Source: a virus
Virus record (IMG/VR): IMGVR_UViG_3300028392_000150
Location: 1-37,283 of that record
Length of the DNA: 37,283 bases
Reading direction: 5' to 3' (one strand)
Positions 1 to 37,283 of this stretch are shown here, piece by piece. Within the stretch, counting starts at the first letter, position 1, and each line of letters begins with the position of its first letter. The position numbers were made by a program, and so were the translations under genes. Under the pieces are notes generated by a model. That model made no database searches, was not told the DNA's origin, and worked only from the letters and a program-made list of their open reading frames with translations.

Positions 1-319
1 GTTCAAGACGGCGAACAAGACGCTGGTGAGCAACGGCAGCCCGTTGCGTGTTGGATTCTGGGGGTGGTTCCATGGTTTTATGTGTTGTCGGAGTTCGCTC
101 TCGGCTGCCGTGCCACAGCTGTGCGTTCTGCCCAAGAATCTCGCCCAGCAGATCCTCAATTTCGGTTGGGCATGTTCCGACTCCGTCGCGCCGTTCAAAC
201 TCCTCCTTGGCGATTTTGAGCGCGGACAGCATCTTAGGAGCAGCAGCAATTAAGATTGCGTCAGGCGTGATTTCAGCGTCGTCCCCCGGCTTTCGCATTT
301 TGATTGCCCGCTTGTTCAT
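1..319 (-). CDS. Hypothetical phage protein, C terminus cut by the window edge
   Basis: The reading frame is open from an ATG at 319-317 to the left edge, giving 106 codons with no stop. The start overlaps the stop of the upstream gene as ATGA, the coupling seen throughout this arm. The N terminus is basic (MNKRAIKMRKPG) and is followed by an acidic/helical stretch with an alanine-rich helix (ILIAAAPKMLSALKIAKEEFE). That 'AAPKML.AL' pattern is common in small phage proteins of unknown role. The visible C-terminal part is hydrophilic and proline-rich. I assign no function. Confidence 0.6.
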   Translation of the reverse strand, partial: MNKRAIKMRKPGDDAEITPDAILIAAAPKMLSALKIAKEEFERRDGVGTCPTEIEDLLGEILGQNAQLWHGSRERTPTTHKTMEPPPESNTQRAAVAHQRLVRRLE

Positions 320-1005
320 GGTAGATGCTTTTCGTTTGCGGAAGAATAAGCATCATGCGCCATCTTCCGAAGTTCACCTGCCGTCTTCCAGTCAGCAACG
401 GAGATTACCTTGAGTGCGTCCAGAGCCTTATCAATGCGGCCCAAGAAGCTAGTCGTCGGACCAATACGCCCAATGGTTATGTATTCGTGACATGGTGCGC
501 ACAAGTCTCCCACGAATCGACCTTGGTGCTTGTGGTTTTCGCACCCGCGAACAATACACCGCGAACAAGGCGTGGCTGGAGCAGTCGCTGCCAGCGTTGG
601 AGTCGAGTGTGTTTTTATGGCGTTTTTCTTGCTGGCATCGGTGCTAGCGCTTTTATCGTTTTGCCGAGATGGCGTGCAGTCTGGGCAGTCCATCCCATTC
701 ATCCATTTGCCTGCGTTGCATGTCCGGCATTTCACCGGCTTGGGCACGACTACAGGGTTCATTCTTTCCTCAAACTGTTCCTTCGTTAAGGCTTCATCAT
801 TGAGATACCAAGAATCACCACCGTCAGCATATTCAATAGCTGGACCATTTTCACGGTGAACGTTGTCATTGAGATACCATATCTTATCACCATTAGCCTG
901 TTCGATAGCAGGTCCATCGTCACGGTGCAGGACTGTCATCGCTTCGTCTTTGTAATAAAACCTGTCTCCGCCCTTGTTGATATAAATGTATTGTTCTTGT
1001 TTCAT
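316..1005 (-). CDS. MORN-like repeat and zinc-ribbon protein
   Basis: 229 aa. The N-terminal 75 residues hold two or three copies of a MORN-like unit with the pattern 'HR.(D/N)GPAIE.a.G...WYLND', typical of phage proteins carrying the degenerate 'hydrophilic MORN' repeat. Residues about 93-110 form a CxxC...CxxC zinc ribbon (CRTC and CPDC). A second cysteine/histidine cluster (CSRC, CENHKH, CAPCH) lies around residues 147-178. The middle is a low-complexity Ser/Thr/Ala linker. It lies one base downstream of the preceding gene's stop and overlaps the next gene by 4 nt (ATGA). It is probably a nucleic-acid or protein-binding accessory protein. No catalytic motif was seen. Confidence 0.7.
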   Translation of the reverse strand: MKQEQYIYINKGGDRFYYKDEAMTVLHRDDGPAIEQANGDKIWYLNDNVHRENGPAIEYADGGDSWYLNDEALTKEQFEERMNPVVVPKPVKCRTCNAGKWMNGMDCPDCTPSRQNDKSASTDASKKNAIKTHSTPTLAATAPATPCSRCIVRGCENHKHQGRFVGDLCAPCHEYITIGRIGPTTSFLGRIDKALDALKVISVADWKTAGELRKMAHDAYSSANEKHLP

Positions 1006-1006
1006 C

Positions 1007-1855
1007 TCACTTTTTGATCTTTAGCTTGTCGTTCGTCTGAGATAAAGATTCCCCACTGAGGAGACTTTCCCCGCGGTTGTAGAAGGTTTCCGTGAAGCTC
1101 ACGAGCGTCCACCCCTTCCATGTCCCGTTCGGACGCGTTTTCTCCGTGAGTCGAAACAGTCCTTTTAGGGCTCGGCAAGCGCGATTCCCTTTGCCATACC
1201 ATTGCACATCGACTGGCAAGAATAGGTGTTCGTGAGTGCGGACGAACTCCGACATATTTACGAACCGATAAGTGACGTTCACAGGCGAGCGAAGGATGCC
1301 CGTGATGGATGCTTTGTTTTGCGGTCCTTTTGCTGTTAGCGTCTTTACTTGAGGGCGATCACGCATTGGTGCGGCGCGGCTTTCGATTACCTCTTTCGAC
1401 CATTTGTAACCTTTCAGCTTCCCATTTGATCCGTGATGGGCATAGACCCGGCCTGCGGCCTGGCGTTCCGCCTTCGTCTCTTGAGCCTTGCGAGATGCGA
1501 GCATTCGAGATTCTTTCGACTGTTTCCAGCCACTGGTCCGTAGCCGCCTCTGTATCTCACACAGCTTGGCCCGGTATTCAGGCGCGCTGCGGTCTGGTTG
1601 CGGCTGGTGCCCACGCAGATAGATCGTGTGCTTTCCTACCCGTTCTGGCAGTGCTTGCCCACATCCACAGAAGCAGAGGCAGGCGGGGCGCAGTGCTCGC
1701 CGTTCAGCCGCCCGGAGCGCCTTCATTTCGCCGATCTTCCGGCAGGTCTCCGGGCTTCGCCTTTTTCCGCGCTTCCCCTGATCCGAAGAAGACGAACAAG
1801 AGCCTGATCCCAACGGGGACCGCTCTGATGTCGAAGTTTCAGGGGTGGTTTTCAT
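1007..1855 (-). CDS. Probable DNA-binding protein with CxCGCG motif and NUMOD-like C-terminal module
   Basis: 282 aa from the ATG at 1855, chosen because it overlaps the upstream stop as ATGA; the frame stays open further upstream but runs across two other genes. After a Ser-rich N terminus and a basic helix there is a compact cysteine motif (CFCGCGQ) followed by YLRGH at about residues 65-90, a small zinc-binding signature seen in phage-associated DNA-binding proteins. The C-terminal 100 residues read 'RSPVNVTYRFVNMSEFVRTH...GTWKGWTLVS', resembling the DNA-recognition modules (NUMOD / intron-endonuclease-associated) of homing endonucleases. I see no HNH or GIY-YIG catalytic core, so it may be a nuclease-derived binding protein. 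Function is inferred. Confidence 0.6.
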   Translation of the reverse strand: MKTTPETSTSERSPLGSGSCSSSSDQGKRGKRRSPETCRKIGEMKALRAAERRALRPACLCFCGCGQALPERVGKHTIYLRGHQPQPDRSAPEYRAKLCEIQRRLRTSGWKQSKESRMLASRKAQETKAERQAAGRVYAHHGSNGKLKGYKWSKEVIESRAAPMRDRPQVKTLTAKGPQNKASITGILRSPVNVTYRFVNMSEFVRTHEHLFLPVDVQWYGKGNRACRALKGLFRLTEKTRPNGTWKGWTLVSFTETFYNRGESLLSGESLSQTNDKLKIKK

Positions 1856-2148
1856 TGTGGTTCGGGTGGGGATGTCTCCATATCGACGTTGTGCCGAATG
1901 GCATTCTTCCTCTCGATTTCCGCCCATCCTGCCGCGATCACCTGGCCTCGGAGCACCGTGGCTTTTTTCTCCAGCATGGTCAGCGTCGTGTCGGTATCGT
2001 GCTCGCCGTTTGCACGGGCGCTGCACCATTCCGCGAGACTCCGCAGGCCAGCATTCAGACGGTCTTTTTTCGCGCCTTGAATGTCCCCCAAAGAGGCACA
2101 ACAAGACGAAGAATCCGACCCGCATGAGCGGTTTAGTTTGTTTTTCAC
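1852..2148 (-). CDS. Small hypothetical helical protein
   Basis: 98 aa from a GTG at 2148. I prefer this start to the upstream ATG at 2217 because the GTG overlaps the stop of the preceding zinc-ribbon gene as GTGA, the same 4-nt coupling as its neighbours, and it removes a 73-nt overlap. The protein is Ser/Cys-rich at the N terminus and then helical and charged (LEKKATVLRGQVIAAGWAEIERK). It overlaps the next gene by 4 nt (ATGA at 1852-1855). No family recognised. Confidence 0.55.
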   Translation of the reverse strand: MKNKLNRSCGSDSSSCCASLGDIQGAKKDRLNAGLRSLAEWCSARANGEHDTDTTLTMLEKKATVLRGQVIAAGWAEIERKNAIRHNVDMETSPPEPQ

Positions 2149-2408
2149 GGCAGAAGATTTCCCATTTGGTCCACCGGGAGACTTGCATCTTCCTCGCCGT
2201 GATACGGGAACCACCATTCACCACATCGGGGGCAGTTCTCGCCGCTCGGTGAGCGGCAGTCCCTCGTCGCATCTTTCCATCGGTGTTCGCAGTCTTCGCA
2301 ATGGAAATGCCGCCATCCCTGCCGAACAAGTCGCGGCAGACCAACCGCTGGGACGTTCGTAGTTTGGACGGTTTTCGCCGCCTCGGAGTTTGTTTCGGGT
2401 TCGGGCAT
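2145..2408 (-). CDS. Zinc-ribbon phage protein
   Basis: 87 aa. A CEDC...CPRC pair about 25 residues apart (residues about 37-62), flanked by aromatic residues (RHFHCEDCEHRWKD; CPRCGEWWFPYHG), makes a clear treble-clef/zinc-ribbon module. The N terminus is hydrophilic. It is probably a small nucleic-acid- or protein-binding accessory factor. It is translationally coupled (GTGA) to the following gene. Confidence 0.65.
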   Translation of the reverse strand: MPEPETNSEAAKTVQTTNVPAVGLPRLVRQGWRHFHCEDCEHRWKDATRDCRSPSGENCPRCGEWWFPYHGEEDASLPVDQMGNLLP

Positions 2409-2465
2409 TTTGCGTGTTGGTTGAGATTGGGGGCCGTTTAAGCTGCCGGTCCCTCAGTTTTTGCG

Positions 2466-2687
2466 TTAGCTGTCTCGGTGTTGCTCGCAGAGTGTCGCAT
2501 AGTCTTCGGTGCTGTATGCGCTGTCTGGAATCACCATCTTTCGCACGGCGTTTCCGCAGTTGAAGGCGTTGTAGCTGATGAAGCATCCACACACATCGCA
2601 TCTATTCCAAATCTCCCGACAGCTAACCACGCGCTGCACGCGAACTGCCGTCCCCTTCTTCCGCTCGGTCTTCACTTTTGATTTCAT
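2466..2687 (-). CDS. Small zinc-finger protein
   Basis: 73 aa from the ATG at 2687; an upstream TTG at 2747 is less likely. A lysine/arginine-rich N terminus (KSKVKTERKKG) precedes a C4-type finger built from CREIWNRCDVCGC and a second Cys/His cluster near the C terminus (CGNAV and CEQH). The arrangement resembles small phage zinc fingers with an intervening stretch. Function unknown. The 57 nt between this gene and the next hold nothing recognisable. Confidence 0.55.
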   Translation of the reverse strand: MKSKVKTERKKGTAVRVQRVVSCREIWNRCDVCGCFISYNAFNCGNAVRKMVIPDSAYSTEDYATLCEQHRDS

Positions 2688-2772
2688 CGTTTCTTTTCCG
2701 CTCCACCGCTGCCGTCGGCGGCAGTTGGTGAGCTTGGGTCCTACCAAGGACTATGCCACTTTCGATTATCTA

Positions 2773-3666
2773 TTATGACAGGCAGGCGTTGCGCTGCCAG
2801 TCAGCCAGCGACTGGGTCCGTAGCGCAGTGTCGAAGTGGGACTCCAAGTTTGCGGCATTGAGACGGGCGAGGGCGTTGACGCGGTTGACGGCCATCATGC
2901 GGCCGATTTCCATGTCACGCGGGTCGATCTCTCGGACGTGGACATCGAAGGGGAAGCTCGAGCGCTGCCAGATCAGCACGCCCCGCTTGCGCGGCCCAAA
3001 GCCGGCGGCCTCGGCCAGCAGGTTGTAGTAGGCCATCTTGAGGTGGTACTCGAAGCGGAAGAGGATGTTGGCCATCGCGTGCTCGTCGGTATCGTTGGTG
3101 GTTTTGAGGTCGACGCTTGCGTCAACGAAAGGGCCGGACATGGGAAGTAGGTCGAACAGACATTTGGCGCGGGTTCCGGGGATGATCGGGCTCTCGCCGA
3201 CTAGCGCCACTTGCCGCTCGCTGACAGCGTGGATTTCGCGGGCAAGAGCATTCTGATCGAGCATACGAACAGCCGCACGGGCATCTTGGTAAGCGAAGTG
3301 GGTCACCACTTGCAGGCCGGCAGAGCGCTTGTCGAAGTCCGCCCACCAGGCCTGTCGTTCGATCGAGGAGGCGCCGGGGTTTTTGGCGGCTAGCATCGCG
3401 TCGGTGGGCCGCTGCGGCGCGCTCTCTGGCAACACCACGTAGCAGCTGTTGAAGAGCTCTGGCGTAGTCCACAGCATGTCAACTAGACTACCATGCTCCA
3501 TTGCCGCAGTGGTGGCTTTGTCTCCTGAAAGCAGGAACAGTAATGGGTCTTTCGACCTGGTGAGGATGGAGGCGCTAACTGGCCCCGCTGAAGCAAGGTC
3601 GGGCAGTTTAGAGACGTCGAAGCGTAGGAGATGGTAGGCTTCCGGGGTGAGGTGGACTTGTTTCAT
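2773..3666 (-). CDS. PD-(D/E)XK exonuclease, RecE/exodeoxyribonuclease VIII-like
   Basis: 297 aa. The N terminus (MKQVHLTPEAYH) and 'HGSLVDMLWTTPE' at about 58-70 match the fold entry of RecE-type PD-(D/E)XK nucleases (family 'GTA.H.lll.pe'). The catalytic region follows: CLFDLLP (D172), then VDLKTT (D186, K188), then a conserved helix with HLKMAYYNLL. These enzymes resect double-stranded DNA 5'-3' and usually work with an annealing or ssDNA-binding protein for phage recombination. An OB-fold protein is encoded at 13.6-14.2 kb, but no Rad52/RecT-like annealase was recognised here. Family assignment rests on motif order; substrate is inferred. Confidence 0.8.
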   Translation of the reverse strand: MKQVHLTPEAYHLLRFDVSKLPDLASAGPVSASILTRSKDPLLFLLSGDKATTAAMEHGSLVDMLWTTPELFNSCYVVLPESAPQRPTDAMLAAKNPGASSIERQAWWADFDKRSAGLQVVTHFAYQDARAAVRMLDQNALAREIHAVSERQVALVGESPIIPGTRAKCLFDLLPMSGPFVDASVDLKTTNDTDEHAMANILFRFEYHLKMAYYNLLAEAAGFGPRKRGVLIWQRSSFPFDVHVREIDPRDMEIGRMMAVNRVNALARLNAANLESHFDTALRTQSLADWQRNACLS

Positions 3667-3719
3667 AAAGATGGGATTGGGCCATCCACTTACCAGTGGT
3701 CATGGCAGGCGGTTTGCTA

Positions 3720-4088
3720 TTAAGGCTCGGGAGTGGACGTGGCGCTCACGTTGAAGACGTCTTGGATAAGGGCCCGTCCAGCAGTAGCCAGCTTCCAGCG
3801 CGGCCAGGCAAACTCTGTCGAGAGCAGTGGCGCCTTCTCTACCAGCCGCTTCCGCTTCAGCTGGATGAGCTGGGAAAAGATGGTGGTGGATGGCACCCGA
3901 CAGTAGCGCGAGATCTCTCCCACGTTCGGGGTCTCCATGCGGTGGATCGCCAGCAGAATGAGGCACTGCTGCGCCCCACTCACGCCTCTTCTGCGGAAGG
4001 TTTGGATCGCATGCTCAAGCGTGTGGTGATTTTGCGGAGATTCGGCCGGTGAGGCTTTTTTCAAGCCGGGTGATCTTTTTGATGACAT
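3720..4088 (-). CDS. Winged helix-turn-helix regulator, MarR-like
   Basis: 122 aa. From about residue 33 the pattern 'GVSGAQQCLILLAIHRMETPNVGEISRYCRVPSTTIFSQLIQL' followed by 'KRKRLVEKA...WKLATAGRALI' is a typical MarR/winged-HTH layout: helix, recognition helix, wing, and the 'T.aGr.l' closing helix. It probably binds DNA as a phage transcription regulator. Its start lies inside the preceding small gene (74-nt overlap), longer than most overlaps here, so the start may be later. A basic N-terminal tail (SSKRSPGLKK) precedes the fold. Confidence 0.7.
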   Translation of the reverse strand: MSSKRSPGLKKASPAESPQNHHTLEHAIQTFRRRGVSGAQQCLILLAIHRMETPNVGEISRYCRVPSTTIFSQLIQLKRKRLVEKAPLLSTEFAWPRWKLATAGRALIQDVFNVSATSTPEP

Positions 4089-4248
4089 CTTGGTTTTGTT
4101 CAGGAGTGAGGTGCAGTAGCCTGACGGCCGCCATGTATTCTCGAGCTGAGCGCTCGAGGAGGCGCATCCGGTTGTAGGTTTTGGAGCGGGATGACCTTGC
4201 TCGAGCGGCGCGAGCTTTGCGGTTCTCCTCTTTGGCGGAGAGGGCCAT
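4015..4248 (-). CDS. Small basic helical protein
   Basis: 77 aa. The first 40 residues are very rich in Arg, Lys and Ala (KEENRKARAARARSSRSK), followed by amphipathic helices (LERSAREYMAAVRLL; QNQDVIKKITRLEKSL). The stop of the upstream gene and this start share one base (TGATG), which supports translation. The composition suggests nucleic-acid binding. No family recognised. Confidence 0.55.
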   Translation of the reverse strand: MALSAKEENRKARAARARSSRSKTYNRMRLLERSAREYMAAVRLLHLTPEQNQDVIKKITRLEKSLTGRISAKSPHA

Positions 4249-4676
4249 CAGTCGCTATTGCTGTCTCTTTCGTGCTGGTCTTTCATCTCGCTGAGGCCGC
4301 GCATGAGGGTTGCGCTGTGTAGGCAGGAAGCCGAGAGAGCTTCGAGCAGACGCACCGTCACCGCCGGCTCATGCTTGTGCATCATTTTCTTGATCCGTTC
4401 GGAGCAATTGACGAAGGTACGGATGGCGCGCATCCCGGACCAGTAGGTGGGGGTGAGGTCGCCCATGTCAGCCCACAGGCCCATTGCCACTTCACGCTCA
4501 TGGGTCTCGCTGTTGTCGCGAGCAAATGCCTCCACTTTATCACGGAATACCTCCTCTTTTCGCCGTTGGGCCATGTCGCGTAAGATTCCCTTAGCGATTT
4601 CGGAGGGCAGTGGCTGAGCAAAGAAGGCCGGCTTGTCGTCTTCTTTGTCTTGGTAGGGTTCAGGTTCTTCTGGCAT
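4248..4676 (-). CDS. Hypothetical helical phage protein
   Basis: 142 aa, largely alpha-helical and charged. An acidic N terminus (PEEPEPYQDKEDDKP) is followed by helices such as EIAKGILRDMAQRRKEEVFRD and ERIKKMMHKHEPAV. There are no cysteine clusters or catalytic signatures. It overlaps the preceding gene by 17 nt and abuts the next as TGATG, so it belongs to the same transcriptional unit. No function assigned. Confidence 0.6.
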   Translation of the reverse strand: MPEEPEPYQDKEDDKPAFFAQPLPSEIAKGILRDMAQRRKEEVFRDKVEAFARDNSETHEREVAMGLWADMGDLTPTYWSGMRAIRTFVNCSERIKKMMHKHEPAVTVRLLEALSASCLHSATLMRGLSEMKDQHERDSNSD

Positions 4677-4926
4677 GATCTGGGTAGGGAGGGTTGTATT
4701 TTCGGGGTGTGGCGTCGAGCGTATAAATTCGTCCTGGAGCGCGCTTTGGTTTGGATTCCGGCAGTGGTGCCGGGCCGTGGGTGTTCAGCTCCAGCCATTG
4801 GGCGTGGAAGCCTTCAATCTCATCGCTGGCCCAGTCGACGTAGTGGTCCGGTAAGGCGCTCCACAGCTTGCCTTTATGGGCTTTGCCGATGAGCAGTTTG
4901 CCATCGACTGAGAATAGTTTTTTCAC
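4660..4926 (-). CDS. Small protein with DUF3820-like N-terminal motif
   Basis: 88 aa from a GTG at 4926, which overlaps the upstream stop as GTGA; the open frame upstream of that is antisense noise. The segment 'LLIGKAHKGKLWSALPDHYVDWA' (residues about 11-33) resembles the 'GKykGk.l.dlP..Yl.W' signature of DUF3820 and related exonuclease-associated modules. The C-terminal third is Pro/Lys/Arg-rich. The family resemblance is short, so the call is tentative. Confidence 0.5.
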   Translation of the reverse strand: MKKLFSVDGKLLIGKAHKGKLWSALPDHYVDWASDEIEGFHAQWLELNTHGPAPLPESKPKRAPGRIYTLDATPRKYNPPYPDHARRT

Positions 4927-5279
4927 TGGCGTTTCTTCCAAGCGGCCCAAGCAGGGTTGATCCGGTGGACCTGGTTCATGGTGAACTGGGGGATGCCCAG
5001 GACGTCGGAGATTTGGGAGCGCTCGCCCTTCTTGACGGTGTAGCCGGTGGACTTCCACTCCTCAAAGGACATCGCGGAGTCGTCCATGTTGCCTGATTCC
5101 GGCTTCGGCAGGGAGGGGGACCGGGACTTCTTCGCGGAGGGCCCGGTGGTTTTTTTCGCGAGGCCGGGGTGCATCGGCTTCTTGCCGGCCTTGGCTCGAC
5201 GCGCGTTCTCCCCGAGCTTGCGGGCGAGAATGTCGTCCTTCAGCCGCTGGAGCTCGTCCTCGCCCTCGCTCTCACTCAT
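4923..5279 (-). CDS. Phage protein with 'GYTVKKGERS' module
   Basis: 118 aa. The N-terminal half is acidic, then Lys/Ser/Pro-rich and probably disordered. The C-terminal half carries 'FEEWKSTGYTVKKGERS' and 'DVLGIPQFTMNQVHRI', a small domain that recurs in phage hypotheticals and looks like the N-terminal strand/turn of ArdC-type ssDNA-binding domains. Its start overlaps the upstream stop (ATGA) and its stop overlaps the next start (GTGA). Confidence 0.6.
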   Translation of the reverse strand: MSESEGEDELQRLKDDILARKLGENARRAKAGKKPMHPGLAKKTTGPSAKKSRSPSLPKPESGNMDDSAMSFEEWKSTGYTVKKGERSQISDVLGIPQFTMNQVHRINPAWAAWKKRQ

Positions 5280-5680
5280 GGCGTCAGGATGACGATTGGA
5301 GGGGTGAGGTTCACCTGCACCTGTGGCGCCGACTCGGTGCGGATGTCTGCGTCCACTTCCTGTGGCGCCCGGTGCATCCAGGGCTCGTGTTGGATTCTTA
5401 GGAGCCAGTCTTGCAGGCTGGGGATTCGTCCGCAGTCTTCACGCACGTGTTGTTCTCCGATGTAGCGGACAGGCACAGTTTTGCCATCTGAGTTGACGAT
5501 GGTGGAGCCGAAGCGCCGTTCGCACTCGAAGATTCCCTGGGCGTGGTGACGTAGGGCGCGGTGGCGGAAGTCGGCGAGGAACTCTTTGGAGGCGTCGAAC
5601 CAGTCGTGGATCGCTGCGTAGTCGGATGCGAGGCCGCCGAACTTGCGGGCGGAACTAATGGAGTGGTGGCAAGGGTGCAT
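5276..5680 (-). CDS. DUF6915-type conserved phage protein
   Basis: 134 aa. The body reads 'SARKFGG...YAAIHDWFD.SKEF...RHRALRHHAQGIFE.E..FG.TIVNSDG..VPVRYIGEQHV.EDCGRIP...DWL', a strongly patterned phage/mobile-element family that I know as DUF6915. The many conserved His residues (HDWFD, RHRALRHH, GEQHV) could bind metal or form a catalytic site, but no activity is established to my knowledge. The last 25 residues are variable. Stop and next start overlap as ATGA. Confidence 0.7.
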   Translation of the reverse strand: MHPCHHSISSARKFGGLASDYAAIHDWFDASKEFLADFRHRALRHHAQGIFECERRFGSTIVNSDGKTVPVRYIGEQHVREDCGRIPSLQDWLLRIQHEPWMHRAPQEVDADIRTESAPQVQVNLTPPIVILTP

Positions 5681-5685
5681 GTCGG

Positions 5686-6096
5686 TCAGAGGTCCATCAA
5701 TTCAATGAGGTTGTCTTCCACATCCCTAACATCTTCACGCACTAGTTCGTAGACATGGCCGGTGATGTGCATATCGAGGTTTTCGAGATTAATGACAAGC
5801 TCTCCGCCTCCGCCTTCATTGTTGTACCAATCGTGCTGAACGTGGTCTTCGATGAGCTTGTCAACCACACTGAGCAGGATGCTCCAGGTTTCATTATCCG
5901 GGTTGACCACGCTGTCGGTGACTACTGAGTCGGCATGGCGTTTAACCTCCATCTCATCTATGCTGCCACTGTCGCCGCTACCGCTGAACGTCGCGTGTAT
6001 TTCGTATCCTCCAAGGTCGTACACCTCCGCTAGGATTCGGAGGGTGCTGTTCTCTTCCCGTCGTTTCATCCATGCGGGGTTGTGTTCTTTGCTCAT
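5686..6096 (-). CDS. DUF6878-like conserved phage protein
   Basis: 136 aa. The core 'YEIHATFSGSGDSGSIDEMEV' followed later by 'HDWYNNEGGGGELVINLE' matches my recollection of the DUF6878 family found in phages and mobile elements, where it often lies near DUF6915-like genes as here. The C terminus is acidic (EDVRDVEDNLIELMDL). It is the first - strand gene downstream of the 351-nt non-coding gap. Its biochemical role is unknown. Confidence 0.65.
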   Translation of the reverse strand: MSKEHNPAWMKRREENSTLRILAEVYDLGGYEIHATFSGSGDSGSIDEMEVKRHADSVVTDSVVNPDNETWSILLSVVDKLIEDHVQHDWYNNEGGGGELVINLENLDMHITGHVYELVREDVRDVEDNLIELMDL

Positions 6097-6447
6097 GATG
6101 TTAAGTGCTTCTAAGGCTTAGGTTGGGCTTCTTCTTTTTTATAACCCCCCTACCCCCCGCATAGGATGCAGAGGACAAGGAGTGACCCAGGAATTACTTT
6201 ATTTTAGGCGGTGTATCCTTTTAACCCTAACCGCACGTTGTGCCTTCGCTTTTGGTCTGTGCAGGCTTGTGAACAGGCGGGGTTCCTTGATCCACTAAAG
6301 AAAAAGACCCGCGCCGGGACTTCCACTTACCGGGCGGGCCTACTAGGGACGGGGGCGAACCCCTTGGTCTCTAAGATCGTTGTCGAGGAGTGAAAGTCCG
6401 ACGCCCGGGTAGGTAGGATTATCTCGCCGCCTTTGCAAGGGTAAATT
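6097..6447. ncRNA. Gene-free 351-nt gap with structured RNA candidate
   Basis: No credible reading frame. From 6317 to 6408 several complementary blocks interleave: 6317-6327 with 6389-6399 (10 of 11 pairs), 6330-6336 with 6402-6408 (7 perfect pairs), and a nested hairpin 6344-6350/6367-6373 (7 pairs, one G-U on the + strand) extended by GGGG/CCCC at 6351-6354/6360-6363. The first two stems cross, which is the layout of an H-type pseudoknot around a hairpin. The strand is undecided: one wobble favours +, the other mismatch becomes G-U on -. On the - strand it would lie between the AAA+ gene and the DUF6878-like gene. A C-rich tract (CCCCCCTACCCCCC, about 6146-6159) lies to the left. Confidence 0.35.
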
Positions 6448-7611
6448 TTAAAACATCGCGTTTTTTCCCCGCGCTGATCCCGCCACCGGGGTAAACAGGT
6501 AGGTGTCGCCCGAGTGTAGCTTGATTTCGATGTTGCCGGCATATCGTCGCATCGACTCGATTTCGTGTTGGCGGAAATTGAATGAGCGGAAGCTTTTGCC
6601 GACCCCCGAGGTTGCGTAGTTGATGTTCACCTCCATCTCACCTGCGCGCTTTGAGAATGGCCTTGTGTATTCAGCCGACCACTCTTTGATGGAATCGTTG
6701 CAGTTTGCCAGCCCTTCCGGATGGCTGATGGCGGCGTATTCTTCGCCGTATTGCTCTACCCTCTCGAGGTAGCGCTTAACTTTTTCGAACGTGGCTTTTG
6801 TTAGCCCTGTTTTCGGCATTTTGGTCACGCGTTTGATGACCACTGAGTAGTAACCGGAGAGCTCGGTCTGGATGTTGAAGTAGGACAGAAACTCCTCTGG
6901 GGGCTCGCCATGGATGAGGCATTCTGTGATCAGCGAGGTGAGGGCATCGGGGCTGATGGAGCCATACTCTTCGATCATTTTCACAACGGCATCGCGCAGC
7001 CAGCCTTCTTCCATCATGTCCTCAATCATTTCATGAAGCACTGCCATTGGCATCTCCTCATACTTGCGGTGGTAGCGCACCCGTCCCGGGCGGTTGCTGA
7101 AATAGCGGCCAATCTCCGCCTCGTTGCTGGTGAGAATGAAGAGGTGCTTGTTGTCTGATGCTCCGTCAAGCAGGCTAAGGAATGAGTTTCTAGCGTTTTC
7201 TTCGTTGTAGAGCTTCTCGAACTCGTCGATAAACACTACGCAGGCGTTGGGTATGTCAGTGAGAAAGGCGTTGAAGCCGCTGCCGAAGTAGGGCGTGGCC
7301 ACGCAGATGACGGGCATTTCCGATTCGAGCGCGATACGTTTAGCGGTGAGGGTTTTGCCGCAGCCCTTGGGACCGGAGGCGAGCACGGCCATCCCCTTGC
7401 CTAGGGCGCGGAAGGTCTTGAGGACACGCGTGGAGAAGGTGTCTACGCCGCCGTAGATCTTGGTTGGCATACGAAACCCCGGCCGGTGGTGGAGTTCGTA
7501 GATGCCGCGCATGCTGTCGAACTGGACGTCATAGGTCCCAGTGGGGAGTGTTGCGTCGATTCTTACCGCGGATGTAAGGGTGGAGATGTTGCCTTGTTGG
7601 ATGATGTTCAT
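6448..7611 (-). CDS. AAA+ ATPase
   Basis: 387 aa from the ATG at 7611, preceded by an A/C-rich SD-less leader; a longer frame would run across the divergent + gene. It is a single AAA+ module: Walker A GPKGCGKT (80-87), Walker B VVFIDE (125-130), sensor 1 ILTSNE (159-164), and Arg-finger region NRPGRVRYHR (173-182), close to Bcs1/FtsH-type AAA+ folds. The N-terminal 70 residues are a strand-rich adaptor, and the C-terminal 80 residues (from about 305) form a separate beta-rich domain. It hydrolyses ATP and probably remodels a protein or DNA complex during phage development. The partner is unknown. Confidence 0.8.
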   Translation of the reverse strand: MNIIQQGNISTLTSAVRIDATLPTGTYDVQFDSMRGIYELHHRPGFRMPTKIYGGVDTFSTRVLKTFRALGKGMAVLASGPKGCGKTLTAKRIALESEMPVICVATPYFGSGFNAFLTDIPNACVVFIDEFEKLYNEENARNSFLSLLDGASDNKHLFILTSNEAEIGRYFSNRPGRVRYHRKYEEMPMAVLHEMIEDMMEEGWLRDAVVKMIEEYGSISPDALTSLITECLIHGEPPEEFLSYFNIQTELSGYYSVVIKRVTKMPKTGLTKATFEKVKRYLERVEQYGEEYAAISHPEGLANCNDSIKEWSAEYTRPFSKRAGEMEVNINYATSGVGKSFRSFNFRQHEIESMRRYAGNIEIKLHSGDTYLFTPVAGSARGKNAMF

Positions 7612-7653
7612 GGTTGTGCTTGTTGGAGCGCTCCGCTCGTGGGACGGTGGGTT

Positions 7654-8196
7654 ATGGCTTGGGAGACAGGAGGACCCGTTCCGCGTCGCCTGTCGATTTC
7701 GATCGACGGGTTGCGGCTGGAGGCGGTAGACGTGAAAGGGGTGATGCGCGCTTATCGTGAGGCGGTGGCCCGCGCCGGCGGCATGCTGCGGCCCGGTTGG
7801 GAAGGGGAGGTTTGGTCGGCGCTGGCGGAGTCTCACCCACGCTATGTCAGGAAGATACCCGGCCCTGGACCACCAACGGCTTCACTGGCCACAGCCAAGT
7901 CGTTTGTCAACTTCATGCTGAAGCGCCTGACCAACCGGAGCCTAGTGTCGGAGGAGGAGGCAAGGAGGCGAGCAGAGGTCTGTTTTATTTGTCCTCTGGC
8001 TCAGCCGATTCTTGGCTGCTCTTCGTGCAAGGATGTGCTGGCATTGACGGTGGTGCCACCAGTAAGGGTGGAGGCTCCTGAAGCCTGTGGCGCCTGCGGC
8101 TGCTACTTGCCGCTTAAGATCTGGATTCCCCGCGCTCAGCTGGGTGACGCCTCAGCGTTCCCGTTCGACAGCGTCTGCTGGATGAGGGAGCCCTGA
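7654..8196 (+). CDS. Eight-cysteine zinc-binding protein, encoded against the local strand
   Basis: 180 aa from the ATG at 7654. The C-terminal half has paired cysteines at 110/113 (CFIC), 122/125 (CSSC), 145/148/150 (CGACGC) and 175, followed by 'YLPLKIWIP', the layout of widespread phage/prophage proteins with a CxxC...CGCxL..K zinc site. The N-terminal half is helical. It faces away from the AAA+ gene (42 nt between starts) and converges on the gene ending at 8217. It is one of only three + strand genes in the left arm, so it probably has its own promoter in 7612-7653. Confidence 0.65.
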   Translation: MAWETGGPVPRRLSISIDGLRLEAVDVKGVMRAYREAVARAGGMLRPGWEGEVWSALAESHPRYVRKIPGPGPPTASLATAKSFVNFMLKRLTNRSLVSEEEARRRAEVCFICPLAQPILGCSSCKDVLALTVVPPVRVEAPEACGACGCYLPLKIWIPRAQLGDASAFPFDSVCWMREP

Positions 8197-8216
8197 CGGA
8201 TGGCACGGCGCCGCTT

Positions 8217-8444
8217 CTAGTCTGAGTGCTCATTGGAGGCCTTGATGATGGCGTCGACGGCTTGGCGGCGGTGGATCTCACCGCTGGCCACCTTCTTAGC
8301 GACGTCAAGCAGCATTTGGTCACGTGGCGATAAAGGCAGTGGTGACAAGTTTCTATATATGCCGGACACCCTCTGGAACACCGATGAATCATTTTGCGTT
8401 ATCGGAATATAGTCTGTCCACGGTCCCGCTTCTTCATTCATCAT
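8217..8444 (-). CDS. Small hypothetical protein downstream of the primase-helicase
   Basis: 75 aa. The start overlaps the primase-helicase stop as ATGA, so it is co-translated. The C-terminal half is helical (RDQMLLDVAKKVASGEIHRRQAVDAIIKAS) and the N-terminal half polar. No family recognised; the position suggests a small replication accessory factor. Confidence 0.6.
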   Translation of the reverse strand: MMNEEAGPWTDYIPITQNDSSVFQRVSGIYRNLSPLPLSPRDQMLLDVAKKVASGEIHRRQAVDAIIKASNEHSD

Positions 8445-10324
8445 TCCTCTTCGGTTTCAGGTTTAGTTTCCTCTTCGGACTGAGGAAAGTAGTAGGGCAT
8501 CGCGTCTTCTGGGTCTTTCCAGGCCCGCTTGCAGCGCTTGTCGAATCGGTAGGAGATCATCGGCAGCTCGCCGTTCTCTCGCTGCTTACGGATAAAGATT
8601 TTGCCGTCGGGCACCTCAGCGTCAAAGGATGCGATGAGCAGAGGGTCGACGTTCTCGTTGTGCATTTCGGACATTTTCTGCGCCTTGTCGACGTCACGCC
8701 AGACGCAGATGATGTTGTTGGCCATGTCGCCCCACTCGGAGGCGCCTCGGATGTCCTGGATCGACGGCGGCTTAGTCACCCCGTCGGAGGGCTTGCGCGG
8801 GTGGGCCACTTCATGGACGTGTACAGGATAGCGCGCGACGAACACCCGGAATAGGTCGGCTACGGAGGCTTGGGCAGTGTTGTCTTGGCGGTCCACCTCG
8901 AGGGTCATGATGTTGTCGATGACGAACTCCTCAATCCCCAGCTGCTTGTGCGCCAGGGTCATCGTGGCGATGAGCTCCGCCGGGTTGGTGCGCGCCATCG
9001 AGTCGAAGAACAGCACCTTGGATGAGAGGTCATCGAAAGCGGCGTCGAACTGGCTGGTCTGGCCAATGTCCGGGTCGGCGGTGTACTGGGTGAGCATCGC
9101 GGCCATCGTCATCGGCGTGGCCTGCTCGAAGGAGGCCACCATCGACATCTTGCCGAGCGAGGCGGAGTAGCACACCTGGTTTGACACCACGGACGACTTG
9201 CCGTGCGAGGTGAGGCCGTACCAGAGGGTGATCTCGTGGGGCCGGAACTCGAAGGGGAGCTTAGCTAGGAAGAAGGGGGTTCCTCCCTGGAGGTGGGTCT
9301 TGTTCATCCGCTCCCGCACCTTGCCCTTCATGTCGGCGGCGCGGACGATCCGCTCGATCGGCGCTTCCCTGGCACTTTTGAAGGCGGCATGGAGCACTTC
9401 AGGTTCCCCCGCCTGGAGCGCAGCGTTGGCGTCCTTGTAGCGGTAGCGGATGGACCGGCAGCGTTCGATCCCAATTCGCACTTTGACCCGGCTCTCAGCT
9501 TCACGGCCGGTGGCATCGTCATCAAAGTCGAGGTAGATCTCAGAGAAGCGGTTGAGGAAGTTCCAGTCTTCGTTGATCCACTCGTCGTTGCCCGCCCCCG
9601 AGGGGATGGACACCGCCGGATAACCGAGCTGGATCCAGCTCAAGGCATCCCACTGACCCTCGCAGATAATTAGCGCGGAGCCGCTCCTGACCGGGTCGAC
9701 CAGGTTCTTGGCGAAGAGCACCGGGATCGGGTCGTCGTTGCTGAACATGTTTTTTCGGCCGTCGCAGGACCAGCACTTGATCAGCACCAGCCGGTCGTCC
9801 TCGTCGAAGTGGGGGAAGATGATGTGGGTGTCGGTGGAGGCGCAGCGCGCCCGCTTGAGGGTGACGGCGTCGAGCCCCCGCGACTGCGCGTAGTCCACTG
9901 AGCGCTTGTTGAGCGGCTTCACTCGCACGGTCTGCCCGCCGCAACTGAAAGTGGTGCCTTCCTCCGCCTGGACGATCTTCGGCGCTGGGCGCTTCTTCGG
10001 CAGATAAAGCCGAGCCTCGGGGTTGACGCTCAGGAAGCCCGCCAAGGCTCTCCCGGCCTCGTCGTAGCTGCAGTTGCGAACCATCGCCCATAGACCGATC
10101 GCATTGCCGCGGACACTTGGGTCCTGGTGGTCGGTGAAGCATCCCGCATTGTTGCTACGGGTGGAGATTGAGAAGGATGATCCAGGCTTGCCTGTTGCGT
10201 CGCCGCAACGCCATGAGTCCGATTGCTTTTTTGCCCCTGGGAGGAGCAGTCGGACAACATCGTCGATGCGCTGGGCGGCTGCTTCAAGAACCGTTTGATA
10301 GTTATAGAATGGTGTATCGCTCAT
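8441..10324 (-). CDS. TOPRIM primase-helicase, T7 gp4 / Twinkle-like
   Basis: 627 aa. The N terminus has a degenerate CHC2-type region (C40, C62, H66), then a TOPRIM domain with ICEGQWDAL (E222) and LDFDDDATG (D266, D268). The RecA-like DnaB-family helicase follows: Walker A YGLTSHGKSS (369-378), a conserved Glu at SFEQ (E400), Walker B FVIDN (466-471) and the VAHPRK motif (506-511). This fusion synthesises primers and unwinds DNA 5'-3' at the phage fork, as gp4 does in T7. The C-terminal tail is acidic (SEEETKPETEEE), typical of polymerase-contacting helicase tails. No DNA polymerase lies in this window, so it may be elsewhere in the genome or supplied by the host. Confidence 0.9.
   Translation of the reverse strand: MSDTPFYNYQTVLEAAAQRIDDVVRLLLPGAKKQSDSWRCGDATGKPGSSFSISTRSNNAGCFTDHQDPSVRGNAIGLWAMVRNCSYDEAGRALAGFLSVNPEARLYLPKKRPAPKIVQAEEGTTFSCGGQTVRVKPLNKRSVDYAQSRGLDAVTLKRARCASTDTHIIFPHFDEDDRLVLIKCWSCDGRKNMFSNDDPIPVLFAKNLVDPVRSGSALIICEGQWDALSWIQLGYPAVSIPSGAGNDEWINEDWNFLNRFSEIYLDFDDDATGREAESRVKVRIGIERCRSIRYRYKDANAALQAGEPEVLHAAFKSAREAPIERIVRAADMKGKVRERMNKTHLQGGTPFFLAKLPFEFRPHEITLWYGLTSHGKSSVVSNQVCYSASLGKMSMVASFEQATPMTMAAMLTQYTADPDIGQTSQFDAAFDDLSSKVLFFDSMARTNPAELIATMTLAHKQLGIEEFVIDNIMTLEVDRQDNTAQASVADLFRVFVARYPVHVHEVAHPRKPSDGVTKPPSIQDIRGASEWGDMANNIICVWRDVDKAQKMSEMHNENVDPLLIASFDAEVPDGKIFIRKQRENGELPMISYRFDKRCKRAWKDPEDAMPYYFPQSEEETKPETEEE
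10195..10208. repeat. 14-bp palindrome, copy 1 (TTGCGTCGCCGCAA)
   Basis: It lies inside the N-terminal part of the primase-helicase gene. The arms TTGCG/CGCAA are perfect. It matches the consensus TTGCGTYGMCGCAA shared by seven sites in the window. Confidence 0.45.
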
Positions 10325-10330
10325 GAGGGG

Positions 10331-10651
10331 CTAATCAAGTTCTTCTACCGCTTTAATAGCAATGTCCATTTCGCTTTGTAGGCCGCAGACTTGCAGGTTG
10401 TTGATGAACGAACTTACGTTCATTCTTATTCCTTGAGCGTTGCCCGGCATAGACATTGCAATGAAGTCGATCACGGCGCGCTGGGCCATCTCGAACATCT
10501 GCGACTCGGAGTGGGGCACTTTTTTTAGGACCCGAGCTTCGATTTCTTGAGTGTAGGTGGCGGCCTGGAGACTGTCGAGGGCAGCCAATATCCTCACGGT
10601 GCTCCGAACACTGTCGGCAGTAATTTCGGCTCTTGCTTGTTGCTCGTTCAT
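10331..10651 (-). CDS. Small helical hypothetical protein
   Basis: 106 aa, almost entirely helical (VRSTVRILAALDSLQAATYTQ; EMAQRAVIDFIAMSM; MDIAIKAVEELD). It overlaps the 987-aa gene by 4 nt (ATGA) and ends 6 nt before the primase-helicase start. Its place directly upstream of the helicase suggests a role in replication, possibly loading, but nothing in the sequence shows this. Confidence 0.6.
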   Translation of the reverse strand: MNEQQARAEITADSVRSTVRILAALDSLQAATYTQEIEARVLKKVPHSESQMFEMAQRAVIDFIAMSMPGNAQGIRMNVSSFINNLQVCGLQSEMDIAIKAVEELD

Positions 10652-13611
10652 AAGGTGGTGGCGCTCACCCCGAATATGCCGATTTCATGGGCTAAGATAT
10701 CTGTCTCGCCCAGCGGAGCAGGCTCATTATCTAGCGCGGCGTTTTCGTGGCGCGGGCCGGCGTTGCCGCCTCGGCTGCGCTCCACTGGTGAGTCAGTGGC
10801 GGCCGCTTCAGCTCGGTGAACCTCAAGCACAGCAGCGTGGCCACGGAGATAGGGCATCTCCATCCCTACTGGGCTCCAAGTCTCCAGCTTCGATGCTGTT
10901 CCGCCAGTGTCGATACGAGCGCGTGTGTCGGCATTGAATACTGGCGTGGCTCCATTTGGGATGAACTCGTACGGTCCGCGGTATTCGTACCACTGACTGC
11001 GGGACGGGAGGTAGAAAAGGTAGTTTTTGTTTACCGATCTCACTTCGATCCGCTCCATCAGCTCGACGGTGTCGCTGGGAGGGTTGGCCAGCAGTTCCTC
11101 GGTGCCGTAGTTGCGGATGTAGGAGGTTACCTTGCGCTGCTCGCTAACGCTCAGGCGATGCTCGACACAGAGGTCGAGCAGAACATCCTTCTGCTCAGGT
11201 TCGATCTTGGCATAATGAGCCTCCTTGTGGTGGGTGAACGACAGGCCTAGACGGCGAGTGCTCCAGCAGGACCGGAATACACCGAGGGCGGTGATGTAGG
11301 TGTTGTAGGCTTTGGAGGTGGCTGCCAGCACCATCGAAGAGTCGAAGGCGTCGCCGAACAGCAGTTCCATCTGGTTGCCGAGCATGCCCAGCGTCCAGGA
11401 GGAATAGTTCTCGAGCTTTTGGCCGGTCTCGCGGATCTCGAGCGTGCGACGGATCACCTCGTAACCCTGCTCGATTGATGGGGGGTTCTCTGGGTTAGCG
11501 ACCAACTCGCCACTCTCAAGGTAGTTGAAGTGATTTGACAGTCCTCCGCGGAGCAGCGCACCGGCGGTAGCGCGGATGATGATTTCACTAATGGGGCGTT
11601 CGGGTCCGGCAGGCTCCACCAGTGTCAATGCCCCGGAGGGTTCCACGGGATGGAAGTCGATGCCTGAAAGGACCACCGGCTCGCGGTCGATCCATGGAGC
11701 CACGCACGATTCAGGGTCAGCATTGTAGAGCGCGCGCCAGATCGTGGTCGCCAACTCACTGGGATTAGCGACCAGTGGTGCAATGGTCTCGCTGAACTCT
11801 TCAGCGGAGGCCACCGGCGAGCCATTGAAGCTCAGACGAAAGAGGGCAGGACCTAGGGATGCAGGCGGTTCTGCAGGGAGGGCGCCCAGGGGAAGGGCTT
11901 CTGGGCTTCGGTAGAATTGGACTTGCGCGTGTAAGAGATGTGCGCAAGCGCCGTCGCTTACTACCGCGAAGACCTGGTCTCTGGCCTCATCACCCCAGGA
12001 TAGTTCCCCTGGTCCCCACCAGCTTTGGCTTCCCGGATCGAACCACATTCCAATGATGATGCCATTGTAGCTAGGTGAGAACACGTTCTCTCGGTTACCA
12101 TAGCCGATACAGACGTAGCCGTCGGGCACGGGTGGCATTTCCGGCGGGAGAGTTCGGAATGCGGCAGGCGCGTAAACCTCGCCGCGCGATTCAGGTTGGT
12201 TGTAGTACCAGACGTTTGCAGCGTAAGCTGCGGCTAATGAACCGTCACGATGGGCGGCGATGAGCTTTTCCGTGACACCGTCTGCTTCGTGCTGGTCCAC
12301 CCACACATCGCAAGTGCCCCATGTTGCGGTCCAGTCAAATCGCTCGAGGTTCGTGATGGCTATGTCTGATGCCCAGCCGATTACCACATAATCTTCAGGT
12401 AGCCTGGTTCTGGCCTGGACGAATTTGTAGGTGTCCTCATCCTGAATGTCGTGGATGGATCGCAGTCTGCGCGAGAGCAGGGCGAGCGCTTGGTTGCGGT
12501 TGGGCTCAAGGGCCGGGCTATTGGCGTCCACGGCGTAGAGATCATGCTGTCTTGACAGCCGGCTCATTCGGCGAGCGGTCCAGCCGCCGACCATCTCGTA
12601 GTACGAGGCCATGACGGGGCGGGCAGTATGTGGGCTGATGTCGCGACCACAACCTATCGGCACCATCGTTCTAGCTAGGGATTCAATGGCTTCCACAGGG
12701 ACCTCTAAGGGTGCCGGCAGGGAGACGTGTTCAGTTGGTGAGTCCATATGGGTGTTGAGTAGGTGGATAGCTGACCCAATGGCCGCGGCGTACTCGATTT
12801 GCGTCGAGTTGCCTATCAGCAATCGCCCCCGGCTCCATTCGCTTCTTCCTGTTTCCAGACTAATACCGTTGAAAATTTGGGTAGTTGGGAGTTGGAAGCT
12901 GCCGCCGTATCCGAGATAATGAAAGTCTGGCGGAACGGGGATGCGAGGGTTACTAGGAATCGGAGAGGGGATAGAAGTCGGGATTGGTGTTGCGGTGAGG
13001 CTTTCTTCCAACTGATGCCCGCGGTAGAACGCAATAGCCGCGGCATTGGCCTCGTTCGCGACCGTCCTGGAGTATCTATGGAAGGCGTAAAAGGAATTGC
13101 TATACACGTCGGAAAGGTTTTCGAGCGTCCATCTTCCATTAATGGAGCTCCTAAAGCCTATTTCATCATGATCACTCGCTGCGAAGTCTCCGCCCCAGCC
13201 TACTATGACATAGTCTTCATGGAGTTGGTCGATCAACACGGGAGGAGCTCGGAACGCAGCCTCGGGCATAGGTGTTGTGATTCTGCCGGCCAGCAAGTTT
13301 TCGTAGTGCTCGATCTGCGCTCGGTTTTCAGGGATGCCTAGTATTGGTTCGCCGATTAGAGCAGCGTAGAGTCGGCTTGATGAGTCACCACTAAAGGAAG
13401 ATTCATTCCATTCGGTATCATGAAGCATTGCGCCTGCAAAGTTCTGACCATCGGGGTATCGTTGGAAGGTGTCGCCATAACCTAAGAGGGTCATCCCAGC
13501 GGGAAGCGGCAGCATGTTGGCAGGAAGGGGTCTCATCGTGTTGGAAAAGGGGTTTGGGTGACCATTTTGGCAGGTCATCGAAGAGGCAGCGAGCGCCAGC
13601 TGGGAGGCCAT
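10648..13611 (-). CDS. Large repeat protein with six degenerate 'GYG' modules
   Basis: 987 aa. The first 600 residues contain about six spaced, diverged copies of one unit: 'P.gy..iGyG..f.......f.g.....W', with cores LLGYGDTF, VIVGWGGDF, YLGYGGSF, VPIGCGRDI, VVIGWASDI and VCIGYGNRE, each followed by a tryptophan-containing strand and a helix with 'YAA'. Proline-rich linkers separate some of them. The C-terminal third has a different, helical region (FRSCWSTRRLGLSFTHHKEA) followed by 'EHRLSVSEQRKVTSYIRNYG', which resembles HTH-like regions of plasmid/phage ParB-type regulators. The last 60 residues are charged and disordered. Repeated surface units plus a possible DNA-binding region suggest a scaffold protein. 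No family recognised. Confidence 0.65.
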   Translation of the reverse strand: MASQLALAASSMTCQNGHPNPFSNTMRPLPANMLPLPAGMTLLGYGDTFQRYPDGQNFAGAMLHDTEWNESSFSGDSSSRLYAALIGEPILGIPENRAQIEHYENLLAGRITTPMPEAAFRAPPVLIDQLHEDYVIVGWGGDFAASDHDEIGFRSSINGRWTLENLSDVYSNSFYAFHRYSRTVANEANAAAIAFYRGHQLEESLTATPIPTSIPSPIPSNPRIPVPPDFHYLGYGGSFQLPTTQIFNGISLETGRSEWSRGRLLIGNSTQIEYAAAIGSAIHLLNTHMDSPTEHVSLPAPLEVPVEAIESLARTMVPIGCGRDISPHTARPVMASYYEMVGGWTARRMSRLSRQHDLYAVDANSPALEPNRNQALALLSRRLRSIHDIQDEDTYKFVQARTRLPEDYVVIGWASDIAITNLERFDWTATWGTCDVWVDQHEADGVTEKLIAAHRDGSLAAAYAANVWYYNQPESRGEVYAPAAFRTLPPEMPPVPDGYVCIGYGNRENVFSPSYNGIIIGMWFDPGSQSWWGPGELSWGDEARDQVFAVVSDGACAHLLHAQVQFYRSPEALPLGALPAEPPASLGPALFRLSFNGSPVASAEEFSETIAPLVANPSELATTIWRALYNADPESCVAPWIDREPVVLSGIDFHPVEPSGALTLVEPAGPERPISEIIIRATAGALLRGGLSNHFNYLESGELVANPENPPSIEQGYEVIRRTLEIRETGQKLENYSSWTLGMLGNQMELLFGDAFDSSMVLAATSKAYNTYITALGVFRSCWSTRRLGLSFTHHKEAHYAKIEPEQKDVLLDLCVEHRLSVSEQRKVTSYIRNYGTEELLANPPSDTVELMERIEVRSVNKNYLFYLPSRSQWYEYRGPYEFIPNGATPVFNADTRARIDTGGTASKLETWSPVGMEMPYLRGHAAVLEVHRAEAAATDSPVERSRGGNAGPRHENAALDNEPAPLGETDILAHEIGIFGVSATTL

Positions 13612-13644
13612 TGCTCGCCACCATGGTCAATTCGGAAGGTTTGT

Positions 13645-14163
13645 CTAAACTCCTTTTTCGCCGAACCACCACAAACTGTACCAGGCGGGGCAGTTTTGCG
13701 CGAGCATGATCGCCTCGTCGCGGCTGAAGCCATGATTCACGACCATCTCGTCAATGTAGAGGGAGGTGGCGCGTGCGCAGCGTTTCATCACCGAGGGCAG
13801 CTTGTCGTCGAGTGGGTCAGCGTGCTGAGACGCTGCGGGCTGTGGTGCCGCCTGGGTTTGGGGTGCGGGGTTGCTTCCCTGGATGTCCACGCGGCAGTCG
13901 TTGGCGTTGATGCTCACTTTGCCGTTGTATTCGTTGGTCTTGAGGCCGCCCTTGGGACCCGCGCCGGTGAGAGTGATCACTTGGCCTTCTTGGACTCCGC
14001 AATGTGCGCCGGCGCCCCAGATCTTCACCGCGCATTCGCCGGTGGCGTCGCTGGCGATAAGGAACAGGCTTTTGTCGCCTGGCTTGAATGGAAACAGGCG
14101 TTTAACGGTGATTGGGCCGAGACTCGGGCCTTCTCCTTGTGACTGGATGGTATGCAGGTTCAT
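13645..14163 (-). CDS. OB-fold single-stranded DNA-binding protein
   Basis: 172 aa. Residues about 14-80 show an OB-fold strand pattern typical of RPA-like or phage SSBs: GPITVKRLFPFKPG, KSLFLIASDATGECAVKIWG, EGQVITLTG, then 'NGKVSINANDCRV'. A Pro/Ala/Gln linker follows (about 88-110), and the C-terminal 55 residues (KRCARATSLYIDEMVVNHGFSRDEAIMLAQNC) form a helical module, perhaps for partner binding. It probably coats ssDNA for the primase-helicase and the RecE-type nuclease. It follows the E1 gene after 40 nt, and that gap holds a 14-bp palindrome copy. Confidence 0.65.
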   Translation of the reverse strand: MNLHTIQSQGEGPSLGPITVKRLFPFKPGDKSLFLIASDATGECAVKIWGAGAHCGVQEGQVITLTGAGPKGGLKTNEYNGKVSINANDCRVDIQGSNPAPQTQAAPQPAASQHADPLDDKLPSVMKRCARATSLYIDEMVVNHGFSRDEAIMLAQNCPAWYSLWWFGEKGV

Positions 14164-14186
14164 GTGTTTGTTTTTCTGGGTCGGCT

Positions 14187-14200
14187 TTGAGTTGACGCAA
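14187..14200. repeat. 14-bp palindrome, copy 2 (TTGAGTTGACGCAA)
   Basis: It differs from copy 4 by one base. It lies in the 40-nt gap between the E1 gene and the OB-fold gene, 24 nt upstream of the OB-fold start, a natural place for an operator or promoter element. Confidence 0.45.
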
Positions 14201-14203
14201 CGC

Positions 14204-14881
14204 TTAACTGGCCGTCAAGACGGTTCCTGCGGGCGTGAAGTCCTTCGCGCGCCGGAACGAAGAGCAGAGCGTGTCGATCCGGGAGTGGACTACCGCGTGA
14301 AGAGGGTTGGCGACGTGTTCCCATGACAGCAGTAGGTGCATAGCGCAGCCGGCCGCGACGATATTGGCCATCGCGGTCTGTGGGAACTCCTCGAGCGTGC
14401 GCTCAGAGTTGCAGGACCATGGCGGTGGGTCAGTATCTGGGAACTCGAAGTGGTGGCGTGGGTCGTGCGCGTCAGGGATGAACAGGTGAGCTTCGCCGTG
14501 AGCATGGGAGTTGCCTGCCAGGATCGCCGGAATCCCCAGGTCTTCCGCCAGCTGCATGATGATGTGGCGTGACTGATTGTTGTCCACTGCGCCGAAAATT
14601 ATTTCCACGCCTTCCCATTCGGGCCAGTTGATGGCCATGGCTCCCTGCAAGTAGTGGGGCACCGCCTGGACAGACTGAAGAGTGGAGCCAGCAATACTTT
14701 CCGCCAGCACCACCGCTTTGTTACCGGTAGAAGTGAGAGCGGGGAACTGGCGAGCGGCGTTGGACGGCTCGTAGTCGTCAGCGTCGACGATCACGAGATC
14801 CATCAGGCGGCCGAGGATGGGGGCGAGGGTGCAGGCGATGCCGCCCGCGCCGATGATGGCGGCTTTTTGAGGCTTCTTCAT
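14204..14881 (-). CDS. ThiF/E1-like ubiquitin-activating enzyme (PRTRC ThiF-like)
   Basis: 225 aa from the ATG at 14881 (a TTG one codon earlier is less likely). Rossmann-type E1 adenylation fold: AIIGAGGIA (nucleotide loop, G11-G14), VIVDADDYEPSNAARQF carrying the canonical Asp (D33) plus the N41/R44/Q45 triad, a Lys at TGNK (K55), and FGAVDNN.SR (D100). A cysteine in PPWSCNSERT (C157) sits where minimal E1 enzymes carry the thioester cysteine. The size suits a minimal prokaryotic E1. It would adenylate the C-terminal glycine of the ubiquitin-like protein at 18476-18700 and pass it on by thioester. It is now separated from its partners by a tnpB element that abuts its start, which may affect its expression. 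Confidence 0.85.
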   Translation of the reverse strand: MKKPQKAAIIGAGGIACTLAPILGRLMDLVIVDADDYEPSNAARQFPALTSTGNKAVVLAESIAGSTLQSVQAVPHYLQGAMAINWPEWEGVEIIFGAVDNNQSRHIIMQLAEDLGIPAILAGNSHAHGEAHLFIPDAHDPRHHFEFPDTDPPPWSCNSERTLEEFPQTAMANIVAAGCAMHLLLSWEHVANPLHAVVHSRIDTLCSSFRRAKDFTPAGTVLTAS

Positions 14882-14969
14882 CAAAATAATTGGGTTGAAA
14901 CCACGGCCTTCAGGCCGTCTTTGGTTTGGTTGCTTTTAGGTGTTGACATGTTCAAGGTTTTGAAATAAC

Positions 14970-16124
14970 TTGGTTGAAGTGAAACTGACTGTCCAGATTA
15001 AACTGTTACCAACGCCCGAACAGGCGGAGTCTTTGCGCGAGACACTGGAGACGGTCAACAGCGCGGCGAACCGCCTGTCCCAACTTTCTTGGGACTCGAA
15101 GGAGTTCCGACGCTTTCCCCTGCACAAAACCTATTACCGTCAGATTCGAGACGAGTTCCCGCTGTCCGCACAGATCGTCTGTCTGCTCAACGCGAAGGTT
15201 GTGGACGCCTACAAGCTGGACAAGAAAGTTCAGCGCGTATTTCGCAAGCACGGCTGTATTGCCTACGACTCCCGAATCCTTTCCATGAATCTGATTCCGT
15301 GCACCGTGAGCATCTGGACGCTTAGCGGTCGCGCCAAGATGCCCTTTGTCTGCGGCGAGAAGCAGCGGGCTTTGCTTGCCTATCCCCGTGGCGAGGCAGA
15401 CCTGATTTTCCGCAAGGGAAAGTGGTTTCTGAACATCACAGTGGACGTTCCCGAAGACAAAGAGATTGAGGCTGTCGATTGCCTCGGGGTGGATATGGGA
15501 ATCGTGGAGATCGCCTACGACTCCGATGGAACGAACTATTCCGGTTCCCGCCTGAACAAGATTCGCAATCGCAATCGCTCTCTTCGCTGCAAGTTGCAGC
15601 ACAAAGGAACGAAGTCCGCAAAACGTCTTTTGAAGAAACGCAGCAAGCGAGAGGCGAACTTTGCTCGCGACGTAAATCACACAATTTCCAAACGCATAGT
15701 CCAAACCGCCAAACGCACGAACCGTGCTGTTGCCATCGAGAAACTGACTGGCATCAGAACGAGGATCAGGGCCAGACGGCGGGAACGGACAAGGCTGCAT
15801 AGCTGGGGCTTCGCGCAACTTGGAGGCTTTCTTGCCTACAAGTCGGCGGTTGCCGGTGTTCCACTGATCCAAGTCGATCCTCGGAACACGTCCAGACAAT
15901 GCTGCCAGTGCGGTCACACGGAGAAAGCGAATCGGAAATCTCAATCCGAGTTTGTCTGTAAGTCGTGTGGCCATGCTGAAAATGCAGACGGAAACGGTGC
16001 CAAGAACATCAGGCTTCGCGGTTTGGAGTTTTTGAGCACGGGCGCATTCAAACGCCCAAACGCGGAGGTAATTAACTGTGGCAAAATCCATGGTCGTATC
16101 CATCTGCAATCCGCATCCCTTTAG
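14970..16124 (+). CDS. tnpB: TnpB, RNA-guided nuclease of IS200/IS605 (IS1341-like) elements
   Basis: 384 aa from a TTG at 14970, or 381 from the GTG at 14979. The N-terminal 'VQIKLLPTPEQAESLRETL' is the standard OrfB start. The RuvC catalytic triad is complete: CLGVDMG (D175), AIEKL (E257), NADGNGAKNI (D340). The zinc finger between the last two is intact (CCQC 311-314, CKSC 330-333). TnpB proteins cut DNA as directed by an omega-RNA transcribed from the element's right end, which favours retention of the element. Length and motifs indicate a functional protein. Its expression would oppose the phage operon. Confidence 0.9.
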   Translation: MVEVKLTVQIKLLPTPEQAESLRETLETVNSAANRLSQLSWDSKEFRRFPLHKTYYRQIRDEFPLSAQIVCLLNAKVVDAYKLDKKVQRVFRKHGCIAYDSRILSMNLIPCTVSIWTLSGRAKMPFVCGEKQRALLAYPRGEADLIFRKGKWFLNITVDVPEDKEIEAVDCLGVDMGIVEIAYDSDGTNYSGSRLNKIRNRNRSLRCKLQHKGTKSAKRLLKKRSKREANFARDVNHTISKRIVQTAKRTNRAVAIEKLTGIRTRIRARRRERTRLHSWGFAQLGGFLAYKSAVAGVPLIQVDPRNTSRQCCQCGHTEKANRKSQSEFVCKSCGHAENADGNGAKNIRLRGLEFLSTGAFKRPNAEVINCGKIHGRIHLQSASL

Positions 16125-16131
16125 GGTGCGG
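16111..16131 (+). ncRNA. Right-end hairpin, likely part of the omega-RNA
   Basis: CCGCA-T-CCC / GGG-TGCGG hairpin with a TTTA loop, overlapping the last codons and stop of tnpB. In IS200/IS605 elements the omega-RNA runs from the 3' part of tnpB to the right end, and the flanking DNA supplies the guide. Here the guide would begin a few bases past 16131, toward the end of the unknown gene at 16142. Confidence 0.45.
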
Positions 16132-16141
16132 TATTTGAAGG

Positions 16142-16786
16142 TTAGGATAGTTGGGATATTTTCTTGTGGAGAGGCAGGGAGGAGAGACTGACAGGTTCGC
16201 TCTCAGTATGGCTCATCACCGTGTTGAGGTGCCTGCCGGACATCATTCCACTAGGGGTGCGCCGATCAGAGAATCTGGTCGAGTCTAGCCCGGAAAGCTT
16301 TTCGGCTTCTTCATAGTTGCTGCGAATCATCCGGTAATAGGCCGGCGGTTCGGCTGCCACCAGCGCTTGCACGTGATAAACAATTGCGGGGACGCCGTTG
16401 TGAGCGTCGCGGTAGTAGCACACCTGAAACGCTTCCACTGCGTTGTGCAAGATTGCGGTGCGGCCTTGAAGGTAATAGTGGATGCTCAGGTTTTTGTAGC
16501 GCAGCTCGCTGAGTCGCTGCCAGACTTCTGTCTCCACTCCAATGGAGAGCGACTCTCGGGCACCGAGCCAGCGTGAGACAGTGGTTTCGAGCGGGCAACG
16601 GACTTTAGCGGCGGCTTCCTGGATAGCCACCATCAGCTCGCCGACGGTGGCGCTTGCCACTACCGGATGATTGTGGTCGAGGCTCTCGAAATCCAACTCG
16701 CCCGAGGCGGTCAGGTATCCGACCAGAGCTCGGTGGCGTCGAGCACTTCTTGCGGGATTGGGGTCGTGGTATTCCATGTGGGCCAT
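16142..16786 (-). CDS. Unknown protein of the ubiquitin-like cassette
   Basis: 214 aa from the ATG at 16786 (or 211 from 16777). Either start overlaps the end of the preceding gene by 66-76 nt, longer than usual here; a CTG at 16714 would give a 4-nt CTGA overlap and is a possible alternative. The protein is mixed alpha/beta with several aromatic patches (YYLQGRTAILHNAVEAFQVCYYRD; AYYRMIRSNYEEAEKLSGLD). No family was recognised. Its position directly after the E2-like gene makes it a candidate cassette component, perhaps an adaptor or target selector; that is inference. Confidence 0.55.
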   Translation of the reverse strand: MAHMEYHDPNPARSARRHRALVGYLTASGELDFESLDHNHPVVASATVGELMVAIQEAAAKVRCPLETTVSRWLGARESLSIGVETEVWQRLSELRYKNLSIHYYLQGRTAILHNAVEAFQVCYYRDAHNGVPAIVYHVQALVAAEPPAYYRMIRSNYEEAEKLSGLDSTRFSDRRTPSGMMSGRHLNTVMSHTESEPVSLSSLPLHKKISQLS

Positions 16787-17340
16787 TGGGTGATATTGAA
16801 AATGGGGCGAGGAAGTGCATTGGTGGAGATCCAAGCCCCATGAAGGGGCTCTCCTTGCCAATCAAGGTCCCTGTTGGCGCGGTTAAAGAGCAGCAGGTCT
16901 ACCGGCTCAAGACTAAGGGGATTGAAGGTAGCGCCAAGGCAGACGCCCTTGAACTTAGGCGAGGTGACCCAGGAGGATCCGTAGAGGTTGGAGCCTGCCA
17001 ACACCCCTCCTTCAGCATCGGTAAGGTGGATGGCTTCGGTGTTTTTGATGTCAGGGATGGTGAGGTAGACGATGCCGTCATACTGCGTCATCCGGCTCTC
17101 ACCCGTTCGCCCGTAGGACTGGAAGTGGCCATCCTCCGCTGAGGTATGGTAGAGCATCGGCATGCTGAGGTTACGGATGGCGAAGCGCGCCCAGCCCTCA
17201 TCCATATTGAGGAATTGGATCACATCAACCCTGCGTTCGCCTTGCATCCGGAAACGCTTCGACACCAGCACGGTGGAGGGTCCTTGGCCGATCTTAGCCA
17301 GTATTTGGCCTTTTTCGTTACGTTTGTAGGTGATTGCCAT
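16711..17340 (-). CDS. Possible E2-like conjugating protein (PRTRC protein B / Prok-E2 family D-like)
   Basis: 209 aa, starting 4 nt after the JAB stop. Strand-rich middle (YDGIVYLTIPDIKNTEAIHLTD) leads to the only cysteine, C134, in 'KFKGVCLGATFNP'. In bacterial E2-like families, including those of PRTRC cassettes, the active cysteine sits in a similar 'G.vC.G' setting before a proline. Gene order (Ubl, JAB, this gene, E1) also supports an E2-type role, accepting the ubiquitin-like protein from E1. A canonical eukaryotic HPN motif is absent, as expected for these divergent families. The assignment rests mainly on context and one motif. Confidence 0.5.
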   Translation of the reverse strand: MAITYKRNEKGQILAKIGQGPSTVLVSKRFRMQGERRVDVIQFLNMDEGWARFAIRNLSMPMLYHTSAEDGHFQSYGRTGESRMTQYDGIVYLTIPDIKNTEAIHLTDAEGGVLAGSNLYGSSWVTSPKFKGVCLGATFNPLSLEPVDLLLFNRANRDLDWQGEPLHGAWISTNALPRPIFNITQWPTWNTTTPIPQEVLDATELWSDT

Positions 17341-17344
17341 GGTG

Positions 17345-17998
17345 TCAGCTGGTGATCGAGACGCGCTCAAGGAGGTGGTGCCAGTCGAGCGTGCCGGGAG
17401 ACTGATGAACGTCAGCCCAGGTGGTTTCGGAGGTGAATAGGTTTTCCCACTTGAGCTTGTGGCCGCGGCTATTGTCGATAAGCGCGGTGATTTTGCGTTG
17501 GAGCGGGATCCGCATCCGGAAGTCAAGGTCGTACTTGGCCGCGCTGACGAGTTTGCCGAGAGTGATGTGCCACCCCGGGTTCTCAGCCTCATCACGGGCG
17601 TCGGTTCCGCTCTCGAAAGCCATCGTGTCGACGTGGGTATGGATGGTGCAGGCTGGGAAGAAGTCCTCTTTATAGAGAGCCGCGTAAGCGTCCAATAGCT
17701 CGGCATTGGGCTTGCTCGTCCAGTCCAGCGACACACTCAGGCCTTGGCCAGTACTGCGCTGCCAGGGTATGATGGTGTGGTAACGACGCTCGCCGGCGTG
17801 CCAGTGGTGGTAGGATACGCTCTCAGCCAGGTGGTTGATACTAACCTGGCGGTGGAAGCCGATGATGGCCTGCCACAGTGGCAGTGGGATGGGATGAAAG
17901 GTTCCCGCCAGGCGGCCTGGAGTGACGTCCATGGCAGCTCCGGCGATTTGGATCCTTAACGGCGGCGGCGCTTCGATGTTAACGGTCTGTGGATTCAT
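17345..17998 (-). CDS. JAB/JAMM-type isopeptidase (PRTRC protein A-like)
   Basis: 217 aa from the ATG at 17998; a longer frame lacks a better start. The zinc-protease signature H-T-H-x7-S-x2-D is exact (H120, H122, S130, D133) after the strand FFPACTIHTH. A Glu such as E60 (NHLAES) could complete the site. JAMM proteases cleave after the C-terminal diglycine of ubiquitin-like proteins, either maturing the precursor or removing conjugates. Here it could trim the five-residue tail after Gly-Gly of the neighbouring ubiquitin-like protein. It overlaps the HNH gene by 20 nt and precedes the E2-like gene by 4 nt, so all three are co-expressed. Confidence 0.8.
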   Translation of the reverse strand: MNPQTVNIEAPPPLRIQIAGAAMDVTPGRLAGTFHPIPLPLWQAIIGFHRQVSINHLAESVSYHHWHAGERRYHTIIPWQRSTGQGLSVSLDWTSKPNAELLDAYAALYKEDFFPACTIHTHVDTMAFESGTDARDEAENPGWHITLGKLVSAAKYDLDFRMRIPLQRKITALIDNSRGHKLKWENLFTSETTWADVHQSPGTLDWHHLLERVSITS

Positions 17999-18425
17999 AA
18001 GGAAGGAATGTGGCTGAGATTGGCGGCAGCACCGCGCGGGAGGCGGAGTTGACAATGTAGCCCATGCGTGCAGCCCAGCCGCGGAGTTGGTTGTGGAAGC
18101 CGTGGTGGCACTCCGCGCACACTGCCATCCAGGTAGATTCGTCCAGCATGTGGCGGCCGCGGCCTTTGCGGTGGTGGAGGTCGGTGGTCGGTCTGCCGCA
18201 GGGACCCGAGGGTCCGAGCACTCGGCAGCGCGGACGCTCCAGCATGAAGGGCGCCCGCAGGAGGCCGTACTGCAGGTTGATCGAGTGACGCTTGCTTTTG
18301 ACGGCCTTCACCGGCTTGCGCGGCTTGGGTTGCTTTACTGTGAAGCCGCGTTGGTTACAGGCGGCGCAGCCTGAGCCATTGCAGGCGCGGCATTTCTTTC
18401 CAGGTCGGAGTGGGGCGCGTTTCAA
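17979..18425 (-). CDS. HNH endonuclease with N-terminal zinc ribbon
   Basis: 148 aa from a TTG at 18425; no in-frame ATG lies near. N-terminal CRACNGSGCAAC (C12, C15, C20, C23) is a DnaJ-type zinc ribbon. The HNH core is DLHHRKGRG (H84/H85), then CAECHHGFHNQ (C103, C106, H107/H108, H111), with extra cysteines C67 and C76 completing a zinc site. The HNH part resembles phage and prophage nucleases that nick or cut DNA. It sits between the ubiquitin-like and JAB genes and overlaps the JAB gene, so it may be an effector of the cassette or an unrelated passenger. Confidence 0.75.
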   Translation of the reverse strand: MKRAPLRPGKKCRACNGSGCAACNQRGFTVKQPKPRKPVKAVKSKRHSINLQYGLLRAPFMLERPRCRVLGPSGPCGRPTTDLHHRKGRGRHMLDESTWMAVCAECHHGFHNQLRGWAARMGYIVNSASRAVLPPISATFLPYESTDR

Positions 18426-18426
18426 G

Positions 18427-18440
18427 TTGCGTTGACGAAA
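18427..18440. repeat. 14-bp palindrome, copy 3 (TTGCGTTGACGAAA)
   Basis: 13 of 14 positions match copy 4. It is immediately upstream of the HNH start (18425). A C/G hairpin (CCCCC at 18446-18450 with GGGGG at 18462-18466) lies just beyond, so the Ubl-HNH gap looks like a control point. Confidence 0.45.
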
Positions 18441-18475
18441 GTGTGCCCCCCCAGCCAGGCCGGGGGAGCGGTTGC

Positions 18476-18700
18476 TCAGTTGGAGCCCTTGTCTCCTCCG
18501 CGCGGGCGGAAGGTGACTGTCGCCCCATGGGAGAGTGGAGCTGAGTCGTCGACGCCTTGCCCGTCCACCGCGAGGGTGAAGGAGGATGGTGCGCCGATGT
18601 CGTCTAGCTCGTCCTGCATGGAGCGAATGTGGCCGGCCTCAGTCCCGTGAGGGAGGTCGACCGAGACGGTGGCCCCGCCGTTTGACAGTGTAACAATCAT
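18476..18700 (-). CDS. Ubiquitin-like protein (PRTRC protein C / Prok_Ub-like)
   Basis: 74 aa, close to ubiquitin's 76. The strand order fits a beta-grasp fold: MIVTLSNGGATVSVDLP (hairpin), a helix around HIRSMQDELDD, FTLAVDGQGV, and the last strand ATVTFRP. It ends RPRGG-DKGSN, so the diglycine comes after an Arg-x-Arg as in ubiquitin (RLRGG), followed by a five-residue tail. Such tails are removed by JAMM proteases, and one is encoded two genes downstream. It would be activated by the E1 at 14204-14881. It is the first gene of the cassette; its start has an A/C-rich, SD-less leader. Confidence 0.75.
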   Translation of the reverse strand: MIVTLSNGGATVSVDLPHGTEAGHIRSMQDELDDIGAPSSFTLAVDGQGVDDSAPLSHGATVTFRPRGGDKGSN

Positions 18701-19440
18701 GATGTGTGCTGTGTTTTGTTTTGGTTTTGCCCCGTCCGGGATGGTCGGGGAAAGCGGGTCGCGGAGCGCTTTGGGATCGGTCGTTGCTGGGGGGAGTGTG
18801 TCGTCCGAGCCCTAGCGCCCCGCCTTTGGGTGAGAGTGAGCCGGAGGGGGATGATGCGGGCAATTACCCCCGAGTCAATCCCTCCGGTCGGGTTGCTTGT
18901 CCCGTAAGCACGCGCAATTCCATGCGCGGTCGAGCTTGGGCTTTCTTGGAAGCCTCAGCCATACAAATCACTGGATTTCCCTCGCTTGGCGAGCGTGACC
19001 CAGAAAGGCCTCTATCGGGTTTTGAGTCTTCTTGAGACTGATTCCCGCAAACGTAAAAGCAGGTGAGGAGGACTTTGTTATTTCTACCACCATCATGATT
19101 ACTTCTCGCTTGGTCTATTCCCATGCGTGTCGCCTAGTAAGGTCATCGTCTTCGGTTAAGGTCCGAGTCCCGACGGGATCTACCATCAGAGCTAGGAGTT
19201 TTTACGTTGATCCTTGCTCCTCGAGCTCAACGGGCTTCGCCAGGTCATTTTTCCGATGACTCGGTTGACGACTTGGGGGATGGTCTTGAACCACTGTCCT
19301 TCCTGGTCTTTCCTTTACCCTCGCGCGCGGGTGCAGGCCGATTCGCCAAGTCTTTCTTTTGGTGTGAGCTTCAGTTTTATGAGCTATTGACGCGAGTGTC
19401 GGTCCAGCATCTTTACTATAGGCCACTCCTAGGAAATTGG
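18701..19440. other. 740-nt gene-free block rich in hairpins (possible large ncRNA)
   Basis: No frame here looks coding. Several perfect stems occur: CCGGAGGG (18841-18848) with CCCTCCGG enclosing about 40 nt; CGCGCA/TGCGCG near 18913; CTCGC-TTG-GCGAG near 18983; GAGTCT/AGACT near 19023; GTCAT/ATGAC near 19243. The density and size suit a long structured RNA, like the giant phage-associated RNA classes (for example GOLLD or ROOL), which also tend to lie near tRNAs. I could not match a consensus. The block lies between the ubiquitin-like gene and a hypothetical gene, and a tRNA-like sequence is 0.5 kb away. Confidence 0.35.
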
Positions 19441-19893
19441 TCAGAGCACTACATGAGGCTCTTGTTCGCAACTCAGGCCCGACGGTGCGGGAATGAGCGG
19501 AGCAGCAGGCAGGGTTTGCATCACCGCAATGACACTGCTGCTTCGTTGGTCCCATTCATAGTCATCCTCGCTCCAGCCGTTCCACATTTTGGAGTGGGTG
19601 GTGCGGGACAGGTTGGGTGCGGGCGTCTTCACCTCTGGCTTGCGTACTGGCGGCCACTTGTCGGTGACGATTTGTTCCGCCTCGCCATGGTTGCGGATCT
19701 TACCTTCTAGCCAGCCTGTCATCGACGTGATGAAGCTGTCCAGACTGGTGAAGCAATTGGGCCAGTTGCGGTACTGCCACGGGATGGCAAAGCCCTCGCG
19801 GGTGGCTCGGTTGATAAGCTCGCGTTCGCGGTAGCTTAGGGGTTGCTGTTCCATGCGTTTTTGCTTCTTGTTGTGTCGTCGCTTGCGTCCCAT
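19441..19893 (-). CDS. Hypothetical phage protein
   Basis: 150 aa from the ATG at 19893. A highly basic N terminus (GRKRRHNKKQKR) precedes a helical, Trp-rich body (WQYRNWPNCF; MTGWLEGK; WNGWSEDDYEWDQRS). It follows the tRNA-like sequence by 14 nt. No family recognised; the basic N terminus suggests RNA or DNA contact. Confidence 0.5.
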   Translation of the reverse strand: MGRKRRHNKKQKRMEQQPLSYRERELINRATREGFAIPWQYRNWPNCFTSLDSFITSMTGWLEGKIRNHGEAEQIVTDKWPPVRKPEVKTPAPNLSRTTHSKMWNGWSEDDYEWDQRSSSVIAVMQTLPAAPLIPAPSGLSCEQEPHVVL

Positions 19894-19907
19894 GGGGTTG
19901 TGGAGAG

Positions 19908-19970
19908 TGGTGCCGCGGGCCGGACTTGAACCGACATACATCGCGCGTTCTACCCTTGAACTACCGCGGC
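19908..19970 (-). tRNA. 63-nt tRNA-like sequence lacking an anticodon arm
   Basis: Read on the - strand: acceptor GCCGCGG pairs perfectly with CCGCGGC, then discriminator A and an encoded CCA. After TA comes a D-arm GTTC-AAGGGTA-GAAC (4 pairs), and before the 3' acceptor strand a T-arm GTCGG-TTCAAGT-CCGGC (5 pairs, one G-U). Only 11 nt (GCGCGATGTAT) separate the D- and T-arms, whereas a normal tRNA needs about 22. It therefore has everything but the anticodon arm and variable loop. It may be a deleted tRNA, a minimal tRNA-like RNA, or an attachment-site remnant. Confidence 0.5.
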
Positions 19971-19976
19971 GGTTGG

Positions 19977-20053
19977 TGACGCGTGGGCTGGAGCTGACTT
20001 GAATCACACCGCGATTTCTGGTCGCGGCGTCGCCTGCTCTGGTCCACGCGCCA
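19977..20053 (-). repeat. Long imperfect inverted repeat beside the tRNA-like gene
   Basis: Ends TGACGCGTGG (19977-19986) and CCACGCGCCA (20044-20053) pair over 10 positions (one G-U on the - strand), with weaker pairing continuing inward to GAGC/GCTC. At the apex is a perfect hairpin CCGCGA-TTTCTGG-TCGCGG (20009-20027). The - strand product ends ...A-CCA and shares TTCAAGT with the tRNA-like neighbour, so a second degenerate tRNA is an alternative reading, though no proper D- or T-stem forms. Confidence 0.35.
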
Positions 20054-20088
20054 TTGGTGCCCCTGATTCACCCCGGGGCCGGGTACGA

Positions 20089-20628
20089 TCATCCTTCGGT
20101 GGTGAAGGAATCGAGGCGGGTGGTCAGCGCTTCGTTCGCGGCCTTGTAGCCGGTGATGCGCTGAGCGAGCCGGGTGGAGGTGATCCCCGTCTTTTCGAGC
20201 TCCTCGATCGCGGCGTTGTTCGCCTTGATCATGTTGAGGGCCCGTTGCTCGTTGATCTGAGCCACGTCTTCCCCAAACACCAGCGTGACGCTGGTGACGG
20301 GCTTGTCTTGGTATGCGGTTGTGTCCATGGTGTCTTGCTGTTCAGGAGCTGGATGCTCCGGAAGGGGTTCGTGAGCCGTTGCTAGCTCGGTTGGGTTGGA
20401 TGCGAGGGCTCTGTTGATTTGCTGGCGTACGTAGGATTTTAGCCTTTTATCCTCGAGGCCGCCGCCCACTCTTACAATGAATATATTGTCCCAAGCTTCG
20501 TTGAAAGTGGTATCGGACGTCATTCCGTCCTTTTGCCACGTTTTCCAGTTTTCGACCCGGTTTCCACGCACCCACTCGCAGATTGCGCGCGCGATATATC
20601 CGAGGTGTTGATTGTTTGTAATTTTCAT
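20089..20628 (-). CDS. Hypothetical protein with C-terminal helical region
   Basis: 179 aa from the ATG at 20628, preceded by the SD-less leader CCAACCACCTACCAACC. The N-terminal half has aromatic helices (WVRGNRVENWKTWQKDG; FNEAWDNIF), a polar Glu/Pro/Gln linker lies at about 85-100, and the C-terminal 70 residues are mostly helical (INEQRALNMIKANNAAIEELEKTG). Function unknown. The 177 nt upstream (20629-20805) contain no gene I can support. Confidence 0.6.
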   Translation of the reverse strand: MKITNNQHLGYIARAICEWVRGNRVENWKTWQKDGMTSDTTFNEAWDNIFIVRVGGGLEDKRLKSYVRQQINRALASNPTELATAHEPLPEHPAPEQQDTMDTTAYQDKPVTSVTLVFGEDVAQINEQRALNMIKANNAAIEELEKTGITSTRLAQRITGYKAANEALTTRLDSFTTEG

Positions 20629-20805
20629 GGTTGGTAGGTGGTTGGCGTTAGCGCTTTTTGACGGACGGCAGGAGATGAACTTGAGAGGCGTCTCTTTGGC
20701 TTGCGCCAGGTGGTTTTCTTAGTGCTCTCACGCGCTTCCAGTTTGTTTCACCCCTGGATTTCCCAGAGGCTATCGTTCGGCTAGCACAGGCACGGCAAAA
20801 AGTGT

Positions 20806-21003
20806 TTACGCAACTGCGTGAGCTTTGATCATGGCTTGGCTCATCGACCTGCCGTGATGGCCCGTTTTCTTCTGGATCAGTTTCATTTTAGCGCGCTTTG
20901 CTTGCAGACTGCAGTTTGTGAGGTGCTGCCTTTTGCGCTTGGCTCTGTTTTTAATGTTTTGGATCCAGCTTTTCACTTCTTCTTTGTTGTATAGAGTTTT
21001 CAT
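20806..21003 (-). CDS. Small very basic protein
   Basis: 65 aa, about 30% Lys/Arg (KNRAKRKRQH; QAKRAKMKLIQKK) and helical. The composition suggests nucleic-acid binding. It is preceded by a strong hairpin at 21017-21048. No homologue recognised. Confidence 0.5.
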   Translation of the reverse strand: MKTLYNKEEVKSWIQNIKNRAKRKRQHLTNCSLQAKRAKMKLIQKKTGHHGRSMSQAMIKAHAVA

Positions 21004-21016
21004 GATGATGGAAGGA

Positions 21017-21048
21017 AGCCTGCCCCCGTTGTGAGGCGGAGGCAGGCT
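21017..21048. terminator. Intergenic hairpin AGCCTGCC/GGCAGGCT
   Basis: Eight perfect pairs with a 16-nt loop, in the 53-nt gap between the genes ending at 21057 and starting at 21003. There is no T-run on either strand, so it may be an attenuator or processing site rather than a classic terminator. Confidence 0.4.
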
Positions 21049-21056
21049 AGGGCTGT

Positions 21057-21557
21057 TTAGCCGATGGCGTCAACCAGAAGCTGAAAGCCCGCCTTGTAGG
21101 CTGCGAGCTGGTCTTCGGTGGTGGATGCCTCGGCGATGTCCAGGCGCACTTCGGAGAGGGCCATCTTGAGCTCGCCACTCACCTTTTCAGGTAGGACGAG
21201 GTATTCTTGTGGACGGCCCAGTTCGGCGAGGACTTCCTCGACGGTGGATTCGGGGTCGCGCAGGACGCCCCACTGGTTGTTGCGCGACTCTGCGGTCGCA
21301 TTGTTTTCCATCTTGGTCCCGAAGGAGTAGACGGTGACGCCTTCATTGCCCGGGATGAAGGCCGGAAGCCCCGCGGTGGCCAGGCGTGCGCCGGTGGGAC
21401 GCTCACTTATCTTTCCGATGAAGGAGAAGGTGGCGTGTTTCAGGCGTGAGCCGAGCTCTTGGCGAATGGCTTCGCGGAGGGCTTCGGTTGGGGCGTTGAT
21501 GGCCACATGCACTGCTTTACGGCGGGGTGTGGTTGCGGTTTCAGTCGTGTCATTCAT
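21057..21557 (-). CDS. Hypothetical phage protein
   Basis: 166 aa from the ATG at 21557 (leader ACCAAACACGACA, no SD); an upstream TTG/GTG would add 25 unlikely residues. Composition is that of a soluble globular protein (ATFSFIGKISERPTG; GVTVYSFGTKM) with a C-terminal acidic helical tail (LRDPESTVEEVLAELGRPQ; SEVRLDIAEASTTEDQLAAYK). No known family. It immediately follows the 571-aa gene and is probably co-transcribed with it. Confidence 0.6.
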   Translation of the reverse strand: MNDTTETATTPRRKAVHVAINAPTEALREAIRQELGSRLKHATFSFIGKISERPTGARLATAGLPAFIPGNEGVTVYSFGTKMENNATAESRNNQWGVLRDPESTVEEVLAELGRPQEYLVLPEKVSGELKMALSEVRLDIAEASTTEDQLAAYKAGFQLLVDAIG

Positions 21558-21632
21558 TGTCGTGTTTGGTTTGGTTCTGATTTCAGGGGATGCTGAGAGC
21601 CGACCACCTGGCCGACTCCCAACTCCTGACAT

Positions 21633-23348
21633 TTATCTCCCGGGGCGCGCCAGCGCCCTTTCTTCCTGCGTCATGCTGTGCCAGGCACGCGTGACGAGGT
21701 TGCTGCGGGTGCGAATGAAGGCGTCTTGGGCCTTTTGGGCTTCCTCGAGGATGTGCACGTTGTCGCGTGACACACTCTTTGTGTCCAGACGGTCTTCAAT
21801 GTCTGCCAATGGCCGGTCAGTGAGAGCTGAGATGACATAGGCCAGCATCGGTTCATCATTAACGGGTGGCTGTGCGCGTCCCTGTGCGTTTCGTGAGGGC
21901 TTGTCTTGGGTGGACACCCACTTGAGGATGGAAACCAAGTTTTCGCTGTAGTTGCCGTTCTTCATGAGGTGGGCAGCGAGTAGTCCTGGCTCCTGCTGCT
22001 CGAGGAGCATGATCTCGCACGCTTCTTCCAGTCCGAACATTCTTAGTACGCCGTAGAGGTAGGCCTCCTCGTGGCTGAGCGCGGACTCGTCGCGACCGTT
22101 GCAGCCATAGCCCATGTTGAGCAGAAGCACTCGGCTGTCGGGCAGGAAGTCAGCTTCTAGCCGGGCCACAGCCACGTCATCTTCGTCGTCGAAGGTTTCG
22201 GCTCCAGCGATGATGGCGCGCTCAAACTCACGCACCGTCAGACGGTGGCCCTCGAATACCCGTGACTCAGGCACGGCGTAGAGGTTGTTGCCGAGGGAGT
22301 CGTACTCGCGCACCCACTCATCCTTTTGCTTGCGCTCAACGAACGAGGGGTTGGGGTCATACCAGTTGGACGGAGTGTCCTCGCTGGAGCGGCGTCTGCC
22401 GATCACCCACTTGGATACCTTCTTGTCCTCGAGCTGGGTCCGGTCCATCGTGATGAGGTGGCCTGGCACCTTGTGTCTTTTTGCGTACGCCTCTTTGGCT
22501 TTGCCGCCGTTGGTGTCGCTTGATTCCCAGCGCGTGCCGTCTGGATTGATGAACACTGTGCCCGCTAGGGGCCCCTGGGCGAATGGCAGAGCTTCACGGA
22601 GGGTCTTAAGGATAGACAGGCAGTCTGGATTGTCCAGATGAGCCGACAACGGGGCCACCAACTTGCGCCAGTGGTCGTTGTTCTGTGGCCGGCGCTTATG
22701 CCAGCCGATCGTCCAGTTGTTCAGGCGCTGGGCTTCCTCTACGGCAGCCTTGTCTGCCATCGTGATAGGTTCAGGCTGCTCCTTAGTGGCGCGGGCGATT
22801 ACCAGCTCCATTGATGGATCATAGGGATTGTTCACCACTCCATGCTCATCTCTGACGGGGTGGAGACGGTTGTATTCGTTGTTCACCACTTGGAACAGGT
22901 TGGAGTAGGTGCAGAGCCGGTAGACGGCTGGATCACCTTCCATTGGCTCGTAGTCGCTGGTGACATCAGGGTAGGAACCCCCGTCTGACACCGTTTGGTC
23001 CACTTTGATCGCCAGGAGGGCCTCCACGCGCTTGCGGGCGGCTTTTGGCAGGTGTTTGTAGGATTCGGGGCTTGTGACCGCTGAGGGCCTCGTAGGGCTG
23101 CTCTTGATGGCAATCACCTTGCGGCTTGCCAGAGCCTCTCTTTGGTTGTCGAGTGCCTCATGGTGGTTTTGGAGGGCCACCCATTCTTCGAAGTCGAGGG
23201 CAAGGTTGCGCCCCCAACTGATGTCGGTGTCGAGCTCGCGCTCGTCATCGAAGTAGACAAACCCGGGACTTCTGGGGTCCCGGAACCCATCACGGTATTG
23301 TGTCTCGTCGGCGATGATGCCTGCGATTTCCTCAATGTTCGTGTGCAT
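21633..23348 (-). CDS. Large hypothetical protein (571 aa)
   Basis: 571 aa from the ATG at 23348 (leader AACCAAACACAGTA). No catalytic motif was recognised. It reads as a multi-segment soluble protein: acidic N terminus, helical NHHEALDNQREALASRK, a middle with many Trp/Asp/Arg (WTIGWHKRRPQNNDHW; WVIGRRRSSEDTPSNWYDP), and an acidic helical C terminus with possible coiled-coil (LEEAQKAQDAFIR). It is the second gene downstream of the divergent control region at 23.56-23.62 kb, so probably an early or middle gene. Function unknown. Confidence 0.65.
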   Translation of the reverse strand: MHTNIEEIAGIIADETQYRDGFRDPRSPGFVYFDDERELDTDISWGRNLALDFEEWVALQNHHEALDNQREALASRKVIAIKSSPTRPSAVTSPESYKHLPKAARKRVEALLAIKVDQTVSDGGSYPDVTSDYEPMEGDPAVYRLCTYSNLFQVVNNEYNRLHPVRDEHGVVNNPYDPSMELVIARATKEQPEPITMADKAAVEEAQRLNNWTIGWHKRRPQNNDHWRKLVAPLSAHLDNPDCLSILKTLREALPFAQGPLAGTVFINPDGTRWESSDTNGGKAKEAYAKRHKVPGHLITMDRTQLEDKKVSKWVIGRRRSSEDTPSNWYDPNPSFVERKQKDEWVREYDSLGNNLYAVPESRVFEGHRLTVREFERAIIAGAETFDDEDDVAVARLEADFLPDSRVLLLNMGYGCNGRDESALSHEEAYLYGVLRMFGLEEACEIMLLEQQEPGLLAAHLMKNGNYSENLVSILKWVSTQDKPSRNAQGRAQPPVNDEPMLAYVISALTDRPLADIEDRLDTKSVSRDNVHILEEAQKAQDAFIRTRSNLVTRAWHSMTQEERALARPGR

Positions 23349-23399
23349 TACTGTGTTTGGTTAATGGAAGGTTTAGCGTCACTTCCAGGACAAGATTCA

Positions 23400-23561
23400 T
23401 TATCGCCCCGTGGCTCTGCGGCGCAGCCGCAGGGCCCTTAGCGGAAGTTCGCGAGCGATGCCGTGTAGATGCCAGCTCCAGTGACCCGACCTGATGATAC
23501 AGGCTACGTGGAGCGCGATTCTCAGGCAGGGCTGGAGGATCTCTGTTTTAATAGCTTTCAT
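23400..23561 (-). CDS. Small hypothetical protein
   Basis: 53 aa. The start at 23561 is preceded by AACCAAAACCAACACAAACC, the same A/C-rich leader type as other genes here, which is the main support. Sequence: KAIKTEILQPCLRIALHVACI then a basic C terminus (RELPLRALRLRRRATGR). A perfect hairpin CTGCGGC-GCA-GCCGCAG (23416-23432) lies within its last codons. Confidence 0.4.
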   Translation of the reverse strand: MKAIKTEILQPCLRIALHVACIIRSGHWSWHLHGIARELPLRALRLRRRATGR

Positions 23562-23582
23562 GGTTTGTGTTGGTTTTGGTTG

Positions 23583-23596
23583 TTGCGTTGACGCAA
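23583..23596. promoter_or_regulatory. 14-bp palindrome, copy 4 (TTGCGTTGACGCAA), in a divergent intergenic region
   Basis: Perfect 6-bp arms around TG. It sits in the 57-nt region between the - gene starting at 23561 and the + gene starting at 23619, 22 nt from each, as expected for an operator acting on both. Confidence 0.5.
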
Positions 23597-23618
23597 GATT
23601 GGGTGTAGGACACGTCGC

Positions 23619-24167
23619 ATGTCCCACATCCCCGTTATCGAAATTGCAGGAGGGCTCACTGTGATGGCCTCCACCGATCTTAAGACCGACTACGTCTCGA
23701 TGAGGGTGTTGGTGGAGAGCGGTGTGAGCTATCTCAACGCCGCGAAGGCCTTCAAGGTGAGCGAGCGTTCCGTAAGGCAACGGGCCTTGAGGGATGGTTG
23801 GTTAACGCCAGCCAAAGTGGAGTCATTGAGGCGCGAGATCGAGGCGAAGCAGTCGGAGATTTTCCGTCGCTCCGGCAAGACCCGGGATGTGAATGAGATC
23901 AAGGCAGAGATCTGGGTGGAGCGCGGCGAGAAGCTGCGTGAGAAGAGCTTCAACATCGTTAGCGCAGCCCTAGAAGGCGTCACTGATGAGAGTGCGTCGA
24001 ATTTCATCCGCAACCCCAAGGGATTACTGGAAATCATTACAGCTACACGCTTGGTGACAGGTGAAGAGAAGGCCGACGCTGCCGCAGGGACAAGCGTGGC
24101 AGTGAACATTGGCTTCTTGAGGAGTCAGCGTCCTACGGATGTTGTGATGGACGCAGAGACTGTGTAG
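23619..24167 (+). CDS. Helix-turn-helix protein, probable terminase small subunit
   Basis: 182 aa from the ATG at 23619; an internal ATG at 23664 is an alternative start. Residues about 24-60 form an HTH with 'LVESGVSYLNAAKAFKVSERSVRQRALRDGW', as in terminase small subunits that recognise packaging DNA. The middle is helical (REIEAKQSEIFRRSGKT; IWVERGEKLREKSFNIV), matching the oligomerisation region of these subunits. It lies 2.7 kb upstream of the large terminase on the same strand, separated by - strand genes, an unusual split. A generic regulator is the main alternative. Confidence 0.55.
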   Translation: MSHIPVIEIAGGLTVMASTDLKTDYVSMRVLVESGVSYLNAAKAFKVSERSVRQRALRDGWLTPAKVESLRREIEAKQSEIFRRSGKTRDVNEIKAEIWVERGEKLREKSFNIVSAALEGVTDESASNFIRNPKGLLEIITATRLVTGEEKADAAAGTSVAVNIGFLRSQRPTDVVMDAETV

Positions 24168-24322
24168 TCAGGGAAGATCCGCGTGTCGTGACCGAACGCG
24201 TCATCCACTTCTGCACGTAGCACCTCAAGAGCGTTTGATAAGTCCAACAAGCCCACCTGCATTGCAAGCAGCAAGGGGCCAGAGACAGCAAAACACGCAC
24301 CAAGCACCACGGAGATATTCAT
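24125..24322 (-). CDS. Small predicted membrane protein
   Basis: 65 aa. Residues 2-27 (NISVVLGACFAVSGPLLLAMQVGL) form one hydrophobic segment of membrane-spanning length, followed by an acidic helix and a polar tail. It overlaps the 3' end of the + HTH gene by 43 nt on the opposite strand. It could be a lysis-related or membrane-anchored small protein; nothing specific supports that. Confidence 0.4.
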   Translation of the reverse strand: MNISVVLGACFAVSGPLLLAMQVGLLDLSNALEVLRAEVDDAFGHDTRIFPDYTVSASITTSVGR

Positions 24323-24374
24323 ACCCCATCCCCGGCGGCGCAGCCGCTTTCACGGAGAGCCGCAAGGGATAGCG

Positions 24375-24560
24375 TCAGGACCCACAGAAAGGGCAGACCC
24401 CGTAACCCTCGTCAGAACAAGGCGCAGGACCCACAACCCCACAGCAGGGCGATGACACCACCACCCCATCTATAAGGGGACACCAATGGTGAGACTCAAT
24501 TGTAATCTGCTCCACCCCTAGAGGGGTTTGATTTGGGCTTTTCAGTGGTTTTTCGTTCAT
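24375..24560 (-). CDS. Small zinc-ribbon protein
   Basis: 61 aa from the ATG at 24560, leader TTTGCAACTACAAAA. The C-terminal half holds cysteines in a ribbon pattern: HHWC, SSPCCG, GPAPC and CPFCG. A second copy of the GCGGCGCAGCCGC inverted repeat lies just downstream at 24335-24347. No function assigned. The 215 nt upstream (24561-24775) hold nothing recognisable. Confidence 0.5.
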   Translation of the reverse strand: MNEKPLKSPNQTPLGVEQITIESHHWCPLIDGVVVSSPCCGVVGPAPCSDEGYGVCPFCGS

Positions 24561-24775
24561 TTTTGTAGTTGCAAAGGTAAGGAATCGTTGTAGTTTGGGG
24601 CTGTTCCAACCACCGAAAGCCGACCAGCTGGCCACCTTGCCAGACTGCCATCCGCTCAAAGTAGAGAACAAACCTGTTGATTTACATTCAGTTGCAAGCG
24701 GACACGGAAGTGGGCCGCTATTTCCTTTTATACCCATGACGTTGGGCTTTGATAGGCGTTCGGTTTCCGTGACAT

Positions 24776-25276
24776 TTAAGGCAACTGATTCGCCTCTACA
24801 ATCTTCGTAAAGTGGATTGCCATGAAGTCGAGCAGGTGGTTTCTGTCGTCGCCCATCGTTGGTCGTCCAGCCTTTTTCGCCTCGTGGCGCTGCATGTTGA
24901 TGCAGTCGTGGATTGTGGCACGGAGGAAGATATGAGCATCAAGGTCGTTGCCTTCCGGCCCGCACGCTGGCCACGGCTCGCACCATTGGAGCAGTGTTTC
25001 ATGTCGTGATTCCAGCAAGGAGGGCAAGTCGTGCGAGGGCAGCTTGGCTGGGAGCTCTTGCGTCGACGCAACATCGGGCAGGCCGAGGCAGTTGCGAACC
25101 GCTGACGATGGGCCATCCTCGTCGCCGGCAACACCCTGGAAGCCACCTTGTGGTTCTTCGGTGCTGTGCTCTGAGACCGTCTGCATCACCAGGTTGGAGA
25201 TGGCTCGGTCTTTGGCTTGTGGATCGACTTGCATGCCGCGATCCAGGGCGTTTAGTATTTGTGAGTTCGTGTTCAT
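24776..25276 (-). CDS. Hypothetical phage protein
   Basis: 166 aa from the ATG at 25276. Polar N-terminal half with a predicted disordered stretch (EHSTEEPQGGFQGVAGDED); a helical C-terminal half with histidines (HDCINMQRHEAKKAGR; LLDFMAIHFTKIVEA) that may bind metal. A perfect copy of the 14-bp palindrome lies inside it (25058-25071). Function unknown. Confidence 0.6.
   Translation of the reverse strand: MNTNSQILNALDRGMQVDPQAKDRAISNLVMQTVSEHSTEEPQGGFQGVAGDEDGPSSAVRNCLGLPDVASTQELPAKLPSHDLPSLLESRHETLLQWCEPWPACGPEGNDLDAHIFLRATIHDCINMQRHEAKKAGRPTMGDDRNHLLDFMAIHFTKIVEANQLP
25058..25071. repeat. 14-bp palindrome, copy 5 (TTGCGTCGACGCAA, fully palindromic)
   Basis: A perfect 14-bp palindrome with no spacer, inside the gene at 24776-25276. 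Its presence in coding sequence suggests a site with a genome-wide role or a chance hit under codon constraint. Confidence 0.45.
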
Positions 25277-25379
25277 AGTAGATGTGAGATGTCTCATTCA
25301 GGCCGTGGGCTCTCACCCCACAACGACGCCATCACGGCGTTTCGACTTGGTGTAACTCGGGCGGCTTGAGGCCGCCATG

Positions 25380-25393
25380 TTGCGTTGCCGCAA
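25380..25393. promoter_or_regulatory. 14-bp palindrome, copy 6 (TTGCGTTGCCGCAA)
   Basis: It sits in the 120-nt gap between the gene starting at 25276 and the stop at 25397, about 100 nt upstream of the former. Outer arms TTGCG/CGCAA are perfect. Confidence 0.45.
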
Positions 25394-25396
25394 CGC

Positions 25397-25852
25397 TTAG
25401 AAGGGGCAATCAGCAAGTTGCTCCTCGAGGGTGAGCTGCTTGGGCTTGAGCGCTTGAGCGCTATTTGCGTAGGCTTGCTCAGTGATGCCCCAGGCTAGAT
25501 CCCCAGGTTGCATCACTAGCCCTGCGAGCATCAGCGTGCGCGCCGCGTTCATTGCCATCTGTCTGGTGGCGTAGGTGATCCCGTCACCCATCGCAATCAC
25601 TCCACCGGCAAGGATCGACAGCGCTCTGGCCATGTTCTCGTCGCGCGCTCTGAGGCAGGGGTAGAGCCCGTGCTTACCGAGCTCGGTGACGCAGCCCTTA
25701 ACGTGGGTTGCCTTGTTCTCCAACACCCAGGCCTGGAGCCCGGAGAGGGGCCCATGAAAGGTCCCCGTGTTGAAGGTGGCCGTGATCACCGCCTCAGGAG
25801 TGAAGACGACGTTGCGTGCGCTTACGGTGTATGATGGTCTGGTAGTTTTCAT
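25397..25852 (-). CDS. Hypothetical phage protein
   Basis: 151 aa from the ATG at 25852. Strand-rich N terminus (SYTVSARNVVFTPEAVITATF), then helical with many Met/Ala (ARALSILAGGVIAMGDG; RQMAMNAARTLMLAGLV) and an acidic tail. No family recognised. Confidence 0.6.
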   Translation of the reverse strand: MKTTRPSYTVSARNVVFTPEAVITATFNTGTFHGPLSGLQAWVLENKATHVKGCVTELGKHGLYPCLRARDENMARALSILAGGVIAMGDGITYATRQMAMNAARTLMLAGLVMQPGDLAWGITEQAYANSAQALKPKQLTLEEQLADCPF

Positions 25853-25917
25853 GATGTTGTTTTCGTTTGATGTTGGTTTCGACCTGTTCTGCCCAGGCCT
25901 GGCATCGGGATTTGAAG

Positions 25918-26166
25918 TCACTCAGCCTCCGCGTAGAGGCGCTTGAAATCATCCAGCGAGTGGATGACGACATCCGAGACGTTCTCGGCAAAGGCCAGGC
26001 ACACCTCGGTCTTCGAGACCCACCTCACCATGCCCCTGCGAGCTGTGGCCCTGGAGACCCAGGACGAGCCCGCCCGCACCCTCTCCCCCGTCACGGGTCG
26101 TGGCACGATTGTGGCGTGTACTTTATCGACCCACTCGGGGTCATCAATGTCAATGGGATGGCGCAT
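25918..26166 (-). CDS. Small hypothetical protein
   Basis: 82 aa from the ATG at 26166; a longer start at 26205 cannot be excluded. Beta-rich, with 'PEWVDKVHATIVPRPVTGERV' and 'VRWVSKTEVCLAFAENVSDVVI'. It overlaps the stop of the upstream small gene by 17 nt. Unknown function. Confidence 0.5.
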   Translation of the reverse strand: MRHPIDIDDPEWVDKVHATIVPRPVTGERVRAGSSWVSRATARRGMVRWVSKTEVCLAFAENVSDVVIHSLDDFKRLYAEAE

Positions 26167-26311
26167 GAACCTCAGATGGGATGTGCGACCCTTGCAGAGG
26201 ATCACGGGTTTCCGAGCATCCGCCCGTTTTCACCACCAGCCCGATCAGGCCAGCGATCACTAAGCCGAGGTAGATCCCTCGGTACATTCTCATGACGATG
26301 TCATCTTTCAT
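26150..26311 (-). CDS. Small membrane-anchored protein
   Basis: 53 aa from the ATG at 26311 (MKDDIVMRMYRG). Residues 13-30 (YLGLVIAGLIGLVVKTGG) make one hydrophobic span, followed by a cysteine and a polar tail (CSETRDPLQGSH). It may be a signal-anchored small protein; a lipoprotein is possible but the lipobox is weak. It is the first - strand gene left of the divergent region. Confidence 0.45.
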   Translation of the reverse strand: MKDDIVMRMYRGIYLGLVIAGLIGLVVKTGGCSETRDPLQGSHIPSEVHAPSH

Positions 26312-26697
26312 ATGCGTGTATAGCCAGCGTTGGTTCACGGCTGGCATCGTGCTTCTATACCCTAGAAGGCGCTATGGAGTCCACAGCGTGAGGGTAATGC
26401 GACCTCATCAACACGAATGTAATCATGTCAGCATGCAAGCAGTTGTCTACTACCGTGAGAGCAAGGGTGCCTCTCGATACGAATGCTAGTTGGTTTCATA
26501 GCGTTGTCTGGTTGGTGTGCTCAGTGAGGGGCGGCGGGTATCCCCCCTCTGTCCCCCAAGACACACGTGTGCCCTTAGGATTAAAACGACCAAAAAACGT
26601 TTTTTATTTTTTCCCAACAAAGCTTAAGGTATCTGAAGAGGTTGCGGGGGGGTGATTCTGTTGTTGCTATTCCCGTAAGAATTCACACGATGCGCTC
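26312..26697. promoter_or_regulatory. 386-nt divergent control region
   Basis: It lies between - genes running left and the + virion module. No gene seen. Contains CACACGTGTG (26562-26571), a 14-bp perfect palindrome AAAAAACGTTTTTT (26592-26605) in an AT-rich stretch, a C-rich tract (26532-26555) and G7 at 26646-26652. The AT-rich palindrome is well placed for promoters in both directions, a factor-binding site or a melting element. No clear -10/-35 pair was found. Confidence 0.5.
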
Positions 26698-26874
26698 ATG
26701 CCCAAACGACGGAGTGTGGATCAGCTTGTCCAGCAGGACGCCCTTGCGGATGATCTTGTCAGGCTGATCGAGCGCTATCGCGCAGAGTGGGACCTCTCTC
26801 TTGCGTCTATCATCGGCTGCTTGGAGATGGTGAAGCTGGAGCTTTTTGATGCTGAGAAGGAGGGCCCGGAGTGA
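26698..26874 (+). CDS. Small protein upstream of large terminase
   Basis: 58 aa, start ATG at 26698, ending 15 nt before the terminase start. The protein begins MPKRRSVDQLVQQDALADD and continues as an amphipathic helix (LVRLIERYRAEWDLSL; LEMVKLELFDAEKEG). An overlapping ATG at 26690 is in another frame. Its place suggests a packaging accessory. It could be a minimal small-terminase partner, but no HTH is visible. Confidence 0.6.
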   Translation: MPKRRSVDQLVQQDALADDLVRLIERYRAEWDLSLASIIGCLEMVKLELFDAEKEGPE

Positions 26875-26889
26875 ACTGGCTTCCATCCG

Positions 26890-28752
26890 ATGATTAAATA
26901 CGGAAAAAATTTTCCCGAGGGGGTGAGCGAGCTCGATATCGAGCTGTGGTGCTACGCGCATGATGACCGCGCTGAGGGCGAACGTGGCCGCCTCACCCGT
27001 TTCGATCACTTCGTCAAGGCTGCTGACCTGCTATGGAATGTCGAGGGATCCTCGCGCTCTGTGGTGTGGAACGACTGGACCGACCGCATGGTGAGGGCGA
27101 TGATCGAGCACAAGTTCGTAGGCCTGGCTGGAGCTGGATCATCGGGCAAGTCGGAGGCTGCCGCGATTTTTGCGATTGTCGACTGGCTAGCCGCCCCCAG
27201 CGAGACGATGTTTCTGATTTGCTCCACCACCCTGGCCGGCGCGCGAGGACGGATCTGGAAGTCAGTGTCGGAATTGTGGGGTGCCCTGGAGGCCCGTTGG
27301 GAGCGCGAGGGTAAGCAGCTCCCCGGCAAGATGGTCAACTCCAAGGGGCGCATCGTGGGCGTTGATATCAATGGCCAGTTCTCGGAGTCGATCGGGCTAT
27401 GGCTCATTGCCGCCGGTAAGGACGATGAGGGCGAAGCCGACAAGAAGCTTAAGGGTCTTAAGGCTCCGGCTGGCGGCAGGCTGCGGCTGGTGGCAGACGA
27501 GTTCTCCGACCTGGGTATGTGCGTCTACACAGCGATGGTGGGAAACCTTTCTTCCAATGAGGACTTCAAGGGCATTGGGATGGCCAACCCCGGCTCTAAA
27601 CTCACGCCCTTTGGTAAGTTCGTCACACCCCGCGCTGGCTGGCCGAGCCTTTCGGTGGGGATGGAGTTCTGGCAGACGCTGTTTGGCGTGTGCCTATCCT
27701 TCGACGCCACCGCCTCACCCCGCATGCGTCATCCCGAGCGGGTGGATCGCAGCGGCCGCCATCTCTACCACTGGATGCCGACGGCGGAGTATATCGCTCA
27801 AGCTCGCGAGGCATTTGGTGAGGACTCACTTGAGTATTGGGCGCAGATCCGCGGCATGTTTTGCCCCACAGGCATGGAGCGGACGGTGTGGTCGGAGTCG
27901 GAGCTGCTCTCCGCCACCCGCGCTGTCTCCGAGGAGGAATGGGACTTCGGCTGCGTCCGCACGCTTTGCTCCGGGCTCGATCCGGCCTTCGTCACTGGCG
28001 GCGATCGCTCCCCCATCATGTGGGCGGAGTTCGGCACTATAGCGGGCCGCAAAACGATGAACTACCTTGGCCACAAAATCATCGCCGAGAGTGGTAGTGA
28101 GATAACCAACTCGGAGGGTGAGACCATTCCCGTCACGGTGAGTGAGAACGTCATTGAGCAGTTTCGCGAACACTGCCTCTACCACGGCATCAAGCCGCGC
28201 AACGCTGGCTTCGACAATACTGGGGGTGGAGTGGTGTTTGGCCAGTGGCTGCACACCAAATGGTCGCACCAGGTGAGGGCCATCAACTTCGGCGGCAAGC
28301 CGGCCGAGCGCCGGGCGGATAGCCTTAACGAGGAGACGATCTACAAGAACCGCGTCACCCAACTGTGGGTGCAACCCAAGGCGCTAGTGCGCGAGGGCCA
28401 GATCCGTGGCCTGCCCACTGAGGTGATCGAAGAGCTTTGTCAACGCAAGTGGCATGAGCGCAACCACAGCGGCACCACTGCCTGCGTTGAGGAGAAGCGC
28501 GACATGAAGCGCCGTACAGGCCGCAGCCCCGACCTCGCTGACACAGCGATGATTCTGGTAGAAGTGGGCATTCTCAATGGCCTGCTCGATGTCATAGAAA
28601 TCCGTAAAAATGACCGCAAGCAACATAGCGAGTGGAAGTCGCTCGTAAGCGGCCCACTTGGAAATAGCGGCGGACCTCCAGGCTCAGAACGTAAATCTAT
28701 TGTTGCAATGCCCTCCATAAAACGCTTGAAACACCGCAGACGCATCTCATGA
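26890..28752 (+). CDS. Terminase large subunit
   Basis: 620 aa. ATPase domain: Walker A GAGSSGKS (81-88), Walker B LRLVADEF (198-205) and the coupling region after it (YTAMVGNLSS). Nuclease domain of RNase H fold: SGLDPAFVTGGDRSP (D364), AGFDNTGGG (D442), RSPDLADT (D548/D551). It is the motor that packages DNA into the prohead and cuts it. Start ATG has no SD. The C-terminal 60 residues are polar. Its stop overlaps the next start as ATGA. Confidence 0.9.
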   Translation: MIKYGKNFPEGVSELDIELWCYAHDDRAEGERGRLTRFDHFVKAADLLWNVEGSSRSVVWNDWTDRMVRAMIEHKFVGLAGAGSSGKSEAAAIFAIVDWLAAPSETMFLICSTTLAGARGRIWKSVSELWGALEARWEREGKQLPGKMVNSKGRIVGVDINGQFSESIGLWLIAAGKDDEGEADKKLKGLKAPAGGRLRLVADEFSDLGMCVYTAMVGNLSSNEDFKGIGMANPGSKLTPFGKFVTPRAGWPSLSVGMEFWQTLFGVCLSFDATASPRMRHPERVDRSGRHLYHWMPTAEYIAQAREAFGEDSLEYWAQIRGMFCPTGMERTVWSESELLSATRAVSEEEWDFGCVRTLCSGLDPAFVTGGDRSPIMWAEFGTIAGRKTMNYLGHKIIAESGSEITNSEGETIPVTVSENVIEQFREHCLYHGIKPRNAGFDNTGGGVVFGQWLHTKWSHQVRAINFGGKPAERRADSLNEETIYKNRVTQLWVQPKALVREGQIRGLPTEVIEELCQRKWHERNHSGTTACVEEKRDMKRRTGRSPDLADTAMILVEVGILNGLLDVIEIRKNDRKQHSEWKSLVSGPLGNSGGPPGSERKSIVAMPSIKRLKHRRRIS

Positions 28753-29513
28753 ACCTCGCCATCCTTGTCACCGACTACAACCGGGACCACCTCGCCGCCT
28801 TCATCGCCCGCGCCTCTGAGCTCCAGACTAGTCCTGTCAATGGGGCTGTCCTACTGGTCCACTCAGCCTTCAACCCTGACGCTGATGAGCTACTCGCACC
28901 GCTCGCCTCCATCTTCAAGGTGTCTGCCAGGCTGCCGATTCAGATCAACCCACAGCTCTCCGCTGATGGTCAAGCTTCGATGCTATTCTCGCGCTTCCTG
29001 CTCAATGCCTACACGTCCTACCCGGGCCCCTGGCTGGTAGTGGATGATTTTGCATTGCCTGTGGTGCCCGACTTTATGCAGGAAGCCGAGCGCCAGCACA
29101 TGGCCGGCGGCGATACGATGAGTGGCCGCGGCACCACGGGTCCCGGCTGGCTGCTCCCAGTCGGCCCAGTCACCATCTCCCTCCCTGCCAAGTCGATTGC
29201 CTTCCTGCGCTTTGCTGGAGCTGAGAGCTGGCGCTCTGCCGGCCGCTACCACTTTGCCCGTAGCCGTTTCGCAATGGTAGAATCCGCTGACTACTTATTC
29301 ACCATCTCCCTCAAGGAGCCAGTTGAGATGCCAGACCTTCCCGCTAAACCCGAGCCGGAGCCCAATCCTATTCCCCTCTCTGCCGAAGAGCTCCTCGCCC
29401 TGCCCCGTGCTGAGCTGATCCAGATGGTCGCTACCCGCTCCGGTCGCCAGCCTCATCCCTCCACCGGCGCTGCCCGTCTGGTTTCCATACTCACTGAGGA
29501 GGTGACGAAGTGA
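28749..29513 (+). CDS. Glycosyltransferase-like protein with C-terminal SAP/HeH-like helix-extended-helix
   Basis: 254 aa. The N-terminal 190 residues begin 'MNLAILVTDYNRDHL..FI...SEL' and contain 'GPWLVVDDFALPVVPDFM', reminiscent of GT-A nucleotide-sugar folds with a D-x-D-like VDDFALP at about residues 98-104. A Pro/Glu linker follows, and the last 40 residues (SAEELLALPRAELIQMVATRSG) resemble HeH/SAP helix-extended-helix modules. Location between terminase and portal hints at capsid glycosylation or packaging support. Enzyme activity is inferred from weak similarity. Confidence 0.45.
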   Translation: MNLAILVTDYNRDHLAAFIARASELQTSPVNGAVLLVHSAFNPDADELLAPLASIFKVSARLPIQINPQLSADGQASMLFSRFLLNAYTSYPGPWLVVDDFALPVVPDFMQEAERQHMAGGDTMSGRGTTGPGWLLPVGPVTISLPAKSIAFLRFAGAESWRSAGRYHFARSRFAMVESADYLFTISLKEPVEMPDLPAKPEPEPNPIPLSAEELLALPRAELIQMVATRSGRQPHPSTGAARLVSILTEEVTK

Positions 29514-31912
29514 ACTTCAAGGCCTCGCGCGAAACCCTCGGCGCGCCGCTCGAGGTCGATTCCATTACAACCGAGGAGCGCCTCACCTCGCCCGACGCTC
29601 TGCTGGCTATGCACGCTGGGTTTGTCCGTGATGACGCCGATCTTAGTGCTAACCGAGCTGCCGTGCAGGAGCTTATGGACTTCGTTGCTCCATACGACGA
29701 TGCCGACCTTGTCGCCCGTGGCCAGGGAGATCGCTTTAACATCAACTACGGTATTGCCACCTCACTCCGCAATGAGGCTATTGGCCCCTTCCTCGACCTT
29801 TATACAGCTCCCACCAATCTAGTCAAGCTAGGCCTCGCCTCTGACGTCGACCCTGATATGGCCAGCACCTACGCTGACATTATGGCGGATGAGTGGACCA
29901 AGATGTACCGCTCGTGGGATGTCGCCACCTCCAACATGCTGCAGCTGGTCACCATCTTCATTACTCAGGGAGTGGCCATCCCGTGGTTTGAAGACACCCG
30001 CACCCTCATCTCGCAGGTTGCCTCACTTGAGGACTGCAAGTTCGCCCCTAATGCTGAGGCGGTCCCATCCAAGATCGAGGCTATGACCATCGAGCGAGTG
30101 ATGACGATACCCGAGCTCTTCGCCAAGATCGAGGGCTTCGAGACAAATCCTGACCATAATGGCTGGAATGGCCCGGAGGCTAAGCGCCTAATTGAGTCAG
30201 CTAAGCCCTCCACTACCACCCTTGAGCCCTGGAACTACGAGAAGTTGGCCCGCCTTATCAAGTCGTGCCGCGTCGGCAATGCCCACGGCCTGCCCTCCAT
30301 TGAACTGGTGTGGGGCGTGATTCGCGAACTCGATGGCACACTTTCTATCTATGCCACCTCCAAGTCGCTCAACCAGCCAGAGGGAGACAATCCTGAGCCG
30401 GTTTGGCTCTACCGCAAGCGTTCCGCCTATAAGGATGCGAACCAGATGTTTCAGATCTTCCCCTTTAGCGTTGGCAGCAAGAACCTCATCTACACTATCC
30501 GTGGCCTCGGCTATGCTCTTTTCGAGCCAGGACAGGCCGACAACATTCTGCGCTGCAAGATGATGGACGCCGCCCGCCACCGGGCTTCCGAGATCTACCA
30601 GCCGGAGTCCAGCGTCGACTCTGTCGAAGACCTCCAGTTTATCGACGTCGGTCACGCCATGATCGCCCCCAAAGGCCTGCGCTCCTTACAGCAGACCAAT
30701 ATGATGCGGATGGACCAGAACATCGGCTTTGCTCTCGAGAGCAATCGGCAGGTTCTCGATAAGCACTCCTCCGGACTTGGCAGTTCACCAATCTCCGACA
30801 ACCCATCGGCCCGCCGCACCGAGATGCAGGTGAGCGCCGAGGTGGAGCACTCGAGCAAGATGCAGGGTTTCGCGCTCTCACTGTTCATGGGGCCCTACGA
30901 CAAGTATATGCGCGAGCTGGTCCGCCGCTCCTTCACTGAGACCCAGGACGACCTGGTCATCGCCGAGATGGTGAGGGTGATGAAGGAGGCCTGTGTCGCC
31001 CGCGGGGTTCCGCTCGAGATCCTATCCAAGATCGACCTCAAGGCCACCCAGGCCACTCGCCTGATGGGTGCCGGCTCCAAGGGTTCCCGCCTCATCGGCT
31101 TTCAGCAGATGGGTGAGCTCTACGCCTCGATGGACCCACAGGGTCAGGAGTTCTTCAATTTCGACTACGCTGCCGAGATCAAGGGTACCGAGGCTGCCAC
31201 CCGTTATTTCGGAGTTCCGGGCCAACGCCGCGGCCACGTCGACATTGCGCTCGCCCGCCTCGAGAACTTCGACTTGCTGGCTGGAAAAATGCTCGATCCG
31301 GTCGATGGCGAGAACAAGATGATCCACATCCAGGAACATATCCTTGAACTCACCTCTGGGATTGAGGCTGTCAACCAGGGTCAGCTCGACCTCACCGACT
31401 GGACCATGCGCAACATTGTTCTCTACAAGCATTGCGGCGAGACCCTTGAGCAGACTACGGTGCACGAGAGTCGGATTCATGAGCTCAACTCTTTTCGTCA
31501 GCAGCTTCAGCAGGCAGGCGAGCTCATCGACAATGGCCTCCGACACATCAACAAGCTGCGCGAAGAGGAGGTGCAGAAGGCTCAAGCGGCACAGCAGGCC
31601 GGCGGCCAGGACCCGAACCAACTTGCGCCGCAGCCGAGCGATCCCCAACAGGCCAGCGGCCAAATGCAGCCAGGACAACCCGGACAACCCGGACAGGGCG
31701 GACCTCTACAAGACCCCGGCCAGGCCGACCACGACCTCCACATGGCCAAAATCTTTGGCGAGGCCCAGGCAAAGATCTCTGCCTTACAAGAGATGAGCCG
31801 CGCCAAGCAGGCTATTCTCCACCAGGAGAGCACCGCCAAGATCGCCGTGATGGATGCCCAGACAGCCGCTGAGATCCGCCGCAAGGACATCCTCGGTGGG
31901 CTCGGCTCCTAA
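29510..31912 (+). CDS. Portal protein
   Basis: 800 aa from the GTG at 29510, overlapping the upstream stop as GTGA. Position directly after terminase and before scaffold and capsid, size, and a portal-like core (YGIATSLRNEAIGPFLDLY; EWTKMYRSWDVATSN; GVAIPWFEDTRTLI) support the dodecameric DNA-entry ring. At about 710-735 a Gln/Pro/Gly collagen-like run (QPGQPGQPGQ) occurs in a disordered region that precedes a helical C terminus. The length is closer to podovirus-type connectors than to siphovirus portals (about 450-550 aa). No motif is diagnostic on its own. Confidence 0.75.
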   Translation: MNFKASRETLGAPLEVDSITTEERLTSPDALLAMHAGFVRDDADLSANRAAVQELMDFVAPYDDADLVARGQGDRFNINYGIATSLRNEAIGPFLDLYTAPTNLVKLGLASDVDPDMASTYADIMADEWTKMYRSWDVATSNMLQLVTIFITQGVAIPWFEDTRTLISQVASLEDCKFAPNAEAVPSKIEAMTIERVMTIPELFAKIEGFETNPDHNGWNGPEAKRLIESAKPSTTTLEPWNYEKLARLIKSCRVGNAHGLPSIELVWGVIRELDGTLSIYATSKSLNQPEGDNPEPVWLYRKRSAYKDANQMFQIFPFSVGSKNLIYTIRGLGYALFEPGQADNILRCKMMDAARHRASEIYQPESSVDSVEDLQFIDVGHAMIAPKGLRSLQQTNMMRMDQNIGFALESNRQVLDKHSSGLGSSPISDNPSARRTEMQVSAEVEHSSKMQGFALSLFMGPYDKYMRELVRRSFTETQDDLVIAEMVRVMKEACVARGVPLEILSKIDLKATQATRLMGAGSKGSRLIGFQQMGELYASMDPQGQEFFNFDYAAEIKGTEAATRYFGVPGQRRGHVDIALARLENFDLLAGKMLDPVDGENKMIHIQEHILELTSGIEAVNQGQLDLTDWTMRNIVLYKHCGETLEQTTVHESRIHELNSFRQQLQQAGELIDNGLRHINKLREEEVQKAQAAQQAGGQDPNQLAPQPSDPQQASGQMQPGQPGQPGQGGPLQDPGQADHDLHMAKIFGEAQAKISALQEMSRAKQAILHQESTAKIAVMDAQTAAEIRRKDILGGLGS

Positions 31913-31928
31913 CTCTCATCTAACCTCC

Positions 31929-32237
31929 ATGAACAATACTGAAGTAGCCATCGCCCAGACCAAGACTCTCCGCCAGGACCTCGACCGCACCCTCACTAAC
32001 CTGCGGTGCTGGTCCATGCCGGAATACCCTGGCCCACGTGCCCCAGATGCCGTTGTCCGCAAGAGTCTGCCGCGTACGCATGCCATTATGCGTATCCAAG
32101 AGGCAATCATGTGGCTTGGGATGGACCTCAAGGCAATTAATGACGAGAACCCGGGAGCCGCACCCAACCCCTACCCACAGAGCTATGACCCAACGTCATC
32201 GGTGATCGCTCCCGTTTCCGAAGGCCTTAAGCTCTGA
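31929..32237 (+). CDS. Acb2/Tad1-hairpin-like small protein (possible anti-CBASS sponge)
   Basis: 102 aa. The pattern 'RTLTNL...R.LPRTHAIMRIQEAIMWLGMDLKAIND...PNPYPQSYDP' with an end in '..EGLKL' matches my recollection of phage proteins classed with the Acb2/Tad1 hairpin domain, whose members bind cyclic di- or trinucleotides and blunt CBASS or Thoeris signalling. The helical core is residues 45-72. The gene sits in the virion operon between portal and scaffold. The resemblance is from memory of the motif 'IQEAIMWLGM.L', not an alignment; a decoration protein is the alternative. Confidence 0.5.
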   Translation: MNNTEVAIAQTKTLRQDLDRTLTNLRCWSMPEYPGPRAPDAVVRKSLPRTHAIMRIQEAIMWLGMDLKAINDENPGAAPNPYPQSYDPTSSVIAPVSEGLKL

Positions 32238-32241
32238 ACCA

Positions 32242-32514
32242 ATGGCCCTTAACCCTGTCCAGCAAGCAGCCCTGCTCGAGATCCTCGACTCTGTTGTCTT
32301 CCGCCGCGCTACTGAGGAGGTGATCACCCTTGCTGAGATTGATATCAGCCAGATGCTCGCCCCCGAGTCCGCCGTCGCGATGGCTTGTGAGAAGGGCACC
32401 CGCAACGCCTTCCGCCTCCTGCGTCGCCTTACAATCCCCGTCGCACCCGTCGCGCCGCTGCTAATGTCCAGCTCGCTGCGCCGCAACCGCTCCACCGATA
32501 AACAGACCCCATGA
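32242..32514 (+). CDS. Small hypothetical protein in the virion operon
   Basis: 90 aa. Helical N-terminal half (PVQQAALLEILDSVVFRRATEEVITLAEIDI), short hydrophobic/Ala-rich middle, basic tail. Stop overlaps the scaffold start as ATGA. It lies 4 nt after the Acb2-like gene, so it is part of the same operon. Function unknown. Confidence 0.55.
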   Translation: MALNPVQQAALLEILDSVVFRRATEEVITLAEIDISQMLAPESAVAMACEKGTRNAFRLLRRLTIPVAPVAPLLMSSSLRRNRSTDKQTP

Positions 32515-33770
32515 AGATTAGAACACGCCTATTCGCCCCCGTTACCGACGACGCCGCACTTGCCCAGGAGGGTCTGAGTAGCCGTCTCTCCGCATTCCTC
32601 GACACCCCATCCCCTGTCGAGGTCGAGGCAACCCCCACGCCTGCGGCTACAGTCCCAGCCAAGCCTGCCGCGTCAGCCGACACGCCACCCCCCAAAGTGG
32701 CCGACACCCCGCCTCCTATAGACAAGGAGGACAAGGAGGACGAGGAAGAGTTTCATCAAATCGGATCTACCGCTCCCGCTGTCGCTGAGACGGCCGCTGC
32801 CCCGGAATCCTTTGACGAAGCCGCGTTCGACTCTGCCACCGAGGAGGAAGTGAAAGGAATGGATGCCGCTCAGGGTTCGCGCTGGAAGACCCTCAAGCAG
32901 GGACTTAAGGCTGCCAAGCTCGAGGCTGCTGAAGCTATCGCTAAACTCGCCTCCGCGCCCGTGCCGTCCGAGGTTCAGGCTGAGCTCGAATCCCTCCGCT
33001 CCGCCGCCCAAGAAGTGGAAGGCTTGCGTCAACGCAATCAGGAGTTGCTCCGCGCCAACGACACTGTAGCGGTGCGCGAGTCAGAAGTGTTCCTCGCTAA
33101 GGTGAAGGTGCCACTGGACGCGATGGATGTCGTGCTCAAACAGATGTCCGACGACAGTGGTGTGGATATCGACACTCTCGCCTCGGTCATCATGGAGCCC
33201 AACCCCATCAAGCAGGACAACTTGCTTGAGCAGCTCGAGTCCAAGCTTGGGCGCCGTGTCACCGGACGTCTTGAGCGACTGGCTGACGACTACAAGGCCG
33301 TGAAGCAGGTAGAGGTTGATATGCTCGCTGATGCCAGCAAGACCATCGCCGCGTCCCGAGTACAGCGCGAGGCCGCCGCAAAGGCAGATCTTGAAGCCCG
33401 TGTCGGCCAGTTCAAAGCCGCTACCAACCAAGCCTTCAAAAAATTTGCCGGACGCGTTCCCGGATTCACGGACTCAGCCGGACAGCTAACCGACCTGGCC
33501 CGAGCTGTGCAGAACTCCACCGTGACACTCGATCCCTCCAGCTTCGACTCCGGCGACCTCGGCTACATGGCTTTTTGCGCTAACGCATTCCCCGAGGCTC
33601 GCAAGGCCATCGTGGCGTTAGAGCGCGAGAATGCTATTCTGCGTGGCGGAAAAGGCAATCCCTCAGCGCTTACTGGCGATCCTGTGTCACCCAAACCGGC
33701 CGACACCCCACCTAAGGAAGGGGGCCTGCTCGCCGCCATGGAGGGGCGCACCTTCACCTTCGAGGGTTGA
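32511..33770 (+). CDS. Scaffolding protein
   Basis: 419 aa. A Pro/Ala/Asp/Glu-rich, disordered N-terminal third (PTPAATVPAKPAASAD; EDKEDEEE) leads to long coiled-coil segments (LKAAKLEAAEAIAKLA; EVQAELESLRSAAQEVEGLRQRNQELLRAN) and a helical C-terminal half. This composition directly upstream of the capsid gene is typical of phage scaffold proteins that guide prohead assembly. A perfect 14-bp palindrome copy lies within it at 33024-33037. No protease domain seen. Confidence 0.75.
   Translation: MKIRTRLFAPVTDDAALAQEGLSSRLSAFLDTPSPVEVEATPTPAATVPAKPAASADTPPPKVADTPPPIDKEDKEDEEEFHQIGSTAPAVAETAAAPESFDEAAFDSATEEEVKGMDAAQGSRWKTLKQGLKAAKLEAAEAIAKLASAPVPSEVQAELESLRSAAQEVEGLRQRNQELLRANDTVAVRESEVFLAKVKVPLDAMDVVLKQMSDDSGVDIDTLASVIMEPNPIKQDNLLEQLESKLGRRVTGRLERLADDYKAVKQVEVDMLADASKTIAASRVQREAAAKADLEARVGQFKAATNQAFKKFAGRVPGFTDSAGQLTDLARAVQNSTVTLDPSSFDSGDLGYMAFCANAFPEARKAIVALERENAILRGGKGNPSALTGDPVSPKPADTPPKEGGLLAAMEGRTFTFEG
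33024..33037. repeat. 14-bp palindrome, copy 7 (TTGCGTCAACGCAA)
   Basis: Perfect arms TTGCGT/ACGCAA with CA in the centre, inside the scaffold gene. It is the only copy in the right arm. Confidence 0.45.
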
Positions 33771-33783
33771 AATACCTTGCATT

Positions 33784-33798
33784 CACGCGGGATTCGTG
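33784..33798. promoter_or_regulatory. Left arm of the CACGCGGGATT inverted pair
   Basis: CACGCGGGATTCGTG lies just after the scaffold stop. Its partner CACGCAATCCCGCGTG (34021-34036) is the inverted copy with one inserted base. The pair flanks the terminator and capsid leader, so a factor-binding pair or long-range RNA pairing is likely. Confidence 0.4.
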
Positions 33799-33848
33799 AT
33801 ATACAGCGCTTTGAATACGAGAGAGCGTGATTCCCAATGTTTGCAGCT

Positions 33849-33884
33849 AGAGGGCGGCCAGTTAAATGGCCGCCCTCTTTTTTT
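33849..33884 (+). terminator. Rho-independent terminator after the scaffold gene
   Basis: 12-bp perfect stem AGAGGGCGGCCA / TGGCCGCCCTCT with loop GTTAAA and a T7 run counted from the stem's last T. It ends transcription of the terminase-portal-scaffold unit before the capsid gene, which then needs its own promoter or read-through. Confidence 0.85.
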
Positions 33885-33932
33885 GCGTCGGATGAAAGAT
33901 TTCGTTTGCATTTTTACGGGAAAACCATAAAA

Positions 33933-33963
33933 GAGCCCCGCACCCAGTGATGGCTCGGGGTGC
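33933..33963 (+). promoter_or_regulatory. Structured capsid leader (pseudoknot or hairpin)
   Basis: GAGCC (33933-33937) pairs with GGCTC (33952-33956), while GCACCC (33940-33945) pairs with GGGTGC (33958-33963). The two stems cross, an H-type pseudoknot. An alternative single hairpin uses CCCCG/CGGGG. It lies 113 nt upstream of the capsid start and could control capsid expression or be an RNA processing signal. Confidence 0.4.
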
Positions 33964-34020
33964 TTAATCTACAAGCCATTAGCCCGTTCGGAGCTTTCGC
34001 CGTTCTAAAGTATAGGCATC

Positions 34021-34036
34021 CACGCAATCCCGCGTG
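34021..34036. promoter_or_regulatory. Right arm of the CACGCGGGATT inverted pair
   Basis: CACGCAATCCCGCGTG, 41 nt upstream of the capsid start. On its own it also forms a CACGC/GCGTG hairpin. See the left arm at 33784-33798. Confidence 0.4.
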
Positions 34037-34076
34037 TGGCCATCCACCTGAACCGCTCGATTGAGCACCTATTTTT

Positions 34077-35288
34077 ATGGCTAACGATATCAATCAATTC
34101 CTTGTCACAGAGTCGGGTCGTATTACGTACGACATTTACATGCGCGAGCAATACGCGTCCCCCTGGATCTCCCAACCCAAGAAGGTCGCATGGCCTGAAG
34201 GCATGGGCGAGACCATCGACAACATCATGTGGGAGCGCCCCTTCATCAGCGGCTCCGAACTCCCCTGGGGCGCCATGTCCCTCAATGAGGGCGCCGGAGG
34301 CTACAATGCCGGCGGATCCTGTATCCCTCCCGTTGACACCGTCACCTTCAACCAGACGCTGCGTCGCACTACCCTTTTCCAGAAGGCTGTGCACTCGCCG
34401 CGCTTCTGCGTCACGGACCTTCTCTACACCGGCAAGCGCGAGGCGCAGATGCGGGCTGTCGAGTGGGGCCTTGGTGACATGGTCCGGCTCTACTGGATCA
34501 AGTGGAACCGCGAGGGCTTTACCCGCTGGTCGAACAAGTACACCATCGAGCCCACCCTTGCCCACTACGACGAGACTCACGGACTCACCTTCCCGCCCGT
34601 TGCTCCAACGTCGCGGCTCACCAATGGCGTATTGGACTACTTCTACAACTTGCTCACTGTTGAGCAGGGCCACCGCCACGCGGTGAGCACGCAGAACGGA
34701 CGTCCGATCTACGGCCTGATCACCGACCAAAATACCAGCCGCTTCCTCGTCCGTGGAGATGACGCGATCCGCGAGGATTTCCGTCACGGCGAGCCTGACG
34801 CGCTGCTCACCCCGCTCGGCGTCACGCACACTTACAACGGTTTCATCCACATGATGGACGAAGCTCCACCACGTTGGTCGTTCAACAACGCGCTTGCGAT
34901 CGACGGTGATCCCGCCACTGATCCGTGGACTGAGGTGCCGCACTATGTCATCGACGGCGACGGCAAGAAGAACGTCAACCCTGACTGGCTTACTGCCGGC
35001 TACCAGGACTCCTTCATCTACGTGAAGGATGCCTACCAGCTGCGCGTCCCAGGCTCGATCACCGGCGTCTCACGCGCCACGTTCAACCCGCAGACGTACA
35101 TGGGCGACTTCAAGTGGCAGAACGTGATCAACACCGACGCTTCCTCCGCTGAATACAACCCAGATGGCAAGCTTGGCCGCTTCCGCGGCGTGATGGCCTC
35201 CGGGGTTGAGCCGATTAACCCACACGTGATGTTCACGCTACGCCACCGCGTCTGTCCGACTGACCTCGGCTTCGTCGGCTGCCCATAA
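34077..35288 (+). CDS. Major capsid protein
   Basis: 403 aa, ATG at 34077 with leader CACCTATTTTT and no SD. It has its own leader and terminators at both sides, indicating a separately controlled, strongly expressed gene. Sequence features: GSELPWGAMSLNEGAGGYNAGG, many aromatic residues (YWIKWNREGFTRW; FIHMMDEAPPRW), and a C-terminal 'YQLRVPGSITGVSRATFNPQTY'. These suit HK97-type capsid proteins, but I saw no diagnostic motif. Order portal-scaffold-capsid is the main support. Confidence 0.8.
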   Translation: MANDINQFLVTESGRITYDIYMREQYASPWISQPKKVAWPEGMGETIDNIMWERPFISGSELPWGAMSLNEGAGGYNAGGSCIPPVDTVTFNQTLRRTTLFQKAVHSPRFCVTDLLYTGKREAQMRAVEWGLGDMVRLYWIKWNREGFTRWSNKYTIEPTLAHYDETHGLTFPPVAPTSRLTNGVLDYFYNLLTVEQGHRHAVSTQNGRPIYGLITDQNTSRFLVRGDDAIREDFRHGEPDALLTPLGVTHTYNGFIHMMDEAPPRWSFNNALAIDGDPATDPWTEVPHYVIDGDGKKNVNPDWLTAGYQDSFIYVKDAYQLRVPGSITGVSRATFNPQTYMGDFKWQNVINTDASSAEYNPDGKLGRFRGVMASGVEPINPHVMFTLRHRVCPTDLGFVGCP

Positions 35289-35295
35289 TCCATCT

Positions 35296-35323
35296 CGGGG
35301 GAGGTCCGGCTGTGCCACCCCCG
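35296..35323 (+). other. Hairpin after the capsid gene
   Basis: CGGGGG (35296-35301) pairs with CCCCCG (35318-35323), six perfect G-C-rich pairs, 8 nt after the capsid stop and just before the terminator. It may protect the 3' end of the mRNA. Confidence 0.5.
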
Positions 35324-35327
35324 CGTC

Positions 35328-35367
35328 AAGGCCCCTTTTCATCCTCCGATGGGGAGGGGCCTTTTTT
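35328..35367 (+). terminator. Rho-independent terminator after the capsid gene
   Basis: AAGGCCCCT pairs with AGGGGCCTT (9 bp) with an 18-nt loop, followed by a T-run. It closes the capsid transcript. Confidence 0.8.
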
Positions 35368-35415
35368 CTTCACTATTCTTGAGTCAACATAATCTGCTGA
35401 TAACCACCTACTACC

Positions 35416-36090
35416 ATGAGCTACACACGATTCCCCTACCTCACCTTCCGCACAACGCGGACCCCACATGCCCCTGTCGCTGGCACCGCCGACTTATTCA
35501 TGAATGATGGAGGCTTTCGAGTCGCCAATACTGATGGCTCTGTCACCTCGATCAACTCTCGCGCTGGCACCCCAACCTACGGTAATGCTGCGTCCCTTGT
35601 CCTTACCAACTCTGGCACGGCACCTGCCGACGGTGCCACGGTAAGGATTGGTGCCACCACCTACACCTGGAAGACGGCGCTCACTGCGTCCACCACGGCA
35701 AACCAGGTGCTTATCGGCGTGTCTGTTGCCACGTCGCTTGCCAACCTTGTGTCGGCGGTGAACAAGACTACTGGCGGAGGCACCACGTATGGCTCCCTCA
35801 CTGTGTTGAATACATCGGCATCTGCTGCCTCCACCTCAACCACTCTCACCGTCACCAACAAGGTTGTTGGTGTGATCGGCAACTCCACCTCCGTGGGCGT
35901 CCCATCCACAACGATCGCAAGCCACTGCACTTGGGCAGGCGCGGCCACCCACCTCACGGGCGGAGCCGACTCTACCACTGGTGTGGCGGGTGATATCCGC
36001 TTCGATGGCATCCACCTCTACTTGGCGCTCGCCGATGTGACCACCGCATCCACTACCGGATGGATCAAGGCCACAATGGCCGCGCTGTAA
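35416..36090 (+). CDS. Structural/tail-associated protein
   Basis: 224 aa, very rich in Thr, Ser, Ala, Gly and Val, beta-structured throughout. The segment 'GATVRIGATTYTWKTALTAS..ANQVLIGVSVATSLANLVSAVN' followed by 'GGTTYG' and '..GVIGNSTSV.VPSTT' is a recurring pattern in tail and capsid-associated phage proteins (the 'itiGtktYtf...Nl..AIN' repeat). It probably forms part of the virion surface. The start ATG at 35416 follows CCACCTACTACC. Confidence 0.65.
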   Translation: MSYTRFPYLTFRTTRTPHAPVAGTADLFMNDGGFRVANTDGSVTSINSRAGTPTYGNAASLVLTNSGTAPADGATVRIGATTYTWKTALTASTTANQVLIGVSVATSLANLVSAVNKTTGGGTTYGSLTVLNTSASAASTSTTLTVTNKVVGVIGNSTSVGVPSTTIASHCTWAGAATHLTGGADSTTGVAGDIRFDGIHLYLALADVTTASTTGWIKATMAAL

Positions 36091-36142
36091 TCCCCACCGA
36101 TCCCGGGTCCTCCACCATGGAGGGCCCGGCCTTCCCATAGCC

Positions 36143-36583
36143 ATGCCCGATTTCTTTACCTCCCCGTCCGACGGCGACATTTCGTATATCAACGGCGTGC
36201 GCAGCCGCTACCACCACAAAGGACAGTGCTGGCTTCCCATTGAGGCCGCAGCCGACACCCGCCACGACCTCGGCGGGCTTGGCGAGGACATCACCCCCGC
36301 GCTTGCGGATGGCAACTATCAGTTTTGCGTGCTTAATGGCGACGCCACCCTGTTCGCGCCAAGCGGCAGCGCCACCGAGGGCGACTGCTTCACCTTTGCG
36401 ATGCAGTGGGTATCCGGTGCCTATACCCTCAACTTCTCCGGCATCCAACTCCCCGTAGGCGTGGCTGCGCTGCTACCCGTTACATTGGAAATTTGGCGAT
36501 CCTACCGCGTCGGACTCTACTTCTCCGGCGGGCAATGGTGCCTCGAATCCCTGAGTGGGCCCTTCATTGAATCCATTGACTGA
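36143..36583 (+). CDS. Small structural protein, beta-rich
   Basis: 146 aa. Begins PDFFTSPSDGDISYINGVRSRY, then strands and turns with many Gly/Leu (YTLNFSGIQLPVGVAALLPVTL; YRVGLYFSGGQWCLESL). The composition resembles tail-fibre or adhesin accessory domains. Two cysteine-containing loops occur. Start ATG at 36143; the preceding 52 nt contain no gene. Function inferred from context. Confidence 0.6.
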   Translation: MPDFFTSPSDGDISYINGVRSRYHHKGQCWLPIEAAADTRHDLGGLGEDITPALADGNYQFCVLNGDATLFAPSGSATEGDCFTFAMQWVSGAYTLNFSGIQLPVGVAALLPVTLEIWRSYRVGLYFSGGQWCLESLSGPFIESID

Positions 36584-36588
36584 CTTTT

Positions 36589-37283
36589 ATGAGCACCTTC
36601 CAACAACTCAAACTCGCCGCCATCGGAACCGCCGACCGCGGCTACCCTCTCATCCCCATCGGAGGAGTCTATAGTTTCGATATTGCGCCGTATATCGTCA
36701 ACGGCATCGTGCTGCCGGGCTACCCCGATAACGAAAACATAACACAAATGTTCGCCTCGGCGGGCTGCACCTTATTCTCTCTTGACTACATCAACCTATC
36801 CAATACGTCCTACCTCCACCTGGAGCGACTCCCTCTGCTTGAGAGCGTTACCCTTTCGATCAATTCCGGTGCTGGGATCATAAACCTGAACGGACTGACC
36901 CGCTTGACCCACCTGGATATTTGGGACGGTTCAGGTGATGGTGCTCAAATCCATACAACCGGGCTAGTCAACCTAAATAGCCTCTATTATCATACGGAAG
37001 GGCCTAACCGGATCGGCATCGCTGGAATGCCATTATTGGTGTCTGCGTATATCAGCATGCCCAATGCCGAATTCGGCTATCCGCTCGGACTCTCGGCAGG
37101 CAGCCACCCGCTTTTGCAGTTCGTCACGCTCAACATCAACAGTGATACGGGAGGTAATGAAGTAGAAGCAGGCGACGCTTTCTTGAATACGTTCGCAACC
37201 GCGACCAATGCTCATAATGGAGTGTTGACCGGAATGAACGACAGCCTCACCCGGCCGGTCGCATGCACATTTCCCGGTTCGGG
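36589..37283 (+). CDS. Leucine-rich-repeat-like tail protein, 3' end beyond window
   Basis: 231 codons from the ATG at 36589, open to the right edge. It begins STFQQLKLAAIGTADRGYP and then shows irregular leucine-rich units: YLHLERLPLLESVTLSIN, IINLNGLTRLTHLDIWDG, TTGLVNLNSLYYH, IGIAGMPLLVSAYISM, HPLLQFVTLNIN. Such LRR-like folds occur in receptor-binding or adhesion proteins, including phage tail proteins. It starts 5 nt after the preceding stop and belongs to the same operon. Confidence 0.65.
   Translation, partial: MSTFQQLKLAAIGTADRGYPLIPIGGVYSFDIAPYIVNGIVLPGYPDNENITQMFASAGCTLFSLDYINLSNTSYLHLERLPLLESVTLSINSGAGIINLNGLTRLTHLDIWDGSGDGAQIHTTGLVNLNSLYYHTEGPNRIGIAGMPLLVSAYISMPNAEFGYPLGLSAGSHPLLQFVTLNINSDTGGNEVEAGDAFLNTFATATNAHNGVLTGMNDSLTRPVACTFPGS

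Follow-up and report, generated by a model that had tools for sequence, protein, structure and literature searches.

Discussion of bacterial ubiquitin-like systems has so far centred on a role in anti-phage defence or on their carriage by plasmids and mobile elements. The QbsE/QbsD pair of a ubiquitin-like protein (Ubl) and a JAMM protease may be a precedent for the pairing described below. In the PRTRC (type 6d) systems, separate genes for a Ubl, a JAB/JAMM protease and a ThiF-type E1 lie in one operon, and the C-terminal Gly of the Ubl has been described as highly conserved (PMC1779556). Iyer, Burroughs and Aravind (2006) predicted that the JAB both processes the Ubl and removes it from its targets, and that the E1 of such operons acts through a thioester (PMC1779556). 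The bacterial ISG15-like conjugation system BilABCD comprises a Ubl, an E1, an E2 and a JAB/JAMM protease, and BilC has been reported to cut the BilA precursor, opening its C-terminal Gly (PMC11354881). In phages, a Ubl lies next to a JAB in the lambda/T1 pair TAPI-TAPK, tail-assembly genes described without an E1 (PMC1779556). An open-access search found no literature on sets of E1, Ubl and JAMM carried by phages, nor on the biochemistry of PRTRC, although other reports may exist.

Here we describe a Ubl/JAMM/E1 set on a tailed-phage contig of 37,283 bases, an IMG/VR virus record that was analysed as a whole and is hereafter called the window. As in PRTRC/type 6d, the Ubl, JAB/JAMM and ThiF-type E1 genes are separate within one operon, and the Ubl is a standalone beta-grasp protein with a C-terminal G-x-K-G; in contrast to PRTRC, the set is phage-borne and an HNH gene lies between Ubl and JAMM. 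A Ubl, an E1 and a JAMM are also shared with BilABCD, but BilA contains a pair of Ubl domains and BilD is an E1 of two domains, whereas the Ubl of the window is single and its E1 is minimal and matches PADLOC ‘E1-E2’ models weakly. As in TAPI/TAPK, a phage Ubl neighbours a JAB, but here an E1 is part of the set, which is located towards the replication genes. The contig encodes a terminase large subunit (phrog_2, E 4.5e-8), a primase/helicase (phrog_239, E 3e-74) and, judging from sequence, probably portal-like and capsid-like proteins. The minus-strand order is Ubl, HNH gene, JAMM, gene X, gene Y, E1, an OB-fold-like protein and a 987-aa protein, and the features of the region are as follows.

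18476..18700, minus strand: Ubl gene, 74 aa, MoaD/ubiquitin-type beta-grasp (from the ORF, predicted fold and profile kinship)
18494..18499, minus strand: codons of Gly68-Gly69; Gly69 is the conserved family Gly, and the Gly68 column is variable
18485..18496, minus strand: codons of G69-D70-K71-G72, which form the conserved G-x-K-G end; the mature C-terminus is predicted to be Gly72
18479..18484, minus strand: codons of Ser73-Asn74, a two-residue overhang predicted from the alignment to be trimmed
17979..18425, minus strand: HNH-type endonuclease-like gene between Ubl and JAMM (phrog_740, E 2e-4; TTG start uncertain)
17345..17998, minus strand: JAMM/JAB metalloprotease, 217 aa (H120, H122, S130, D133; probable catalytic Glu59)
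16711..17340, minus strand: gene X, 209 aa, with Cys134 in GVCLG, a stretch also conserved in the related phage L002; an E2 role was suspected
16142..16777, minus strand: gene Y, 211 aa, 28% identical to the gene at the same place in L002
14970..16124, plus strand: TnpB, RNA-guided endonuclease of an IS200/IS605-type element, between Y and the E1 gene
14204..14881, minus strand: E1-like ThiF/MoeB adenylyltransferase, 225 aa, with adenylation residues and W-x-C intact
13645..14163, minus strand: possible OB-fold ssDNA-binding-like protein, after E1 in both the window and L002

The only closely related phage found, in a search that used JAMM, E1, gene X and primase as queries, is L002 (a 55 kb contig); identity to the window is 65% for its primase and about 52% for its E1, and two further scans brought up no nearer kin. 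Its gene order (X-Y-E1-OB-987aa homologue-primase) matches that of the window, TnpB being absent at that place, and its contig ends within gene X, before the position of Ubl and JAMM. In a search of phage records neither the JAMM nor the E1 of the window found a match, and the E1 of L002 found one weak match. The window TnpB (14970-16124) has no adjacent TnpA, and the Y and E1 genes overlap in L002. No obvious Shine-Dalgarno sequence precedes the Ubl, HNH, JAMM and X starts (window 16711-18700), which may bear on the host. The TnpB between Y and E1, and a C-terminal end of Y that differs from that in L002, would fit a system that has decayed or fallen silent, perhaps through this insertion in the operon, so that Ser-Asn is never removed. 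We consider this very improbable: Ubl, JAMM and E1 are unbroken as reading frames, keep their catalytic residues and have a coding-like base composition, which argues against decay.

Codon-position G+C in the Ubl ORF (0.67/0.52/0.75) is that of the neighbouring genes, and the ORF is therefore very likely a real gene. Its C-terminal residues, TVTFRPRGGDKGSN, read RPRGG-DKGSN, exactly as the initial annotation had it, and the JAMM protein that it placed two genes away, with H120, H122, S130 and D133, was confirmed with numbering from the ATG start. The ubiquitin-like character that it assigned to the protein was borne out by modelling: AlphaFold2, run with 15 phage relatives, gave a confident ubiquitin/MoaD beta-grasp (pLDDT 91) with strands at residues 2-7, 10-15, 41-45, 48-50 and 61-66 and a helical stretch at 22-35, and the best PDB matches of this model in Foldseek include ubiquitin, MoaD and Caldiarchaeum ubiquitin (E about 1e-4 to 1e-3, TM-score 0.6-0.7). 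The last three residues of the model are of low confidence, and the functional end of this flexible tail is not readable from the predicted fold. Pfam families and TIGR03738 (PRTRC_C) gave no match to the Ubl, its strongest named-family similarity being to MoaD (E 0.14). Without a match to this curated model, the name ‘PRTRC protein C’ lacks support.

This raises the question of where the working end of the Ubl lies. Gly accounts for 11 of its 74 residues, with a second GG at residues 8-9, so that a Gly-Gly near the end is not in itself remarkable; simple arithmetic puts the chance of GG at about 0.02 for a given adjacent pair, and the chance that the last eight residues contain such a pair at about 0.13. 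For comparison, plasmid PRTRC cassettes were taken from 11 records of distant bacteria, and IMG/VR was scanned with a degenerate DNA pattern of the JAMM motif that is blind to the Ubl tail. The scan returned at least 119 viral loci, although some of the contigs could be plasmids that have been classified as viral. An E1 is adjacent in most of these loci, and a Prok-E2_D-like protein is present in many. Ubl domains in the fetched loci were detected by profiles without their last six or seven columns. Among the 57 domains found with these tail-less profiles in viral loci and plasmid PRTRC protein C, G-x-K-G occurs in 53, a figure that is somewhat favoured and not fully independent, some profile seeds having been noticed via their tails, although the JAMM scan was not so biased. 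The remaining four end in K-G or N-G, and none of the 57 has Gly at the Gly68 column of the window.

The individual ends tell the same story. Plasmid PRTRC protein C sequences end in AAGTKG, AVGTKG, YGRKG, FGAKG and similar, some carrying a tail after G-x-K-G (AYAQV, or several dozen residues), and the nearest phage relatives end in [A/S/Q]-G-x-K-G with 0-5 residues after. In a 16-sequence alignment of the window with these phage Ubls, K71 and G72 never vary and G69 hardly does, and the relatives have Ala, Ser or Gln in the Gly68 column. The window Ubl fits this family end exactly, with G69-D70-K71-G72 followed by Ser-Asn. From this alignment the functional end is most likely Gly-Asp-Lys-Gly, three residues past the Gly-Gly, and because G-x-K-G is kept while the Gly68 column lacks Gly, the overhang is most likely Ser-Asn, two residues rather than five. 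Thus the suggestion of the initial annotation that Gly-Gly is the mature end was not supported; the homologues gave the very pattern that it had named as counting against this, a conserved tail without a conserved pair. Its remark that PRTRC protein C ends differently from Gly-Gly was right in so far as those ends are G-x-K-G, but the window Ubl has that same end.

The alternative, in which JAMM cleavage behind Gly68-Gly69 would strip off DKGSN and present the E1 with a ubiquitin-like RPRGG end, draws on the resemblance of RPRGG to the ubiquitin end RLRGG and on a second, large phage Ubl group, with its own JAMM and E1, that truly ends in K-x-Gly-Gly (NNKVGG, NNKTGG) with 0-11 residues after the pair (loci L019, L029, L033, L038, L058, L075, L104, L105, L106, L132 and others). 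In that group, however, the terminal Gly stands 8 residues past the last-strand aromatic (Y or W), which is the place of Gly72 in the window, whereas Gly69 stands only 5 residues after it. All three window proteins also score far better against the phage G-x-K-G group (Ubl 18.3, JAMM 65.9 and E1 72.5 bits) than against the K-x-GG group (2.9, 15.7 and 16.8 bits, respectively). Neither these scores nor the Gly-Gly spacing fits membership of the window Ubl in the K-x-GG group, which we rejected. Given also the complete lack of Gly at the Gly68 column in relatives that keep G-x-K-G, we regard a cut after Gly-Gly as distinctly improbable. In a tree of E1 sequences the two groups part with support 99, and the window, on a long branch, falls with the G-x-K-G sequences, but its placement with the K-x-GG sequences is not rejected by an AU test (p 0.39); since this tree alone is indecisive, placement was based on the profile scores of the three proteins.

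The 18.3-bit score of the window Ubl was obtained with a full-length profile made from 15 phage Ubls, the window sequence being left out, and none of 2000 shuffled sequences reached this value (best shuffle 7.3). By BLAST the window Ubl matches the Ubl of phage locus L081 (E 0.002), the match ending at the common GxKG. Single-sequence comparison with plasmid PRTRC C was not significant, and the window Ubl is therefore tied to the plasmid proteins via phage intermediates. The nearest relatives of its Ubl, JAMM and E1 are phage Ubl-E2_D-JAB-E1 loci (L081, L079, L048, L070, L115, L027 and others), which, unlike the window, mostly have a recognisable Prok-E2_D-like protein and in several cases a Ubl with an N-terminal extension. 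In L081 (9092-9589, minus strand) this extension matches Rho_N (E 1e-9), and the locus adjoins phage multi-subunit RNA polymerase genes; by eye, the extensions of the L048, L069, L070 and L134 Ubls are similar.

If G-x-K-G is the working end, many relatives are made as precursors. In the 53 sequences with this motif, 28 stop at once, nine have 1-5 further residues and 16 have 23-93; an overhang of 1-93 residues is thus present in 25, and five-residue tails include AYAQV, VILTK and IDVGL. Two phage loci go further and encode tandem Ubls. In L118 (IMGVR_UViG_3300046474_000237, 3081-3557, plus strand) two head-to-tail copies meet at GTKG-AG, and are identical at 66 of 66 amino acids and 166 of 198 nucleotides, all 32 base differences being silent; the gene adjoins Prok-E2_D, JAB, ThiF and terminase genes, the first three encoding proteins that score above the Pfam cut-offs. 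In L133 (IMGVR_UViG_3300037420_000929, 5300-5839, minus strand), on a contig that also has a terminase gene, the joint is GTKG-STGP and the copies agree at 66 of 67 amino acids and 174 of 201 nucleotides (27 bases differ). Such silent divergence with the protein unchanged points to selection on each Ubl unit, as in eukaryotic polyubiquitin, and joints directly after GTKG imply cutting there. Tandem precursors would need a protease, for which the JAMM of the same cluster is the obvious candidate. Maturation of the Ubl, at G-x-K-G, is therefore plausible from the sequences; of the tailed precursor originally proposed, the precursor is supported by the overhangs and tandem Ubls, and the five-residue tail after Gly-Gly is not supported. 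Trimming cannot be the sole job of the JAMM, as an overhang is absent from 28 of the 53 relatives. PRTRC protein C homologues on viral-classed contigs (L112, L031, L119, L026, L099 and others) often run 60-93 residues past AVGTKG, and on an Alicyclobacillus plasmid (L018, 4925-5866) an apparent PRTRC-type Ubl is fused to the JAMM N-terminus, with the joint near KKGATRG.

The partner proteins in the window carry the residues expected of their families. The JAMM has the exact H-x-H-x7-S-x2-D motif, the DNA pattern of which occurs once in the window (none expected in shuffles), and its Glu59 aligns with the conserved upstream Glu of JAMM/MPN+ metalloproteases. Its profile alignment begins at PRTRC_A position 82, so that JAB-N, with its conserved Arg and Trp, is not aligned. 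The E1 matches Pfam ThiF (E 7e-15) and a profile of PRTRC E1s (E 1.5e-16). The comparison with PRTRC thus has limits: PRTRC_C is not matched, PRTRC_A and PRTRC_ThiF scores are far below cut-off, no PRTRC-type JAB-N aligns, and no recognisable E2 and no ParB/E/F were seen. We describe the window as working like PRTRC/type 6d and do not file it as a member, because the PRTRC_C and JAB-N tests failed and the window has no more than a suspected E2.

Type 6d systems also include an E2-like protein, with a catalytic Cys and a His downstream of it, and an alpha-helical partner protein. No recognisable E2 was found among the window proteins. The claim that gene X is an E2 was dropped in spite of the C-L-G motif that it shares with L002, as profile comparison and a shuffle control gave it no support and its AlphaFold2 pLDDT is 49; gene Y, also in the operon, found no family in profile searches. 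Because no E2 could be shown, conjugation may be replaced in this phage by another use. One such use would be as a sulfur carrier like MoaD, ThiS or CysO, with the JAMM releasing or preparing the C-terminus, and MoaD is both the strongest named-family similarity of the Ubl and among its top Foldseek matches. We consider this unlikely: of the window proteins searched, none was recognisable as a sulfurtransferase, a cysteine synthase or the product of a cofactor gene, and Prok-E2_D-type proteins adjoin many of the related phage loci.

What the window itself offers, in genes, predicted fold, catalytic motifs, conserved end and kinship, is probably best explained as a divergent phage relative of the type 6d/PRTRC Ubl/JAMM/E1 systems, in which a short precursor with the working end G-D-K-G would be trimmed by the JAMM, activated by the E1 and likely conjugated. 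We suggest that the JAMM probably removes Ser-Asn after Gly72 and that the E1 would then adenylate Gly72 of the trimmed protein. The activated Ubl would most likely be joined to proteins, perhaps, as a guess from sequence, being passed on via Cys134 of gene X, and the JAMM may also reverse the Ubl-protein bond.

In this locus the phage itself encodes the Ubl, E1 and JAMM, and related phages add a Prok-E2_D protein and tandem Ubls. We tentatively suggest, as a reading that is possible though a little short of probable, that many tailed phages carry a complete Ubl conjugation pathway (Ubl, E1, Prok-E2_D-type E2 and JAMM) in which maturation takes place at a G-x-K-G end distinct from Gly-Gly, that some of them have a genuine polyubiquitin gene, and that the window represents a divergent, possibly E2-less branch. 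The conserved G-x-K-G end provides a direct, testable rule for the site of cutting and activation, and corrects the tempting Gly-Gly reading.
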